DNA of 64,000 nt from Candidatus Chlorohelix allophototropha (lineage in GTDB: Bacteria; Chloroflexota; Chloroflexia; Chloroheliales; Chloroheliaceae). Where the stretch lies: positions 1,612,001 to 1,676,000 of the forward strand of contig NZ_CP128400.1 in NCBI RefSeq assembly GCF_030389965.1, read 5' to 3'. Position 1 is the stretch's first letter. Every line of letters begins with the position of its first letter. Below the pieces are notes generated by a model. It ran no database searches. It was not told where the DNA came from and was given only the letters and a program-made list of their open reading frames with translations. The translations under genes were made by a program, and so were the position numbers. Below, piece by piece: positions 1 through 64,000 of the stretch.

Positions 1-78
1 ACAAGTACGCTGCGGCACATGTTTGGGGCGTGGCCCTTTTGGTTTTTTCCCTTTAGAGGGTGCTGCGCTTATTACCAT
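1..78 (-). CDS. ylxR: YlxR-family protein, N-terminus (gene runs off the window)
   Basis: The first 26 codons read MVISAAPSKGKK followed by a proline/lysine stretch and KHVPQRTC. That last string is the usual start of the YlxR (DUF448) fold, a small RNA-binding protein encoded between nusA and infB in many bacteria. The ATG lies 4 nt after the nusA stop codon on the same strand, so the two are very probably cotranscribed. Only the N-terminus is visible; the rest of the gene, and probably infB, lies beyond base 1. The call rests on the RTC motif plus synteny. Confidence 0.75.
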   Translation of the reverse strand, partial: MVISAAPSKGKKPKGPRPKHVPQRTC

Positions 79-82
79 AGAA

Positions 83-1720
83 CTATCCGTTTACCTTGAA
101 ACTATCAATTAGTTCACCGTCAAAAAATATGTCAAGATGGTCGCCATTTACTTCCAATTCAACTTGCTGACCTACATATTCTTCTGATAATGGTCCGTAG
201 GTCTCGTTACGGAATACCACCATGCGATCTTTGCGCACCTTGCGGGTCTCACGCTCTAAATCTGAATCGGTAATATCCTCATCGCCTTCTTCTTCCGGAA
301 TACCGCCGTTATACTCTTCAGCGCGGAAGGCTCGTACCAGTTCATCACCAAACATTACCAGTAAGCGTTGCCCGTTATCGAACAAAGTTACATTCTGGTT
401 AGCAAATTGTGGTGCCAACGGTCCTAAAGTCACCCCATTGTACGTGAAAGTACCATCCTTGCGCACCTTGCGAGCTTCCCCACCGGAAGGTTTTGCCAAG
501 CTCTCATCTTCGACTTCCTCAGCGTTGAAGCTAATACCGGCAGCAGCAGCGGCTCTGGCGAACGAATTCGCCATATTGTTTTCCATACGTTGTTCTTCGC
601 GGCTGAGCGCAGCCCGCGCTAGTTTCGCAAAGTCGTCATCTTCAAGGCTGCCACGAGAATAGCTACCACTGGCAGCGGCTGATGCGGCTGTGACGGGCTT
701 AATATCAATACGCCATCCGGTTAATTTTGCGGCAAGGCGTGCGTTTTGTCCTTCTTTACCGATTGCTAGGGATAGCTGGTTCTGTGGAACCAGTACCAAA
801 GCGCTTTTTTCATCCTCATCAAGGTCAACACGTACAACCTGAGCAGGGCTTAGCGCGTTAGCAATATACTTTGACATATCGGTATCCCACGGTAAAACAT
901 CTATTTTCTCGCCGTAAAGCTCGTTCACAATGTTTTGGATACGTACGCCCCGCATACCTACGCAACTACCTACCGGGTCAACTCCTTCTTGACGAGCGGC
1001 GACCGCTACTTTAGAGCGTAAACCCGGTTCACGGGCAATGGATTTAATTTCTACAGTTCCATTAAAAATTTCCGGCACTTCGATTTCAAAAAGACGACGC
1101 AATAGGTTGCGGTGTGTGCGTGAGACAATCAATTGTGCGCCACGATGGTTCTTTTGCACCTCAACCAGAAAGACCTTTATGCGCTGAGAAACGCGATAAC
1201 GCTCGGTGGGAACTTGCTCTGAAGGTGGCATCAAGGCTTCGGCGCGTGGTTCGAGTTCGATAGTAATACCCTTCGCATCAACCCGCTGGATAGTTCCGTT
1301 TACAATATCGCCTTCACGATCGGCAAAAGTTTCATATATATGATCGCGCTCCGCTTCTCGGAAGCCCTGCAATAACACTTGCTTGGTGGTTTGAGCAGCA
1401 ATGCGCCCGAAATCTTTGGGCGTATCATCTACTTCGTAAATATCGCCTACCTTAAGGTTGGTACGTGAGTTTAAGCCGCGCACTTCATTAATACCAATTT
1501 CGAGGCGGTCATCCTCCACCTCTTCCACGATGTTGCGCTGGATAAAAACGCGCACATCACCGCTGCTCAAATCTACCCGGATATTCTGGGATGCGGCGGC
1601 ATTATTTACTCTTTTGTAAGCGGCTTTGAGCGCATTCTCCAGAATACCAACTACGATCTCTTTAGAGAGACCTCTATCTGCCGCTATCTGGGCTATAGCT
1701 GCTCTAAAATCGCTTTTCAT
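83..1720 (-). CDS. nusA: Transcription termination/antitermination factor NusA with an unusual C-terminal repeat
   Basis: NusA binds RNA polymerase and nascent RNA and modulates pausing, termination and antitermination. The 545-residue product has the NusA N-terminal domain (starting MKSDFRAAIAQIA), an S1 domain near residues 140-200, and KH domains containing GSCVGMRGVRIQ and LAIGKEGQNARLA. I start it at base 1720 because GGAG sits 9 nt upstream; a longer in-frame start at 1762 has no such site. The C-terminus is odd. Residues about 416-465 and 492-541 are two copies of a roughly 50-residue module (RKVRKDGTFTYNGVTLGPL and RKVRKDRMVVFRNETYGPL) joined by an acidic linker. These are not the acidic repeats of E. 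coli NusA. rimP, the usual upstream partner, is absent. Confidence 0.95.
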   Translation of the reverse strand: MKSDFRAAIAQIAADRGLSKEIVVGILENALKAAYKRVNNAAASQNIRVDLSSGDVRVFIQRNIVEEVEDDRLEIGINEVRGLNSRTNLKVGDIYEVDDTPKDFGRIAAQTTKQVLLQGFREAERDHIYETFADREGDIVNGTIQRVDAKGITIELEPRAEALMPPSEQVPTERYRVSQRIKVFLVEVQKNHRGAQLIVSRTHRNLLRRLFEIEVPEIFNGTVEIKSIAREPGLRSKVAVAARQEGVDPVGSCVGMRGVRIQNIVNELYGEKIDVLPWDTDMSKYIANALSPAQVVRVDLDEDEKSALVLVPQNQLSLAIGKEGQNARLAAKLTGWRIDIKPVTAASAAASGSYSRGSLEDDDFAKLARAALSREEQRMENNMANSFARAAAAAGISFNAEEVEDESLAKPSGGEARKVRKDGTFTYNGVTLGPLAPQFANQNVTLFDNGQRLLVMFGDELVRAFRAEEYNGGIPEEEGDEDITDSDLERETRKVRKDRMVVFRNETYGPLSEEYVGQQVELEVNGDHLDIFFDGELIDSFKVNG

Positions 1721-1768
1721 ACTCGAAGCTCCTTGTCCATATTCAATTTTTAGTCTTTTCAAAATAAC

Positions 1769-1796
1769 AGCCCAAACCTGAAAATCAGGGTGGGCT
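1769..1796 (-). repeat. Inverted repeat close to the nusA start
   Basis: In the nusA mRNA, AGCCCA and then CCTGA pair with TCAGG and TGGGCT across a short T-rich loop. The stem ends about 50 nt before the start codon. It could influence translation or be part of a leader structure; no function is shown. Confidence 0.5.
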
Positions 1797-1928
1797 ATCG
1801 GGAACGAACTAGCTTGACTTTCAAACTCACCGCAACCGCTGCTTAAAGCGGGACGGGAGCAGCATTATCTTAATCGTTAATACGCATTTCAAACAGTCCT
1901 CGATAGTCAAAAGTTAGCTAACAATAAA

Positions 1929-1954
1929 AAAGCGGGTTAGCAAAAGCCCACCTT
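1929..1954 (-). terminator. Terminator-like hairpin in the nusA leader (possible attenuator)
   Basis: On the minus strand AAGGTGGG pairs with CCCGCTTT (8 bp including G-U pairs) around a 10-nt loop, and the T run continues past the stem. It lies only about 20-45 nt after the predicted transcription start, so it would act on the nusA transcript itself rather than end an upstream gene. That position fits attenuation or autoregulation by NusA, which is an inference. Confidence 0.55.
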
Positions 1955-1978
1955 TAGTTAGACTTCTATTCAGGCTAA

Positions 1979-2007
1979 ATTATACCACCACGCTCATCCC
2001 TTTGCAA
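1979..2007 (-). promoter_or_regulatory. Sigma70-type promoter for nusA
   Basis: On the minus strand TTGCAA (-35) is followed by exactly 17 nt and a perfect TATAAT (-10). Transcription would start near base 1972, giving a leader of about 250 nt before the nusA ATG. Confidence 0.7.
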
Positions 2008-2135
2008 TAGTTTGGAAATGGCGTAATGTTCTTATGAAATTGCCCAAATTACTTGCAGAAGACAGCCAAACCAATCGAATTATGAGAAAAATATTAAGCG
2101 GTAAATAGTTATTCTGAACTTGAAGATAGCAATTG

Positions 2136-2144
2136 TGATATACT
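2136..2144 (+). promoter_or_regulatory. Extended -10 promoter element for the hydrolase gene
   Basis: TGATATACT matches the extended -10 pattern TGnTATAaT with one mismatch, 50 nt before the ATG at 2195. No good -35 box is seen, as is common for extended -10 promoters. Confidence 0.4.
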
Positions 2145-2194
2145 GCAAATAATTAAAGTCGCCACCATGTTAGTTCAAAATAGGATGATTTACT

Positions 2195-3919
2195 ATGGCT
2201 GGTCTGGCGGAAACGGTTTCGAGCAGCGGTATTATGCGCAGACGCGGGCAACGGATTTTATACGCACTTGTATTACTACTGTTGTTCAGTTTGGGTCTCG
2301 CGCTGGCATTCTGGGAAATACAACAGTACGAAACAACTCTACTCAGAAAAACCTTCATTTTGCACGAAACGGGCACACCTCCGGTTAGTGTAATGGAGAT
2401 TTCCCCTATCAATGCTACGGATAATAGTCCGGTATTATTAGTGGCGCATGGCTATTCTGCCAATAAAGAAACCATGCAGGCAATTGGAGTGGAAAGCGCG
2501 CTGCGCCTGAATTTGAGGGTGCTATTACTTGATTTCCCCGGTCATGGTCTTTCTCCAGAGCGTTTTTCCGGCGATCTAGCCAGTGATCAGCAGAATGATC
2601 AATTAGTAAAGGCGTTGAACTCCCTCTACCAGTACACCCGCCGCACTTATCCTGATGCTCCGGTGGCGCTGCTTGGGCACTCGATGGGAACAGGGGTTGT
2701 GGCGCGCCTCTCTGCTCGTGAGAATAATTTTGCCGCTACCATCCTGCTTTCACCTGCGCGTATGCCTGATTACCCCGAACTAGGTTATAAAAATCTGTTG
2801 GTGCTGGTGGGCGATGGCGATATTAGCCAATCATTGGACGAAGCCAAAAAAGTTTATGCCCTCAGCACCGGAATGCCCTCAGATAGCGATTACCCAACGG
2901 AAGCACGAAAAGTTGAAGGGGCAGAACAGGGCGATCCATTGGATGGTACGGCAAAGCGCGTACGGGTGCTGTCAGGTACTAACCATATTACGATTCTTTA
3001 TACCGCCGATACGTTGTCTGAAGTGAATAGCTGGCTAGATCGCACCCTCTTTAAGAGCGATGGAAAGGCGGTGCGCGCTGCCATTTTGGATGATCAGAAC
3101 GGGGCGGGCTTCCGGCTACGCTGGACTATCGTTGGGATTATTTTCGCTGTATGTTTAATCTATCCGGTATCTTCGTTGCTGGTAGATGTTTTCAAACTAC
3201 GTGCCGTTTTGAGTCGTATCCCTTTACCACCTACCACCTCGCAAAGTTTACTGATGGCAGGGATATTGCTGCTGGCTGAGGTTATTGCCGCGCTCCTATG
3301 GACTCCGGTTAAACCACCGCCCCAATTATTGGGATTGCAATTAGGTAGTTATCTAGCAGGTTTTTTCCTTGTAACCGGGCTGTTGGTATTAGGCTGGTTG
3401 CGCTGGTATCAAAACCGCCAGCGTTTCGGGGCGCGTTTCGAGGATTATTCCCGCTACTGGGGCGGGGTGATACTGACCAAACTGACTGTGTGGGTGCTTC
3501 TTCCGGCTGGTCTATTTGCGCTGGTTTATTTTACGCTCGGCTGGTTTTCGGCGAATAGCTGGGAAAGTCTCCAATTCAGCCCTGCCAGAATAATTCCTTT
3601 TATTGGGCTGGTATTGTGCTTGTTGCCCTATTTTCTGGCAGATGAATGTATCTTCCGGCGTATGCCCACATGGCGCGGCTATTTTCTCGGACTCGGTAGC
3701 AAAATCGGGCTGTTTGCAGTATTGTTCGGGGCAGTTATGCTCAGCCCCACCCAATTGGGATTTCTGATAATTATTTTACCTGTGCTGTTTTTGCTGTTTG
3801 CAGTATTCGGGTTGGTATCGTTGTGGCTCTTCTGGCTTATGCACGATTTTGTAACCAACGCGGTATTGCAAACCTTGATTTTTGCTTGGGTAATCGCCTG
3901 TTTCTTCCCGGTTGTATAA
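2195..3919 (+). CDS. Membrane-anchored alpha/beta hydrolase
   Basis: The 574-residue protein begins with one membrane segment (about residues 20-40). An alpha/beta-hydrolase domain follows: an oxyanion-type LLVAHGYSAN strand end, LDFPGHGLS, the nucleophile elbow GHSMG with Ser163, and a candidate catalytic His in GTNHITI. From about residue 310 onward there are several strongly hydrophobic segments, so the C-terminal half is an integral membrane domain. AGGA lies a suitable distance before the ATG. The substrate cannot be told from the sequence; esterase, lipase or acyltransferase are all possible. It is convergent with the amidase gene, with only 2 bp between the stops and no clear terminator. 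Confidence 0.85.
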   Translation: MAGLAETVSSSGIMRRRGQRILYALVLLLLFSLGLALAFWEIQQYETTLLRKTFILHETGTPPVSVMEISPINATDNSPVLLVAHGYSANKETMQAIGVESALRLNLRVLLLDFPGHGLSPERFSGDLASDQQNDQLVKALNSLYQYTRRTYPDAPVALLGHSMGTGVVARLSARENNFAATILLSPARMPDYPELGYKNLLVLVGDGDISQSLDEAKKVYALSTGMPSDSDYPTEARKVEGAEQGDPLDGTAKRVRVLSGTNHITILYTADTLSEVNSWLDRTLFKSDGKAVRAAILDDQNGAGFRLRWTIVGIIFAVCLIYPVSSLLVDVFKLRAVLSRIPLPPTTSQSLLMAGILLLAEVIAALLWTPVKPPPQLLGLQLGSYLAGFFLVTGLLVLGWLRWYQNRQRFGARFEDYSRYWGGVILTKLTVWVLLPAGLFALVYFTLGWFSANSWESLQFSPARIIPFIGLVLCLLPYFLADECIFRRMPTWRGYFLGLGSKIGLFAVLFGAVMLSPTQLGFLIIILPVLFLLFAVFGLVSLWLFWLMHDFVTNAVLQTLIFAWVIACFFPVV

Positions 3920-3921
3920 CG

Positions 3922-6057
3922 CTACAAACCGGGTTGCAACCAACCACGCCGTCGCAATACATCTTTGCCTAGCAAGCCCAGTAATACCTCGGATTTAGTA
4001 TTGGCAAACTCAGGGTGGTACTCAAAGCGATTGCGCTGGAAGTATTGCACCGTGTAGGTTTTGCCGTCATCCGGGTTTTTCTCTGCAAACTCATCGCTGA
4101 TAGGGTAGCCGAATATGCCTAAGCCCCCGTTATTGAGCCAATAGCGCAAGAACGACCCGCCCAAGCTATATCCGGTTTCAGGAAAATACCAACGATCGGT
4201 AGTGCTTTTAAAGGGATCGCCTTTAGGGAACTTGCGCTCTACTGTCAGTTGTACGCCTAGCAAGCCCAATAACACCTCGAAGGGTGTACCCTTATTTTCC
4301 GGGTGATATTCAAAGCGATTGCGTTCGAAATACTGCACGGTATAAACTTTATTGTCGGTTGGCGACACCTCTTTAAACTCTTCGGTAAGTGGGTAACCAA
4401 AAATCGGCAATGCCCCGTTGCGTTCCCAGTAAGTGCGGAAGGCATAGCCCAGATTGTGCCCGGTTTCGTTGAAGTAGCGAATATTGGAGTCGGTGGCGCG
4501 ACTAGTGGCACGCTGCGTGGGAAATCCGGCAGGTATTACTGAAACAGGCTGCCGCCCCACATTCTCGGCGTGGTATTTTACATACTCTTGCACAATACCC
4601 CCGAAATATTCGGTTACTTTGTTTGAATTGAGCTTTATGTAACCGTAGATTGAGGTAGATTCGCCGGGTTGCAGGCTTTTACCCAGTCCCCAGCGATAAG
4701 GGTTGGGTTTGTTGTCAGGGTCACTGAAATCCACCGTCAGCCGAAACTTGTTGCTAATCTTAGGGAAACCTTGCCCGGCATAATCTTGAGCTTCATCGTA
4801 GGTATAACCGGGGTCTGGTCCTTGCGTTTCCAGTACCGTATCGCCGGTATTTTTAATGGTAGCATCAATTCGCAGGCTTTGTCCTCCCGGCAAAGTAGTT
4901 GGGGAAAATCTAAGGAACACCAGTTCTGCCCCATAGTTGGCAGTTTTTGCCGGTGTAATTATCACTTTGGCGGCTACATCGGCACGAACCTTTGGCAGCA
5001 AATCGTAGGCTACCTGACCGGGGCAGGAGGTATTCAGCACGTCGCGATGTCCGCAAATGGTATTGATGGTCTTATCCACAAAGAAAATACGTGCGAGTGC
5101 ATCAATTTTCTTGGCATCGGCTTTCCAGATCAGCAATGCGGTCAGTGCTGCCAGTTGCGCATCGGTGGGGCGTGTACTGGTAAAACTGCCTATCATACAA
5201 ATCCCGATGCTACCGGGATTGTACTGTAAAGCATGCCCCGCTACCACATTATCGCCACCATAGCGTCCCTCGTAAATATTGCCTTTCCAATCAACTAGGT
5301 AATTGTAGCCGATATCTCCCCAGCCTTTGGTAATAGCATGATAATAGTAGATACTGCGCACATCCACACTAGGGTCAGCATTGTAAGTGTTAGTGGTTTC
5401 ACTGTGATGTATGATTACCGCTTTTACCGGTACATACTCGCGGGGCCATATTTCGGTTCCGTTCTGAAAGCGCAGGTTTTCGTTTGCGCCCCATGCAGTG
5501 CGTGAAATTATAGTGGGTTGGTTAGGCGTATCAGGCAAGGTGGGAGGTGCCATTCCATATATTGGGGCAGCGCTGCCATCCAGAAAAGATAGCCCAACTA
5601 GACTAAGCTGGACTCCGTTTGGTATAGTCACGCGATACTGAGCATATTGCCCGCTTGCCAATACCGGATTGCCAAAGACGCGATTTGCCGGGTATTGTCC
5701 CGCCGGTCCGGTGCGGTCATCGCTTTCTTGCGTACTGTGGAACCAATCACTGAATTGTGCGCCGTCGCTACTGACTCGCACCTGAAATTCAAGTAAAGCG
5801 GAGCTACCAGAACGCACTTCCCAATAAACCCCTACTGCACTAAAAGTTTGACCTACATTGAAAACCGAAGAAATATATTCCCCGGAAGCAGGAAATTTAT
5901 CTTTTTCTACGAAATCAGAAGCCGCTGCTTTGGCATGTGCCAGCGCCAATGGAAGCATTGCTACCGCCGCTCCCGCCAGCGCCGTGCCTCCCGCCAGTTT
6001 GAGGAAGCGGCGACGGCTTCTGCTCGCTCCAAGTGTAGTTCCGTATTCCCCGGGCAT
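3922..6057 (-). CDS. Tat-exported N-acetylmuramoyl-L-alanine amidase (PGRP fold) with C-terminal repeats
   Basis: The 711-residue protein starts with a twin-arginine signal (SRSRRRFLKLAGG followed by a hydrophobic stretch ending near AHAKA). It probably cleaves the lactyl-peptide amide of peptidoglycan outside the membrane. A beta-rich region (about 50-165) precedes an Amidase_2/PGRP domain (about 185-370) carrying zinc-ligand motifs IIHHSE and CGHRDVLNTSCPG. A beta domain follows. Two C-terminal copies of an approximately 80-residue repeat (about 540-705) contain GYPLTEEF and FERNRFEYHPE, then GYPISDEF and FQRNRFEYHPE. These are likely cell-wall or polymer binding modules, and a related module occurs in the exported protein at 35.9-38.0 kb. 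GGGAGG lies 12 nt before the ATG. Confidence 0.9.
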   Translation of the reverse strand: MPGEYGTTLGASRSRRRFLKLAGGTALAGAAVAMLPLALAHAKAAASDFVEKDKFPASGEYISSVFNVGQTFSAVGVYWEVRSGSSALLEFQVRVSSDGAQFSDWFHSTQESDDRTGPAGQYPANRVFGNPVLASGQYAQYRVTIPNGVQLSLVGLSFLDGSAAPIYGMAPPTLPDTPNQPTIISRTAWGANENLRFQNGTEIWPREYVPVKAVIIHHSETTNTYNADPSVDVRSIYYYHAITKGWGDIGYNYLVDWKGNIYEGRYGGDNVVAGHALQYNPGSIGICMIGSFTSTRPTDAQLAALTALLIWKADAKKIDALARIFFVDKTINTICGHRDVLNTSCPGQVAYDLLPKVRADVAAKVIITPAKTANYGAELVFLRFSPTTLPGGQSLRIDATIKNTGDTVLETQGPDPGYTYDEAQDYAGQGFPKISNKFRLTVDFSDPDNKPNPYRWGLGKSLQPGESTSIYGYIKLNSNKVTEYFGGIVQEYVKYHAENVGRQPVSVIPAGFPTQRATSRATDSNIRYFNETGHNLGYAFRTYWERNGALPIFGYPLTEEFKEVSPTDNKVYTVQYFERNRFEYHPENKGTPFEVLLGLLGVQLTVERKFPKGDPFKSTTDRWYFPETGYSLGGSFLRYWLNNGGLGIFGYPISDEFAEKNPDDGKTYTVQYFQRNRFEYHPEFANTKSEVLLGLLGKDVLRRRGWLQPGL

Positions 6058-6127
6058 ATTCTAATTAGACCTCCCATATAAAAACAAGCGAATCCGGTGA
6101 TGTATAACCACTTTATTAAACGGGTAG

Positions 6128-6136
6128 ATAATAGCA
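6128..6136 (-). promoter_or_regulatory. Extended -10 promoter element for the amidase gene
   Basis: The minus strand reads TGCTATTAT, an extended -10 with one mismatch, about 70 nt upstream of the amidase ATG. No convincing -35 box is present. Confidence 0.4.
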
Positions 6137-6170
6137 CGGTTGCAGGCTATTAATGGATTTAAATGTCTAT

Positions 6171-6200
6171 TTGTACAGACGCGACTAAATATGTTACGAT
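6171..6200 (+). promoter_or_regulatory. Promoter for fabI
   Basis: TTGTAC, an 18-nt spacer and TACGAT preceded by TGT (extended -10) lie 48 nt before the TTG start codon of fabI. Confidence 0.45.
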
Positions 6201-6247
6201 AGAACACATTGCGAAAACAGGTGATTTTGTTTAAAGGAGATAACGCC

Positions 6248-7048
6248 TTGTACCCATTGCTTGAGGGGAAAAAAGCTCTGATTATGGGAGTTGCCAATAA
6301 ACGTAGCATTGCTTGGGGTATTGCTCAATCTTTTGCAAAGGCTAATGCCGAAATCATTCTGACTTATCAGACCGAACGGTTGAGAGAAAATGTCGAACAA
6401 CTTGCGGCAACCCTGCAACCTCATGCCACTGTTATCGGACCTTGCGATGTGCAGAGTGATGCCGAACTGGATGAGGTTTTTGAAAAGGTGAGCGCACACT
6501 TTGGCGGCAAACTGGATATTCTGGTTCACTGCCTCGCTTTTGCCAATCGCGAAGACCTGATGGGCAGCTTTACCAATACCAGTCGTGCCGGATATGCGCT
6601 GGCGCAAGACATCAGTAGCTTTTCGCTTATTGCCACTGCCAAACGGGCGCGTCCTTTGATGGAAGCGGTAGGCGGTGGAAGCATCATCAGCCTCAGTTAT
6701 CTGGGTGCAGAGCGAGTGGTGAAGAATTATAATGTGATGGGTGTCGCTAAAGCGGCGCTGGAAGCCTCGGTGCGCTATTGCGCTCAAGACTTGGGCGGTC
6801 TAAATATTCGTGTAAACGCCATAAGTGCTGGTCCGATTAAAACGCTGGCAGCCTCAGGTGTACGCGATTTTGGCAAAGTGCTGAATTATGTTAAAGATAT
6901 AACTCCCCTAAAGCGTAATACTGAACAAGCGGAGGTGGGTGATACTGCTGTATTCCTTGCCAGTGAGATGGCGCGAGGGATAACTGGTGAGGTCATCCAT
7001 GTAGATAGTGGCTACCATTTATTAGGTCTAATGGTGGCGGACGAATAG
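6248..7048 (+). CDS. fabI: Enoyl-[acyl-carrier-protein] reductase (NADH) FabI
   Basis: FabI carries out the last reduction of each fatty-acid elongation cycle, converting trans-2-enoyl-ACP to acyl-ACP. The 266-residue product shows the SDR-type nucleotide fold with ALIMGVANKRSIAWGIA near the N-terminus. It has the FabI active-site pattern: SYLGAE, then YNVMGVAK, in which Tyr and Lys are six residues apart rather than the three of ordinary SDRs. GHVIHVDSGYH-type C-terminal residues (GEVIHVDSGYHLLG) also match. I start it at TTG 6248 because AAGGAG sits 8 nt upstream; a TTG at 6209 in the same frame lacks a ribosome site. The glycosidase gene follows within 15 nt. Confidence 0.95.
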   Translation: MYPLLEGKKALIMGVANKRSIAWGIAQSFAKANAEIILTYQTERLRENVEQLAATLQPHATVIGPCDVQSDAELDEVFEKVSAHFGGKLDILVHCLAFANREDLMGSFTNTSRAGYALAQDISSFSLIATAKRARPLMEAVGGGSIISLSYLGAERVVKNYNVMGVAKAALEASVRYCAQDLGGLNIRVNAISAGPIKTLAASGVRDFGKVLNYVKDITPLKRNTEQAEVGDTAVFLASEMARGITGEVIHVDSGYHLLGLMVADE

Positions 7049-7061
7049 AAAGGATTTGCAG

Positions 7062-8561
7062 TTGAGCGTCGCAGACGGTATCCATACCCCTGATTGGGTA
7101 AAGGATGCAATTTTTTACCAGATTTTTCCAGACAGGTTTGCCAGTAGTAGTCGTGTATCAAAACCGGCATATGTGGAAAGCTGGGATAGCCCACCCACCA
7201 CGCACGGCTACAAATGCGGCGACCTGCTAGGAATTGTCGAAAAGCTGGATTACCTTCAAGATTTAGGAATTAACGCCCTCTATCTCAACCCCATCTTTCA
7301 GTCCCCTGCTAATCATCGTTACCATACCCATGATTATTTCCAAGTTGACCCAATTCTAGGCGGAAACCCCGCTTTTCGAGAGTTGCTGGACGAAGCTCAT
7401 AAGCGCGGCATGCACGTAATTCTGGATGGTGTTTTTAATCATGCCAGTCGGGGGTTTTACCAGTTCAACCATACTCTTGAAAACGGTGTAAATTCACCTT
7501 ACCTCGATTGGTTTAATTTTCGAGGCTTTCCGGTAAATGCCTATTCAGGTGATCTTAACTATGATGCATGGTGGGGTATTCCGGCGCTGCCAAAATTTAA
7601 TGTCAGAACCCCGGCGGTACGTGATTATCTTATGTCGGTGGGGCGCTTCTGGTTGGAGTTCGGCGCAGACGGTTGGCGGCTGGATGTCCCTAGCGAAATT
7701 GACGATGATGAGTTCTGGCGCGAATTTCGGCGGCAGGTCAAGGGTGTGAACTCGGAAGCCTATATCTGCGGTGAAATCTGGGAAAATGCCAAACGTTGGT
7801 TACAAGGCGACCAATTTGATGCGGTGATGAACTATCTCTTTACCCGTGCCGTGATGGGCTTTTTCATGCGCACTTCCAAATTTAACCCTGAGACTATTCG
7901 CGATACCGGGCTGGATGGTCATGGTGGTATCCGCATGATTGATGGGCTTCAGTTTGGCATCTTTATCAAGGAATTGCAGGAATTGTACCAGCCTGAAATC
8001 AATCAGGTCTTGATGAATCTGCTCGATAGTCACGATACTCCACGCTTTCTGACCATCGCTGGAGGCGATAAAAGCGCGTTGAAATTGGCTACTCTTTTTC
8101 AGATGACCTATCCCGGCGCGCCTAGCATTTACTATGGCGATGAGATTGGGATGGAAGGCGCCCGCGACCCTGATTGCCGCCGCTCATTTCCGTGGGATGA
8201 AAAGAAGTGGGATAACGACTTGCGCGATTATTTCAAACGCGCTATCGCTCTCCGCAAGCAGCATCCCGCTTTCCGGCGCGGCAAATTCGATACGCTTTAC
8301 GGGCAAGATAATATGTATATCTACGGGCGGCGTATGGAGAATGAGCATTTCATCGTGGTAATGAACTTGACCGAAATGGTATTGTCTGAGTTGCCGCTCT
8401 TTACTCCTGCCGACTCGATGGAATATTTGGAGGGGGGCTACCACTACCGTGATTTGTTTGACAAACCGGGTGAAGTCTATGATTTTTCACCGGGTATAGG
8501 GGCAGAAAGCGGGTTTCGGCTCTCACCTCGTAGCGCCACTGTTTTACAGCGACTAAGGTAG
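7062..8561 (+). CDS. GH13 alpha-amylase family glycosidase (neopullulanase/cyclomaltodextrinase-like)
   Basis: This is a glycoside hydrolase of family 13 acting on alpha-glucans or maltodextrins. The barrel begins at once (DWVKDAIFYQIFPDRFA). Conserved regions follow in order: region I DGVFNHAS, region II DGWRLDVPSEID with the catalytic Asp, region III CGEIWENA with the acid/base Glu, and region IV LLDSHDTPRF with the transition-state Asp. No signal peptide is visible, so it probably acts in the cytoplasm on imported or stored glucan. The TTG at 7062 lies 7 nt after AGGA; an in-frame TTG at 7056 is the alternative. It is short for the family because the N-terminal starch-binding domain of neopullulanases is missing. 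It probably shares a transcript with fabI and the methyltransferase gene. Confidence 0.88.
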   Translation: MSVADGIHTPDWVKDAIFYQIFPDRFASSSRVSKPAYVESWDSPPTTHGYKCGDLLGIVEKLDYLQDLGINALYLNPIFQSPANHRYHTHDYFQVDPILGGNPAFRELLDEAHKRGMHVILDGVFNHASRGFYQFNHTLENGVNSPYLDWFNFRGFPVNAYSGDLNYDAWWGIPALPKFNVRTPAVRDYLMSVGRFWLEFGADGWRLDVPSEIDDDEFWREFRRQVKGVNSEAYICGEIWENAKRWLQGDQFDAVMNYLFTRAVMGFFMRTSKFNPETIRDTGLDGHGGIRMIDGLQFGIFIKELQELYQPEINQVLMNLLDSHDTPRFLTIAGGDKSALKLATLFQMTYPGAPSIYYGDEIGMEGARDPDCRRSFPWDEKKWDNDLRDYFKRAIALRKQHPAFRRGKFDTLYGQDNMYIYGRRMENEHFIVVMNLTEMVLSELPLFTPADSMEYLEGGYHYRDLFDKPGEVYDFSPGIGAESGFRLSPRSATVLQRLR

Positions 8562-8567
8562 GGCGTA

Positions 8568-9416
8568 ATGGAGCGGGTAGTTCTCTCCCACGTACAGGTT
8601 GTGCCCTTGCTCAAGCTCTACCGCGAGGGTGCAACCGAAACCGAAATTTCCCCTGACCTTTCGCTTTCAAAGGTCGGGGTTCAACTTACTGCTAAGGGTG
8701 TGCTATTTCCGGGTGGGGAAGCGTTGTCGTGGGCGGATGCTGAAAAGATAAGCGAGGCTGAAAACAGTTGCTATGTACTTTCGCAGGACGGCAGCCTTAA
8801 CAAGGTAGAGGCTTATTCGGACGAAACCAACCGTTATTGTAGCTTGTTACCTACCCGCGCCGCGCCTACTCTTTTGATTTCCGGTATTCTCATGCACCGC
8901 ATCAAAGATACAGACCCCTACCAAGATACGTTGAGCAAAATTAAAGCCATAGAACCGATTACAGGCAATGTGCTGGATACTTGCACCGGGCTTGGCTATA
9001 CCGCGATAGAAGCCGCCAAAAGAGCAGAGCGCGTAACCACCATCGAGTTTGATCCGGCAGTACAGGAAATTGAGTGGCTCAATCCATGGTCGCAAGCCCT
9101 GTTCGATAACCCGCGCATCACTCGTATGCGGGGCGATAGCTCCGAAATTGTGCCGAGCTTTGAAAATGAATCTTTCCACCGCGTTGTGCATGACCCGCCC
9201 ACTTTCAGTCTTGCGGGGCAGCTTTACTCCGAAGAATTTTACCGTCAGTTATATCGGGTGCTGAAACGTGGCGGTATCCTCTTTCACTATATTGGCGATC
9301 CCAAGAGCAATTACGGCATACGCACCTTCAAGGGGGTAATTCGCCGTCTGCAAAGCGCCGGATTCAAGCGTGTAATCGTGCGCGAAGCTGCCTTCGGGGT
9401 AGTGGCGTATCGTTAG
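8568..9416 (+). CDS. SAM-dependent methyltransferase-like protein
   Basis: The 282-residue protein has an N-terminal domain of about 115 residues of unknown fold. A class I Rossmann methyltransferase domain follows: motif [17 protein letters not shown], an acidic end of strand 2 (TIEFDP), a GDSSEIV motif, and VVHDPPTFS resembling the DPP(Y/F) motif of N-methylating enzymes. It also resembles spermidine-synthase-like proteins in general layout. The target is not identifiable. It starts 6 nt after the glycosidase stop codon and is probably cotranscribed with it. Confidence 0.75.
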
Positions 9417-9525
9417 ATACGATAAGTTAATGTTTACAGCAATGACAGCAACGGGTGAAACGAAGAAGTGCAAAACTTCGGATGAATCGATGAAAATTAA
9501 TATGCGACATATCACGCTTAAAGCT

Positions 9526-9553
9526 TTGCGAATCAAAAATCATGTTGTATAAT
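9526..9553 (+). promoter_or_regulatory. Promoter of the pyrimidine operon
   Basis: TTGCGA, a 16-nt spacer and a perfect TATAAT lie upstream of pyrF. The predicted start near 9560 leaves about 49 nt of leader. I see no PyrR-type attenuator in so short a leader. Confidence 0.6.
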
Positions 9554-9608
9554 ATGCAAAACTTTGGCTGGGATGAGTGACTAATAATTTTGAAAATAAG
9601 AGGAATCG

Positions 9609-10496
9609 GTGATACAACCGCGCGAGCTTAGTAGCGATACAAGTCCATCCGCGCGCCACTTCGGGAGATTACTCGAAAGGCGCTGGCGAGATGGCTTTTT
9701 TCTATGTGTGGGTCTTGACCCCGAATACTCCCAAATACCCGCTTTCCTCAAGCAAGGTACGGAAGAGGAAGCAGTGGAGGAAAGCTATTATGCTTTCTGC
9801 CGCGCTATTGTAGAGGCTACTGCCGAATCGGTGTGCGCTTTCAAGCCCAATTTGGCTTTCTTTGAACAAGCAGGTCCGCCCGGATTAAAGGCGTTGAAGC
9901 GTTTGGGCGACTACCTGCGTAGCCGCTTCCCTGAGATTCCATTGATTCTGGATGCGAAAAGAGGCGATATAGCCAGTACCAACAAAGGCTATGTCGCCTC
10001 TCTTTTTGACTATTTTGGAGGAGATGCGGTAACGGTGCAGCCCTATCTGGGCGGCGAAGCGCTCGAACCATATCTGGAACGCGCCGAAAAAGGCGTATTC
10101 GTGCTATGCCGCACCTCTAACCCCGGTTCTGCCGAGTTACAGATGTTGTCGGCTGGGGCTGAGGGTACACCGCTCTATTTGAAAGTGGCGCAACTTGCCG
10201 CCAACGATTGGAATAGTAATCGCAACGTCGGGTTGGTGGCGGGTGCAACCTATCCTGCCGAACTGGCGCAAATCCGAGCGGTCGCGCCGGATGTACCTTT
10301 GCTTGTACCGGGTGTGGGTGCGCAAGGGGGCGACCTTGAGGCAGTTTTGAAGTATGGACGCGACTCACAAGGCTACGGGCTGGTAATTAACAGTAGCCGG
10401 GGCATTATTTACGCCGGAAAAGATGAAAATTTCGCCGAAGCCGCTGGGGTTGCTGCCCGTAAGCTCGCCGAGGAAATCAAGACAAGGATAGACTAA
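9609..10496 (+). CDS. pyrF: Orotidine 5'-phosphate decarboxylase
   Basis: PyrF decarboxylates OMP to UMP, the last step of de novo pyrimidine synthesis. The 295-residue protein is the long (type 2) form, recognisable from FLCVGLDPE, AFKPNLAFFEQ and the active-site segment LDAKRGDIAST, with the catalytic Lys and Asp. PGVGAQGGD and NSSRGIIYAG form the phosphate-binding end. The GTG start has AGAGGA 5 nt upstream. The stop codon overlaps the pyrE start as TAATG, indicating translational coupling. Confidence 0.95.
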   Translation: MIQPRELSSDTSPSARHFGRLLERRWRDGFFLCVGLDPEYSQIPAFLKQGTEEEAVEESYYAFCRAIVEATAESVCAFKPNLAFFEQAGPPGLKALKRLGDYLRSRFPEIPLILDAKRGDIASTNKGYVASLFDYFGGDAVTVQPYLGGEALEPYLERAEKGVFVLCRTSNPGSAELQMLSAGAEGTPLYLKVAQLAANDWNSNRNVGLVAGATYPAELAQIRAVAPDVPLLVPGVGAQGGDLEAVLKYGRDSQGYGLVINSSRGIIYAGKDENFAEAAGVAARKLAEEIKTRID

Positions 10497-11149
10497 TGCA
10501 CGATTACCCAATTGACCTGTCAGTAGCTGAAATTACACCCGATGAATATAACCGTTTGGCAGACCTGTATTTTGAAATCGGGGCGGTCAAGTTTGGCGCT
10601 TTCAAGCTGAAACAGCACGAAACCGACCCAACTGCGCCTCTTTCGCCAATTTACTTGAACCTGCGGATTTTACGCAGCTACCCTAGCGTAATGTCCTACA
10701 CCTGCGCTTTGCTGGATAAAATTAGTTGCCGCTTGAGTTTCGACCTGTACGCCGATATTCCCACTGCCGTTACGCCGTTGGTGGCGGTGCTGGCTTATAC
10801 CACCTCTCGCCCGATGATTTCACCCCGCAAAGATACCAAAGGCTACGGGCTAGGCGTGGAGATTGACGGCGATTTCAAGGCAGGGCAAACCGCGCTCTTG
10901 ATTGATGATGTTGTTTCGCTGGCATACAGCAAGTTTGAGGCGATAGAGAAATTGGAGCATGCCGGGTTGAAAGTACGCGACCTTTTGATGGTGGTAGATC
11001 GCCAACAGGGTGGCGTACAGGCGCTGGAAGAAAAAGGCTACCTGACCCATACTGTAATCACGCTGTCCCAATTGCTTAATCGCTATTTGGAAACCGGCAA
11101 AATTGACCGAGCGCGCTACGATGAAGTGCGTCGGTATATGGGGTTGTAA
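10496..11149 (+). CDS. pyrE: Orotate phosphoribosyltransferase-like protein (PyrE family)
   Basis: By position this should convert orotate plus PRPP to OMP. The 217-residue protein has the phosphoribosyltransferase type I layout: a substrate-specificity region in the first half, KDTKGYGLG where orotate phosphoribosyltransferases have a mobile loop, and the strand ALLIDDVV leading into the PRPP loop. That loop reads VVSLAYSK instead of the usual VxTxGxS(K/V), so the Thr and Gly that bind the phosphate are absent although the two Asp are kept. The reading frame is intact. Either a divergent active form or a regulatory/PRPP-non-binding relative is possible. It overlaps pyrF by one base. Confidence 0.78.
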   Translation: MHDYPIDLSVAEITPDEYNRLADLYFEIGAVKFGAFKLKQHETDPTAPLSPIYLNLRILRSYPSVMSYTCALLDKISCRLSFDLYADIPTAVTPLVAVLAYTTSRPMISPRKDTKGYGLGVEIDGDFKAGQTALLIDDVVSLAYSKFEAIEKLEHAGLKVRDLLMVVDRQQGGVQALEEKGYLTHTVITLSQLLNRYLETGKIDRARYDEVRRYMGL

Positions 11150-11154
11150 AGCAT

Positions 11155-12243
11155 ATGCTCAGATTGCCGTCTTTCGCCGATCCACACGTTCATTTGCGCG
11201 AACCGGGCAGCACCGATAAGGAGGATTTCTATACCGGAACCTGTGCTGCGTTGGCGGGCGGTTATACTGCCCTGTTGGACATGCCAAATAACCCCGTTCC
11301 CACCACTACCGAGGCAGCGTTAGAGGAGAAAATAGGGCTGGCAAGGGCGAAGATCGTGTGTGATGTTGGTTTTAACTTTGGGGCGACTCCTGATAACGGG
11401 TCTGAATACCCCAGAATCGTCCAGCGAGTGGCGGGGCTGAAAGCGTATTTTGGACACACACATGGAAATATTATTTTTGAAGGATTGCCGGCTATGCTGG
11501 CTATTTTTTTAAGCTGGTATCCGGCAGAGCGTTATCCGCACAAACCGATTATGATCCATGCTGAGGGCGCGACGGTGGCAGCGGTGATCGGTCTGGCGGC
11601 GCTCTACAATCGGCGCATCCATATTTGCCACCTCAGCAAAAAATCTGAACTGGCAGTAATCAGGGCGGCTAAAGAAAAAGGCATTGCCATTACCTGCGAG
11701 GCTGCGCCCCACCATCTGTTTTTGACAGAGCAGGAGGCTGCGCCGGATAAACTCGGCGCGTATGCTAAGATGAGTCCGGCTTTGCAAACGGAAGAAGATG
11801 TACGCGCTCTGTGGCAAGGTTTGGCGGACGGTTCTATTGATATGCTTGCCACCGACCATGCGCCCCACACCCGCGCCGAAAAAGATAGCAGCAAACCGCC
11901 CTTTGGCGTGCCGGGTTTGGAAACTACCTTCGGGCTGATGTACCGCGAGGTGGCGGAAGGACGCGCCGGATTTGACCTTGCCCGCTTGGTGGAATTGTTG
12001 GCAATTGCGCCCCGCCGCGTTTTCGGACTGCCCGAAGGCGAGGGCGAGGTGGAAATTGACGAAACTGATAAATACGAATTTTCGAATGAGGGACTATATA
12101 CAAAGTGTGGCTGGACTCCTTTCGTTGGTATGAAAGGACAGGGGCGCGTGCGGCGGGTTTGGTTGCGTGGGCAATTGGTCTTTGAGGACGGGAAGGTGCT
12201 GGCTGCATCGGGGAGCGCTAAAATATTAAGTTTTGAGGGGTGA
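11155..12243 (+). CDS. pyrC: Dihydroorotase
   Basis: PyrC cyclises carbamoyl aspartate to dihydroorotate. The 362-residue amidohydrolase has the zinc motif DPHVHLREPG near the N-terminus, LLDMPNNPVPT, IMIHAEG, ICHLSKKSEL, TCEAAPHHL and the catalytic LATDHAPHT with its Asp. Position 5 nt after pyrE and the same strand make it part of the pyr operon. The ribosome site is weak, so coupling to pyrE translation is likely. Confidence 0.93.
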   Translation: MLRLPSFADPHVHLREPGSTDKEDFYTGTCAALAGGYTALLDMPNNPVPTTTEAALEEKIGLARAKIVCDVGFNFGATPDNGSEYPRIVQRVAGLKAYFGHTHGNIIFEGLPAMLAIFLSWYPAERYPHKPIMIHAEGATVAAVIGLAALYNRRIHICHLSKKSELAVIRAAKEKGIAITCEAAPHHLFLTEQEAAPDKLGAYAKMSPALQTEEDVRALWQGLADGSIDMLATDHAPHTRAEKDSSKPPFGVPGLETTFGLMYREVAEGRAGFDLARLVELLAIAPRRVFGLPEGEGEVEIDETDKYEFSNEGLYTKCGWTPFVGMKGQGRVRRVWLRGQLVFEDGKVLAASGSAKILSFEG

Positions 12244-12264
12244 GTTTCCTGAACGATTCGGGTG

Positions 12265-12290
12265 AAGTTCGCCCGAACGCAATTTCCCAC
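12265..12290 (+). repeat. Inverted repeat between pyrC and pyrB
   Basis: TTCGGG and CCCGAA form a short perfect inverted repeat in the 95-nt spacer ahead of pyrB. With no following T run it is not a clear terminator; it may be a processing or regulatory hairpin. Confidence 0.35.
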
Positions 12291-12338
12291 TTCCTACTGA
12301 TGGGATTGCAAAACTCATCATAAAATTAAGGGGGTAGT

Positions 12339-13352
12339 ATGCTAACATACGAGGAACGAAGTAAGCTATTTACAATAGCAGAGCCTATAAACGGTGACTT
12401 GACCGGAAAAGCGGTGCTATCGGTTGAGCAATTCAGCCGCAGCGACCTTGACCGTTTCTTTGAAGAAGCCGACTGGATGAAGCGTATTAAAGAGCAGAAC
12501 GGCTCAACCGATATTTTACGCGGCAAAATCTTGGTCAACTTGTTCTATGAAGCCAGTACCCGCACCGACTCCAGTTTTAGCATTGCTATGAAGCGATTGG
12601 GAGGTGAGGTTCACAACATCGTAGGGGTGCAGTTCAGTTCGGTTTCAAAGGGCGAGACTCTGTCCGATACAGTGCGGGTGTTGTCCGGTTATGCCGACCT
12701 GATTGTGTTGCGTCACCACCAGAAGGGCGCAGCCGCAGAAGCAGCCTTAGCAATTCATAAAGAGCGCACCAAGCAAGGCTTGCCTAACATTCCGTTGATA
12801 AATGCGGGTGATGGCGTGGGCGAGCATCCTTCTCAGGCGTTGCTGGATACCTATACCATTAACCAAAAGTGCGGCGGTCTTGACGACCTAACCGTGGGTT
12901 TGGTAGGCGACTTGAAACACGGGCGCACCGTCCACTCACTGGCAAAACTGTTAAGCCTATACCGCAATGTCAAGCTTATATTTGTATCGCCTGAATCTTT
13001 GAATATGCCGGAAGAACTGGTAGAGGAACTGAAGGCGAAGGGCGTGCAGATGAGTGTTGCTAAAGACATCAATGAAGTGGCTAACGAGGCAGACGTGTGG
13101 TACATTACTCGTGTGCAGAAGGAACGCTTCGAGAGCGAGGAAGCATATCAAGCGGTGAGCGGTTCTTACCGTGTGACGCTAGATACGGTGGCAAGTATGA
13201 AGCCCACTGCCATAATCATGCACCCATTGCCGCGTGTCGGTGAAATTGACGAAGCGGTGGATGAATTACCACAAGCAGTTTATTTCGAACAAGCTTCCAA
13301 CGGCATGTATGTGCGTATGGCGTTATTGTCTGGCGTACTGGGCAAATGGTAA
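12339..13352 (+). CDS. pyrB: Aspartate carbamoyltransferase catalytic chain
   Basis: PyrB condenses carbamoyl phosphate and aspartate, the first committed pyrimidine step. The 337-residue protein has the carbamoyl-phosphate motif STRTDSSF, the HPSQALLDTYT motif and the aspartate-side MHPLPRVGEID segment. GGGGG lies 5-6 nt before the ATG. The family is usually about 310 residues; here a short N-terminal extension is present. No pyrI-type regulatory chain gene is adjacent. Confidence 0.95.
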   Translation: MLTYEERSKLFTIAEPINGDLTGKAVLSVEQFSRSDLDRFFEEADWMKRIKEQNGSTDILRGKILVNLFYEASTRTDSSFSIAMKRLGGEVHNIVGVQFSSVSKGETLSDTVRVLSGYADLIVLRHHQKGAAAEAALAIHKERTKQGLPNIPLINAGDGVGEHPSQALLDTYTINQKCGGLDDLTVGLVGDLKHGRTVHSLAKLLSLYRNVKLIFVSPESLNMPEELVEELKAKGVQMSVAKDINEVANEADVWYITRVQKERFESEEAYQAVSGSYRVTLDTVASMKPTAIIMHPLPRVGEIDEAVDELPQAVYFEQASNGMYVRMALLSGVLGKW

Positions 13353-13407
13353 AGTAAAATGCGATGGGGGTAAGTATCTAATTTGTCCCCTGTTCTCAAG
13401 GTTGGCT

Positions 13408-13932
13408 ATGACACAGAAAATTTACGAGCCGCATCATCCTACTCGGAACAGTGGCTTTGTTATAATTGCGTTTAGTATTCTGTTTATATTAGTTTCTGTA
13501 GCATTTTTGGTACTCAGTACCATGAATCCGGGGTGGGCGGTCTGGCTTATTGTAGAACTGGTAATGGTGGGCTTGTGGTTGCTCAGCCTCAAACTAATCG
13601 CCAACGCCTTGAAAAACGAACCACGCCGGGTTATTCTGGATGAAGCTAAACTGTGGGTTGAAACTGAAGATGGTAAGCGCGAACTGGAAATCCCTTTTGA
13701 CAAAATTACGGCAGTCAATGAAGGGAAAGCCTTTATCGTGAGTACAGACGACCCACAGCTTGAGAAATACAAGACGTGGTATCGTGGGCTGGTAATTGAT
13801 TGGCGGGATCGCGAAACAGAAGTGCGCAGCGTGCTGGACGAGCGCAACACCCGTGAGTTTGATGAGCTCATGGACGAGGTGTTTGCCCGTTCGCCCGAAG
13901 GCACGCAAGGTGAACGTTTTTACGAAAGATAA
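13408..13932 (+). CDS. Two-helix membrane protein of unknown function
   Basis: I do not recognise this gene. The 174-residue product has two hydrophobic helices (about residues 14-35 and 42-62) followed by a soluble domain of about 100 residues. That domain has an alternating beta pattern (RRVILDEAKLWVET, REVELEIPFDKIT-like) resembling the PH-like folds found in small bacterial membrane proteins. I start it at the ATG at 13408, preceded by AAGG; the open frame extends upstream into pyrB, but that part is antisense-free shadow rather than protein. It sits between pyrB and pyrD on the same strand. Confidence 0.7.
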   Translation: MTQKIYEPHHPTRNSGFVIIAFSILFILVSVAFLVLSTMNPGWAVWLIVELVMVGLWLLSLKLIANALKNEPRRVILDEAKLWVETEDGKRELEIPFDKITAVNEGKAFIVSTDDPQLEKYKTWYRGLVIDWRDRETEVRSVLDERNTREFDELMDEVFARSPEGTQGERFYER

Positions 13933-13970
13933 TCAGAACTTTCCTTAAAATCTGAAAAAGAGCAATATAG

Positions 13971-15098
13971 ATGAAAACAAATTCAACCTATAACATCGGT
14001 TTGAGCTATGACGAAAATTACGAGCGCGGACCTGAATTTAGTGGAACGCTGCCCGAACTGGCAGAAATCAATCGGGGGTTGCCTGCTTATAGCTTTTTCG
14101 GCAAAAAGCTAAACTCTCCTTTGGGCGTTCCTGCAGGCCCTTTGCTCAATTCCGCCTATATCAAGCTGTACGCTGATTTGGGTTTTGATGTGCTGACCTA
14201 CAAAACAGTTCGAACGTTGCGTATCCCTGTTCATCCTTTCCCCAACGTGCTGGCGGTAGCCACTTCCCCGGAACAGATGATGCCGCGCGGCGCTAAACCG
14301 GAACTGATCTGCCTTCCTGATGATAGCAGCCCGCTTGAACAGCTTAGTATTACTAACTCGTTTGGAATGCCAAGCCGCGATCCGCAAACATGGCAAGAGG
14401 ATGTGGCGAAGGCGCGTGCAGCCATTCACGAGGGGCAAATGTTGGTGGTGAGCGTGGTCGGCACTGTCAAGGCGGGCGGCACACTGCAAGAATTGGCGGA
14501 AGATTTTGCGCTGGCGGGCGAATGGGCTAAACAGGCGGGCGCAGAAGCGGTGGAGGCGAATTTCAGTTGTCCGAACGTACAGAGCGGCGAAGGCAGCTTA
14601 TACCAGAGTCCCGAAGCAGTGGGGATAATTGCGGCGGCGATGCGGAAAAGGCTTGGAAGTACCCCATTAATCCTGAAAATGGGCTTTCTGGATGATGACA
14701 ACCTAACTCATGAGGTGGTTTCGGCAGCGGTTCGCGGTGGCGCAAACGCGCTGGCGGCTATCAATACTATTCCGGCGAATGTGCGTACTCCTGAAGGTGT
14801 TCAGGCTCTACCCGGTAACGGTCGCTTATCTAGTGGCATTTGTGGGGCAGCTATCAAACCGGCAGGGCAGGCAATGGTAAAACGCTTGCTGGAAACCAGA
14901 CGCGCGTTAGGCATTTCTTCAAGCGACCTTACTATTATCGGGGTGGGTGGGGTAATGACTGCGCCCGATGCGCTGGAATATCTAGAATTTGGTGTGGATG
15001 GAGTACAGAGCGGAACAGGGGCGATGTGGAATCCTTATCTGGCGCAAGAGTTCAAGCAACTCTATGCGAAGGTGGATTCCACCGTTTCTGCTAGGTAA
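13971..15098 (+). CDS. pyrD: Dihydroorotate dehydrogenase, class 1-like
   Basis: PyrD oxidises dihydroorotate to orotate using FMN. The 375-residue TIM barrel has SPLGVPAGPLLNS at the FMN-binding start, TYKTVRT, and the catalytic loop EANFSCPNV in which the base is Cys. Class 1 enzymes use Cys and class 2 membrane enzymes use Ser. No N-terminal membrane helix is present, which also fits class 1. IIGVGGVMTAPDALE and GVDGVQSGTG form the phosphate site. I cannot tell the electron acceptor; no pyrK is adjacent. The last 37 bp overlap the 3' end of ispE on the opposite strand. Confidence 0.9.
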   Translation: MKTNSTYNIGLSYDENYERGPEFSGTLPELAEINRGLPAYSFFGKKLNSPLGVPAGPLLNSAYIKLYADLGFDVLTYKTVRTLRIPVHPFPNVLAVATSPEQMMPRGAKPELICLPDDSSPLEQLSITNSFGMPSRDPQTWQEDVAKARAAIHEGQMLVVSVVGTVKAGGTLQELAEDFALAGEWAKQAGAEAVEANFSCPNVQSGEGSLYQSPEAVGIIAAAMRKRLGSTPLILKMGFLDDDNLTHEVVSAAVRGGANALAAINTIPANVRTPEGVQALPGNGRLSSGICGAAIKPAGQAMVKRLLETRRALGISSSDLTIIGVGGVMTAPDALEYLEFGVDGVQSGTGAMWNPYLAQEFKQLYAKVDSTVSAR

Positions 15099-16015
15099 AC
15101 CAAATACCCTGCTTGCTCAAGGGTATTAACAATGTTGCGACCCTCTTCTTGGCTGCTAACCAGCGCATAGAGGGTCGGTCCGCTTCCTGAAACGCGCACG
15201 AACTCTGCTCCGGCGTTCACCATTGCGTTGCGGTAAAAATCTATTTCTGGGAACAGCTCATATACCAACCGTTCAAAACTATTGAATAATAACGATTCGG
15301 ATAGTGACTTTCCCACCCTTATAGATTTCACCAGTTCGCGGGTGATTTGCCCTCCGCTAAAGTCGCTTCGTTCCAAGCTGCGATAGAGGGTGGCGGTTTT
15401 GTTAGCGGGCAAATTTACTTCGGGATAAAGTAATACCATCCAGTATTTGCCCAACGGTGGTAAGGTTGTAAGTTTCTCGCCACGCCCTTCTACTAGCGCA
15501 GTACCACCTCTGATAAAGAATGGCACATCGCTGCCTAACCTCGCCGACATTTCTTCCAGTTTTTCTGTGCTAAGCCCCAAATTCCAGAACCAGTTTATGG
15601 CGAAAAGCGCGGTAGCGGCATCGCTGCTACCCCCGCCCAAACCGGCGGCAACCGGAATAGCTTTTTCGAGATAAAGGCTCACGCCTCGCTTCTTCTCGGC
15701 TGGCAACAACTCGTGCAGCAAATTGGCAGCCCGCCACACCAGATTGGTTTCGTCCACCAATTCGGGTAGATTACAATCAAACTCAATATTCTCTGAAGGC
15801 GCAAGGTATAAGGTATCTGCCAGCGATACGGTTTGCATAACCGAAGCCAGGTCATGAAATCCATCTAGGCGTTTGCCCAGAATTTCGAGGGAAAGATTTA
15901 ACTTGGCGTAAGCTGGAAAACTCTGCCTTTCGGGGTTGTCAGGATTTCCAGCAGCAACGGTTGGGGTGCTTGCTTCGGCGTTTTCCGAAGTTTCAGTATC
16001 AGTAATTTCGCTCAT
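15062..16015 (-). CDS. ispE: 4-diphosphocytidyl-2-C-methyl-D-erythritol kinase
   Basis: IspE phosphorylates CDP-methylerythritol in the MEP isoprenoid pathway. The GHMP-kinase signature is clear: AYAKLNLSLEILGKR near the N-terminus, the ATP loop PVAAGLGGGSSDAATAL, and the C-terminal VRVSGSGPTLYAL. About 30 residues of Ser/Thr/Glu-rich sequence precede the kinase fold. The ATG at 16015 overlaps the stop of the upstream small gene as ATGA, so I prefer it to a TTG three codons earlier. It is the last gene of the minus-strand operon and is convergent and overlapping with pyrD. Confidence 0.94.
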   Translation of the reverse strand: MSEITDTETSENAEASTPTVAAGNPDNPERQSFPAYAKLNLSLEILGKRLDGFHDLASVMQTVSLADTLYLAPSENIEFDCNLPELVDETNLVWRAANLLHELLPAEKKRGVSLYLEKAIPVAAGLGGGSSDAATALFAINWFWNLGLSTEKLEEMSARLGSDVPFFIRGGTALVEGRGEKLTTLPPLGKYWMVLLYPEVNLPANKTATLYRSLERSDFSGGQITRELVKSIRVGKSLSESLLFNSFERLVYELFPEIDFYRNAMVNAGAEFVRVSGSGPTLYALVSSQEEGRNIVNTLEQAGYLVYLAETVESTFA

Positions 16016-16254
16016 TCTCGCCAAATATTCAAGGTGTCGCGTTTTTCTTCTTCGCTCTCCATTACTTCAATAAAGAAGATTTGGTTCCAAGGAAACATTA
16101 TAACTCGCGCCCGTTTATCAATAAAGGTGACAGGGCGATTATCCATCTTGCGCGGGTTGGAGATAGAAACAAAAGAATCTTTAGGGTCAGGAAGCTTCTC
16201 CATTTCGCCAACAATCGCGTCCTGATTGAGTACATGTAAAATTACTATAGCCAC
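16012..16254 (-). CDS. Small conserved-looking protein of unknown function
   Basis: The 80-residue product is rich in beta-type segments (AIVILHVLN, DSFVSISNPR, PVTFIDKRARVIMFPW, NQIFFIEVM). It ends with a charged tail that runs into the ispE start. The pattern suggests a small beta-barrel, perhaps Sm-like, but that is a guess from hydrophobic periodicity. GTG 16254 has GGAG 7 nt upstream; an in-frame TTG at 16284 is a weaker start. Its stop overlaps ispE by 4 bp. Confidence 0.6.
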   Translation of the reverse strand: MAIVILHVLNQDAIVGEMEKLPDPKDSFVSISNPRKMDNRPVTFIDKRARVIMFPWNQIFFIEVMESEEEKRDTLNIWRE

Positions 16255-16307
16255 AACTACTCTCCGTATTTTAAAGGGACCCAAGGTATCCGGTTTATTT
16301 GAATGGA

Positions 16308-16874
16308 CTATTTAGCATCCGGCTTAAATAACACTTTTATAATAGCATTGCCCATCCGGATTTCATCGCCATCTTTTAGCAAACTGGGTTGTCCTCGCAT
16401 TAACACTTGCCTATTGATGAAGGTACGGTTCGTACTACCTAAGTCAGTAAGAAAAGGAACACCATCGCGGAAAGTAATACAAGCGTGCCGTCGCGATACC
16501 CCTAATTCTAGTGCATCATCCGGGGTAAGGTCAATATCAGGGGTTTCACCAGAAACTGCATCACTTCTGCCGATGATAATATTAGAACGGTCGGGGCATT
16601 CCATCCGTCTCCCGGTATTTAATACCACAAGCTTTAAATCCTTGCGCACCGGACCGCTAACCGGAGCAGGTGGCGCTACCGGAAATGTCCCCTGTGGAAT
16701 AACGGGTATGCTAAAGTTAGAAGGCGGGATATTGGCAGTGGTATATTTACTCTCGCGAGAAAGGTCGAGATTGGGGTCAATACCTTCCTCTAACCCGGTT
16801 AAGTCCGCTCCACAATCGTTACAAAAAAGAGTACCTTCTATTTGTTTTGTTCCACAGTTTGGACAGATAATCAT
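16308..16874 (-). CDS. Zinc-ribbon/FHA-domain protein
   Basis: The 188-residue protein begins with a zinc ribbon (CPNCGTKQ ... FCNDCGADL). A proline-rich linker (about 45-75) precedes a C-terminal FHA domain with the phosphothreonine-binding residues IIIGRSD, SRRHACI and DLGSTNRTFIN. FHA domains read phosphothreonine marks, so the Ser/Thr kinase encoded upstream in the same operon is the obvious writer. It lies 36 nt downstream of the VWA gene. Confidence 0.88.
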   Translation of the reverse strand: MIICPNCGTKQIEGTLFCNDCGADLTGLEEGIDPNLDLSRESKYTTANIPPSNFSIPVIPQGTFPVAPPAPVSGPVRKDLKLVVLNTGRRMECPDRSNIIIGRSDAVSGETPDIDLTPDDALELGVSRRHACITFRDGVPFLTDLGSTNRTFINRQVLMRGQPSLLKDGDEIRMGNAIIKVLFKPDAK

Positions 16875-16910
16875 TAATATGACCTTTTTTCTAGCTGTAG
16901 CTACGATGTA

Positions 16911-18251
16911 CTAATCTTCAAAAAGTCCGGTTAGCCCTCTTGTCCCGTACTTTATCCGTTTTTTCCCTTCAGCGGTAGCAATACCTCGAACTTCCAAATT
17001 GTTCAATTCCTGCTCTACCTGCGAAGCCAGAATGGATTCCCCCATATTGAGAAGCTTAGTGCCAACTGCTGCCAACTTTTTTTTACCACCTTCAATATCT
17101 CCACTACTCAAATCTTGCCATGCTTTAGCCTGAAGCTTGAAAGTAGTGATTTTTTCCAGAATGCTCTTAACTTCCGGGTTTATCGGGGAACTATGGATGG
17201 GTTCAGCTATGGTTATACCCACTGGAAGTTTTAAATGCACGGTATTTTTTTGTGCTTCAATAGGGGTGTAGCGCAACGAGAAATCCCCAACACGAAAAAC
17301 TCCCGGCGGGCAGGTAGGCAATAGCAATTCTATTAATACTTTGTAGTCGTGCTTGTATCGCATAACCCCTAACTTGAGATTCAATTCGCCTTTATTATTG
17401 CCGGGAATAATTTCCATTTCGCTAATAGTCGGCACTATTCTATGGGCATTTCTAATTTTGATGCCTTGAACAGGCTGAAATATTAGGGTTGCATTATTAG
17501 TAAGAGTAGCCCGGAACTGCGCGATTTTTTGAAGGAATATTTTGATAATCTGGTCTGCGGAGTTAATAAATTCGGATGAACTGGCTGTTTTTGCTGCAAC
17601 TGTTTCGAGCAAATCCTCATTCCAGTCTGTACCGATACCCATTGGGTGTATGCTAATGTTATTACGCGCGGCTTCCATACCAAGGTAAACACATTGTTCG
17701 GAATCGCCGTAGGTTTGACCATCGGTAAAAAGCATTAGGTGGTTTAATTCGGTGAAATTTGTGGCGCGTTTCATTTCCATGATGCCTTGATTCAGACCTT
17801 GCGCCAGTTCAGTCCCACCTTTTGCCTCAATTGAGTCGATCAGCATTTTGATGTTTTCGCGACTATCGACTCGTTGGCAACCCACCACTACCGTTGCCCG
17901 GTCATTGAAGCTGATCAGGCTGAAAAAATCTTCGTTGGCAAGTTGGTCAACCACCTGTTTAGCGGCTGATTTCAGCGCAAATAGCTTTTCCCCACGCATC
18001 GAACTGCTCTGGTCAACTACTAGACAAATGTTGAGAGGAACATTTCCGCTATTTGATAAATGCTCATGGGTGCTGAGTGTGAAAAGCAGATAAATAACTT
18101 TCTCTACTTTAGAAGCAGGAAAAGCTTGCTGCGAGGGCATATAATCCAGCGTTACAGGTTCATATCCTGGGTAAGCCGATATTAGACGCTCGTTGTTACC
18201 GCCTTTTAATTTATCATTATTATCGAGCGGAACTATATTACGTTCGCTCAT
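16911..18251 (-). CDS. VWA-domain protein
   Basis: The 446-residue protein carries a von Willebrand A domain (about residues 70-250) with a complete MIDAS metal site: DQSSSMRG, a Thr in GGTELAQG, and LFTDGQTYGD. A beta-rich middle and an alpha-helical C-terminus (about 375-435) follow. No signal peptide or membrane helix is seen, so it is probably cytoplasmic. It sits between the PP2C phosphatase gene (18 nt upstream) and the FHA gene and probably acts as a protein-interaction scaffold in the phospho-signalling module; that role is inferred. Confidence 0.85.
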   Translation of the reverse strand: MSERNIVPLDNNDKLKGGNNERLISAYPGYEPVTLDYMPSQQAFPASKVEKVIYLLFTLSTHEHLSNSGNVPLNICLVVDQSSSMRGEKLFALKSAAKQVVDQLANEDFFSLISFNDRATVVVGCQRVDSRENIKMLIDSIEAKGGTELAQGLNQGIMEMKRATNFTELNHLMLFTDGQTYGDSEQCVYLGMEAARNNISIHPMGIGTDWNEDLLETVAAKTASSSEFINSADQIIKIFLQKIAQFRATLTNNATLIFQPVQGIKIRNAHRIVPTISEMEIIPGNNKGELNLKLGVMRYKHDYKVLIELLLPTCPPGVFRVGDFSLRYTPIEAQKNTVHLKLPVGITIAEPIHSSPINPEVKSILEKITTFKLQAKAWQDLSSGDIEGGKKKLAAVGTKLLNMGESILASQVEQELNNLEVRGIATAEGKKRIKYGTRGLTGLFED

Positions 18252-18269
18252 AGCACAAGCCTCATCGGG

Positions 18270-19328
18270 TTATAGTTTGATAACAATAACACTAACGTTA
18301 TCCTCACCACCCGCAGAATTAGCAGAATTAATAAGTTCTTGGCATATGGTAGCCGGCTCATCATATTTGTTGATGATATATGAAATTGACATATCAGGTA
18401 GCATATCCCATAAACCGTCAGAACACAATACCAAATGAGTATATTCAGAAATTCGAAAGAAATCGGTATCGGCTGACATTTCTAACCGTTGTCCTAGTGA
18501 ACGGTACAACACGCTGCGTTGTGGGCTATCCAAGGCTTCCTGAGCGGTAAGTGCCCCTGCTTCAACCAGTCGCGCTACCAAAGAATGATCTTTGGTTATT
18601 TGCTGCAATTGCCGGGTTTCTTTGTTCACGCCATACAATCGGCTATCCCCAATATGCCCTACATATGCCATTGAACCTAGAATTATAATACAGGTCAAGG
18701 TTGTTCCCATATTATGGCGAGCTTCCTGTCCCTGCTCAATTATTAACTGATTGGTATTTTCTATCAGGCGTACAAGTATTTCGCCCGGAGTTTCACCGGT
18801 TGAACCCGGCTTTAAGCCAGATAAAGCTCTCAAGTAAAACTCATTAACTACGTTTTTCGAAGTGGTTCGAATCGCAATATTACTGGCAACCTCCCCGTTT
18901 TCATGTCCACCCATTCCATCCGCAACCGCAAAAAAGCCGAATAATTGCTCTGGTACATTTTCGCTTCGCGGAATAGTGCCCATAAAAACAGTCAAACTAT
19001 CCTCGTTATTGTCCCGAATCATGCCGACATGAGAAGCAAAGGCTGCCTCAATTTGTTGGCATTTGACTTTTTGAGGAATCAGCGAACTCGTGCCGTTAAC
19101 CGTTACATCAATAGGTTTCACCTCAAGTTGAGAAAAATCCATTGATGAAAGCGGTTGTGTAGCCATATCAGGATCAGGTCTTGTAAGCTCTTCGGTTGGC
19201 GCTACTACGGGTAGATTTTCTGTAACTACCGGAGCCTTTTCTTTGCGAGTTTTACTGCGACTACTTTTGCTTTTCTTTTTTTCGCCAGAACCGGGTATGT
19301 CTTTATTAAACAAGCTCATTTCTCCCAT
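18270..19328 (-). CDS. PP2C-family serine/threonine protein phosphatase
   Basis: This is a metal-dependent phosphatase that would reverse phosphorylation by the kinase encoded directly upstream. After a basic, low-complexity N-terminal tail of about 110 residues (lysine/serine-rich KKKSKSSRSKTRKEK), the PP2C domain shows MIRDNNEDS, AVADGMGGHENGE, GHIGDSRLYG, LVLCSDGLWD and GGEDNVSVIVI. All the metal-binding Asp are present. The ATG is 2 nt after the kinase stop; an internal ATG at 19319 is possible. The long basic tail is unusual and might contact nucleic acid or be itself phosphorylated. Confidence 0.93.
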   Translation of the reverse strand: MGEMSLFNKDIPGSGEKKKSKSSRSKTRKEKAPVVTENLPVVAPTEELTRPDPDMATQPLSSMDFSQLEVKPIDVTVNGTSSLIPQKVKCQQIEAAFASHVGMIRDNNEDSLTVFMGTIPRSENVPEQLFGFFAVADGMGGHENGEVASNIAIRTTSKNVVNEFYLRALSGLKPGSTGETPGEILVRLIENTNQLIIEQGQEARHNMGTTLTCIIILGSMAYVGHIGDSRLYGVNKETRQLQQITKDHSLVARLVEAGALTAQEALDSPQRSVLYRSLGQRLEMSADTDFFRISEYTHLVLCSDGLWDMLPDMSISYIINKYDEPATICQELINSANSAGGEDNVSVIVIKL

Positions 19329-19330
19329 GA

Positions 19331-21460
19331 CTATATTGCGATGGCATACAATCGGTTATCGAGGGAACCGATGTAAAGAGTATCATTAGCAATGGCAGGT
19401 GAGCATACGATCGCGTTACCGGTTGGATAGAACCATTTGGCATCACCTTTATCCGCATCCAGCGCATAAATATTGCCGTCTGCAGCCCCGAAGAAAACAA
19501 GCCCATTTGCTACTCGCGGTGAACTTACTATTTGACTTTCGGTGTTAAAAGCCCATAGTTTAGCACCACGTTTAGCATCATAACAGTACAACATACCATC
19601 CCCTGATCCAAAATAAACTTTCCCATTGTGGAAACTAGGAGATGAGCGGATTGGTTTACCCGTTTTAGCTTTCCACACCAGAAAACCGTTTTGGGTATCG
19701 ATGCAATAAAAATTGGAGTCCTCCGAACCGATATATACATACCCGTCTGCAACTGCTGGCGTACTCACAATACTGTTCAAAGTATCAAACTTCCAGTTGA
19801 TGTTGCCTCGTGAAATTTCCAGCGAGTAAAGCTTACGGTCTTCACTACCGATGTAGATGCAACCATTGGCTATAGTAGGCGAACTGCGCACCCTGCCTAA
19901 GGTACGCTGTTTCCACAGCGCTTTGCCGCCCCGAATATCAACCCCATAAACATGGTTATCATCTGAGCCAAAGAACACATAGGATTGGTAGAGTCGCGGT
20001 GAACTGCGAATAGGACCTTGTGCTTGGAAATCCCACATTTGCTGCCCTTTTTGGATTTCGAGCGCATATAGCTTGTGATCCTCACTGCCTACAATTAGCA
20101 GTTGAGTCCCACCGGGAATTTCTGCTATACAAGGGCTACTGCTGATTCCGGCACTGGTGGGGGTTTTCCATAAGAATGAGCCATTTTTTGCATCAAGGGC
20201 GTATATATTGGTGTCATAGCTGCCAATAAAAATCGAGTTGCCGTAAACTAGCGGCGTTGCGCGGATTTCCTCTTCTACCTTGAAATCCCATAACAATTTG
20301 GCTTGAGGCAAATACTCTGGCACAGAAAGAATCCCATCCTTAGCAGATGCTTGTCCGGGACGAGCTACAGGAACCATTTTTGTGCCATCTGTTCCGGTAT
20401 GGGGGCGTATTGTCGGATTAGTGCCCGGTGTTGGCGTAGCGTTGAGTTTGGCTTCGGCTACCTTTGACATATCTAGGTTAAGGGCGTGCGTTCCATGACT
20501 GGTAGCTTCTACAAGTCCGCTTAACTTGTACTGAAACCTTACGAGCGCTGCTTTCATTTCCTCAACGTTTTTCCAACGATCCTCAATAGAAAACTCCAAC
20601 GCTTTCATTACAATCGCTTCCATCTCAGGCGAGATTTTAGGATTAAGCGTTTTTGGCATGCGCTCATGGAAGGTAAAGGGAATTTCCAAGCGAGGGTCGC
20701 TATTGGTAAGAAGGTGGTGCATGGTAGCGCCAAGGGCATAAATATCCCCGGCAGGTTGACCTATACCCTTGTATTGTTCCGGGGGCGAATAGCCCTCTGT
20801 GCCGATCATAGTCCCTTTTTTGTCGTCTAAAAAGACTTTAGCAATACCAAAGTCAATTAGCATCAAACGTCCATCATTATTGAGCATCACGTTTGAAGGT
20901 TTCATATCGCGGAAAATGATAGGACCGGGCTTTTGATTATGTAAATAACTGAGCACTTCACAAAGCTTTATAGCCCATTCCAACACATCGCGTTCATCTA
21001 GCGGAGAATTTGCAGCTTCAAGGAGGGACTCAAGATTTTTCCCATCTACATATTCCAGCACCAAGAAGAAGCGGTCATTGTCTCCGAAGAAATCATAAAT
21101 TTTGGGAATCGAAGCGTGATTGAGCTTGGCAAGAATATTTGCTTCCATCTCAAAGCGTTGCATTTTATCACGCCGCGCCGCCGGGTCGGTGGACATATCA
21201 AACATTTCTTTGACGGCGCATACCCTTACGGTTTGAGTAAATCGCATATCACGGGCGCGGTAAACGGTACTCATACCGCCGTAACCTACTACTTGCTCAA
21301 TTTCGTAGCGACCCTGTAAAACATGCCCACGCGACATGGTACTAGTTGTACCTAGACTATTGCGCAACGAATCCAACTGAGATGTTTGGTCGTCTCGCGG
21401 TTTAACATCTTTGCCGAGTTGTCCCGTTCCTATTTTCTTTAGTAATTTATTAGGTTGCAC
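19331..21460 (-). CDS. Serine/threonine protein kinase fused to PQQ-type beta-propeller repeats
   Basis: The 709-residue protein is a Hanks-type kinase (about residues 45-315) joined by a Thr/Pro-rich linker to about eight PQQ-like repeats (about 375-709). Repeat motifs such as IYALDAKNGSFLWK, VYGVDIRGGKALWK and IYALDADKGDAKW recur. Kinase motifs seen: GYGGMSTVY (P-loop), AVKEMF, IIFRDMKPSNVML with catalytic Asp185, LIDFGIAK and GTEGYSPPEQY. The HRD motif reads FRD, but Lys and Asp are intact, so activity is expected. There is no membrane helix between kinase and propeller, unlike PASTA-type kinases. It is the first gene of the operon and has its own promoter. Confidence 0.93.
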   Translation of the reverse strand: MQPNKLLKKIGTGQLGKDVKPRDDQTSQLDSLRNSLGTTSTMSRGHVLQGRYEIEQVVGYGGMSTVYRARDMRFTQTVRVCAVKEMFDMSTDPAARRDKMQRFEMEANILAKLNHASIPKIYDFFGDNDRFFLVLEYVDGKNLESLLEAANSPLDERDVLEWAIKLCEVLSYLHNQKPGPIIFRDMKPSNVMLNNDGRLMLIDFGIAKVFLDDKKGTMIGTEGYSPPEQYKGIGQPAGDIYALGATMHHLLTNSDPRLEIPFTFHERMPKTLNPKISPEMEAIVMKALEFSIEDRWKNVEEMKAALVRFQYKLSGLVEATSHGTHALNLDMSKVAEAKLNATPTPGTNPTIRPHTGTDGTKMVPVARPGQASAKDGILSVPEYLPQAKLLWDFKVEEEIRATPLVYGNSIFIGSYDTNIYALDAKNGSFLWKTPTSAGISSSPCIAEIPGGTQLLIVGSEDHKLYALEIQKGQQMWDFQAQGPIRSSPRLYQSYVFFGSDDNHVYGVDIRGGKALWKQRTLGRVRSSPTIANGCIYIGSEDRKLYSLEISRGNINWKFDTLNSIVSTPAVADGYVYIGSEDSNFYCIDTQNGFLVWKAKTGKPIRSSPSFHNGKVYFGSGDGMLYCYDAKRGAKLWAFNTESQIVSSPRVANGLVFFGAADGNIYALDADKGDAKWFYPTGNAIVCSPAIANDTLYIGSLDNRLYAIAI

Positions 21461-21617
21461 TTGTGCTGCTCTCTCTGGTTAGCAACGATGATGGGGTATC
21501 CAAATAGCTTGAAGTGAGTAACATACCCTCAGCCCATATTCACGACCTAATTGAAGATATTTTATGTAACTTATATTTAGTCAGAATACTGATTATTCTT
21601 AGTATTAGCTATTCTTG

Positions 21618-21646
21618 ATTATAAAAGAGATATTAATTCATTGCAA
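21618..21646 (-). promoter_or_regulatory. Promoter of the kinase-phosphatase operon
   Basis: On the minus strand TTGCAA, a 17-nt spacer and a perfect TATAAT precede the kinase gene by about 150 nt. The boxes and spacing are the same as in the nusA promoter. Confidence 0.65.
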
Positions 21647-21693
21647 TACGTAGCCGGAAGAGCGCGCTTATAAGAAATTTTTGTCAGGTTTTT

Positions 21694-22776
21694 TTAGAGT
21701 TTCCAGATGGTATTATGTACGCTGGTTTCGATCCCGCAGTAAGTACAACGTTCTCGCTCTAAACCGCTAGAGACAGCTTCTGTCTCAGTACGTGAAATTA
21801 ATAATCTATGACATTTATAGCAAAATGTATTACCTCCGGCAGTATTATCGCTATTTATTGTCACTCCTGCACTAGCCAACTGGATTTTTTGTTGCTCCAC
21901 ATTATGAAGATATACGTACTTCAAATCGTTTTCTTCTGCCAGTGATTTAATATACCATAAGATGGTGGGATCTCCATCGCCTGCCAATGACAAATGCCAG
22001 GGAGTGGTTTCGCCTAATACCTGCTTAATCCATGCTGCAATAGTTTTCATTTCGGTAGTAGAATCGTTTATTCCGGGAACAATTCTGGTATTTATTTCCA
22101 CATGAACTTTGAATTTACGTTGCGCTTGGCTGGCATTTTCCAGAATCTGCTGGAATTGGGTTTGTCCACTGAATACCCGGAAAGTTTCTTCGTTGAACGA
22201 ATTTATCTCTAACAAAATACCATCAAGATAATCACCGATATTATTCAATACTTCTGAGGTGAAATAGCCGTTCGAAACAATAGCAGTGAACATGCCGTTA
22301 GCTTTAACCAGTCGCATTGCATCGTAAAGAAATTCATACCACATGCTTGGTTCGTTATAAGCAAATACCACGCCGCGACAGCGTTGCTCAATACTGAACT
22401 TTATGATCTTTTCTACGGGTAATACCCTGATATTGCCTGAAGGAAAATCATCATTATGATCCACTCCACCCACTCTGGGGTAGTTCAGCCCATAACCGCC
22501 AATCGAGAACACTTTTGTACCGGGGAAAAAATGGTAGAAATACTTACGTTCTATCGGTTCAAGGTCGGCGTGGCTGATTATGCCATAGTTCAGGGTGACG
22601 AGTTTTCCGGCACGGTTGGTACGTACTTTGCATACGCCGCTTTGACCTTCTGACAGTTCGCAGCTTATTTCACAAACTTTGCAGCGTATAGCCTCAGAGG
22701 AAGTTGCCTCAAATAAAGGCACAGGCTTGATAGCGGTATCTGGTATATTTCCGCCAATCTGATTATTCTCGGTCAC
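21694..22776 (-). CDS. Radical-SAM-like protein of the AmmeMemoRadiSam type, lacking the cluster cysteines
   Basis: The 360-residue protein follows the AmmeMemoRadiSam radical SAM enzyme layout. It has an N-terminal Cys motif (CKVCEISC ... GQSGVCKV), TLNYGIISHADLEPIE, FPGTKVFSIGG, VVFAYNEPSMWYE, VSNGYFTSE, INTRIVPGINDS and a C-terminal zinc ribbon (FCYKCHRLL ... CTYCG). Where the family has SIGTxGCNxxCxFCQN, this protein reads SIGGYGLNYPRVGGVDHND. All three cysteines of the CxxxCxxC [4Fe-4S] motif are replaced while the frame stays open. It should therefore not do standard radical SAM chemistry. It may be a pseudoenzyme or bind something else. AMMECR1- and MEMO-type partner genes are not adjacent. 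Confidence 0.82.
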   Translation of the reverse strand: MTENNQIGGNIPDTAIKPVPLFEATSSEAIRCKVCEISCELSEGQSGVCKVRTNRAGKLVTLNYGIISHADLEPIERKYFYHFFPGTKVFSIGGYGLNYPRVGGVDHNDDFPSGNIRVLPVEKIIKFSIEQRCRGVVFAYNEPSMWYEFLYDAMRLVKANGMFTAIVSNGYFTSEVLNNIGDYLDGILLEINSFNEETFRVFSGQTQFQQILENASQAQRKFKVHVEINTRIVPGINDSTTEMKTIAAWIKQVLGETTPWHLSLAGDGDPTILWYIKSLAEENDLKYVYLHNVEQQKIQLASAGVTINSDNTAGGNTFCYKCHRLLISRTETEAVSSGLERERCTYCGIETSVHNTIWKL

Positions 22777-22842
22777 AAGCGCCTGCTTTTAAGCTGAATA
22801 CCAACAATTGTTACGATTAGCTTCACAATTTTATTAAATTTT

Positions 22843-22872
22843 AGTATAGCACAAATACTCCTTATTTGTCAG
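22843..22872 (-). promoter_or_regulatory. Promoter for the radical-SAM-like gene
   Basis: On the minus strand CTGACA, an 18-nt spacer and TATACT preceded by TGC (extended -10) lie about 67 nt before the ATG. Confidence 0.5.
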
Positions 22873-22937
22873 TACAAACCTTATAGGGCTAAATCAAATA
22901 ATCCCCAAAAGTAAGGCTAACTGCTATTGGCTTATTA

Positions 22938-22946
22938 TGCTATAAT
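22938..22946 (+). promoter_or_regulatory. Extended -10 promoter for lepB
   Basis: TGCTATAAT is a perfect extended -10, 46 nt before the GTG start of lepB. No strong -35 is seen. Confidence 0.55.
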
Positions 22947-22992
22947 TTAAAGGTCATTAAAAAGCATGGATTTTTAAGGAGCTTTTATCGCG

Positions 22993-23820
22993 GTGTCCGA
23001 AGAAAATAATTACAAACCTCAGCCAACTTTGCCTCAGGCTATGGAATCTCCAATCGTGCCGCAACCCACCTCTGAAGTGGTTGTTGAGCAATATGGTTAC
23101 CGGAACTCTGCCGCCGATGCTTCCGCTGAACCGATGGAGGGTCAGATAGTTTCTGAGGAGAGTCAAAGCTTAGACGACTTGCCCACTACTTCTCCAGTTC
23201 CAGCGAAGGCGGTATCCCCCAAACCGCATAAATCTTTTTGGAGAGAGGTGCTGGAAACTGTTATTCTTACCATACTGATTTTTTTCCTTGCTCAATCGCT
23301 CATCCAGCCTTTTCGGATTCAGGGCAGCAGTATGGAGCCGAATTTTCACACCGACCAGTTATTGATGGTTAATAAAGCAGCCTATTTTCATTTTGATGTT
23401 AACCCTTGGTTGCGTTTAATACCGGGTGTTAAGGCGGAAGGCTCAAGTGTTTGGTGGGTCTTTGGCGGACCAAAGCGTGGAGATGTGGTGGTTTTTGAAT
23501 ATCCACGTGACCCAAGCCAGGACTATATAAAACGAGTCATAGGTTTTCCGGGTGAAAAAGTGGAAGTACGCTCCGGTGTGGTCTATGTCAATGACCAACC
23601 TTTAACCGAGCCTTACATAAAGGAAGCCTCGCTTTCTCCCTACGGACCGATGGTTGTACCTGAGGGGACTCTATTTGTACTTGGTGATAATCGAAACGGC
23701 AGTAGTGACTCGCGTGCATGGGGTTTTCTGCCAATTGACCGGATAATCGGAAAAGCTATGATTGCCTACTGGCCTCTCGGTAAAGGTTGGGGCATAGTAA
23801 ACGAGGCTAGTTACAACTAA
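22993..23820 (+). CDS. lepB: Signal peptidase I
   Basis: LepB cleaves signal peptides of exported proteins at the outer face of the membrane. The 275-residue protein has a single membrane segment (about residues 86-105) and then the catalytic Ser113 in IQGSSMEPN. The catalytic Lys180 follows in DYIKRVIGFPGE, with the C-terminal box GDNRNGSSDSRAWG. The cytoplasmic N-terminal extension of about 80 residues is rich in Pro, Glu and Ser and is long for a single-pass LepB. GTG has AAGGAG about 10 nt upstream. The DUF151 gene follows on the same strand. Confidence 0.95.
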   Translation: MSEENNYKPQPTLPQAMESPIVPQPTSEVVVEQYGYRNSAADASAEPMEGQIVSEESQSLDDLPTTSPVPAKAVSPKPHKSFWREVLETVILTILIFFLAQSLIQPFRIQGSSMEPNFHTDQLLMVNKAAYFHFDVNPWLRLIPGVKAEGSSVWWVFGGPKRGDVVVFEYPRDPSQDYIKRVIGFPGEKVEVRSGVVYVNDQPLTEPYIKEASLSPYGPMVVPEGTLFVLGDNRNGSSDSRAWGFLPIDRIIGKAMIAYWPLGKGWGIVNEASYN

Positions 23821-23925
23821 TATTACTCTGAGATACTTTTCCACAGCATTTAAAACATGCTATACTACGGGATAAGAAAGCCTCGCTCAGGGTTTTCGGT
23901 TCTAGCTTTTTCAGGGAGAGCCATC

Positions 23926-24456
23926 ATGATTGAAGCAAAAATTCTTAGCATAAGGATGAGTCTTGTGACTCAGCATAGAGTTGTCATCCTCAAGGAAGTT
24001 AACGCCGAGCGTTACCTGCCAATTTGGATTGGCGCTTATGAAGCGGATGCAATTGCGGTTGAGTTACAGGATGTATCTGTATCACGTCCTTTAACCCACG
24101 ATTTGCTACGTTCTGTTATTGGTGAGCTTGGCGCAAAAGTTACCAGTATCTTGATTAATGATTTGCATGATGATACTTTCTATGCACGTATCATTATGGA
24201 TGTTGGTGGGCGGCATGTCGAAGTCGATTCACGCCCCAGCGATGCGCTGGCTCTGGCGGTGCGGGTTGGCTCTCAAATTTATGTAGATGAAGCGGTAATG
24301 GATAAAGCCGGCGTATTGCTGGATGGACAGGGTAAAGAACAGACCAAAGTTGAAAATCCTAAAGCTGATAAGGTTGACGATGAGAAACTGGCGGTCTTTC
24401 GCGACTTCATAAACAGCCTTGACCTTGATGATTTAGGCAAGGGCAAGGACGACTAG
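23926..24456 (+). CDS. Bifunctional nuclease-family (DUF151) protein
   Basis: The 176-residue protein matches the DUF151 family: ILSIRMSLVTQHRVVILKE, LPIWIGAYEADAIAVEL and HVEVDSRPSDALALAVR are its hallmark segments. Family members have been described as RNase/DNase-like in plants, but the bacterial role is poorly defined. The ATG at 23926 has AGGGAGAG about 6 nt upstream; a longer in-frame start at 23857 has none. The C-terminus (from about residue 125) is a charged, less conserved tail. A strong terminator follows. Confidence 0.88.
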   Translation: MIEAKILSIRMSLVTQHRVVILKEVNAERYLPIWIGAYEADAIAVELQDVSVSRPLTHDLLRSVIGELGAKVTSILINDLHDDTFYARIIMDVGGRHVEVDSRPSDALALAVRVGSQIYVDEAVMDKAGVLLDGQGKEQTKVENPKADKVDDEKLAVFRDFINSLDLDDLGKGKDD

Positions 24457-24491
24457 TCCTGTTAATTGAATCCTGAAATTCTATTTTTTTC

Positions 24492-24521
24492 GGGGTGAAC
24501 TCTGTTTCACCCTCTTTTTTT
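24492..24521 (+). terminator. Rho-independent terminator after the DUF151 gene
   Basis: GGGTGAA pairs with TTCACCC across a 6-nt loop and is followed by CT and eight T. It closes the lepB-DUF151 transcript and isolates it from the next gene. Confidence 0.85.
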
Positions 24522-24550
24522 GGAATTTTTCTCAACGAGGAGATATTTAT

Positions 24551-25051
24551 ATGACCACTACACAGCCTGATTTGAGCGATCGAAAGACTCGTTTGAAGTA
24601 TAAGATGGAGGAAGCCCGCCGCGATTTGGTGGATACCATCAAGAATCTGACTGATGAGCAACTTAAGCTGCCTACCGCCAATCCCGGTTGGACAATTTAC
24701 GATATGCTATGCCATATTACCGGGGCAGAAGGCGGAATGGAAATAATCGCACAGCGTATATTGTCTGGCGAACAAACTATGGTAGAAGGCTTTGATATAA
24801 ATCGTTTTAATGCCGGACAGGTGAAAAAGCGGCAGGGAAAGCTAGTTGCCGATATGATTGAAGAACTAAACCAGAGCCGTGCCCGTATGATGGCGGTGCT
24901 GGATAGCGCTACTGATGAGCAGTTGAGCTTGCGCGGACAACACCCTGCTGCCGGTGAGATTGACCTCTACGGGTTGTATGTGGTGATTTACAGGCACGAA
25001 CGCGACCATACCGAGAATATTAAGGAGGCATTGGCTGCTGCCGGAAAATAA
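24551..25051 (+). CDS. DinB-like four-helix-bundle protein
   Basis: The 166-residue helical protein fits the DinB/YfiT-like metal-binding superfamily. It has the early segment NPGWTIYDMLCHITGAEGG and the C-terminal IYRHERDHTENI, whose His residues are the expected metal ligands. Members are often thiol-dependent transferases or are uncharacterised. A ribosome site (AACGAGGAG) precedes the ATG. The queA start follows after only 3 nt, so the genes are probably cotranscribed. Confidence 0.82.
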   Translation: MTTTQPDLSDRKTRLKYKMEEARRDLVDTIKNLTDEQLKLPTANPGWTIYDMLCHITGAEGGMEIIAQRILSGEQTMVEGFDINRFNAGQVKKRQGKLVADMIEELNQSRARMMAVLDSATDEQLSLRGQHPAAGEIDLYGLYVVIYRHERDHTENIKEALAAAGK

Positions 25052-25054
25052 TGG

Positions 25055-26122
25055 ATGAGCGGAACTGAAGCTATAAATATCGCCGATTTCGATTATCACT
25101 TGCCACTCGAACTTATTGCGCAGCAGGCTGCCGAGCCTCGCGATAGTTCGCGGTTGATGGTACTAAATCGCCGGGAGCAGCAAATTGGGCATCTCCCGGT
25201 TTTTCGCGATATTGTGGATTATCTCAAGCCCGGTGACGCGCTGGTAGTGAATGAGAGCAAAGTTATACCAGCGCGCTTGTTTGGGCGTAAAGCGGCAAGC
25301 GGTGGTCAGATGGAGCTTTTGTTGCTGCGACCAGCCGATCATCGCCCTAATATCCTCGATGCGGTTATCTGGGAAGTGTTGGTGCGTCCCGGTAGAGGGG
25401 CGCGCGTAGGTGCAATCTTTGTTTTCGGAGATGAGCAGCAACTTACGGCAGAGGTATTGGAAATAACCCCTACCGGCGAACGAATAGTACAGTTTAACGA
25501 ACCGCCATTACCCTTTCTGAACAAATTCGGGCAATTGCCTCTGCCTCCCTATATTCACGCCAAACCTGCCGACCCCAATCGTTACCAGACGGTGTATGCC
25601 ACCGCCCCGGGTAGTGCAGCTGCTCCAACCGCCGGGTTGCATTTTACCCCTCAATTGCTTGAACGAATAGCCGGTAAGGGAGTCAGTTTCGAGCGGGTGC
25701 TGCTACATGTGGGTTTGGATACCTTTCAGCCTGTCAAGGAAGAGAACGCGCTAGAGCATAAAATGCACAGCGAATGGTGTCAGCTTGAAGCGGAAGTGGC
25801 AGAGCGGTTGAATCGGGTAAGGGAGCAAGGTGGGCGCATAATTGCGGTTGGTACTACCACTGTTCGCACCCTTGAAACCGCCTTTGACCAAAGTAGCGGC
25901 AAGTTGGCAAGCTATTCAGGCGATACCCGGATTTATCTCTATCCCGGCAAGCAGTTGCGGGCGATTGATGCGCTGGTGACTAATTTTCACTTGCCGCGCA
26001 GCACCTTGCTTTTGTTGGTGAGTGCGTTTGCCGGACGAGAGTTTATGTTAGAGGCTTACAATGAGGCGGTCAGGCTGGGCTATCGCTTTTTCAGTTTTGG
26101 TGACGCTATGTTAATACTATAG
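25055..26122 (+). CDS. queA: S-adenosylmethionine:tRNA ribosyltransferase-isomerase
   Basis: QueA transfers the ribosyl part of SAM to 7-aminomethyl-deazaguanine in tRNA, the next-to-last step of queuosine formation. The 355-residue protein shows FDYHLPLELIAQ, PRDSSRLMVL, LVVNESKVIPARLFG, PLPPYI, YQTVYA, AAPTAGLHFT, HVGLDTFQPV, GTTTVRTLE and NFHLPRSTLL, all typical. tgt, the queuosine base-exchange enzyme, lies two genes downstream, so this is a queuosine cluster with an SDR gene in the middle. Confidence 0.96.
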   Translation: MSGTEAINIADFDYHLPLELIAQQAAEPRDSSRLMVLNRREQQIGHLPVFRDIVDYLKPGDALVVNESKVIPARLFGRKAASGGQMELLLLRPADHRPNILDAVIWEVLVRPGRGARVGAIFVFGDEQQLTAEVLEITPTGERIVQFNEPPLPFLNKFGQLPLPPYIHAKPADPNRYQTVYATAPGSAAAPTAGLHFTPQLLERIAGKGVSFERVLLHVGLDTFQPVKEENALEHKMHSEWCQLEAEVAERLNRVREQGGRIIAVGTTTVRTLETAFDQSSGKLASYSGDTRIYLYPGKQLRAIDALVTNFHLPRSTLLLLVSAFAGREFMLEAYNEAVRLGYRFFSFGDAMLIL

Positions 26123-26130
26123 GTTTGAGG

Positions 26131-26865
26131 ATGATTCAGCTATTAACCGGAAAAACAATTTTTATTACAGGTGGCACGCGCGGCATCGGCAAAGCGATTG
26201 CGCTGGCGGCGGCGCAGCAGGGTGCACAGGTGGTAATTACCTACCGCGACCATGCAAAAGCCCGCCGCGCCACGCAAACTAAGCACTTACTGGAAAAGAG
26301 CGGGGTGCAAGTCTTGCTTTTGCAACTTGACATAACAGATATCAATCAAATTCGTCAAGGCTTGCAAGAAACCAAGCAGGCTTTCGGGAAAATTGACGCA
26401 CTGGTGCTGAATGCGGCGGGTGGCTTGGAAGCAGACAAAGATGCGGACTACGCAATGCGCTTTAACCGTGATGCGAATTTGTGGCTGGTGAACGAGGCGC
26501 GAGAAATTGGTTTGCTGGGTAATGGGGCGTGGGCAATTTTCATCACTAGCACATGGGCGCATGATTACCCGCAGATTGAACCCCCTTCGTTCTATCTGCC
26601 GGTAGCCACTACCAAACGCGCTGCCGAAGATGCTTTGCTGGCTTTGATACCAGAACTAGCGCACAATAGAGTGGGGATGGGCGTGGTGGTTGCGCCGCTG
26701 GTCAGCGATACCGGCGCATATGCGGTGATAAAGCTACGTCATCGCGAAGCTCTGGCACAAGAAGCGGAGGAAGGGCGCATGATTTCGCCGGAGACGGTAG
26801 CGGAAGCGACTCTTTCATATCTGAAAAAGCCGGAAGTAGAATCCGGGCATATTATTTATCTTTAG
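26131..26865 (+). CDS. Short-chain dehydrogenase/reductase family protein
   Basis: The roughly 244-residue Rossmann protein has the cofactor motif ITGGTRGIGKAIA and LVLNAAGG (in place of NNAG). A Ser region (FITSTWAH) comes next. The Tyr/Lys pair (YLPVATTKRA) is separated by six residues, as in FabI-like divergent SDRs, instead of YxxxK. The substrate is unknown. Start choice is uncertain: ATG 26131 or TTG 26125. It is sandwiched between queA and tgt on the same strand with very short gaps. Confidence 0.82.
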   Translation: MIQLLTGKTIFITGGTRGIGKAIALAAAQQGAQVVITYRDHAKARRATQTKHLLEKSGVQVLLLQLDITDINQIRQGLQETKQAFGKIDALVLNAAGGLEADKDADYAMRFNRDANLWLVNEAREIGLLGNGAWAIFITSTWAHDYPQIEPPSFYLPVATTKRAAEDALLALIPELAHNRVGMGVVVAPLVSDTGAYAVIKLRHREALAQEAEEGRMISPETVAEATLSYLKKPEVESGHIIYL

Positions 26866-26877
26866 GATGGGGGCAAG

Positions 26878-28065
26878 GTGGCGTTCGAGTACGAAGAACT
26901 GAAGCGATCTAACAATAGTGCGGCAAGAGCAGGTATTTTGCATACCCCGCACGGTGATATTCCAACCCCTGTATTTATGCCGGTGGGTACGCAGGCAACC
27001 GTTAAAACTCTCAACAACACTGATCTTTACGATCTGGATGCACGGATAATTTTGGGCAACACTTACCACTTGTATCTGCGCCCCGGTCATGAGTTAATCC
27101 GCGAGTTGGGCGGGCTACACCGTTTTATGAACTGGAAACGCCCTATTCTGACCGATAGTGGTGGTTTTCAGGTGTTTAGCCTCGGTCCGTTGCGTAAGAT
27201 TGATGAGGAAGGGGTAACCTTCAAGTCGCACATCGATGGTAGCACCCATCGCTTTACCCCGGAAGTGGTAATGAATATTGAGCGTGACATCGGCGCAGAC
27301 ATTATTATGGCTTTTGACGAGTGTGCACCCTATCCGAGCGTCCCGGAATATACCCGCGCTGCTATGGATCGCACCCATCGTTGGGCAGCGCGTTGCTTGG
27401 AAGAATATCACCACAGCGGTACACCTGATAAACAAGCGTTATTTGGAATTATACAGGGCGGCTTTTACCACGAACTACGCCACGAAAGCGCGCGCTATCT
27501 TACGCAAGAACTAGATTTTCCGGGCTATGCGCTCGGTGGTTTGAGTGTGGGTGAGCCAAAGGAAATTTTCTATGAAATGATGGCTTCCACTGCCCCGCTT
27601 ATGCCTCGCCATAAGCCGCTCTATGTGATGGGCGTGGGTTCACCCGAAGATTTACTGGAAGGTATTTTGCATGGGGTAGATATGTTCGATTGCGTGCTGC
27701 CAACCCGCATCGCTCGGAACGGTGCATGTATCGTGAAGGACGGGCGGTTGAATTTGCGCAATGCTGGCAATTCCCGCGATGAACGACCGATTCAGGAGGG
27801 TTGCGGTTGCTATACCTGTCAGAATCATAGTCGTGCCTACCTACGCCACCTGTTCCGTTGCGAGGAGATTTTGGGCTTGCAACTGGCTACAATTCATAAC
27901 GTCCATTTTCTGGTGGCTATGATGCAAGAGGCGCGAGTGGCTATTTTTGAAGATCGCTTCGAGGACTTCCGCGAACAATTTCTGGCAAATTTCCGTATTA
28001 TCCCACATGAAATTCGCGAGAAGAATCGCGAGGCACGTGCTGCCAGCCATAAAAAGAAGAATTAG
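26878..28065 (+). CDS. tgt: tRNA-guanine transglycosylase
   Basis: Tgt exchanges guanine-34 of GUN-anticodon tRNAs for the queuine precursor preQ1. The 395-residue TIM barrel has [37 protein letters not shown] with the catalytic region, [33 protein letters not shown] and the zinc site [17 protein letters not shown]. The GTG start has a GGGGG ribosome site close upstream. It completes the pair with queA. Confidence 0.97.
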
Positions 28066-28196
28066 CCACAAGTAATTAGCGCTATAGCAGTTAGCGCCGT
28101 CAAAGCCAGCACAGCTTTCTTGCATATCCGTCAGCAGATTAGACAAGCGCTCCTCAGACCTTTACGCCCTTTAGAAGACTGGAAATTATCCGCAAT

Positions 28197-28227
28197 AGGC
28201 ACCTCACTTTTTAATTCCTAGGTGCCT
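28197..28227. terminator. Inverted repeat between convergent genes, possible terminator
   Basis: AGGCACCT and AGGTGCCT form a perfect 8-bp stem with a 15-nt loop in the gap between tgt and the acylase gene. The loop is T-rich but no long T run follows, so it may terminate weakly in both directions. Confidence 0.5.
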
Positions 28228-28290
28228 TTGCGAATAATACTGTGGTTTCACTTTTGAGGAGAGCATCTCAGATTTGGGACATTTTTATTT

Positions 28291-30741
28291 TCATTTCCCT
28301 AAAGTCAATACTGCCTCTTTATTTTTGTCCACCGCGGAAGAACTGAACAAGAAAGGATGGTATTTGCCTCCTTGCCAATCGTCAATATTATCCCCGTAGT
28401 GGCTGTTAAAAGGCTGTCCCGATTGTCCGATGGTGTTGGTAATTAGCGAGTCGTCAAAGCTTGCCAAGTTTATCAACTCCCGGAAAGATGCGCCACTCGA
28501 TTGTTTGTAAGGCTCCACATAGCGGTAACTGGCAGCATTTACAGTATTGCCATCTCCGGCGCGTTCTAGAGTACGCAGATTCAAGATGGCATTGAGTGGG
28601 AAAGGCGCAGCGTCTCCGATTGGCGTTTCGGTAAAGCTCAACGTATGCAATTTGCCCCACTTCCAATCATTAATGTTGCTACCGAATTTGCCGTTTAGAT
28701 AATCTACCGCTTGTCCTAGCGATTTTAGCAACATCGCATCGCGCCCACCTTCACCCCACCAAGCGTTCTGGGGGTCTTTTAGCAATTTAATAACGAATGG
28801 TACATGAAAAGCTTGATTACCGATATAACGCTCGTAAGCGTCACCCATTTTGTTTTTGAACATGTTTTCAAGTAGGTATTGGTAGGTTACTTTGTACAAC
28901 GCACCGGGAGACGAATCGGCGGTAAGATTCCCATCCCACTCGCGCAACCGCTTTAATGGTTCTACCAACTTGGAATCGTTGCTTTGTAGGCTACCCGCCA
29001 CTTTAGCAAGCTCTTTACCGGGCAACGTTACGGTGTCAAACTGGATAGCTCCCAAATCCTGCAAAGAAAGTTTCTCTTTAGCCTGTAATAGATCAGTAAT
29101 ACGTTGCGCACGCCAACCCGGGTCAAATTCTTCGCCTATACTCAAGCCGGGTTTCATATTTGCAGGACGTTGGTTAGCTGTTACGATAAAGCCGTTGGGC
29201 GGGTTGTAAACCGAAGGCAATTGTTCAAACGGAACAAAGCCCGTCCACTCATAGTCACCGTTCCAACCCGGAACGGGTAGCAAACCATCACCTTTGGCGC
29301 GGGTAGGCCATAACCCGGTAAGTTGATAACCGATGTTGCCATCTACATCGGCAAACACGAAGTTTTGCCCCGCAATATTGAAGCCTTTTAACCCCTCTCG
29401 AAACTCGTTCCAGTTATTGGCTCTGTTATATTTTAAAACAGCGTCTATCAGCGGAGATTTTTGCAGGGCAACCCATTCTAATGCCATTGGATATTGGCTG
29501 TTTTTAATTGAATCCACCACATCGTTCATTATCGGACCATGCCTGGTAACACGCACCGTAATAGTCTCGGTGGCTTTACCCTTTACCTTTATTTCTTCCT
29601 TGATAAGGCTCATGTCCTCAAATTTGCTCTGAAACTCGTACTGATTGGCATTGGCAGGGTTAATTTTCTCCATGAAAAGGTCTTGCGTATCGCCGCCAAC
29701 GTTGGTAACACCCCACGCTATCCGGTCATTATGCCCGATAACTACGCCCGGTACTCCGGGGAAGGTGACACCTGCCACGTTAAAACCTGCGCCATGCAAC
29801 GAAACCTCGTACCAAACTGAAGGGTTGCGAATGCCCAGATGTGGGTCATTTGCCAACATCGGTTTGCCTGTAGTGGTTTTAGTGCCACCTACCACCCAAT
29901 TGTTGCTGCCTTGTCCAGACATATCCCCATTGCTTATAATAGAAGCCGCGCTATTTAAATCAACCAGCGCAAGGCTCTTTTCCATATCAACATAGCTTAC
30001 CCCGTTAGGTACAATCAAGGGAGTTCCTTCTGCACCGTTTAAAGGTAATAACAGCGCCGCATCTTTTTCACCTAATTTTTCTACCAACGCTGCCCGAAGT
30101 ATCTCATTGGTGTAATTACCACCCAAATCGTATGCCATCACCTTACCCCATGTGACAGAATCGAGGGGTGTCCAAGGTTCGGGGGTAAAGCCCAACAGCG
30201 TAAACTCGATTGGGAGGTTGTCTTTATGGGTATCAATAAAGGCATTGATACCTTGCGAATAGCTCTCAATGATTGTTCGTGCTTCGGGAGCAAGTAGCGG
30301 CAGTTCCTGTTCGGCGGCACGTCTCAAGCCGATAGTGCGAAGAAATTTGTCGTTATCAAGAGCGGCGCTGCCCAAAACTTCGGAAAGTCGCCCGCTGCCG
30401 ACTCTGCGGTTAAATTCAAGTTGCCAGAGACGATCTTGGGCTGTGACATAACCTTGCGCTATAAAAAGATCGGTCAGGTTATTGGCATAAATATGTGGGA
30501 CACCAGCTTTGTCTCGCACTACTTTCACTTCAGCGGTTAAACCGGGGATTTTCAAGGTAGTGTTAGTTTCTGGTTGTGGTCGAATTAACAACCAGTAGAA
30601 TAAAATTGCAACTGCTACTATAACTATCACCACTACCGAGAGTAAACCGAATAGCGAGAAACGCAGTATTGTTTTTCCTCGGCTACGTACTTTTTTCGGC
30701 GCAACAGGCGCAACTTGAGCACGATTAAGTTGCTTTGCCAT
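28291..30741 (-). CDS. Penicillin acylase family (Ntn-hydrolase) protein
   Basis: Members hydrolyse amide bonds of beta-lactams, acyl-homoserine lactones or related compounds after self-cleavage. The 816-residue precursor has an N-terminal membrane segment (about 27-52), an alpha chain containing VVRDKAGVPHIYA and AQDRLWQLEFNRR, and the autoprocessing site GQGSNNWVV with Ser279 as predicted N-terminal nucleophile of the beta chain. GKPMLANDPHLGI follows, with the PGVPGVVIGHN and IAWGVTN motifs downstream. It is probably exported and membrane-anchored. AGGAGG lies 5 nt before the ATG. The true substrate is unknown. Confidence 0.92.
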   Translation of the reverse strand: MAKQLNRAQVAPVAPKKVRSRGKTILRFSLFGLLSVVVIVIVAVAILFYWLLIRPQPETNTTLKIPGLTAEVKVVRDKAGVPHIYANNLTDLFIAQGYVTAQDRLWQLEFNRRVGSGRLSEVLGSAALDNDKFLRTIGLRRAAEQELPLLAPEARTIIESYSQGINAFIDTHKDNLPIEFTLLGFTPEPWTPLDSVTWGKVMAYDLGGNYTNEILRAALVEKLGEKDAALLLPLNGAEGTPLIVPNGVSYVDMEKSLALVDLNSAASIISNGDMSGQGSNNWVVGGTKTTTGKPMLANDPHLGIRNPSVWYEVSLHGAGFNVAGVTFPGVPGVVIGHNDRIAWGVTNVGGDTQDLFMEKINPANANQYEFQSKFEDMSLIKEEIKVKGKATETITVRVTRHGPIMNDVVDSIKNSQYPMALEWVALQKSPLIDAVLKYNRANNWNEFREGLKGFNIAGQNFVFADVDGNIGYQLTGLWPTRAKGDGLLPVPGWNGDYEWTGFVPFEQLPSVYNPPNGFIVTANQRPANMKPGLSIGEEFDPGWRAQRITDLLQAKEKLSLQDLGAIQFDTVTLPGKELAKVAGSLQSNDSKLVEPLKRLREWDGNLTADSSPGALYKVTYQYLLENMFKNKMGDAYERYIGNQAFHVPFVIKLLKDPQNAWWGEGGRDAMLLKSLGQAVDYLNGKFGSNINDWKWGKLHTLSFTETPIGDAAPFPLNAILNLRTLERAGDGNTVNAASYRYVEPYKQSSGASFRELINLASFDDSLITNTIGQSGQPFNSHYGDNIDDWQGGKYHPFLFSSSAVDKNKEAVLTLGK

Positions 30742-30840
30742 TACATCCTCCTTGATGCAAGCTTGGGGTTAGTAGAAATTAATGAAATTGTTTTCTGGTA
30801 GAATGTTACATAGTATAGCATTTTTTCTAGCAAGCTGAAA

Positions 30841-30846
30841 TATAAT
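30841..30846 (+). promoter_or_regulatory. -10 element upstream of the Nudix gene
   Basis: A perfect TATAAT lies 43 nt before the Nudix ATG in the divergent gap; the -35 match is poor. Confidence 0.35.
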
Positions 30847-30888
30847 TAGCACGATTTTGAGCTAAACTTACTATCAAGCGAGTGTGGA

Positions 30889-31359
30889 ATGAACATACCT
30901 TATTATGAATATGGCGACCGAATTGGTCGCACCGCTCGTATTCGCACCGGAAGTGCTGCTGTCATTTATGATAGCGATGGTAAAATCTTACTAACCCGCC
31001 GAAGCGATAACGGACGCTGGTGCTTACCAAGCGGTGCGATGGATCCGGGCGAGAATTTAGAAGAAACCTGCATCCGCGAAGTCTGGGAGGAAACCGGGTT
31101 ACATGTAAAAATCAAACGGTTGGTGGGCATTTACTCTACTCCTCACCGAGTTACGGTCTATGCTGAAGATAACCGCTGGCAACTTGTAGGGTTATGCTTT
31201 GTGGCAGAGATTGTCGGAGGGCGATTAGGTTTGAGTGATGAAACTACTGAGGTAGGTTTTTACCCGTTTGAATCACTTTCTGAAATGGATATTCTTGAAC
31301 CGCACCTCGAATGGATAACGGATGCTCAAACCAATTCAGATAAGATTTATATTAAGTAA
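30889..31359 (+). CDS. Nudix hydrolase
   Basis: The 156-residue protein contains a complete Nudix box from GAMDPGENLEETCIREVWEETGL (Gly, Glu and the REVxEExG core all in place) after the strand AVIYDSDGKILLTRR. Nudix enzymes hydrolyse nucleoside diphosphates linked to other moieties. The substrate cannot be predicted. It stands alone between the acylase gene (divergent) and a lysR gene (convergent). Confidence 0.93.
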   Translation: MNIPYYEYGDRIGRTARIRTGSAAVIYDSDGKILLTRRSDNGRWCLPSGAMDPGENLEETCIREVWEETGLHVKIKRLVGIYSTPHRVTVYAEDNRWQLVGLCFVAEIVGGRLGLSDETTEVGFYPFESLSEMDILEPHLEWITDAQTNSDKIYIK

Positions 31360-31433
31360 ATAAAGTGCTATAGCTCTTAAGAAATTGAGTGCAAAAATTC
31401 CTCAAAATTCCAAAATCAAATCTACACATCTGT

Positions 31434-31462
31434 TTTCCAATTACTATTGATGCAATTGGAAA
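31434..31462. repeat. Perfect inverted repeat between convergent genes
   Basis: TTTCCAATT and AATTGGAAA form 9-bp arms with an 11-nt loop, just past the lysR stop codon. It may be a bidirectional terminator, though it is AT-rich and lacks a T run. Confidence 0.4.
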
Positions 31463-31468
31463 GAAGGA

Positions 31469-32362
31469 CTACTTAAAATGAGAATGGAAGTAGGTTATAG
31501 CAAATTGCCTGAATAACTGTGCTGCCGCCGAAAGATAGCGGCTATCTACCCAAGCCAACCCGATCTGGCGTTGGCATAATGGCTTTTCCACCTTAAGTTG
31601 TACCGGAAGAGGGTCAATTACGCCCTGCCAAGCCAACGCCGGAATCAGCGCTACCCCCAGTCCTGCCGCTACCAAACTTCGTGCAGTTCCAATCTCTTCT
31701 CCTTCAAAAGCAATCTTAGGTTCAAATCCGGCTTCACGGCATAGGTTATCTGCCAAATCACGCAAACCATAGCCATGCTTGAGGCTGATAAAATTATCCT
31801 CTGCTACTTCCACGAGATTAATACACGGACGATTGGCAAGCCGATGTCCGGGTGGCACTGCTAGATACATTTCTTCGGTCATCAAAACTTCCCAACTTAC
31901 TTGGGTTTTTTCGATTACAGGTGCGGAAATACACAGGTCAATTTCTCCGCGCTCAAGTTGGTCTATCATTGCTGTAGCCGAGTTTTGAAAAAGGCGAAAG
32001 GTTATCAGGGGATGTTCTGCTCTAAAGGTACTCAACAGACCGGGTAAAAGATGTACCCCTACTGTTGGTAAAATTGCCAACGCCATCTGCCCCTTTTCTG
32101 ATGAGTTCATATCTTCCAACTCACGGCGACCGTCTTCCAATTCCTTTAGCGCATTTTCCACTTTTCGCATGAAAAGCTGACCCATCCGGTTTAGCTTAAC
32201 CTGCCTGCCTTGCCTTTCAAACAAAGGTACGCCCAATTCCTCTTCCAAATGAGCCACTGCCCGACTCAAAGAGGATTGCGATATAAAAAGCTCTTCCGCT
32301 GCATGGGTGAAATGTTGGAGTTTTGCTACACTCAAAAAGTATTTCAATTGTTGTAGTTCCAT
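31469..32362 (-). CDS. LysR-family transcriptional regulator
   Basis: The 297-residue protein has the LysR N-terminal helix-turn-helix (LQQLKYFLSVAKLQHFTHAAEEL, SQSSLSRAVAHLEEELG, LFERQGRQVKL) and a C-terminal periplasmic-binding-like effector domain (about residues 90-290). It is transcribed away from the MFS gene with a 118-nt gap between them, the classic arrangement for a LysR regulator controlling the divergent gene. The effector is unknown. Confidence 0.93.
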   Translation of the reverse strand: MELQQLKYFLSVAKLQHFTHAAEELFISQSSLSRAVAHLEEELGVPLFERQGRQVKLNRMGQLFMRKVENALKELEDGRRELEDMNSSEKGQMALAILPTVGVHLLPGLLSTFRAEHPLITFRLFQNSATAMIDQLERGEIDLCISAPVIEKTQVSWEVLMTEEMYLAVPPGHRLANRPCINLVEVAEDNFISLKHGYGLRDLADNLCREAGFEPKIAFEGEEIGTARSLVAAGLGVALIPALAWQGVIDPLPVQLKVEKPLCQRQIGLAWVDSRYLSAAAQLFRQFAITYFHSHFK

Positions 32363-32480
32363 TTGAATAATGTCCTATATGCATTGATTTCTTGCTAATT
32401 ATGTATTGGACGGCATAAATTATAACAGGTAATATTTAACTGCGGTAATCATTTTTATAATATGGGAAAATTACTTTCAA

Positions 32481-33692
32481 ATGTCGATTCGTGAAGCGTT
32501 CTTGTCCACTAGAGTAGATTCGCAACATAAAACGGTTTCGCAAAGCACGATTTTATGGGTGTTAGGCGGTTCTACCGTAGCGGTTTTTTCAAATATGTAT
32601 GCTACTCAGCCGATATTACCGATAATCGGTGAGGAATTCGGCTTAACGCCCAGCGAAGCAGGTATGACTGTTAGCTCATTGGTGTTGGCGGTAGGTTGTA
32701 GCGTGTTATTTTTCGGATTCCTGATAGATCGCTTTGGACCTCGCCGGGTGATGGTGGCAAGTACACTGGCATTGGTCTTTCCTACCCTGCTGTGTGCCGT
32801 TTCGCCTTTTTTCCAGTTTCTACTGCTGTTCCGTGTAGCACAAGGTCTGTTAATTCCGGGGTTTATTGCCGGGGTACTCGCTTATATTCATGAGCAATTT
32901 TCCAGCAAGCGCGGCATGGCAATCGGTTGGTACACCGCCTCCACTATATTTGGTGGTTTTTCCGGGCGAGTAATCAGTGGTTTACTGACCGAATTTGTAA
33001 ATTGGCGTACTGCCTTTGTGGGGTTTGCCCTTTTTAATCTGGTAGCCTACTTGATAATGCGCCGCTACTTACCGGAATCGCAGCATTCCTCGCGCAATGC
33101 TACCATCCGCAGCAAAGGACATAGTTTAAACAGTTTTATTATTGCCTTTAAAAACCGCAATCTGGTAGGCGCATTTCTGGTAGGTCCTGCAATATTTTTC
33201 CCCTTTATCGGTTTGTTTACCTACTTACCTTATTATCTAACCAAACCCCCTTTCAATCTCTCTACCTTGCTGGTCAGTTTTATCTTCGTGGTATATTTGA
33301 TTGGTACTTTTTCCGCGCCTATCGCGGGCAGACTGAGCGATAGGTACAGTCGTCGGGTGGTTATAGGGATAGGGCTGTTGATAATGATGTTTGGGGTTGC
33401 CCTGACTTTAACCCCCTGGCTGTTATCCGTTTTTGCTGGTTTGCTATTTTTATGCTTTGGTATGTTCACGGTGCAATCCACTACCAACGCCTACGTCGGC
33501 GATAATATTCAGGAAAATCAGGGGCGCGGTAGTGCGGTGGCAATCTACCAAATGTTTTTCTATCTGGGCGGTACTGTTGGTGGCATAGTTCCCGGTTTGT
33601 TGTGGCAAAGCGGCGGTTGGTTACCCTTGATATGCGGATGCCTTGCCGTGTTGCTCGCCGGATTCCTCGCCGTCATGTGGGTCTGCCGCTAA
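32481..33692 (+). CDS. Major facilitator superfamily transporter
   Basis: The 403-residue integral membrane protein has about 12 hydrophobic helices. It carries the MFS loop motif FLIDRFGPRRVMVAS between helices 2 and 3, and a related RLSDRYSRRVVIG after helix 8. The YATQPILPIIGEEF segment in helix 1 is typical of YnfM/arabinose-efflux-like exporters of the DHA1 type. No strong ribosome site precedes the ATG, so the start is uncertain. It is divergent from lysR and is probably its regulatory target. Confidence 0.9.
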   Translation: MSIREAFLSTRVDSQHKTVSQSTILWVLGGSTVAVFSNMYATQPILPIIGEEFGLTPSEAGMTVSSLVLAVGCSVLFFGFLIDRFGPRRVMVASTLALVFPTLLCAVSPFFQFLLLFRVAQGLLIPGFIAGVLAYIHEQFSSKRGMAIGWYTASTIFGGFSGRVISGLLTEFVNWRTAFVGFALFNLVAYLIMRRYLPESQHSSRNATIRSKGHSLNSFIIAFKNRNLVGAFLVGPAIFFPFIGLFTYLPYYLTKPPFNLSTLLVSFIFVVYLIGTFSAPIAGRLSDRYSRRVVIGIGLLIMMFGVALTLTPWLLSVFAGLLFLCFGMFTVQSTTNAYVGDNIQENQGRGSAVAIYQMFFYLGGTVGGIVPGLLWQSGGWLPLICGCLAVLLAGFLAVMWVCR

Positions 33693-34063
33693 ACTAAAAT
33701 CGGCTAATCACCGGAGCAAACGCTTATAGCTCATTACCCAACCCCAAAACTTGGCTTGTTATAATGAACCGAAAACTGAACAACCAAAAAGGGTTTGCTA
33801 GGGTTTATACTTAAAAATATGACAACACCTACTTTTCCATTTACACCATTTATTTTCCACTCTCAGCACTTTGCTTCAGGCTTTTCTTCGTAAACCCTTT
33901 TCCCCGCCTGAGCTGTTACAAAATTTCAGAAGCGATGCCAAGTTCAACTTGTTAAACATTGAATCGCCCTAGGGTTACGTAACCGCTTGACATTCCCCCC
34001 TGCTCTGTCTAAACTTGGGCTTATCGGATTAGCGGATAACCAAACACCCCGCCCGACAAAAAT
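33693..34063 (+). other. Intergenic region upstream of hemW
   Basis: A 371-nt stretch between the MFS gene and hemW. Apart from the hemW promoter near its end I see no gene and no strong terminator. Confidence 0.5.
33987..34015 (+). promoter_or_regulatory. Promoter for hemW
   Basis: A perfect TTGACA is followed by 17 nt and TAAACT. The predicted start lies about 40 nt ahead of the hemW ATG. Confidence 0.6.
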
Positions 34064-35317
34064 ATGACATTATCACCACTACAACACGGGCTGAGCCTGT
34101 ATCTGCATATTCCTTTCTGCCGCACGCGCTGCACCTATTGTGATTTCAATATATATACCAACCTGCGCCATCTATACCAACCTTACACCGAGGCATTGTG
34201 CCTCGAAGTGGAACGCACTTTGGCAGCGGTTGTGCGCCGGGATTACAATCCACTTGCGCCACTGTCTCTTGTTTCGGAAACTGGGGATGCGCTTCCACCG
34301 TTAGATATAGAGACGGTCTTTTTGGGCGGTGGCACTCCCTCGCTGCTCTCTCCTATGCTGTTAGAACGCATCATGACTTCAATCAGACGTTATGGGACAA
34401 TTCGAGAAGATGCAGAAATCACGCTTGAAGCAAACCCCGGCACGCTCAATCTCGAAAAATTAAAGACGCTACGGGCAATAGGCATCAACCGCTTGAGCTA
34501 TGGAGCGCAGACTTTTGACGACGCGCAACTGAAAAAACTGGGGCGCGCCCACGATAGCGCCGAAATTGGGCGCTCTTTTGCGCTGGCACGAGAAGCCGGA
34601 TTCGATAACCTCAGCCTTGACTTTATCTACGGTTTGCCGGGTGAGACGCTGGAAAGTTGGCGCGATACGCTAGATAAGGCTCTCGCGTTGGAAGCGGAAC
34701 ATCTCTCGTTATATGGGCTGATTGTAGAAGAAAATACCTCTCTCGGTAAGCGCGTGCTGGCGGGTAAATTACCGCTGCCGGAGGATGATACTGCCGCCGA
34801 TATGTACTTGCTGGCGTTAGAAAAGTTAGCACAGGCGGGTTATTTGCAATATGAGATCAGCAACTGGGCGCGGGGCAGTTTGGAAAAATACGCCTCACGC
34901 CACAACCTGACTTACTGGCTAAACCGTCCATATATCGGCTTCGGACCGGGGGCGCACTCCTGCTTTGCAGGCTATCGTTTTGCTGTTATCAAAGACCCGC
35001 GCGAATATATCCAGCGAATACAAACGGGTGAGAGCGTGATTGATAACACTGAAGCGGAAGAAGTTACGCCCGAATTGAAACGAACCGATACTGTGATTCT
35101 GGCGTGGCGCACCAATGCCGGATTAGATTTGCAAGCGTTCGAGGCAGAATTCGGCAAGTCGTTAGATGAATTTTATCCCGGCAAGGTTGCCAGATTCCTC
35201 GAACTTGGCTTGCTAGAAGAAGGGTTCAACGCTGTGGGTAATCCGATTTTGCGTCTTACAGTGCGGGGACGCTTGCTCAGTAATAATGTTTTTGTAGAGT
35301 TCTTGCCAGATGTATAA
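34064..35317 (+). CDS. hemW: HemW-like radical SAM protein (coproporphyrinogen oxidase-like heme chaperone)
   Basis: The 417-residue protein starts LYLHIPFCRTRCTYCDFNIY, with a full CxxxCxxC radical SAM cluster motif. CDF follows, as in HemW; HemN has a fourth Cys (CxC). Further family motifs are TVFLGGGTPSLL, EANPGTL, LSYGAQTFDD, LDFIYGLPGE, LSLYGLIVEE and YEISNWAR. HemW proteins bind heme and hand it to targets and do not oxidise coproporphyrinogen. The extension of about 30 residues after the cysteines (EVERTLAAVVRRDYNPLAPLS) is an insertion relative to typical HemW. Confidence 0.9.
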   Translation: MTLSPLQHGLSLYLHIPFCRTRCTYCDFNIYTNLRHLYQPYTEALCLEVERTLAAVVRRDYNPLAPLSLVSETGDALPPLDIETVFLGGGTPSLLSPMLLERIMTSIRRYGTIREDAEITLEANPGTLNLEKLKTLRAIGINRLSYGAQTFDDAQLKKLGRAHDSAEIGRSFALAREAGFDNLSLDFIYGLPGETLESWRDTLDKALALEAEHLSLYGLIVEENTSLGKRVLAGKLPLPEDDTAADMYLLALEKLAQAGYLQYEISNWARGSLEKYASRHNLTYWLNRPYIGFGPGAHSCFAGYRFAVIKDPREYIQRIQTGESVIDNTEAEEVTPELKRTDTVILAWRTNAGLDLQAFEAEFGKSLDEFYPGKVARFLELGLLEEGFNAVGNPILRLTVRGRLLSNNVFVEFLPDV

Positions 35318-35349
35318 AGATTAAGAGACAAAGGGAAAGTGGGGTTGGG

Positions 35350-35886
35350 ATGGAATACCGGGTCTTGTCCAGAGGTGAAATTGACCTGATGTACCGAATT
35401 GACCGCAGCGAAGTCGTCGAAGAAATTTACTACAATCAAGACGGCACGCTCGACTTAAAGCAAGAATTTTGCGATATGCCGGGTTTTGCTCCGGGCGAAC
35501 TGGACAAATTGGTGCGGCGCATCTACGCGCTCTACGATGAGGGCGGCACGGTATTAGGCGCGTTTGAGGGCAATACCATTGCAGGAATTGCTGCATTGGA
35601 GGTCAAGTTTAGAGGTAGCGACCGTGATACTATGAACTTGCTGGCGTTATTTGTGAGCAAGCCCTATCGCCGACAAGGGATTGGGCGCTGGTTGGTGGAA
35701 GGAATCGCCCAGAAAGCTTGGGACATGGGTGCAACAAAACTATACATCTCTGCTACCCCATCCCGCAATACGGTGCAATTTTATATGGGGATAGGCGCAC
35801 AACTTGCAAGTGAGATTGATCCTGAGTTATTTGAATTGGAACCGCTGGATATTCACCTTGAGTTGGATATTCGTGCGCCATGGTAG
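35350..35886 (+). CDS. GNAT-family N-acetyltransferase
   Basis: The 178-residue protein has the acetyl-CoA site LFVSKPYRRQGIGRWLVEGI (the RxxGxG/A motif) preceded by the core strands IAGIAALEVKF. ATKLYISATPSRNTVQFYMGIGAQ supplies the C-terminal half. The acceptor substrate is unknown. It starts 32 nt after hemW on the same strand. Confidence 0.9.
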   Translation: MEYRVLSRGEIDLMYRIDRSEVVEEIYYNQDGTLDLKQEFCDMPGFAPGELDKLVRRIYALYDEGGTVLGAFEGNTIAGIAALEVKFRGSDRDTMNLLALFVSKPYRRQGIGRWLVEGIAQKAWDMGATKLYISATPSRNTVQFYMGIGAQLASEIDPELFELEPLDIHLELDIRAPW

Positions 35887-35918
35887 GTTTCTTACACGGT
35901 AGCAACTAGAGGGTTGTG

Positions 35919-37952
35919 ATGTTGAAATATAGGTTTGGTGGCGTGATAGTAGCAATGCTGCTGGCGGTAATGCTGGCAAGCGCATTTGACCTTCCGACGG
36001 CGCAAGCAGCAGAAAACCGTGCCAGTGTACTATGGTATCAAGGCAGCGCCGTAGAATTTAGCGGTTGGAAACTAGACGGATTGCGACTTGATGGTGAGGC
36101 TTTGACACTCGACCCGATTCACAGTAAAAACGCCAACGATCCTTACGCGCCCGGCAGCTATAACGGCGGCAATTACTTTAACGGCGGCAGTTACTACTAT
36201 GGCGAAGGACTAGCCCCATACTATGGTTCGCCCGGTGGTTTTAACAGTGCAATTGCGAGTTGGAACGCCGATGCGCCACCCGGTTCATGGGTAATGGTGA
36301 GCTTGCGTGCGTTGGTGAATGGACGCTGGACAAAGTTTTACACGATGGGAGTGTGGGCTGCCGATAATGCTACTGTTCGTAGGCACAGTGTGGATGGGCA
36401 GAACGATGCAGATGGGCGGGTAGATACCGATACGCTATCGCTGAACTCGTCTGCCGTCGCTTTCCAGCTAAAAGTAACGCTATACAGCGCGAACCCAACT
36501 CTAGCATTACCCCATCTGTGGCATGTTTCGGTCAACACGTTGCGAAACGGCACAACTCCTGCTTTTAGCTCTGATAGAAAGGCGTGGGGCAAGGATTTGC
36601 CTGTGCCAGAGCGCAGCCAGATGATTTATCCTGATGGAGGAGAGGTATGGTGTAGCCCCACTTCGCTCTCGATGGTAATGGCTTTTCTGGATGGCAAATA
36701 CGGCTTAAGCGGTTTGACCCGCACTGTGCCACAAACCGCCGAGGCGACCTACGATTGGATTTACAAAGGTAACGGCAACTGGCCCTTTAACGTGGCGCAC
36801 GCTACCACTGGGCTAAACGGCGCACTAAACGGTGCGGTGATGCGCTATCAATCGCTGGTACAGGTAGAACGCTGGATTGAGCAGGGCATCCCCGTAATTG
36901 CCAGTGTGGCATATTCGCCCGGTCAATTGCCCGGTTCGCCTATTAGCGCTACTGACGGGCATTTGCTGGTAATTCGCGGTTTTGATACCAACGGCAACCC
37001 GATTGTGAATGACCCCGCCGGTGACCCGCGCAAGGGGCAGAGCGTGAGGATTGTGTACCCTCGCGCTGCTTTCGAGCGTGTTTGGCAGGATGGTTCGGGC
37101 GGGGCTGTTTACTTGCTCTATCCGCGCAACGGTTGGACAGACCCGCGCCAGTGGATTTCTCCCGATTATGTGGGAAGTCAGTACGCCTACCCTGAAATCG
37201 GTAAACTCTGGAGTGATGCCGATGCCGCCACTCTGAGCGGCAAGAGCGGACGTGGTTGGGTGTGGGGAACAGGACCCAGTACCCCTGCTATGTTGGAAAA
37301 CTATGATGAAGGGGTGAACGGATTACGGGTGGTGCAATATTTTGACAAAACCCGGATGGAGATTACCATCCCACAAGGCGACCGCAACTCGCTGTGGTTC
37401 GTGACTAACGGCTTACTGACAGAAGAACTGGTGTCGGGCAAGATGCAGGTGGGCAACGGGCGTTTTGAGAATCGCACTCCCGCCAATATTCCGGTAGCAG
37501 GCGACCCAGACAGCCCGCTTGCGCCCACTTATGCTACCTTTGAGAACCTTGCCACGCTGCCCGGTTTTGAACAGACGCGGAGAGCTACCAATCACACTGG
37601 GCAGCCGATTAGCGAAACCCTCGACAGGCAAGGGAATGTTACACAGGGTAGTTCTGGTGGGCTGAAATACGCTAACTATGACGCGAAATTGGGACACAAT
37701 ATCCCGGACGTGCTGTGGAGTTGGATGAATAACTCGGCGCGTAGTGGCATCGACAATTGGATTTTCGTGCTAGGCTATCCCATCAGTGAACCTTACTGGG
37801 TTCAAGTGAATATTGGGGGGAAACCGGTGCGAGTATTGGCGCAACTGTACGAGCGACGCGCCCTCACCTATAACCCGGCTAATCCAGCAGAGTGGCAGGT
37901 GGAAATGGGCAATATTGGGCAGCATTATTACCGCTGGCGTTACGGCGGATGA
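35919..37952 (+). CDS. Exported C39-like (papain-fold) peptidase-domain protein
   Basis: The 677-residue protein has a signal peptide (VIVAMLLAVMLASAF, cleavage near AQAAEN), a Gly/Tyr/Asn-rich stretch (about 75-115), and beta-rich domains. A peptidase C39-type domain (about 225-405) has the putative nucleophile in GGEVWCSPTSLSMV and the His/Asp side in ATDGHLLVIRGFD and IVNDPAG. The C-terminus contains VLGYPISEPYW and LYERRALTYNPANP, related to the repeats at the end of the amidase at 3.9-6.1 kb. It is probably a cell-surface cysteine peptidase or amidase; the substrate is unknown. AGAGGG sits 5 nt before the ATG; a GTG one codon earlier is possible. Confidence 0.85.
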   Translation: MLKYRFGGVIVAMLLAVMLASAFDLPTAQAAENRASVLWYQGSAVEFSGWKLDGLRLDGEALTLDPIHSKNANDPYAPGSYNGGNYFNGGSYYYGEGLAPYYGSPGGFNSAIASWNADAPPGSWVMVSLRALVNGRWTKFYTMGVWAADNATVRRHSVDGQNDADGRVDTDTLSLNSSAVAFQLKVTLYSANPTLALPHLWHVSVNTLRNGTTPAFSSDRKAWGKDLPVPERSQMIYPDGGEVWCSPTSLSMVMAFLDGKYGLSGLTRTVPQTAEATYDWIYKGNGNWPFNVAHATTGLNGALNGAVMRYQSLVQVERWIEQGIPVIASVAYSPGQLPGSPISATDGHLLVIRGFDTNGNPIVNDPAGDPRKGQSVRIVYPRAAFERVWQDGSGGAVYLLYPRNGWTDPRQWISPDYVGSQYAYPEIGKLWSDADAATLSGKSGRGWVWGTGPSTPAMLENYDEGVNGLRVVQYFDKTRMEITIPQGDRNSLWFVTNGLLTEELVSGKMQVGNGRFENRTPANIPVAGDPDSPLAPTYATFENLATLPGFEQTRRATNHTGQPISETLDRQGNVTQGSSGGLKYANYDAKLGHNIPDVLWSWMNNSARSGIDNWIFVLGYPISEPYWVQVNIGGKPVRVLAQLYERRALTYNPANPAEWQVEMGNIGQHYYRWRYGG

Positions 37953-37968
37953 GCAAGCCTTACGTTTG

Positions 37969-37977
37969 TGGTATAAT
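37969..37977 (+). promoter_or_regulatory. Extended -10 promoter for mreB
   Basis: TGGTATAAT is a perfect extended -10, 53 nt upstream of the mreB ATG. Confidence 0.55.
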
Positions 37978-38030
37978 TTTTAAGGTTAAACTAGTATAAA
38001 TTATAAATTTAAGGAATATAATTACTCCTA

Positions 38031-39041
38031 ATGTGGACTTCTACCAAAATCGGAATTGACCTCGGTACCGCAAATGTACTGGTGTATGTAAAAGGCAAAG
38101 GCATCGTGTTGAGCGAGCCAAGCGTGGTGGCAATTTCAACCAAAGATAATCGTGTATTACAAGTAGGCATGGCTGCCTATGAAATGATGGGGCGTACCCC
38201 TGAAACGGTCGAAGTCATTCGCCCTATGCAAAACGGCGTAATCGCTGACTACGTTGTAACCGAGGCGATGCTGAAGCATTTTATCAGTCGCGCAACTGGA
38301 CGGTTCGCGGTAGTGAAGCCCGATGTAATGATCTGTATCCCCGCCGGGGTTACCAACGTAGAGATGCGCGCGGTTCATGATGCCGCGATTCAAGCGGGTG
38401 CAAAACGCGCTTGGCTTATCCGCGAGCCTTTGGCGGCGGCAATCGGCGCTCAAATCCCTATCGCCGAGCCAACCGGCAACATGGTAATTGATATAGGTGG
38501 TGGTACAACCGAAGTAGCGGTTATCTCCCTCTACGGTATCGTTACCAGCAATAGCATCCGGGTTGGTGGTAACAAAATGGATGATTCGATTGCCAGCTAC
38601 ATCAAGCGCAAGTATAACCTGATGATCGGTGAGCGTACCGCTGAAGAAATCAAAATCCGCATCGGTAGCGCCATCCCGATGGAAGAAGAACTCTCAATGG
38701 AAGTGCGTGGGCGCGATCAGGTGAGCGGTTTGCCGCGTACCGTCATTGTACGCAGCAATGAAATAACTGAAGCGTTGGCAGACCCGCTCGAATCCATTAT
38801 TGGGGCGGTGCGAACGGTGCTGGAAGATACTCCACCCGAACTCGCCAGCGACATTATAGATCGTGGTATGGTCATGACGGGGGGCAGTAGCCAATTGCGC
38901 AATATCAGCCAGTTATTGGCAGACGTAACGGGCGTTCCATGCTATGTGGCGGATAACCCGATGAACTGTGTAGCCATCGGTACGGGCGTAGCATTGGAAT
39001 ACATCGACCTCTTGCGCGACTCACTCAGTGGGGATTTTTAA
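38031..39041 (+). CDS. mreB: Rod-shape determining protein MreB
   Basis: MreB is a bacterial actin that forms filaments under the membrane and positions cell-wall synthesis. The 336-residue protein has the phosphate-1 loop [26 protein letters not shown], the conserved [14 protein letters not shown], phosphate-2 [15 protein letters not shown], and the adenosine motif [11 protein letters not shown]. No mreC or mreD gene follows; a terminator-like hairpin comes directly after. Confidence 0.95.
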
Positions 39042-39063
39042 CCAGAAAAGCATTTAATATAAA

Positions 39064-39095
39064 CAGGGTGTGGAATAACCACGCCCTGTATTTAT
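39064..39095 (+). terminator. Terminator after mreB
   Basis: CAGGGTGTGG and CCACGCCCTG form a 10-bp stem (one G-U pair) around AATAA, followed by a T-rich tail (TATTTATTT). It is placed 22 nt after the mreB stop and would also block antisense reading into the histidine kinase gene. Confidence 0.75.
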
Positions 39096-39157
39096 TTCCA
39101 AGTGTCGTATTTTTCGTTTCTCTGCCTTACGTTGTTGAGAGTTCGGTGTAAGCACCC

Positions 39158-42100
39158 CTAAAAGTTTCCAGATTTTTCCGCTGACAGTTTGTCTAGTACT
39201 CTTTGTAAATCTGCCATATGATACGGCTTGGGTAGCACTGCTTTGAAGCCAAAATGCATATAATTACTCATTATTGGGTCATTGGAGTAGCCGCTACACA
39301 CCACCCCTGTGACCTGTGGATCTAGTTCTAACAGCTTTTTCATAGTTTGTTTGCCACCCATTCCGCCCGGAATCGTTAGATCGAGCAGCACCACATCGAA
39401 AGGCTGACCAGCTTCGAATGCGGTACTGTAAAGTTGGTAGGCTACCTCTCCTTCTTCGGCTACTGCCACCGTGTGCCCTAGTCTCTGCAAATATTGTTTC
39501 ACCAAATTTCTCAAGAGTTGCTCATCATCCATGATTAATATTTTCATAGGGGTAACTGCTTGCGTAAGTCTTGAAACCGCCGCGATGTGACTCCGCACAG
39601 CAGAATCCGCTTGTTGATTGGTGGCAGGCAGATAAATGGTAAAGGTTGTACCCTTACCTACCACGCTTTCTACCTCAATATGTCCATTATGTTGTCGGAT
39701 AATGGAATGGCAAACCGCCAGCCCCAATCCGCTACCGGCTTTCTTGGTGGTAAAGTAAGGGTCAAATATCTTTAACAGATTTTCATGAGGGATACCCGCT
39801 CCCCCATCCCGGAAGCTAAGCTGTACATAGAGTCCTGCCCCTAATTCCGGTAACGTGTCCGCTCCAAGCCTCAAATTCTGGGCTGAGATGTTAATGATAC
39901 CGCCTTGCGGCATTGCCTGAATTGAATTCAACACCAAGTTTTGAAAAACCTGCCCTAATTGCCCGGCATCCGCCTCTATCGCGAACAGGTCTCGTGGCAG
40001 GTCAAACACCGCCTTTACGTTGGTACCGTGCAGAATGAAACTGGAAGATTCTTCAATTATTTGCGGAAGGGTAATGATTTGCTTAACCGGGTGACCGCCC
40101 TTAGAAAAGGTCAAAAGCTGGATGGTTAGTTCGCGCGCGCGCTGAGTGGCGATTTGAGCCTGCTCAATAAAATCTTTGAGTTCTGCAATTTGTACCGATT
40201 CGCTATTTTCAAGATAATATTTACTGAGGTCTAAGTACCCGGTTATGCCAGTGAGCAAATTGTTAAAATCGTGTGCCAAACCGCCCGCAAATACCCCCAA
40301 CGATTCCAGCTTTGACGTTTTCTGTACTTCTTGTTCCAACTTTAGCTGTTCTGTAACATCCCGGAAGACCAACACTGCCCCAATAATATTACTACTATGG
40401 TCTCGAATGGGGGCACAGCTATCCATAATGAGGCGCTCAACCCCATCACTGGCTACCAGCAAGGTATTATTTTGCAGCAATATTACATGTCCGCTATTAA
40501 GAGTTTCCCAGAGCGGGCTTTGGCGAGGTTGGTGGGTTTCTTTGTCCCAAAGGCTAAAGACCATATCAAGCGGTTGTCCGATTGCTTCGGTGTGGCGCCA
40601 ACCGGTCAACTCTTCCGCTACCCGGTTGAGGAGCGTAATATTGCCTTTCAGGTCGGTAGTGATTACCGCATCCCCGATAGAACGCAGGGTCACGGAAAGT
40701 CGTTCTTTTTCATCCGCCAGGGATTGCTCGATTCGCTTGAGGTCGGTAATATCCTGACTTAAAATTAAGCCACTGAGTATATTCCCCTGTTCATCCTTGA
40801 TAGGTACTGCCTTGACTAGAAATGCCCGCTCGTTAAAGGAAGTCTCGAAGGTGCTTTCAATTCCAGCAAGGGCAGCCCGGTAATAGGGCAAAAGTGCGTC
40901 CACCGATTCGGGCGGCAACACTTCGTGGAGGGTTTTACCTTCCAAATCCTTAGTGACAAAGCTGTCCCGTTCCAAAGCATCGCCTTCTACCACCAAGAAA
41001 CGCAAATCACCATCAAAAACCATTACGGCGCTATCTGGCAGGTTATGCGCCAGCAAGCGGTAACTGGCTTCGCTCTGTCGCAACGCCTTTTCCGCTCGCA
41101 CCCGCTCTGTAATATCTATTGCTACTCCGCCTATTAGCGCCGAATCACCAAGTGGGAATTTATTTGTCAGCACATACCCTATGGAACCATCCCACCGCAC
41201 ATAACTCTCTTCCACTTCGAGCGTTTCATTGTTTTCAAATACTTTCAGGTTGTCTAGCTGGTATTGTTCTGCCATTTCTTTAGGAAATATATCAAAGGCG
41301 GTCTTGCCAATGATTTGTTCCTTTTCCCGCCCGATCAGGCGTGCGAAAGATTTGTTTATGTAGCGAACCCCCCCCGCAGCATCCAGCATCCAGGAGAGCG
41401 TTGGGGAATTGTCCATAAAAGCCTGGAACCGCGCTTCGCTCCGATACAGGGCAGTTTCCAGCCGCTTGCGTTCGGTTATATCGCGGGTGATACCCAGTAT
41501 TCCCTTGAAAGTACCAGCAGAATCAAACATCAGGCTGGTTGATACCTCAGTCCAGACGGTGCTGCCATCCTTGCAAGGTTGTTCCACCTGATGTATTCTC
41601 CGCCGAAGCTTACCTGCTTGGGCATCCTGAAAAAGACTGACCATGCTCTGCCGCATCACCTCGGCAGATTTAGGGGTCACAGCTTCTTCAATAGTTTGGT
41701 GCATAACCTCTTCTGGAGTATAACCTCGAAGATATAGCACTGACGGGCTGACATAGGTAAATTGCCTTTCTATATTCATCGTCCATATCACATCACTAGA
41801 ATTTTCCGCGACAAGCCGGAAGCGTTCCTCACTCTTCTGCAAAGCAATTTCAGCCTGTTTACGGGCTGTTATATCGTGGGAAATGACAGAAGTGCCGATA
41901 ATGTTTCCGTAGATATCCTTCACCGGCGAAAGGGTCAATGAAACATCAATTTCAGTGCCGTCTTTGCGGAGACACACCGTCTCATAACTGCTAACACGTT
42001 CGCCCCGCCGGAGAGCTTCTACTAGCGAGGACATTTCAGCGTGATGCCCCGGAAGCTCCAGTAGATTGATAGAACAACCAATCATTTCCTCAGCGGTATA

Positions 42101-43336
42101 GCCATACATTTTGGTTGCGCCGACATTCCAAGTTTGAATTATCCCCTCCAGCGTCTTGCTAATGATTGCATCCTCGGAATATTCCACGATGGCAGCCAAC
42201 TGCGCCTGCGCTGTAGTAGCTTTTCTAAGTTCGGTAATATCCTGAAGTTGGCTTAGTACGAAGTTTTCCCCGTTCAGTTCTATTAGCTCGAAGTAACCCA
42301 GCAAGTGCAGCACATCCCCGTCCCGTCGTTTCAAGGACATCTCCACCCCATGCAGATAACCCTCTTTACGGACTAATGCTTGCCACTGCTTTCTGATGTC
42401 AGAGGCATTCAGCGAATCAAGCTCAAACGAAGTGCGCCCGATTGCTTCCTCTTTGGTATAGCCGAAAAGCTTCAGGGCGTAATCATTGACCTCCAGAATA
42501 CGTCCTTCGCTCGTAGAAATAAAAGATGCTATCGGACCGGACTGGAATATTTTGGAGAATTTTGCCTCGCTCTTTATGAGTTCGGTAATATTCTGAAAAA
42601 CCAACGCTACCCTACTGATATTACCTTGCTCGTCTTGAACAGGTACGGTATTCATTTTGACGAATAATTTGCGCCCATCCCTTGCCACCAAGGTCAAAGG
42701 CTCGTCCTGTTTTGAAAACAGCCCATTGGTAATAGCCGATATAGTTAAAGCTTCCGCCGGAAGTCCCCTACTCTCGTATTGTAACCTTACAACTTCGCCT
42801 AAATGTTTGCCCAGCACGTCCGCTTGTTTCCAACCGATTAGACCTTCAGCAGTCGGATTTATGAAAGTGATAGCTCCTGCCATATCAACGGCAATCAACC
42901 CCTCGCCAAGGTTCTTTACAGTGATAGTGAGCCATTCATCCAGCTTTTTCACTTTGTGATCCATCTGGCTTTTGTGAAGCGCTAGTTCGATTGCAACTTT
43001 TAACTCTCGATCATCGAAAGGCTTCAATATATAGGCATACGGTAGGGTGATTTTGGCGCGTTCCAACGTAGCATCGTCTGAATAAGCAGTGAGATAGATT
43101 ACCGGAATATCGTAAATAGCATGAATCTGGGAAGCGGTTTCAACCCCATCCATTTTACCTTTCAGGATAATATCCATCAGTACCAAGTCTGGGCGGTTCT
43201 TAGTTACACTTTTAACCGCTTCTTCGCCCGAAGAAACCATAGCCAATACGCTGTAGTCAAGCGCCATAAGGGTTCTTTTAATACTTGCCGCTACGATTTC
43301 CTCATCTTCAACCACCAGAATTTGTGCTTTAGCCAT
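39158..43336 (-). CDS. Multi-PAS hybrid histidine kinase with N- and C-terminal receiver domains
   Basis: The 1392-residue soluble protein starts with a complete receiver domain (Asp55 in LVLMDII, Lys105 in AYILKPF). About seven PAS/PAC units follow, with signatures such as GWKQADVLGK, GYTKEEAIGR and GYTAEEMIG. A HisKA domain has phosphoacceptor His1022 in GGLAHDFNNLL, and a HATPase domain has FQNLVLNSIQAM, DGGAGIP and GSGLGLAVCHS. A C-terminal receiver has its Asp in VVLLDLTIPG. No membrane helix is seen, so it senses an internal signal. It starts 4 nt after the HisKA_2 kinase gene and belongs to the Kai operon. It is probably an input or output kinase of the KaiBC system. Confidence 0.93.
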   Translation of the reverse strand: MAKAQILVVEDEEIVAASIKRTLMALDYSVLAMVSSGEEAVKSVTKNRPDLVLMDIILKGKMDGVETASQIHAIYDIPVIYLTAYSDDATLERAKITLPYAYILKPFDDRELKVAIELALHKSQMDHKVKKLDEWLTITVKNLGEGLIAVDMAGAITFINPTAEGLIGWKQADVLGKHLGEVVRLQYESRGLPAEALTISAITNGLFSKQDEPLTLVARDGRKLFVKMNTVPVQDEQGNISRVALVFQNITELIKSEAKFSKIFQSGPIASFISTSEGRILEVNDYALKLFGYTKEEAIGRTSFELDSLNASDIRKQWQALVRKEGYLHGVEMSLKRRDGDVLHLLGYFELIELNGENFVLSQLQDITELRKATTAQAQLAAIVEYSEDAIISKTLEGIIQTWNVGATKMYGYTAEEMIGCSINLLELPGHHAEMSSLVEALRRGERVSSYETVCLRKDGTEIDVSLTLSPVKDIYGNIIGTSVISHDITARKQAEIALQKSEERFRLVAENSSDVIWTMNIERQFTYVSPSVLYLRGYTPEEVMHQTIEEAVTPKSAEVMRQSMVSLFQDAQAGKLRRRIHQVEQPCKDGSTVWTEVSTSLMFDSAGTFKGILGITRDITERKRLETALYRSEARFQAFMDNSPTLSWMLDAAGGVRYINKSFARLIGREKEQIIGKTAFDIFPKEMAEQYQLDNLKVFENNETLEVEESYVRWDGSIGYVLTNKFPLGDSALIGGVAIDITERVRAEKALRQSEASYRLLAHNLPDSAVMVFDGDLRFLVVEGDALERDSFVTKDLEGKTLHEVLPPESVDALLPYYRAALAGIESTFETSFNERAFLVKAVPIKDEQGNILSGLILSQDITDLKRIEQSLADEKERLSVTLRSIGDAVITTDLKGNITLLNRVAEELTGWRHTEAIGQPLDMVFSLWDKETHQPRQSPLWETLNSGHVILLQNNTLLVASDGVERLIMDSCAPIRDHSSNIIGAVLVFRDVTEQLKLEQEVQKTSKLESLGVFAGGLAHDFNNLLTGITGYLDLSKYYLENSESVQIAELKDFIEQAQIATQRARELTIQLLTFSKGGHPVKQIITLPQIIEESSSFILHGTNVKAVFDLPRDLFAIEADAGQLGQVFQNLVLNSIQAMPQGGIINISAQNLRLGADTLPELGAGLYVQLSFRDGGAGIPHENLLKIFDPYFTTKKAGSGLGLAVCHSIIRQHNGHIEVESVVGKGTTFTIYLPATNQQADSAVRSHIAAVSRLTQAVTPMKILIMDDEQLLRNLVKQYLQRLGHTVAVAEEGEVAYQLYSTAFEAGQPFDVVLLDLTIPGGMGGKQTMKKLLELDPQVTGVVCSGYSNDPIMSNYMHFGFKAVLPKPYHMADLQRVLDKLSAEKSGNF

Positions 43337-43340
43337 AGCA

Positions 43341-44498
43341 TTACACCCTCTCCCGGTATCTTAGTTCCCGGAACTTGATTATGAAAGTAGTCCCGTGCTC
43401 TTTCAATAATTCCAGCGTTCCATCCAATTGTCTGGTTAGCATAGCTACCAACTGCATGCCAAGCGTTTCTGTATTGTGAGGATCTAAATTCTCAGGGAGA
43501 CCAACTCCATCATCGCTTATTCGCAGGCAAAACATAGCTGTCGCATCTCTTGAAAGCTCAATCTTGACGATACCATTGCGGTTGTCCGGAAAGGCGTGTT
43601 TAAAGGCATTATATAAAAGCTCATTTATAATAAGACCGCATGGGATAGCCGTATCCATATTGAGCAAAACCCCTTCGATTTTTACATCTAAAAATACTTT
43701 TTTGGGATCAAAGCTCAGTGAATGATGCAGATTAGTAATTAAGCTCTGGATATAGTTTTCCATATCAACCCTTGAAAAGCTTTCTGCTTGGTAGAGCTTT
43801 TGATGTACCAGCGCCATACTCTGCACCCGGTTCTGGGTTTCAATAAATAAGTCAGCAATCTCTGGGTCTTTTATATTAGCCGCCTGAAGTTTCAGCAAGC
43901 TATAAACCACCTGCAAGTTATTTTTGACGCGATGGTGCAACTCTTTGAGCAAGGTCTCTTTCTCTACAAGGTTCGCCCTTATTTGACTCTCTGCCTGTTT
44001 TTGCGCGGTCAAATCCGTTGCCACTAGGCAAATTACGGGAAGCACGTCAACTTGCATAGGGCTAAAAGCTAGATCGAAAGGCGCCTGCTTGCCAGTAACC
44101 GTGCTGAGATTCATTTCATACCGAAAGTTTGCTATACTACCCTTCTCCAGCGCCCCCTCAAGAAAAGGCTTGTCTTCAATGGCAACAAACTGTTGTAAAT
44201 ATGAGCCGATAATCTGCTCTATCGGCAGTTCCATAAGTTCGGCGAAGCGCTGGTTGCAATAAAGGATAATACCGGATAGATTCAAAGTAACAGCACCCTG
44301 CGACATTTGTTCCACAAAGAGACGATAGGGGAAATCTGCCCCTTTTATGGTAAAAATCTCGTAAGTTCCATTTGGGTCTTCCATAACCAGTGCGTCAACT
44401 TCGTGCCGCCGAATAGCATCAAGGGTTTCCCTCGCTTCCGCCAGTTGCTCCCGTAACGACTCTACTTCCTCAAGTAACGTTTTTAGCTGATCACTCAT
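43341..44498 (-). CDS. PAS-HisKA_2 sensor histidine kinase in the Kai operon
   Basis: The 385-residue soluble kinase has an N-terminal coiled coil (about 1-30), a PAS domain (about 55-165) and a HisKA_2 dimerisation domain with KELHHRVKNNLQVVYSLL as the phosphoacceptor region. A HATPase domain follows (LIINELLYNAFKHAF, ISDDGVGLPE, LGMQLVAML). HisKA_2 kinases of this sort are repeatedly found next to non-cyanobacterial kaiBC genes. Here the gene starts 13 nt after the second kaiB. It is probably signalling-coupled to KaiBC; no cognate response regulator gene is adjacent. Confidence 0.93.
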   Translation of the reverse strand: MSDQLKTLLEEVESLREQLAEARETLDAIRRHEVDALVMEDPNGTYEIFTIKGADFPYRLFVEQMSQGAVTLNLSGIILYCNQRFAELMELPIEQIIGSYLQQFVAIEDKPFLEGALEKGSIANFRYEMNLSTVTGKQAPFDLAFSPMQVDVLPVICLVATDLTAQKQAESQIRANLVEKETLLKELHHRVKNNLQVVYSLLKLQAANIKDPEIADLFIETQNRVQSMALVHQKLYQAESFSRVDMENYIQSLITNLHHSLSFDPKKVFLDVKIEGVLLNMDTAIPCGLIINELLYNAFKHAFPDNRNGIVKIELSRDATAMFCLRISDDGVGLPENLDPHNTETLGMQLVAMLTRQLDGTLELLKEHGTTFIIKFRELRYRERV

Positions 44499-44511
44499 AC
44501 CTTACCTGAAT

Positions 44512-44883
44512 TCATTTTTGGGGCTTGTTGCCCGGGTTTTCCATCTGCAAGCCCAAGCCTGCTACTACTCGTTCCACATCAGATAAATTGCCTACCACTT
44601 TTCTCAAGGGAAGCGGGAGTTGCTTTATGAGAGTGGGCACTGCCACGATTTGGGCTTCTTTGGCTTTCTCCGGTTGCTGGTAAATATCAATCACTTCCAA
44701 TTTGTACCGCCCTTGAAGATGCTCTTCACAGATTCTCTGGATGTTCTGGATAGCTTGAGCAGATTTAGGAGTGGTTCCGGTTACGAATAATCTCAGGATG
44801 TAATGCTCAGAATTCACCTGTTCCAGCGCTTTTTCAAAAGCATCGAGGGTACTATCGGTATCCTCATTCTCTGAATCTTTCAT
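44512..44883 (-). CDS. kaiB: KaiB-domain protein 2
   Basis: KaiB binds the KaiC hexamer and, in cyanobacteria, resets its phosphorylation. The 123-residue product has an acidic N-terminal extension of about 30 residues and then the thioredoxin-like KaiB core: [53 protein letters not shown] and [14 protein letters not shown]. It differs clearly from the neighbouring KaiB (TGTTPKSA for [13 protein letters not shown] for KPQLA). It overlaps the upstream kaiB by 4 bp as ATGA, so the two are translationally coupled. Confidence 0.9.
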
Positions 44884-45215
44884 ATATCACCCACTGCCTT
44901 TTGATGGTTAGCTACCCCAATTTGAATCAGGTTTAGCCCTACCAGAACCCGCTCTGTATTGGAGAGATCGCCAATTATTTTACGCACCGGTTCAGGCAGT
45001 TTGCGTACAAGGGTGGGGGTTGCTACAATCTGATCTCCGCTGGCAAGTTGCGGCTTTTCCAACAGGTCGATTATTTCTATTTGGTACTCCCCCTCTAAAT
45101 ATTCTTCGCAAATCTTCTTTAGGTTGGCAAAGGCGATTAACGATTTAGGAGTTTGTCCCGCGACATATAGCCGCAACTCCCATTTAGCTTTCCCCAATTC
45201 GTTAGCGTCATCCAT
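44880..45215 (-). CDS. kaiB: KaiB-domain protein 1
   Basis: The 111-residue protein is the closer match to canonical Kai[55 protein letters not shown] and [12 protein letters not shown]. KaiB can switch between two folds and competes with signalling kinases for KaiC. GAGGAG lies about 7 nt before the ATG. It is 128 nt downstream of kaiC, and its stop overlaps the second kaiB. Confidence 0.94.
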
Positions 45216-45343
45216 TTTCCTACTCCTCTACATTTTGACCTGATTTGAAAGCGTTTTTGGAGGGTGAAATTGCTGTTTTAACCTGATCGCTTATCAAAAA
45301 TGATTGCAAAAACGCCAGAAATCGAATTATGAAAGACTCTCGC

Positions 45344-47041
45344 TTATACTTTACGGCTTATTTTCATTTTATTTCGCTCAATTTCCAACTGCTCCTCAAT
45401 TGCCTTTGATTGTTTAAGCAAGTTTAGGCTTTCGGCTTCTTCGACTTCAAATTCAGCCCGCATAATCGCAATCTGGTTTTCCAGCATCTGGCGTTTGCGC
45501 TCAAGGTTGAACTGGACTCGCATTGCTTCCTGTTCCCGTAACTGTGCCTCCGCTCTTTCTTTAGCTTCTTGTGCCAAACGTGCCGAGCCTGTAAGCACTC
45601 CCGCCTGACCTAGATATGCCTCTTTAAGCTCGATGCCTGTGTGGGACAAAATGAACTCGCGAATCTGGTTAGAACTAGCCATACCGCGTGATTTAAGCAC
45701 GAACAATCCCCGGTTGCGCTCCCCATCAACTTCGATGTCTTTCAACAATAGCCAAGTGTCAATCAAGGAGGAAATATTGGTCAGGGTATGTTCCTCAAAG
45801 CCTCCGGCAAAAGTTAGGCTGGTGAAAAAGGCGGTTATTTGCTGCATTTTGAGGAAATCCAGCAATCTGGTGACCATCGAGCGCACTTCAAGGTTGCTAC
45901 CGTTGTTAAGGAAATTTGTCACCGGGTCAATAATCACCACTGAGGGTTGGAAAGCTTTAACCAATTGATGTATCACCACCAAGTGCATTTCCAGACCGTA
46001 CATGGTAGCGCGGGTGGTATGGAACTTCAAGAGATTAGCCTCAATCCATGGCGACAAATCCAAACCGATGGAGCGCATATTGCGGACTATCTGTCCGGTA
46101 GATTCCTCGAAAGCCAAATAAAGGCAACGTTCCCCATTTTGGCAGACGGAGTTGGCAAAGCTAGATGCTATGCTGGTTTTACCGGTTCCGGCGGTACCAG
46201 AAATCAGTACCGAACTGCCACGATAAAAACCTTTCCCTTCCAGCATATCGTCTAGGCTGGGTATCCCAGTAGAGATTCGTTCATTTGATACCGAATATTC
46301 GAGACCGCTAGAGGTTATGGGGAGTACCGAAATGCCGCTTTCGTCAATCAGGAAGGGATACTCGTTAGTGCCGTGTGCGGAACCGCGATACTTGATGACT
46401 TGCAAATGCCGGGTGGAAATAGAATCAACGGTGCGATGTTCCAGCACAATAACACAGTCCGAAACATATTCTTCCAACCCTTGCCGGGTGAGCGTACCGT
46501 TTGAACCGCGCTCGGCAGTGATAATGGCGGTTACCCCTTTATCTTTCAGCCACCGAAAGAGCCTGCGAAGCTCTGCGCGAAGGGTCGCCTCATTGCTAAA
46601 GCCTGAGAAAAGCACTTCGAGGGTGTCCAGCACCACCCGTTTAGCCTCGATGGAATCAATGGCATACGCTAGGCGAATGAATAACCCGTCTAGGTCAAAA
46701 TCCCCGCTTTCCTCGATTTCGGAACGCTCGATATATACATGATCCAACACCATTTTTTTCTGGGCAACCAATTCATTGAGATTAAAGCCCAAGGAGTTCA
46801 CATTTTTGGTTATTTCTTCCGCGTTTTCTTCAAAAGTTATTAAGACACCGGGTTCACCAAATCTGCGAGCGCCCTGTACCAAGAACTCCACCCCGACTAA
46901 AGTTTTGCCACAACCTGCTCCACCGCATAGCAGTGTGGGGCGACCTTTCGGCAACCCGCCCTCCAGCAGAGCATCCAACCCATCAATGCCGGTAGGGCAT
47001 TTGGGCAGTGTTTCCGCCACATTGTCCTGGATTTTACTCAT
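45344..47041 (-). CDS. kaiC: KaiC circadian-clock type ATPase/kinase with C-terminal coiled coil
   Basis: KaiC is a double RecA-like ATPase and autokinase. The 565-residue product has two Walker A motifs, GGAGCGKT (40-47, CI) and GTAGTGKT (282-289, CII), each followed by a paired catalytic Glu (FEEN at 71-72, FEES at 312-313). In CII, TLTNISSLIDTWLLL aligns with the cyanobacterial phosphosite region, giving Ser424-Ser425 in place of Ser-Thr. After about residue 485 the protein ends in a coiled coil of about 75 residues instead of the KaiA-binding tail. This fits the absence of kaiA here. ATG 47041 has GAAGGAG 7 nt upstream, so I use it over an upstream TTG. Confidence 0.95.
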   Translation of the reverse strand: MSKIQDNVAETLPKCPTGIDGLDALLEGGLPKGRPTLLCGGAGCGKTLVGVEFLVQGARRFGEPGVLITFEENAEEITKNVNSLGFNLNELVAQKKMVLDHVYIERSEIEESGDFDLDGLFIRLAYAIDSIEAKRVVLDTLEVLFSGFSNEATLRAELRRLFRWLKDKGVTAIITAERGSNGTLTRQGLEEYVSDCVIVLEHRTVDSISTRHLQVIKYRGSAHGTNEYPFLIDESGISVLPITSSGLEYSVSNERISTGIPSLDDMLEGKGFYRGSSVLISGTAGTGKTSIASSFANSVCQNGERCLYLAFEESTGQIVRNMRSIGLDLSPWIEANLLKFHTTRATMYGLEMHLVVIHQLVKAFQPSVVIIDPVTNFLNNGSNLEVRSMVTRLLDFLKMQQITAFFTSLTFAGGFEEHTLTNISSLIDTWLLLKDIEVDGERNRGLFVLKSRGMASSNQIREFILSHTGIELKEAYLGQAGVLTGSARLAQEAKERAEAQLREQEAMRVQFNLERKRQMLENQIAIMRAEFEVEEAESLNLLKQSKAIEEQLEIERNKMKISRKV

Positions 47042-47402
47042 CAATTTGCTCCTTCTGTTGGCAACCTGCCCTTGCGTTTCTTTAAGCAAGTAAGTGTGTC
47101 ATAATCATTCGCACCTGTCGATGGAATTTGTAACTGAAAATCGCAGGCGGTTCCGGATTAACAAACGTGCTGTAAGTCCTCTAGCTTTAGGGTTACTGTT
47201 GGTTTATTAACATTTGTGAGGTTTTAGCCCCACTTCAGGTCTATTTATCGGCATAAAATGAAGATGTTTCCCCATTTTAGCAACGAAATTGACTAATACC
47301 TTTCCCATTCAAAAGGATTTACCAACCTTTGGGCGTGGGAGTAATCACTTGGTAATTCCCCAACTTCCGTTTTTTTCAAGCGTTTTTCGCCTTTCTTCAA
47401 CC
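47042..47402 (-). other. Intergenic region upstream of kaiC
   Basis: A 361-nt gap between the upstream PAS kinase gene and kaiC, both on the minus strand. It must hold the kaiC ribosome site and probably a promoter, but I find no -10/-35 pair good enough to annotate and no clear terminator. Confidence 0.4.
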
Positions 47403-50400
47403 TCAAACTCCTGCTTCTTCGGGTAGGGTAGGTAGGTAAAAGTGTACGGTAGTACCTTTGCGCCACTCACTCTCCACTACAAGCTGACCTCCGTGCCGCC
47501 GGATTATGGAGTAGCTTAGCGTAAGTCCCAAGCCATTACCCATAAATTTGGTGGTGTAATAGGGGTCGAATATACGCGCTAACTCTTCCGATCTAATCCC
47601 ACAGCCTTGATCTTGCACCGTCACCCGCACATACCTACCCGGATTGAGTAAGGGAATCTGATTTGCTTCCAACGTAACATTAGTAGCTTTAACCCCGATA
47701 ATTCCACCTTCCGGCATCGCTTCCAGCGCATTTTTGATCAGGTTCTGGAGCGCCTCCCTAATTTGGACAGAGTCAGCCGACACAAGCCAGATCTCGGTAG
47801 GCAAATCAAAGTGGTAGCGCAGGTTAGGGTTTTGGGTCATAAAGCTGGCGGCGTTTTTGATTATGTTTTCGAGCTTGATTTTTTGTTTAACAGGCGCGCC
47901 CCCACTGGCAAAGGGCACCAACCGTTGTGCTAATTCTGTAAGGTGCTGGGTAGCTTTCTCTGCTTCCTCCAAACAGGTATAAGCTTCACTGGTTTCCTCC
48001 AGTTCAAGCTTGGCTAGGGACATATAGCCGGTCACTCCGGTCAGGGCATTATTAAAGCTATGGGCAATTCCCCCCGCCAGCACTCCCAACGATTCGAGGT
48101 TTTTAGCTTTGAGTTTCTCAGCCGCCAACGCTTCTTCCATTTTTCGCCGCTCGGTTATATCGCGGGTTACCATGATGACATTTAGCACTTGACCGGTATC
48201 GGGATTGCTCGTGAGATGCACGCTGGCTTCCACCCAGATGTATTGATCGTTTTTGCAGCAAGCACGGTAGGTCACTAAAAAGTTGTTTTGCCCCTGCCAA
48301 TTTGAAAGAAGCTTTAGAAACTGTTCGTGGTCATCGGGATGGACAAATTCTAGGAAGGTATGACCCACCAATTCTTCAGGGGCAAACCCGATGATTTTCT
48401 GGGAAGCAGGGGAAACATACTCGAAAACTCCCGCATATGATAGTCGGCTGATCGTGTCGGTGCTGTTCTCGGCGAGAAAGCGATAACGCTCTTCGCTCTC
48501 ACGTAACGCTGCTTCCGCCTGCTTCCGAGCGGTTATATCCCGTTTGATGGCAATAAAATTGGTGGTTTTGCCTTGTTCGTCTTTCACCGGTGAAATGCGG
48601 AACTCCTGATATAACTCGCTCCCGTCCTTGCGATAATTTATTATTTCTCCCTGAAAGTTCTCCCCTGCTGCTAAGTTTCGCCTCAAGCAATCCAGCACAG
48701 CCCGATCCGACTTGGCTCCCTGGAGTATCCGGGGCGTTTTTCCGTAAGCCTCTTCTAGGGTATATCCGGTCATGGTGGTGAAAGCCGGGTTGGCAAAAAT
48801 AATCTGTGGACCAGGAGAATCTAGGACTGCATCTGTGATAACTATGGCATCGTCCGCATTTCTAATAGCTTCGGCAAACAGGCGATTACGCATCTCGCTT
48901 TGCCGTAAGGCTTCTTCTGCCTCTTTCCTCGCTGTAATATCTCGGATAGTAGTGCAGACTCCTATAATTTCCCCGGAGGAGGTTTTCATCGGCGAGACCG
49001 CCATTGAAACCGCTATCTTAGTTCCATTCTTGTGTCTTCGAAAGGTATCAAAATGTCCTACAACCTCTCCACCTAGGATTTTTGCTACAATCCTAGATTG
49101 TTCCTCAAGTTGTTCAGACGTTACCAGCAGCGAAAAATGCTGACCCATGATTTCTGAAGCAGTATAGCCAAACAATTTGGTAGCGCCCGCATTCCAACTC
49201 TGGAGGCAACCTGCCAAGTTTACACTGAGTATGGCATCCTCAGAAGACTCGACGATTGCCGCTAACATCGCCTGGGCACGATTGGCTTTGGCTATTTCGG
49301 TTATATCGTGCAGAAGGGATAGCACTAGTGTTTTACCGCCCAGTTCTAACAACTCATAAGAAGCCAGCGCGTGCCGGATTTCACCATTGCTGCGTCTGAA
49401 AGAGGTTTCAAAATTTCTGATACTGCCCTGTTGGATCAGCTTTTGTTGCAGTTGGTCTCTGAGGGTGGGGTCCAGCCAAATATTTAGTTCTAGAGAAGTA
49501 TGCCCCACCAACAGGTCATGTCTGTAACCAAAAAACTCCTGGGCTTGGCTATTTGCATCGAGGATCAGCCCATCTGCTAGGTTTGAGATGAGAGTTGCTA
49601 CCGGGCTGGACTGGAAGATAGCGGCAAACTTCTCCTCACTTTCGCGCAGGGCTTCCTCCGCTCGCTTACGCTCGCTAATATCCCGGCTGATACCCAAAAT
49701 ACCCTTGAACTCTCCGTTGCTGGCATACATCAAGCAGGTTGAAACCTCTGTCCAAACGGTACTGCCATCTTTGCAGGGTTGCTCCATTTGATCCAGTCTC
49801 CTGCCAGGATTACCTTCCTGTGTAACCTGCAAAATTCCCAGCAAGCCCTCACGGGCAATTATCACAGATTTTGGGGTGAGAGCTTCCGCCATAGATTGTT
49901 TTAAAACCTCTTCGGGAGTATAGCCTCTAAGTTGTAGTACGGAAGGACTGACATAGGTAAACTGTCCTTCCATATTCATCGTCCAAATCACATCAGTCGA
50001 GTTTTCAGCCACCAAGCGAAAACGCTCCTCACTCTCGCGCAGGGCTTCTTCTGTTCGCTTGTGCTCCTCAATCTCAGCTGTCAGTGCAGCAGTACGCTCC
50101 TCCACCCGCTTTTCTAGTTCTTCATTCCAACGCCGTAGTTGCTCCTCGGCTTGTTTTTGGGCGGTTATATCCTCAAAATAAACCGAAACCCCATCATTAG
50201 CCGGGTACACTTTGATCTTTATCCACCGTTGGATAGCGCTTATGTAGCTTTCAAAATTAAGTGGAGTTTGCTCGGTTATAGCCTGACGTAAGTATTGGTA
50301 CTCCGCTATGCCTGCCATCCGGGGGAAGATTTCCCCAAACTTCTTGCCCAGTAGTTCTTTCCGAGATATATTCCAGAATTCTTCTGCTCTGTGGTTCACA

Positions 50401-50891
50401 TAGGTAAAGCGTTCTTCCGCGTCTAGTGCACAGAAAGCCTCGCTGATGCTTTCCAGAATTGAGGTAGCTAGAAAGTGACGTTCTTGTAGCTTGAGTTGGT
50501 AGGTTTGGAGGCTAACTTGAACTACGTGGCGTAGGCTTTCGGGAGTGAGCTTGTCTTTAACCAGATAATCCTGCGCCCCGTACTTCATACACCCGGCAGC
50601 GCTAGTCTCGTCAGCTAGCACTATTACCGGGCAATGCCCTTCTGTCATCCGTGCAGTCAAAGCCTTCAGAAATTCCAGACCGGTAATATCTGGGAGACTA
50701 CAATTCAGTAGAATAAGATTGGGCTGCCGAGATACGCACAGTTCCAGCCCGGCTTTTCCCAATTCGGTTTCTTCAAAGCGGTAGGTGTGATCGGGGTCTT
50801 GGTTTAAGTATCTCTTAACGGTGGCTCGATTTTCTGCAGATTCATCAACGATTAGAACTGTGTAGGATTCGCTCAGAACATTAGTGTTCAT
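47403..50891 (-). CDS. Multi-PAS histidine kinase with N-terminal pseudo-receiver domain
   Basis: The roughly 1162-residue soluble kinase starts with a receiver-like domain (VLIVDESAENR ... LVKDKL). The phosphoacceptor position reads LILLNCSLPD, Asn where Asp is expected; the genomic codon is AAT. About six PAS/PAC units and a coiled coil (EELEKRVEERTAALTAEIEE) follow. A HisKA domain has His944 in GGIAHSFNNAL, and a HATPase domain has LQNLIKNALEAM, DQGCGI and GNGLGLTLSYS. No C-terminal receiver is present. ATG 50891 has AAGAGG upstream and is preferred to a TTG seven codons earlier. Its place just upstream of kaiC suggests a link to the Kai system; a pseudo-receiver is how CikA and KaiA-like proteins act in cyanobacteria. 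Confidence 0.9.
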   Translation of the reverse strand: MNTNVLSESYTVLIVDESAENRATVKRYLNQDPDHTYRFEETELGKAGLELCVSRQPNLILLNCSLPDITGLEFLKALTARMTEGHCPVIVLADETSAAGCMKYGAQDYLVKDKLTPESLRHVVQVSLQTYQLKLQERHFLATSILESISEAFCALDAEERFTYVNHRAEEFWNISRKELLGKKFGEIFPRMAGIAEYQYLRQAITEQTPLNFESYISAIQRWIKIKVYPANDGVSVYFEDITAQKQAEEQLRRWNEELEKRVEERTAALTAEIEEHKRTEEALRESEERFRLVAENSTDVIWTMNMEGQFTYVSPSVLQLRGYTPEEVLKQSMAEALTPKSVIIAREGLLGILQVTQEGNPGRRLDQMEQPCKDGSTVWTEVSTCLMYASNGEFKGILGISRDISERKRAEEALRESEEKFAAIFQSSPVATLISNLADGLILDANSQAQEFFGYRHDLLVGHTSLELNIWLDPTLRDQLQQKLIQQGSIRNFETSFRRSNGEIRHALASYELLELGGKTLVLSLLHDITEIAKANRAQAMLAAIVESSEDAILSVNLAGCLQSWNAGATKLFGYTASEIMGQHFSLLVTSEQLEEQSRIVAKILGGEVVGHFDTFRRHKNGTKIAVSMAVSPMKTSSGEIIGVCTTIRDITARKEAEEALRQSEMRNRLFAEAIRNADDAIVITDAVLDSPGPQIIFANPAFTTMTGYTLEEAYGKTPRILQGAKSDRAVLDCLRRNLAAGENFQGEIINYRKDGSELYQEFRISPVKDEQGKTTNFIAIKRDITARKQAEAALRESEERYRFLAENSTDTISRLSYAGVFEYVSPASQKIIGFAPEELVGHTFLEFVHPDDHEQFLKLLSNWQGQNNFLVTYRACCKNDQYIWVEASVHLTSNPDTGQVLNVIMVTRDITERRKMEEALAAEKLKAKNLESLGVLAGGIAHSFNNALTGVTGYMSLAKLELEETSEAYTCLEEAEKATQHLTELAQRLVPFASGGAPVKQKIKLENIIKNAASFMTQNPNLRYHFDLPTEIWLVSADSVQIREALQNLIKNALEAMPEGGIIGVKATNVTLEANQIPLLNPGRYVRVTVQDQGCGIRSEELARIFDPYYTTKFMGNGLGLTLSYSIIRRHGGQLVVESEWRKGTTVHFYLPTLPEEAGV

Positions 50892-51205
50892 ATTGCCTCT
50901 TGGAGATGTCAATTTTTTAGCTTGTTAACGTTTCTAGGACGTTGTCAAGCGTGTCATTTTGAGCAGATAACTAATTATATAATCGAACAATTCTTACGAA
51001 CAGTACCCGACTCAGTACAATCACACTGCGAGTACGCCTTTGATTACCCTTTATGAGAAATTCCTCACAAACTTTCAATACAAACTTCATTTGAAGTTTA
51101 TAAGCTGGTTATAGAGACAAGAAATGCAAATATTACTCTGGCTGAATAAAATTTCAGCCCAAGCTAAATACAGAATAAAAAATCAAAAAAGAAGAGGTAA
51201 TAAAA
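50892..51205. other. Divergent intergenic region upstream of the broken htrA
   Basis: An AT-rich 314-nt gap between the pseudo-receiver kinase gene (minus) and the htrA fragment (plus). It holds a perfect palindrome and the htrA ribosome site; no gene is seen. Confidence 0.45.
51082..51099. promoter_or_regulatory. Operator-like perfect palindrome
   Basis: AAACTTCA and TGAAGTTT (8-bp arms, 2-nt centre) are followed at once by TATAAG, a -10-like box pointing to htrA. The layout looks like a repressor or activator site overlapping a promoter. It is not the CIRCE heat-shock element. Confidence 0.4.
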
Positions 51206-51823
51206 ATGTCAACTATTAATTATCAAAGTAACCAACCGCCAAATAATAATCCGCTGCCACCCGTATATGAGAAAAAGCCTAACCATTGGGCTAAACCGGT
51301 CAAACGAGGATTGTTAGCGTTAGCCCTTATGTTTACCTTTGGCACAGGCTATTTCATTGCCGATAACTTGAATAATAACAATGTTAGCGCCCCAGTGTAC
51401 GCTCCCGTAGCTGCCGCCTCTATACCAACAAATATAATTGCGTTACAGACAAACCAAACTCTAACTGTGGCACAGGTTGCGCAAAAAGTATGTCCCACAG
51501 TGGTGCAGATAACCTCTCAGGTGACAACTTCTTCAAACCGCTTCTCAGCAGGTTCTGGTAGCACACAGGCAACCGGAGTAGGTTCAGGGATTATCATCGA
51601 CAGCGCTGGTTACATTCTAATCAACTACCATGTCATAGAAAATACAAACAGCCTAGAAGTTACCTTGTCCGATGGAACTACGCTTGAGGCTACAGTAGTA
51701 GGTTCAAAACCACAAAACGATCTGGCGGTAATCAAAATTGACCCTACCGGAAGCGAACTTACAGTAGCAGAATTAGGCGACTCAAGTGTCTTACAGGTTG
51801 GGGATGAGCTTGCCCCGGTTTAG
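51206..51823 (+). pseudogene. HtrA/DegP-like serine protease, 3' half lost at an IS3 insertion
   Basis: The 205-residue open frame has a cytoplasmic N-terminus, one membrane anchor (about residues 35-55) and the start of a trypsin-like HtrA domain. VGSGIIIDSAGYILINYHV carries the catalytic His and QNDLAVIKI the catalytic Asp. It ends after VGDE, before the catalytic Ser (GNSGGP) and any PDZ domain, exactly at the left end of the IS3 element; the stop codon TAG is at the junction. The missing 3' half is not found on the other side of the element. The fragment cannot be an active protease. AGAAGAGG precedes the ATG. Confidence 0.85.
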
Positions 51824-51839
51824 TGGAGTGTGGGAATAG

Positions 51840-52703
51840 TCAGACAGGCAATAGTTCAAATTCTGTAGGTGTCATAAAACCCAACGCCGAATGTAGCCGC
51901 TGCCGATTGTAAAATACTTCCATATATTCGAAAATAACTGTTCTAACCTCTGTCATAGTCTTAAAATTATAACGATCTGTACATTCCACTTTCAATGTCC
52001 CAAAGAAGCTTTCTATGAGAGCATTGTCCCAACAATCACCCTTTCGGCTCATACTGGTTTCGATCCCGTACTGCTCCAGCAATCCTCGGTAACCCCTACT
52101 GGTGTATTGGCTACCTCGATCGGTATGATGTAAAAGACCCTTTCCCGGTTTACGTCGCTCCAATGCCATAACCAAAGCTCTTTCCACCAACGCTTCATCC
52201 CGGTTGGCGCCCATCGACCAACCCACCACTTTTCTCGAATATATATCTACCAAGGCTGCTAGGTACAACCAACCTTCATTAGTCAACACCCCGGTAATAT
52301 CTCCCACCCATTTCTCATCAGGCTTGGTAGCCGTGAAATTCCGCTTTAGCCGGTTGGGTGCCACCGGATTGCTGTGCTGGCTATCAGTCGTTATGACCTT
52401 TCGCTTCTTACGACGATGACAGGAGACTAGCCCCAGCAACCGCATCAGTCTGGCTACCCGCTTCCTCGAACAGTTTATCCCCTTACCCCTTAACGCCGCC
52501 TTTACTCTGGGACTACCGTAAGTTTGCCGAGACTGCTCGAATATAGGCTCAATTTCTGCTTCCAGTGCTCGGTCAGCCTTGGCTCTGGCACTTTCTGGTC
52601 GTTTCCGCCAGGCGTAATAGCCGCTCTCAGAAACCACCTGCACCTTGCACATTAACCTCACCGCAAATTCCTGCTTGTGCTCATAAATGAACTGAAACTT
52701 CAC
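51840..52703 (-). CDS. IS3-family transposase OrfB (integrase catalytic domain)
   Basis: The 287-residue protein has an HTH_21-type helical region (RVKAALRGKGINCSRKRVARLMR) and an rve DDE integrase core: WVGDITGVLT (first Asp), LLHHTDRGSQYTS (second Asp) and the Glu in DNALIESFFGTLKVE. The GTG start overlaps the orfA stop. The active protein is probably the OrfAB fusion made by -1 frameshifting, with OrfB alone in frame with that fusion. The element looks intact. Confidence 0.93.
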   Translation of the reverse strand: MKFQFIYEHKQEFAVRLMCKVQVVSESGYYAWRKRPESARAKADRALEAEIEPIFEQSRQTYGSPRVKAALRGKGINCSRKRVARLMRLLGLVSCHRRKKRKVITTDSQHSNPVAPNRLKRNFTATKPDEKWVGDITGVLTNEGWLYLAALVDIYSRKVVGWSMGANRDEALVERALVMALERRKPGKGLLHHTDRGSQYTSRGYRGLLEQYGIETSMSRKGDCWDNALIESFFGTLKVECTDRYNFKTMTEVRTVIFEYMEVFYNRQRLHSALGFMTPTEFELLPV

Positions 52704-52996
52704 TTTTGGTTCTGCGTGAAGATGGCTAGGGCTTTTTTTAAGATATCCCTTTCTATCCGCAGTCGTTCATTCTCCATTCGCAGCCGACGGAGTTCTTCTT
52801 CAGCCTCAGTTTGATGACCTTTACCAGGAAAAGCTTGCTCTCCTTTTTCAGCCAATATTTTACGCCAATGGTAGAGTACACTGTCGGATACCCCTAGTTC
52901 TCTAGCGATTTGTACCGCTGTTTTACCGCTGGTTTCCATTAACCGCACTGCTTCTCGCTTAAATTCTACTGGATACTCTTTCTGCTTATCTCCCAT
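52700..52996 (-). CDS. IS3-family transposase OrfA (helix-turn-helix)
   Basis: The 98-residue protein has the IS3/IS911-type helix-turn-helix (YPVEFKREAVRLMETSGKT, ARELGVSDSVLYHWRK) and a leucine-rich coiled coil (EEELRRLRMENERLRIERD) used for multimerisation. It binds the inverted repeats. Its last codons run over an A7 slippery tract that allows -1 shifting into orfB. Confidence 0.93.
   Translation of the reverse strand: MGDKQKEYPVEFKREAVRLMETSGKTAVQIARELGVSDSVLYHWRKILAEKGEQAFPGKGHQTEAEEELRRLRMENERLRIERDILKKALAIFTQNQK
52732..52740 (-). other. Programmed -1 frameshift site of the IS3 element
   Basis: On the minus strand the coding sequence reads TTA AAA AAA GCC. Slipping back one base on the A7 run gives codons AGC CCT AGC CAT and continues without a stop into orfB, joining OrfA and OrfB. 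This is the usual IS3-family mechanism. Confidence 0.75.
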
Positions 52997-53235
52997 TTCT
53001 GCCCCTTTCGTGGTTTATTATAGCATCTGCCTCTTCCTTTACTCCACGATTCCGGGTCAACTTCAATCTTCAAAGTGTACCAATATGGCACAATTCGCGC
53101 AAGAGCCGCCTTAACAGGCTTTGTAGCATGAGGCTTTTTTGCCATTCTGACAAAAATATACCTGAGAACTAACTCTTTTGCCCAACTTGGCAGAAGATTT
53201 CGTGGGAAGAAAACGAATTCCAGTGCGACAACGGT

Positions 53236-54216
53236 TTAGTAAGGAATTTCAAGCAGGTCGGTGGCTTTGCTTTTGGCTGCTTCTCCCCGTCGATCGTAAC
53301 GAGCAGTGGTGGTGACACTGGCATGTCCCGCTAACTTCTGAACAGTGGCTATATCCGCTCCTGCATCTAAGAGATCCGAAATAAAGGTGCGTCGTAGGTC
53401 GTGGGGGCTAAACGATTCTAAGTCGGTTTGTAAACCACGTTTTTTTAATATCTTCATTACCGACTGGTCGGTCATAACTACCACTCTGACTTTACCGCTT
53501 TTATGCACCGGGCAGAAGAGCGCTCCGGCAGTGTCACCCCGTTGCCCCAGCCATACCGCCAGAGATTTAGCGGCTCCACCTTTGACATATACCAGTCGGT
53601 CTTTGCCACCCTTGGCTCCTCTAATAGTTAGCGCCCCGGTGGCAGGGTTATAATCCTTCAGCTCTAGCTTGACCACTTCCGAACGGCGCAGTCCGGTGCC
53701 GTACATCAACCCGATCAGGGCAGCATCCCGTAACCCGCCCGGCGTTTTTTCAGCTTGGCAGGTTTTGATCAGGGCCTTTAACTCATCTTTATCCAAAGCG
53801 CGACCCCGCGGGAGGGTTTCACCCCGGCGGTTTTTAACATCGCGGGCACGCTGGTAATCTTCGCTTTCCATTAGCCCCAATTTCCAAGCATGGTAGAGGA
53901 CACTACGCAAGCCTGACAAAGCCTGATTGACGGTGGCGGGGCGGTAGCCGCGTTCCACCAGGACGGGGGCGATGGCAGCGGTATGCTGGTAACGCAGTTT
54001 ATGCCAGGGCAGGGTCAGGGCAGTTTGTTTGCCACCACTGACGACTTCGGCTATAAGAGTGAGAGCACGGAGCATTCCACGCCGACCAACCGGGCGCAGA
54101 GTAGCGAGATAAACCGCTGCCGGATTCTGATCAAGCGGCAGCGAGTTAGTTTCCTCCTGGTTTACCGAGACTATTTCTACTGATTGTGCTACTGGTATTA
54201 CCTGCTCATCTGCCAT
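53236..54216 (-). CDS. Tyrosine recombinase/integrase
   Basis: The 326-residue protein has a SAM-like core-binding N-terminal domain (about 50-130) and a phage-integrase catalytic domain (about 145-320). All catalytic residues are present: the first Arg in GTGLRRSEV, a Lys in RGAKGGKDR, His-x-x-Arg in SPHDLRRTF, the second His in LAGHASVTTT and the Tyr in ARYDRRG. It is the length of XerC/D-like and integron- or transposon-borne recombinases. It lies directly beside the IS3 element and other insertion remnants, so it is probably mobile-element borne and not the chromosome-dimer recombinase. Confidence 0.92.
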   Translation of the reverse strand: MADEQVIPVAQSVEIVSVNQEETNSLPLDQNPAAVYLATLRPVGRRGMLRALTLIAEVVSGGKQTALTLPWHKLRYQHTAAIAPVLVERGYRPATVNQALSGLRSVLYHAWKLGLMESEDYQRARDVKNRRGETLPRGRALDKDELKALIKTCQAEKTPGGLRDAALIGLMYGTGLRRSEVVKLELKDYNPATGALTIRGAKGGKDRLVYVKGGAAKSLAVWLGQRGDTAGALFCPVHKSGKVRVVVMTDQSVMKILKKRGLQTDLESFSPHDLRRTFISDLLDAGADIATVQKLAGHASVTTTARYDRRGEAAKSKATDLLEIPY

Positions 54217-54603
54217 ATTTGTTCTTTCGCTGAGGTTTTTAACCTGATTTATTTCTATTACAGTGTACCACAGCTATCCAAGTTCCCACAAGGTTAATTG
54301 TCATTACCTGAAACCAGGAATCAGATTAATTCACCTCTCCTGGGTTTAGGTTTTCAGTAATTCGGGTCAGAGCAATTTTTGGACAGAAAACGTCTATTAG
54401 CGTCTAATTCGCAACCGATTGAGCTCAGCTAAGGCTCATTGATTAACCTGATAGGGAACTTAAGACTCAAATTACTCAATGAAGTTAAGCCTTTGCAAGA
54501 TACCGTTGGCGAATTCAAGCGAGGCAGAAAAGCAGAAAGAACTTTGATAAAATAAGCGAGTAAACAAATCAAGCCTAATTCAAATCAAAGTTAGAAAGCA
54601 AAA
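54217..54603. other. Intergenic region between recombinase and IS1182 fragment
   Basis: A 387-nt stretch. It contains the inverted repeat at 54307-54350 and no recognisable gene. It probably includes the recombinase promoter and the left end of the IS1182 remnant. Confidence 0.4.
54307..54350. repeat. Imperfect 13-bp inverted repeat next to the recombinase gene
   Basis: CCTGAAACCAGGA and TCCTGGGTTTAGG match in 11 of 13 positions as inverted arms around an 18-nt spacer, 90 nt upstream of the recombinase ATG. It could be a recombinase arm or core site, or a terminator. Confidence 0.4.
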
Positions 54604-54897
54604 ATGCCACTAAAACCTGAAACAATAAACCCAATTCCAACAGAAACCGCCCGAGTAGCCCGCGCAGTCTTCCCTAAAAGCTGTCTCATAATGCGTTTTC
54701 GAGATGACTTTGGCTTAATTTTTGAGGATCAAGCTTTTACCACCCTTTTTCCAACTCGCAGGCAACCTGGACTGGCGCTCTGGCGATTAGCCCTTATCAT
54801 TTTGTTCCAGTTTCTCGAAAATATCACCGATCGGCAAGCCGCCCAGATGGTGCGCACCAGACTAGCTCATATGCTGGCTCCTCGCCAATTTGCGTGA
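54604..54897 (+). pseudogene. IS1182-family transposase, N-terminal fragment
   Basis: The 97-residue frame matches the start of IS1182/IS5-type transposases: a proline-rich opening, ETARVARAVFPK, a MRFRDDFG-type segment, LFPTRRQPGLALWRLALI and ENITDRQAAQMVRTR. The usual protein continues for about 400 more residues with the DDE domain. Here it breaks off after RTRL and soon stops, about 60 nt before the ISL3 fragment. It is a remnant. Confidence 0.8.
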
Positions 54898-54964
54898 AAA
54901 AGAAATAGAGTAGTAGGTTCCAACGTACATGGAATATACATTTCTAATGTAGGAGGAACTTACC

Positions 54965-55624
54965 TTGTTAGATGCTTTAATGTTACAAACCCTTGGAGCT
55001 TTCCATTTGAATTTCACTGAAATCGTTGGAACCTCTATTTTGTTACAAATTTCGAGGACTAATCTTTTAGTAGCCTGCCCAGCTTGCCACCATTATTCTC
55101 GGCGGGTCCATAGTCGGTATACCCGTACTGTTGCCGATTTGCCTTTTTCTGATCGAATAGTCAAGCTTAAAATCAAAGTCAGGCGCTTTTTTTGTGCTAA
55201 TTCGGCTTGTTCATCTTTTACTTTTGTGGAACCACTGAGTCCTGCCATCCCTCCTTTTGCTAGACGTACTCAACGTCTTACTGAAGCCCTCGTGAATATT
55301 ACTTATGGTTTGGTCGGGGAAGCTGGTGCCCGTTTAGCTTTTCTATTAAAAATGCCTAGCAGTTCCCGCACATTGTTACGCTTGCTCAACGCTCAGCCAA
55401 TACCCCAATACCCTACTCCTCGGGTTTTAGGGGTAGATGAATGGTCCTGGAAAAAAGGGGGAATATACGGGGCGATCCTGGTGGACCTAGAGCGTCGTTC
55501 ACCGGTGGAATTGCTCAAAGATCGCACGGCAGAAACTTTCGCTAAATGGTTGCAGACGCATCCAGGGGTGGAAATAATCTGCCGCGATAGAGATACGGTA
55601 TTAGCTGTCAAGAGCCAATTTTGA
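54965..55624 (+). pseudogene. ISL3-family transposase, N-terminal half
   Basis: The 219-residue frame has the ISL3 zinc finger (CPACHHYSRRVHSRYTRT), the RRFFCANSACSSFTF region and LGVDEWSWKKGGIYGAILVD, the first part of the DDE domain. ISL3 transposases are usually 400 residues or more. This one leaves the family pattern after EIICRDRDT, at the left AGATACGGT repeat of the IS110 element, and ends shortly inside that element. The TTG start has AGGAGG about 8 nt upstream. The C-terminal half is not found beyond the IS110 element. Confidence 0.82.
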
Positions 55625-55796
55625 AATGACGAAAGGAATTTGTTAAGGACAGAAAAATTCAAAAAGTTGCAGCCAAAGCCGCCACCACACCAGCGCTGCG
55701 AACAGGCGCAAAGTGAGCCGCAACACAAATAAACCAAGCGGCGGCTGTCCTCGCTCGGCGCAAGAATAAGTTCTAGTTTTCGTTAACCGCACTGCC
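55600..55796 (-). ncRNA. Candidate bridge-RNA region of the IS110 element
   Basis: This GC-rich non-coding end downstream of the transposase can fold. On the minus strand CCGAGCG pairs with CGCTTGG, and GTTGCGGC pairs with GCAGC/GCAAC-type segments nearby. In the IS1111 branch of the family the bridge RNA lies downstream of the transposase gene, and in the IS110 branch upstream. The longer end here is downstream. The assignment is tentative. Confidence 0.35.
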
Positions 55797-56873
55797 CTAG
55801 CTGGCCTTTGCCTCCGGTGAAGCACCCGCCTCTTTCTGGGGCGAGGGCTGGTAGGCCGGATCGAAGGGCAGCCCGCTCTTAACTACGGCAAAACCCAGGT
55901 GGACCAGCTTGCGGGCGGCGGCACACCGCACTTCTTTGTAAGCCCGACCCTTAGTTTTTTGCAAGCGCTCACAGTAGGCTTTTATCACCGGGTTGAACCG
56001 CATGGCGCTGCCTGCCGCCATATAAAGGAGCGCACGTAGCCGACTATGACCGCCTTTTCCGATCATTGGCCGGCTTCTCACACTGGTCCCGCTACTGCGT
56101 TCGATGGGAGCCAAGCCAGTAAAGAGGGTCAACCCTTCAGCGCTGGAGCAGTTCGTAAAATTGAGGGTCACGACCACCAGCCACACCGCCGTCAACCGTC
56201 CGATGCCGGTGATAGTTTGGAGAAGAGTAACTGAAGCGGCCCATTCCTGGTCCAGCTTGAGGAACTCTTTTATCTCCTTATCTACCTGCTTGATGCGTTC
56301 GGTCAGGGTGGCGATTAGGTTCTCCAGGCTCGTCACTACCCCTTCCACTGGCTGGGCGACTGAAAGAGCATGCAATTGGTTACGGAACTGCTGGCGGGCT
56401 TCCAAAAGACTGAGACGGTGCGTAAGACGTTGGTAAAGCTCGCGGTAAATCTGGGGTGGTGGGGTCCAACGAGCCGGTTGCAGGGTAGCCGAAAGCCGGG
56501 CCAGGAGTTGAGCATCGAACCGGTCGTTTTTAGGCTTGAGGCCAAGCGCGCCGGCGAAGTCGTGAGCCTGTTTGGGGTTGATCACGCTAACTGCGAAACC
56601 TTCACCTTGCAGGTAGGTAGCCAGTTCGATCCAGTAAGTGCCGGTGGCTTCCATCACTACCAGAATCTGGTCAAGCGGATGGTCGGCTTTAAGTAAGAGC
56701 TTGGTCAGGCTGGCGTAGCCTTCGGGCGATTGAGACAAGCTAACCGCACGGGTAGGTTCAGCATCGCGGTAGCAAGTCGCCGCGGTGAAGGTTTTGGCGG
56801 CTATATCCAGCCCGGCGTAATACTCATATTTCGGGCGGGATTTGAGGACAGGCGGGTCTTTAGCAGGGGCCAT
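55797..56873 (-). CDS. IS110-family transposase (DEDD recombinase)
   Basis: The 358-residue protein has the RuvC-like DEDD domain, with YAGLDIAAKTF (first Asp), VVMEATGTYW (Glu) and KNDRFDAQLLARL (Asp pair). A coiled-coil linker follows (about 130-210). The Transposase_20 domain carries TITGIGRLTAVWL and the GGHSRLRALLYMAA segment with the catalytic Ser region (KGGHS). All motifs are intact, so the element may be active. The family uses a bridge RNA to choose target and donor sites. GGAGG lies 13 nt before the ATG. Confidence 0.94.
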   Translation of the reverse strand: MAPAKDPPVLKSRPKYEYYAGLDIAAKTFTAATCYRDAEPTRAVSLSQSPEGYASLTKLLLKADHPLDQILVVMEATGTYWIELATYLQGEGFAVSVINPKQAHDFAGALGLKPKNDRFDAQLLARLSATLQPARWTPPPQIYRELYQRLTHRLSLLEARQQFRNQLHALSVAQPVEGVVTSLENLIATLTERIKQVDKEIKEFLKLDQEWAASVTLLQTITGIGRLTAVWLVVVTLNFTNCSSAEGLTLFTGLAPIERSSGTSVRSRPMIGKGGHSRLRALLYMAAGSAMRFNPVIKAYCERLQKTKGRAYKEVRCAAARKLVHLGFAVVKSGLPFDPAYQPSPQKEAGASPEAKAS

Positions 56874-57003
56874 TGTAATTATGGTGCCTCCATTAAGTCC
56901 ACAGGTTTGTCGGGAGTTAGTTAGCAGTAACTGACACCGGGGCTACCCTTATTTCTGGCCTTGTATGGGCGGTCTGCTTAGCCGCTAGATACGGTTGAGA
57001 TTA

Positions 57004-57159
57004 TTAGGTGGCCCAGATCAAAAGAGGGTCTATCTTTTTGAGGCGGTCTGGCCGCAAGGAGGTTCTGAACCTCTCTTTTAACCTGGTGTCGTACATTTTC
57101 ATTATACAAGGAGGTTCTTTTAACTCATCATAGCCACATATTGGACAGATGTAGGACAT
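57004..57159 (-). pseudogene. Zinc-ribbon protein fragment disrupted by a short duplication
   Basis: The frame from ATG 57159 (AAGGAG 10 nt upstream) reads MSYICPICGYDELKEPPC. This is the typical start of small bacterial proteins that continue to a second CPxCGFEFG-type ribbon. Here the family pattern stops after EPPC. A 12-bp direct repeat, CAAGGAGGTTCT at 57055-57066 and 57107-57118, brackets a 40-bp insert, and the rest runs to the right side of the IS110 element. It is a remnant gene. Confidence 0.55.
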
Positions 57160-57256
57160 AAAAGCGACACTCCTTAACCAAGCTTTTATTTTTGTCTTGA
57201 CAAACTGGGTCATTTCAAAGTATCCGAACAAATAGCGCAGGATGTGTTGAACACGT

Positions 57257-58288
57257 TTAATTTAAAGTTTGAATAAGTTCGATTGATTTCTTTGCTAAAT
57301 TACCTATACTAAATCCATCTTCAGTATAAAGAGTTGATTTTGTTAGGAACCTTTTAAGTGCAACTATAACCTGTGTGTTTCCGATTTCCCCTAAAGTTTG
57401 AATTGTTTTGCCTAGTACATCTACATCCTCGTCATACAACAGTGCTATTAAAATATGTACTACTTCAGGTGTTCCTACTTTAAGCTTACCTAGAGCTTGA
57501 ATCGCAGCAAGCCTCACCAAACGCTCATCATCGTGTGTTAAACTTAACAATTTGCTTATAATTTCAGGGTTTTTAACTCCTATCTTTCCTATCGCTGATG
57601 CAGACTGCCGTCTTACTTGAACATTTTCATCACTCAATAGCTTATAAAGTGGTTCCGCGGCTTCATTTGCAGCACTTCCAATTCTTCCTAAACTTATTGC
57701 AGCACTACTTCTTAGCTCCTCCTCAGAAGAATCTAAAAAATTAATTAACGGTTTTATCGCACTATAATAGGTAGGATCATCTTTACCTAAAGCATAAATG
57801 AGCTTGATGCGAACTGTGCTTGAACTATCATCGAGATAGTTGAGAATCTGAGAGATTTCTTCGTTTTTCAGAGTACCCATTTTTGCAATAGCATTTGCAG
57901 CATTTTCACGCACAAATGTATTAGTATCCTCTAACAATTTTAGAATAAGACCATTTGCTTCCCGTCTTCTCTCCCAAGACATTCTAGAAATAGCTTCAGC
58001 ACTATACGCACGTACACTCCAATTATCGCTGGCAAGCAAAGGCGCAAGTTGCTCAAATAACTCAGGTCGATTAGAACTACCCAATATAATCGCTAAAGAT
58101 TCTCTTATTTCTTTATAATTATCATCTTTAAAATAGTTCAACAATAATTCTAAGGTATTGATCGAAGAAGTTTTGGCTATTTTAATAAGCGAAACAATTA
58201 CTCTCCCCTTGATCGTATAACTATCATGCATTAGCAGGCCAATGTAGTCGTTAAAATCTTTTTGATTTTGGTCATATGCTTCGATCAT
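57257..58288 (-). CDS. HEAT-repeat (PBS lyase-type) protein
   Basis: The 343-residue all-helical protein is built of about nine HEAT-like repeats, each near 31-35 residues. Motifs such as VRAYSAEAISRMSW, VRENAANAIAKMG, LRSSAAISLGRIGSAA, VRRQSASAIGKIG and VRLAAIQALGKL recur. Such scaffolds bind proteins; no catalytic site is seen. Base composition is AT-richer than in the housekeeping genes, and with the next gene it forms a small island surrounded by insertion remnants. AGGGA precedes the ATG. Function unknown. Confidence 0.85.
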   Translation of the reverse strand: MIEAYDQNQKDFNDYIGLLMHDSYTIKGRVIVSLIKIAKTSSINTLELLLNYFKDDNYKEIRESLAIILGSSNRPELFEQLAPLLASDNWSVRAYSAEAISRMSWERRREANGLILKLLEDTNTFVRENAANAIAKMGTLKNEEISQILNYLDDSSSTVRIKLIYALGKDDPTYYSAIKPLINFLDSSEEELRSSAAISLGRIGSAANEAAEPLYKLLSDENVQVRRQSASAIGKIGVKNPEIISKLLSLTHDDERLVRLAAIQALGKLKVGTPEVVHILIALLYDEDVDVLGKTIQTLGEIGNTQVIVALKRFLTKSTLYTEDGFSIGNLAKKSIELIQTLN

Positions 58289-58423
58289 TATGAATCCCTA
58301 ACTATGGGATTGTGCTAGTTAAACTCAAAGCTGGTTCAAAATCTGACAGAGTAGGCTAAAATCAGAGATTTACTTAAGAAGCTTGAGGGTAATTTTGTAA
58401 CTAGCGCAACCCCTTAACTTGCA

Positions 58424-58798
58424 CTACTTCAAAAAATTATCCGGCCAATCTTCAATTTTGCCAATCTCAATTAACTCAACTGGAGTAATATCTTTAAAGC
58501 GTAAAATAGCATATAACTCGCAATTGCAATTACTACAAGTTGCATAACAACACTCTTCGCAGTTCTCAAACTGATAAATTTCGTTCATCTTTAAATTATT
58601 CACACACCAACTAAAATACCTAGGGTCTGATAGCAACCACCAAGCCATTTTTTGACCAATCCTATATACTCTATTGTGAAATCTCCCGGTTGAGTCTCCA
58701 AGATAACTTGATGCAATATGGGTCTGGCAACGTATTACCGAGAAAGTTAAGCATGATATGCAATTTTCTTGTATATCAATCCAATTGTATGCTGACAT
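58424..58798 (-). CDS. Cysteine-rich protein of unknown function
   Basis: I do not recognise this 124-residue protein. It has twelve cysteines, including CISC near the N-terminus and the cluster CEECCYATCSNCNC (about residues 80-93), suggesting one or two metal sites. WWLLSDPRYFSWC and a C-terminal VELIEIGKIEDWP stretch are other landmarks. GGGAG lies 11 nt before the ATG. It is upstream of the HEAT-repeat gene on the same strand, 135 nt apart. Confidence 0.65.
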   Translation of the reverse strand: MSAYNWIDIQENCISCLTFSVIRCQTHIASSYLGDSTGRFHNRVYRIGQKMAWWLLSDPRYFSWCVNNLKMNEIYQFENCEECCYATCSNCNCELYAILRFKDITPVELIEIGKIEDWPDNFLK

Positions 58799-58897
58799 TT
58801 AATATTGCTCCCACCCCAGGGGTTATGCGTTTTGGAGAGGGGGTTTCTCTGGTAAGATTTTGGTTAGCCTACTAAAATCAAACAAAAGGAACGCAAA

Positions 58898-59220
58898 ATG
58901 TACTATAACGCTAATGGGGAACTAGACGCAACTCCAGCAATAGAATATGAACTGGATTTTAAGACACTAAAACAAGTATTCGGCAAAATACCTGATCTAC
59001 CGCAAGGTCGAAATCTGCAATATAGTTTGAGCAGTATGCTATTAGGGGCGCTGCTAGCCCTATAAGGAAGTTGCCGACCTGCCACGGCTGTTAGAACTAA
59101 AGCGCGGGCATTGGAGAATAAACTGCATTGGGTGCGAGATGTAGTCTTTGGGGAAGCTGCCAGCACTTTACATCGAGGGGAGGGTCCCCATATTCTAGCC
59201 ATTTTACGTAATCTGACCCT
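58898..59220 (+). pseudogene. ISAs1-family transposase remnant with internal deletion
   Basis: ATG 58898 (AAAGGA 8 nt upstream) opens a 55-residue frame whose FGKIPDLPQGRNLQYSLSSM and LLGALLAL match the N-terminal domain of ISAs1/H-repeat transposases. It stops at 59065. About 40 nt later another frame reads LENKLHWVRDVVFGE, then GPHILAILRNLTL, the family's C-terminal motif (normally HWxIENxLHWxLDVxFxED). The catalytic middle is deleted and a further small deletion has removed HW-I. This is a decayed copy. Confidence 0.72.
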
Positions 59221-59239
59221 GTGGGTGCAAGGGCATCCT

Positions 59240-59450
59240 TTCCTCAGGGGCTGGCTGAGAACACGCTTGGGCTTGCTCTACCCTTTCCGCCACCTTGCCA
59301 AACTAGGTAAAATATTTATGATGGGTTGCTTTGCGCATGGTCTTCCGCCAAAAATACTCGATCGGATTGTAATCTGGAGAGTATGCCGATAATTGATAGA
59401 CTATTAGTCGGGCGCGTTGCTGTTCAATGAATTCTAAAGTGCAAAGATAG
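59240..59450 (-). pseudogene. IS630-family transposase, C-terminal remnant
   Basis: On the minus strand the translation runs TLEFIEQQRARLIVYQ, then LSAYSPDYNPIEYFWRK, matching the LPPYSPDLNPIExxW motif of IS630/Tc1 DDE transposases, including the last catalytic Glu. A TAG stop follows HHKYFT, and the upstream DDE core is missing. It abuts the ISAs1 remnant on the other strand. Confidence 0.7.
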
Positions 59451-59607
59451 TGTTATTATGTAAGTTGCATCAAAGCCGCCACATGGGTAGCCGGGTTGGT
59501 GCGTGTGAAAATGCAAAACATTGTAACCCACGCCCCGACCTCATAGAGCAACTTGCCGAAGAACCGACAGAGGTAAGTGGTTTGAAAAAAGAAGAAGCTG
59601 AGTATTT

Positions 59608-60873
59608 ATGTCAAGTGGGTTATTAGATTCTCCAATAGAAAGCAAAATTGCTCCGGTAAACCTGTGGCACAACCGCAATTTCAATATCTTCTGGGTGGGA
59701 CAAACCATAAATAGCCTCGGAGATTCTTTCGCTTTTATTGCGCTACCTTTGCTGGTTTTGCAAGCAACAGGCTCAATAGCGCAAATGGGCTTAGTAACCG
59801 GAATATTTGGTTTGGGGCAATTGCTAGCAAATTTAGTTGCAGGATTAGTAGTTGATCGTGTAAACCGCCGCAAATTAATGATAATGTGTGACATCGGACA
59901 GGCGTTGGTTTATATACTGGTACCAATAGGCTGGTGGTTAATTGGCACACAAATCTGGTTGATTTACCTTCTCACCTTTACAGGAGCAATTCTTTCAGCC
60001 TTCTTTCAGGTTGCCTATATCACTGCCGTAGCCGGATTGGTTGAACGAGAACAGGTAACAGAAGCAAATGGGAGATTGCAGGTAACGGTAGGCATTTGCT
60101 ATGTAGCCGGTCCGATGTTAGCCGGGTTGATTTCAGCCATTTTCGGTCCGGTAGTTGCGCTTGGTTTAGATTCAATTTCTTTCCTGCTTTCGGCAAACTC
60201 ACTCTGGTTGGTACGCTGGCAGATACAGCCACAACCTGAAGAAGAGAATAAACCTAATATCTGGAACGAATGGCTGAATGGGGCAAAGTTCCTATTTCGG
60301 CAACCGGTGCTACGCGCGGTAGCATTATTGCTGGCGGTAAATTCGCTTATATCCACTGCCGGGCTAGATCTATTTATCTTTTACCTAAAAACCCCACTTA
60401 AGCAAAGCGATGATACGGTAGGGTTGGTTCTAGGAGTAGCCAGTATCGGGGCAATTGCAAGTGGTATTTGGGTAGCATCCCTTCGACGTAAATTTGGATT
60501 TGGCGCTTGCTGGCTAGGTGGTATGGCGCTCGGCTCAATCAGTATCGGTCTTATAGGTTTTGCACAGGGAATCATATTAATTTCCATACTATCAATTTTT
60601 TATATGTTTGGAAATATGATTTCCGGCATATCCTCCATGTCGCTACGTCAACAAATTACTCCAAACCACATGCTAGGGCGAGTTACCGCTTTTTTCTGGT
60701 TCTTCATGAGAGTACCGGGAATGTTCGGGGCAGCCATAACCACCGCAATCGCAGAGTTTACAGGAGTTACATTTATGCTGATTGCAATGGGAGTTGTAGG
60801 GCTTGGGATTTCGGCGCTGGGCTTGCTAACTCCTGCCCGCCAGCGATACCCGGAGAGATACTATGAGAACTAG
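59608..60873 (+). CDS. Major facilitator superfamily exporter (DHA3-like)
   Basis: The 421-residue protein has about 12 membrane helices. It opens with LWHNRNFNIFWVGQTINSLGDSFAFIALPLLVLQ and the loop motif LVVDRVNRRKLMIMCD, typical of the MFS_3/macrolide-efflux (DHA3) group. RQQITPNHMLGRVTAF in the second half is also typical. It is probably a drug or metabolite exporter. A second in-phase-free short frame overlaps its start but looks spurious. The ribosome site is weak. Confidence 0.9.
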   Translation: MSSGLLDSPIESKIAPVNLWHNRNFNIFWVGQTINSLGDSFAFIALPLLVLQATGSIAQMGLVTGIFGLGQLLANLVAGLVVDRVNRRKLMIMCDIGQALVYILVPIGWWLIGTQIWLIYLLTFTGAILSAFFQVAYITAVAGLVEREQVTEANGRLQVTVGICYVAGPMLAGLISAIFGPVVALGLDSISFLLSANSLWLVRWQIQPQPEEENKPNIWNEWLNGAKFLFRQPVLRAVALLLAVNSLISTAGLDLFIFYLKTPLKQSDDTVGLVLGVASIGAIASGIWVASLRRKFGFGACWLGGMALGSISIGLIGFAQGIILISILSIFYMFGNMISGISSMSLRQQITPNHMLGRVTAFFWFFMRVPGMFGAAITTAIAEFTGVTFMLIAMGVVGLGISALGLLTPARQRYPERYYEN

Positions 60874-61250
60874 AACTAAAGAGGTTTAGAAGGTTTAATA
60901 TGGTTTCAGTATAAGAGCCTTGCTTTTCTCTTTACAATTTCATTCCCTTTGACCGCATTGTTAACACAACATACCGCATTTTTCAATCCATATATGATTT
61001 AACTCAGCTATGATTGTGCCACCATACAATGGCATATCACTTTCCGGTGACTTAACACCGTATTCCTCAACCTTCAGAGTTAGGACAGAAGTTTCTCCTT
61101 ATTTCGTTATGAGTGTGGAACTATTAAAAACTATCTGCCAGGACTTTATTTCGATTTAAACCTGACGCATGTTATGTAACTGACCTGAACTGAATCCTGT
61201 AGTTAGGCGCACCGGAGAGCCGCAATATAAATTGCAGGAGTGGTTTAATC
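60874..61250 (+). other. Intergenic region upstream of the FabH/OleA-like gene
   Basis: A 377-nt gap with no gene. The ribosome site GCAGGAG lies 10 nt before the next ATG and is preceded by a short palindrome (GCAAT, ATTGC) that could partly mask it. No convincing promoter pair was found. Confidence 0.4.
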
Positions 61251-62255
61251 ATGCGAGTAAAAATATCAGCTATCGCTTCAGCACTACCTGAGAAGGTTGT
61301 TACCAGTGCTGAGGTTGAACAACGGGTTATGAATTACAGTCCCAGTATTAAAGTTCCTACCGGCATATTACAATCCCTCACCGGAATAAAAACCCGCCGT
61401 TTTGTAGAAGACCATGTAAACACATCAGACCTAGCAGCCGAAGCCTGTAAAAAGGTATTGGCGCGTACTGCTACCAGCCCTGATGAAATAGATTTATTTA
61501 TTTTTGCTTCTGCCGGTCAAGACCTCACCGAACCCGCAACTTCCCACATTACGCAATATAAGGTGGGTAGCAACGGCGCAGTGATGGACATCAAGAACGC
61601 CTGTAACAGTTTTATCAATGGTATTCAGGCGGCAGAAGCTATGATTATGACCGGGCAGTATCGCAAGGCGCTGGTGGCTGTAGGCGAAACTCCCTCTAAG
61701 TGTATCAAGTGGCATGTGAAAGACAAAAAAGATTTGCGCCTAAGTTTTCCGGGTTATACCTTTGGAGATGGCGGGGCTGCCGCATTGCTGGAACTAACTG
61801 AGGAAAAAACAGGGCTGTTTTATCGCAAATTCCACGCTTACAGCCAGCATTGGAATATCGGTACGCTGCCCGGTGGTGGCTCAATGCACCCCAGAGGCGA
61901 GGAATACACCTATTTTCAGGGAGATGGCACGGCTCTCAAGGATGCCTTTGTAGAACTAGGTCCGAATTTACTTAGGGATGCACTGCGCCAAACTAATACT
62001 AGCTTTGAGGATTACGCGCGTATCTTCGTGCATCAAGTAACCGTTCCTTTTCTGGAGCAGTTTATGGAAGTGTGTAAAGTGCCTGCCGACAAGGTAGTAG
62101 TAACCTTGCCCCAATATGGCAATATGGCAGCAGCCTCCTTACCGGTGGGATTTGCACTGGCGGAAAGCCGGGGTGAAGTCAAAAAAGGTGACAAGGTGAT
62201 GTTTATCGGGCTGGCAGGTGGTATCAGCGTAGGTCTGATGATGTTCCAGTACTAG
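61251..62255 (+). CDS. Thiolase-fold beta-ketoacyl synthase III-like protein (FabH/OleA-like)
   Basis: The 334-residue protein condenses acyl thioesters. The catalytic triad of the FabH/OleA group is complete: Cys118 in DIKNACNSFINGI, His261 in IFVHQVTVPF and Asn291 in QYGNMAAASLPVG, with FGDGGAAALLE and the C-terminal GLAGGISVGLMMF. The gene is followed after 10 nt by an epimerase-family dehydrogenase, reminiscent of oleA-oleD in head-to-head hydrocarbon synthesis or of small polyketide/lipid pathways. A second fatty-acid gene, fabI, is far away. I cannot tell FabH from OleA here; the key Glu of OleA would need an alignment. Confidence 0.85.
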   Translation: MRVKISAIASALPEKVVTSAEVEQRVMNYSPSIKVPTGILQSLTGIKTRRFVEDHVNTSDLAAEACKKVLARTATSPDEIDLFIFASAGQDLTEPATSHITQYKVGSNGAVMDIKNACNSFINGIQAAEAMIMTGQYRKALVAVGETPSKCIKWHVKDKKDLRLSFPGYTFGDGGAAALLELTEEKTGLFYRKFHAYSQHWNIGTLPGGGSMHPRGEEYTYFQGDGTALKDAFVELGPNLLRDALRQTNTSFEDYARIFVHQVTVPFLEQFMEVCKVPADKVVVTLPQYGNMAAASLPVGFALAESRGEVKKGDKVMFIGLAGGISVGLMMFQY

Positions 62256-62265
62256 GAAAGACATT

Positions 62266-63267
62266 TTGAAAACAATTGCTATTACGGGAGTTACCGGCTT
62301 TATCGGTAGTAAATTAGCTGAATATTTTGCCGAGCGCGGCTATCGTCTGATCGGTTTTGGTAGGCGCGAACCGCTAAAGCCTGCTTTGTTAGAACGGTAC
62401 ATACATTGGGATATTACCGAAGGAGCGTTACAACTGGACGAAGAGGTGGATGTAGTTTTGCATTGCGCGGGCAATGTTTCAGACTGGGATACACATGAGG
62501 TAATGTACCGGGTTAATGTGGAAGGTACTCGCAATGTGCTAGAAACTTTCAAGAAAGCCCGCCAATTTGTATATGTCAGTACCGCCAGCGTATATGACCT
62601 ACACCATAATAGCAGTTGGCTAACTGAGGATGCGCCTTATCCTCAGCAGTATCTAAACGCTTATGCCACCACCAAGATGGAAGCTGAAATGGCAATCAAG
62701 CAGTATGGGCGCACGAACGCGGTAATCGTGCGTCCGCATATCGTTTACGGACCCGGCGATACCAGTATTCTCCCGCGTTTGCTCGAAGCCCGCCGCTTTG
62801 GGCGTTTCCTCGTAGTTGGCGATGGTAGCAATTTGCTTTCCATTACTTACATTGAGAATTTTTGCCGGGCAATTGATTTGATTATTCAACGCGATTTTGA
62901 GTTTGAAATTTTCAATCTGGCGGACGCTTACACCGGAACTGTCAATGAAATTCTGGCGGCGTTTAAGCAATCGCTGAATTTCAATGAGAAGATGCTACAT
63001 ATAGACAAGCGTCTTGCACTGCTAGGGGGTACAGTCTTGGAAAAGCTTTTCCGGCTACTGCGCCGGAAGCAACCGCCGCTCATTACCCCTTTCGTGGTAG
63101 CGCAGATGGCTTCAGGCTATCGGCTGGATATTTCCAAAGCATGCGCTATGCTAGGCTATTGCCCTGAGTACGATTTCTACCGAGGATTTGAGGAACTAAA
63201 GAAGTGGCTGGATAATTCAAATTCTGCCGATATTCGCCCATTAGCGGAAAATTCTAGGGTGAATTAG
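62266..63267 (+). CDS. NAD-dependent epimerase/dehydratase family protein (extended SDR, OleD-like)
   Basis: The 333-residue extended SDR has the cofactor motif GVTGFIGSKLAEYF, the acidic strand, VVLHCAGNVSDWD, and NVEGTRNVLETF. Its active-site Ser-Thr segment is FVYVSTASVYD and its Tyr-Lys pair is YATTKMEAE. VIVRPHIVYGPGD and the C-terminal helices (LEKLFRLLRRK) resemble 3-beta-HSD/OleD-type dehydrogenases. It probably acts on the product of the upstream synthase, with which it is cotranscribed. The TTG start has AGGAAAG close upstream. Confidence 0.85.
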   Translation: MKTIAITGVTGFIGSKLAEYFAERGYRLIGFGRREPLKPALLERYIHWDITEGALQLDEEVDVVLHCAGNVSDWDTHEVMYRVNVEGTRNVLETFKKARQFVYVSTASVYDLHHNSSWLTEDAPYPQQYLNAYATTKMEAEMAIKQYGRTNAVIVRPHIVYGPGDTSILPRLLEARRFGRFLVVGDGSNLLSITYIENFCRAIDLIIQRDFEFEIFNLADAYTGTVNEILAAFKQSLNFNEKMLHIDKRLALLGGTVLEKLFRLLRRKQPPLITPFVVAQMASGYRLDISKACAMLGYCPEYDFYRGFEELKKWLDNSNSADIRPLAENSRVN

Positions 63268-63273
63268 TACCGC

Positions 63274-64000
63274 TTAAAATTTTAACTGCATACCTCCAAG
63301 CGCAATTGCCAGTTTGCGAGTATCCTTGAAGGGTAGCCCTATGTCTTGGGGTAGTGCGGCTGCCAGCGCACTAGTGAAGTTAAGAGTATTTAGCCCACTT
63401 TTCAGTTTAATGCTGGTGTTGTAAGGGGTAGGACTTTGCGATAGGGGAATGCTTTTTAATGATTCATTGCCTAAGTTAAGCTGAAGTGAATTACCCGGCG
63501 CAAGGCTCCACCCTGTAAAACCAAGTTGGACTTCCGCCTCTTTTTTCGCGTATAGCCTGATATTCAATTGCTTATCCGTCCAGCGATAGACCAGCCCATT
63601 ATCCAGTTTTTGCGCAAGGTAACCCCCGGTTAGGTTGGTAAGCATAACAGAATCTTGCTCATTTGCAGTCGGTACGCGATAAACTAAAGTTTGCCCATCA
63701 TCGAAGATTCTGGCGGATTTCCCAAGCAACGTATCAAGACGCGCTTCTTGTTTCGCGATAGTGACATTGTCAAAAATCCCCTCGTCGCGGTACAGAAAGA
63801 CATAATGGAAGTTGTAAAGCTGAAGTAATCTAACTTCCGGATCAGGGGTATTTTGAAAGATGGCTTCAGGGGGTTGGGGGTTATCACCGAAGAAATAGCC
63901 GATGGGGTCGCTACTGTCGTAAAACTGCACCACTCGGCGCGAGATATAGCCGCTGGTAATTGGTTTATGATGAATGGCTTGAAAGAACATGCGGCGACTA
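63274..64000 (-). CDS. C-terminal part of a large membrane-protein gene (continues beyond the window)
   Basis: The open frame runs in from base 64000. It reads SRRMFFQAIHHKPITSGYISRR, a pattern seen at the start of the extracytoplasmic domain of YfhO/glycosyltransferase-like multi-pass membrane proteins. A region with LLQLYNFHYVFLYRD and a beta-sandwich-like C-terminus (YNTSIKLKSGLNTLNF) follow. No catalytic motif is visible in this part. It ends 6 nt from the epimerase gene (convergent). The full gene and true start are outside the window. Confidence 0.65.
   Translation of the reverse strand, partial: SRRMFFQAIHHKPITSGYISRRVVQFYDSSDPIGYFFGDNPQPPEAIFQNTPDPEVRLLQLYNFHYVFLYRDEGIFDNVTIAKQEARLDTLLGKSARIFDDGQTLVYRVPTANEQDSVMLTNLTGGYLAQKLDNGLVYRWTDKQLNIRLYAKKEAEVQLGFTGWSLAPGNSLQLNLGNESLKSIPLSQSPTPYNTSIKLKSGLNTLNFTSALAAALPQDIGLPFKDTRKLAIALGGMQLKF

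Follow-up and report, generated by a model that had tools for sequence, protein, structure and literature searches.

The gene of interest in the window, by which we mean the whole 64,000-nucleotide stretch of the Candidatus Chlorohelix allophototropha genome analyzed here, is very likely, judging from sequence comparisons, to encode a conserved, non-radical pseudoenzyme derived from the radical-SAM (RS) protein of the AmmeMemoRadiSam family, although a minority share of this reading could belong to a cluster-independent enzyme. Catalytic residues have been lost throughout the clade to which the protein belongs while the fold has stayed under purifying selection, and status as a pseudoenzyme is well supported. 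The lineage derives from the AmmeMemoRadiSam RS family but is not an equivalent member of it. The features that bear on these conclusions are collected in Table 1, in which families of the class Chloroflexia are numbered and f1 is the family of the window.

Table 1. Features of the cluster-less gene and its surroundings (positions in the window)
Feature	Position	Strand	Remarks
Cluster-less radical-SAM-fold protein gene	21694..22776	(-)	Open frame, 360 aa, GTG start
Former cluster loop, residues 93-109 (GGYGLNYPRVGGVDHND)	22450..22500	(-)	Canonical members have G-CNFHCxxCQNWEI here
N-terminal Cys4 set C32-x2-C35-x3-C39-x9-C49	22630..22683	(-)	Putative metal (Zn) site
C-terminal ribbon CxxC...CxxC (C319, C322, C344, C347)	21736..21822	(-)	36/36 rows, 63/63 full-length proteins
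Ser/Thr kinase + PQQ-type beta-propeller fusion	19331..21460	(-)	Pkinase 137 bits; 233-bp gap downstream of the gene
PP2C phosphatase	18270..19328	(-)	Pfam PP2C; order conserved
VWA-domain protein	16911..18251	(-)	Pfam VWA; order conserved
Zinc-ribbon + FHA protein	16308..16874	(-)	Pfam FHA 62.7 bits, Zn_Ribbon_1; same place in f1 and f5
Small conserved ORF at the cassette end	16012..16284	(-)	90 aa (82-84 aa in relatives); phmmer match in f1 and f5
Signal peptidase I	22993..23820	(+)	Pfam Peptidase_S26; divergent neighbor, likewise in f5 and most f6

The former cluster loop and family membership

The complete set of cysteines in the protein comprises C32, C35, C39, C49, C133, C319, C322, C344 and C347, and none of the spacings CxxxCxxC, CX4CX2C or CX5CX2C was found anywhere in its 360 residues. 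Codon by codon, residues 93-110 read GGYGLNYPRVGGVDHNDD, in agreement at base level with the original prediction that the radical-SAM cluster cysteines are gone. In a profile alignment with canonical relatives (E 5e-95), the canonical GCNFHC..CQNW falls on GLNYPRVGGVDH, and therefore no other placement restores CxxxCxxC; neither this alignment nor the motif scan of the whole protein yielded the alternative, foreseen at the outset, of a cluster motif elsewhere. The two other frames at the former motif site contain stops and no CxxxCxxC-type motif. A displaced CxxxCxxC, or cysteines hidden by a frameshift, can be ruled out, as the three frames at this spot and the whole protein were scanned.

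The extent of the loss was assessed by comparing 36 cluster-less with 36 canonical rows. Canonical rows carry CNFxCxxCQNW, a DxK motif and an RFxP...PT segment. The DxK lysine, which is present in all 36 canonical rows and in none of the cluster-less ones (R, N, Y, I or L instead), aligns with K131 of pyruvate formate-lyase activating enzyme (PFL-AE), a SAM-site residue, and the cluster-less rows have lost the RFxP...PT segment. The flanking cysteine motifs and the C-terminal ribbon are retained in 36/36 rows, and the reading frame of the window gene is intact, as the original prediction stated. The N-terminal CxxCxxxC-x9-C occurs in every row of both sets, and because canonical members have it too, these cysteines are not relocated cluster ligands; both Cys4 sites are probably zinc sites. 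Also retained in the clade are the eight structural cysteines, H82, P85, G93, G96, E148, H225, E227, N237 and W249. The position of E142, at the barrel mouth, is E or D in all 36 cluster-less rows and H261 is mostly kept, so that some ligand may still bind. At R52, A70, R117, R134, Y183 and G235 the clade shows no variation, unlike the nearest canonical rows.

The assignment to the AmmeMemoRadiSam type in the original prediction stands in part. It holds by descent, as shown by homology along the full length, the shared N-terminal Cys4 set and C-terminal ribbon, and the position in the tree. Unlike the AmmeMemoRadiSam RS enzyme, however, the protein has neither CxxxCxxC nor the SAM-site lysine, its match to TIGR04337 (AmmeMemoRadiSam; residues 24-351, 158.8 bits, E 1.5e-46) lies below the curated cut-off of 220 bits, and its host has neither Memo nor AMMECR1. 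Canonical Chloroflexota relatives score 270-313 bits against the same model. The window gene is the sole TIGR04337 match in the 6.09-Mb, five-contig genome, and no second, canonical RS copy was found there. A radical-SAM barrel is indicated both by PF04055 (48.8 bits, above the 29.5 cut-off) and by structure: the AlphaFold2 model (pLDDT 82) has a confident barrel, with residues 101-108 of the former loop below pLDDT 50, and its closest solved fold is PFL-AE (PDB 3c8f, 3cb8; Z 20.4, rmsd 2.9 over 215 residues, residues 1-63 barely covered). PFL-AE shares the partial barrel at about 20% identity, but it carries the cluster motif, and neither of the Cys4 appendages is present in it. A viperin-type defense function was rejected, the pVip matches being weak and those of a generic barrel (30 bits).

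Distribution, phylogeny and selection

Homologues scoring 110-175 bits were found in many of 61 related genomes, and alignment showed them to be motif-less; canonical copies score higher. Among 400 sampled genomes of the phylum, the Chloroflexia group splits from the canonical proteins of other classes. When all 158 available genomes of class Chloroflexia were searched, 67 matched, distributed over seven families: 5/5 genomes in f1, 37/41 of those listed in f6, 9/9 of those listed in f8 (Herpetosiphon-type), 11 genomes in f10, 3/6 of those listed in f11, and one genome each in f4 and f5. A scan of named genomes that used an alignment with a single peptide pattern, and is limited in reach accordingly, matched Chloroflexus, Oscillochloris, Chloroploca, Viridilinea, Herpetosiphon (including the complete Herpetosiphon aurantiacus genome CP000875) and f1-type MAGs, whereas a single-sequence scan of the same contigs gave no match. 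Nearly all phototrophic and gliding relatives within the class have a copy with the same change. All 63 distinct full-length cluster-less Chloroflexia proteins keep the N-terminal CxxCxxxC and two C-terminal CxxC motifs, and only one, from genome G007 (f4), retains a loop cysteine (GNNLACRHR). The loss is common to dozens of independent genomes, which rules out chance or an error in sequencing.

A tree computed without the motif columns places all 36 cluster-less rows in one clade (support 100/99; 100% of 200 bootstrap trees), and a clade sharing the loss is what the original prediction had proposed to look for. This clade is nested within canonical Chloroflexota proteins near a Dehalococcoidia-type group, with a weak exact sister fork (84/30). 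On this topology, the loss of the cluster would most simply be one ancient event in an ancestor within class Chloroflexia. The sequences of G007 and G008 (f5) are deep branches with long rows, and their branching order is therefore unsure.

G007 has several RS paralogues, both canonical and cluster-less (loci L035 (G007:C60), L055, L056 and L054), and beside one canonical paralogue Memo and AMMECR1 are encoded together in one frame. Its cluster-less locus, ordered RS-Memo-kinase-PP2C (the kinase being an STPK) and with one of the three cysteines kept, is possibly the nearest to an intermediate. Canonical and cluster-less copies also coexist in G033, G047 and G049, and because some hosts carry both types, avoidance of oxygen does not suffice as a straightforward explanation for the loss.

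Pairwise Nei-Gojobori dN/dS ranged from 0.015 to 0.17 among pairs with unsaturated dS from seven genera or families. The former loop is constrained about as strongly as the remaining gene in most f6 and f8 pairs, and in closer f1 pairs its dN reaches approximately 2-3 times the whole-gene value. These ratios indicate that the gene has been under purifying selection since the loss and, together with the shared clade, bear out the earlier view that it is not decaying.

Former partners and the kinase-phosphatase cassette

Neither Memo nor AMMECR1 had a match in the genome of the window, in which positive controls did match, and neither was found in f1, f5, f11 and most f6 genomes. In f10 genomes, Memo is often present elsewhere and AMMECR1 is absent. 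Canonical relatives in other Chloroflexota lie in RS-Memo-AMMECR1 operons, with AMMECR1 adjacent, and Memo often so, in Dehalococcoidia-type genomes. In G079 and G104, a single frame of 439 aa encodes both partners; among Dehalococcoidia-type genomes (L098 6490-8843, G079), a Memo-AMMECR1 frame of 438-439 aa adjoins the canonical RS gene and represents a natural fusion. In two cluster-less settings a partner gene is still adjacent: in f8 the gene lies directly before AMMECR1 in genomes without Memo, and in G007 it precedes Memo. The Herpetosiphon-type AMMECR1 (L039 8499-9071, L042 10577-11104, L044) has a pseudoenzyme as its sole partner. Both partners have been lost from most lineages, and there the protein has outlived them.

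On its divergent side, the gene has a linkage to signal peptidase I that is old and without obvious reason. It recurs in f6, and across several families (L037, L040, L045, L053 and others) signal peptidase I is encoded divergently from the cluster-less gene, often with a glycosyltransferase gene next in line.

On the other side lies a cassette whose order (RS-kinase/propeller-PP2C-VWA-FHA-small ORF) is the same in f5 and in each of the five f1 genomes. The cluster-less gene and the kinase gene are separated by 170-350 bp in f1 and by more than that in f5, so that co-transcription of the two is not assured. The link is limited to f1, f5 and partly f4; elsewhere, the best VWA homologues are distant from the gene. 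A comparable arrangement is the TerY-P triad of VWA, PP2C and kinase-zinc ribbon proteins, described in PMC11090510 as a putative metal-sensing phosphorylation switch. Here, too, genes for VWA, PP2C and Ser/Thr kinase proteins are neighbors, but the TerY-P kinase carries a zinc ribbon whereas that of the window carries a PQQ-type beta-propeller, and the cassette is extended by the cluster-less RS gene and by a zinc ribbon-FHA protein with a gene of its own. Positions 16012-21460 hold a variant of a TerY-P-like triad conserved in f1 and f5. Radical-SAM domains related to those of the Memo-Ammecr1 systems have also been placed by Kaur et al., as peptide modifiers, in FtsH-ternary vWA-MoxR conflict systems (PMC7159879). 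A related RS subfamily near a VWA protein is common to those systems and the window, but their MoxR and FtsH partners are absent from the cassette.

Origin, possible roles and alternatives

The sequences show the following course of events. In an ancestor belonging to class Chloroflexia, an RS protein of the type that acts next to Memo and AMMECR1 lost the three [4Fe-4S] ligands; the QNW segment behind them, the lysine of the SAM site and some of the pocket went as well. The barrel core and two Cys4 sites were retained, and the protein has been under purifying selection ever since. Without the [4Fe-4S] cluster, such a protein should be unable, by established radical-SAM chemistry, to cleave SAM reductively to the 5'-deoxyadenosyl radical. 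Its present role would be that of a metal-stabilized binding, adaptor or regulatory protein, and this binding or scaffold function could descend from contacts with AMMECR1 and Memo. In f1, we tentatively suggest that the protein works with the adjacent kinase-propeller/PP2C/VWA/FHA phosphosignaling cassette, whether as its substrate, as a sensor input or as a partner, although we regard this as somewhat less than an even prospect. A fuller scenario, in which a single early event in Chloroflexia turned an RS enzyme from the Memo-AMMECR1 pathway into a zinc-bound adaptor or sensor that joined a kinase-phosphatase-VWA-FHA switch in the Chlorohelix lineage, is more speculative still.

Several other explanations were weighed. 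The most serious is that the protein is a cluster-independent enzyme whose barrel binds a SAM-like or other ligand for non-radical chemistry, for example through E142, E148, H225, E227 and N237. The invariance of the last four, the acidic residue at position 142 in every row and the fixation of R117 and R134 in the cluster-less clade only are consistent with such an activity; however, several of the invariant residues may be structural, since the canonical proteins have them too, the clade shows the RFxP...PT segment either missing or replaced, and the barrel has no known ligand, and we consider this unlikely. Radical-SAM enzymes without CxxxCxxC do exist, among them Dph2 and ThiC, and it could be argued by analogy with diphthamide synthesis and ThiC that the N-terminal CxxCxxxC...C set, invariant in the cluster-less proteins, carries a replacement cluster in a non-canonical radical-SAM or other Fe-S enzyme. 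This appears improbable, given that 36/36 canonical rows have these four cysteines in addition to CxxxCxxC, which marks them as an older, separate site, that ligation by four cysteines leaves no open iron for SAM, and that the SAM-site lysine and pocket segment have been lost as well.

A decaying relic awaiting loss would fit the faster evolution of the former loop in f1 and the disappearance of partner genes from most hosts, yet it is contradicted by the low dN/dS, by occurrence in seven families, and by the structural cysteine motifs kept in 63/63 proteins along with clade-specific invariant residues, and we give it very little weight. Least credible of all is an error of sequencing, assembly or alignment: no evidence in its support was found, many studies have yielded isolate genomes and MAGs with the same loss, the complete Herpetosiphon aurantiacus genome among them, and the profile alignment is unambiguous.

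Memo-Ammecr1-radical SAM systems were reportedly described by Burroughs et al. 2019, as cited in PMC7159879. Among the papers covered by our literature search, none described this clade or a conserved, clade-wide loss of the motif. The retention of an RS protein without radical chemistry, accompanied by AMMECR1 in Herpetosiphon, makes the structural and catalytic roles of the RS component separable and open to testing. Memo and AMMECR1 have human relatives, and to our knowledge no biochemical function of the Memo-AMMECR1-RS system has been agreed upon.

In summary, if the reading as a zinc-bound adaptor or sensor is true, the cluster-less protein would constitute a class-wide signaling pseudoenzyme of radical-SAM origin. 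Radical-SAM proteins are normally identified through their cluster motif, and radical-SAM family matches in Chloroflexus and its relatives should not be taken as evidence for radical chemistry.
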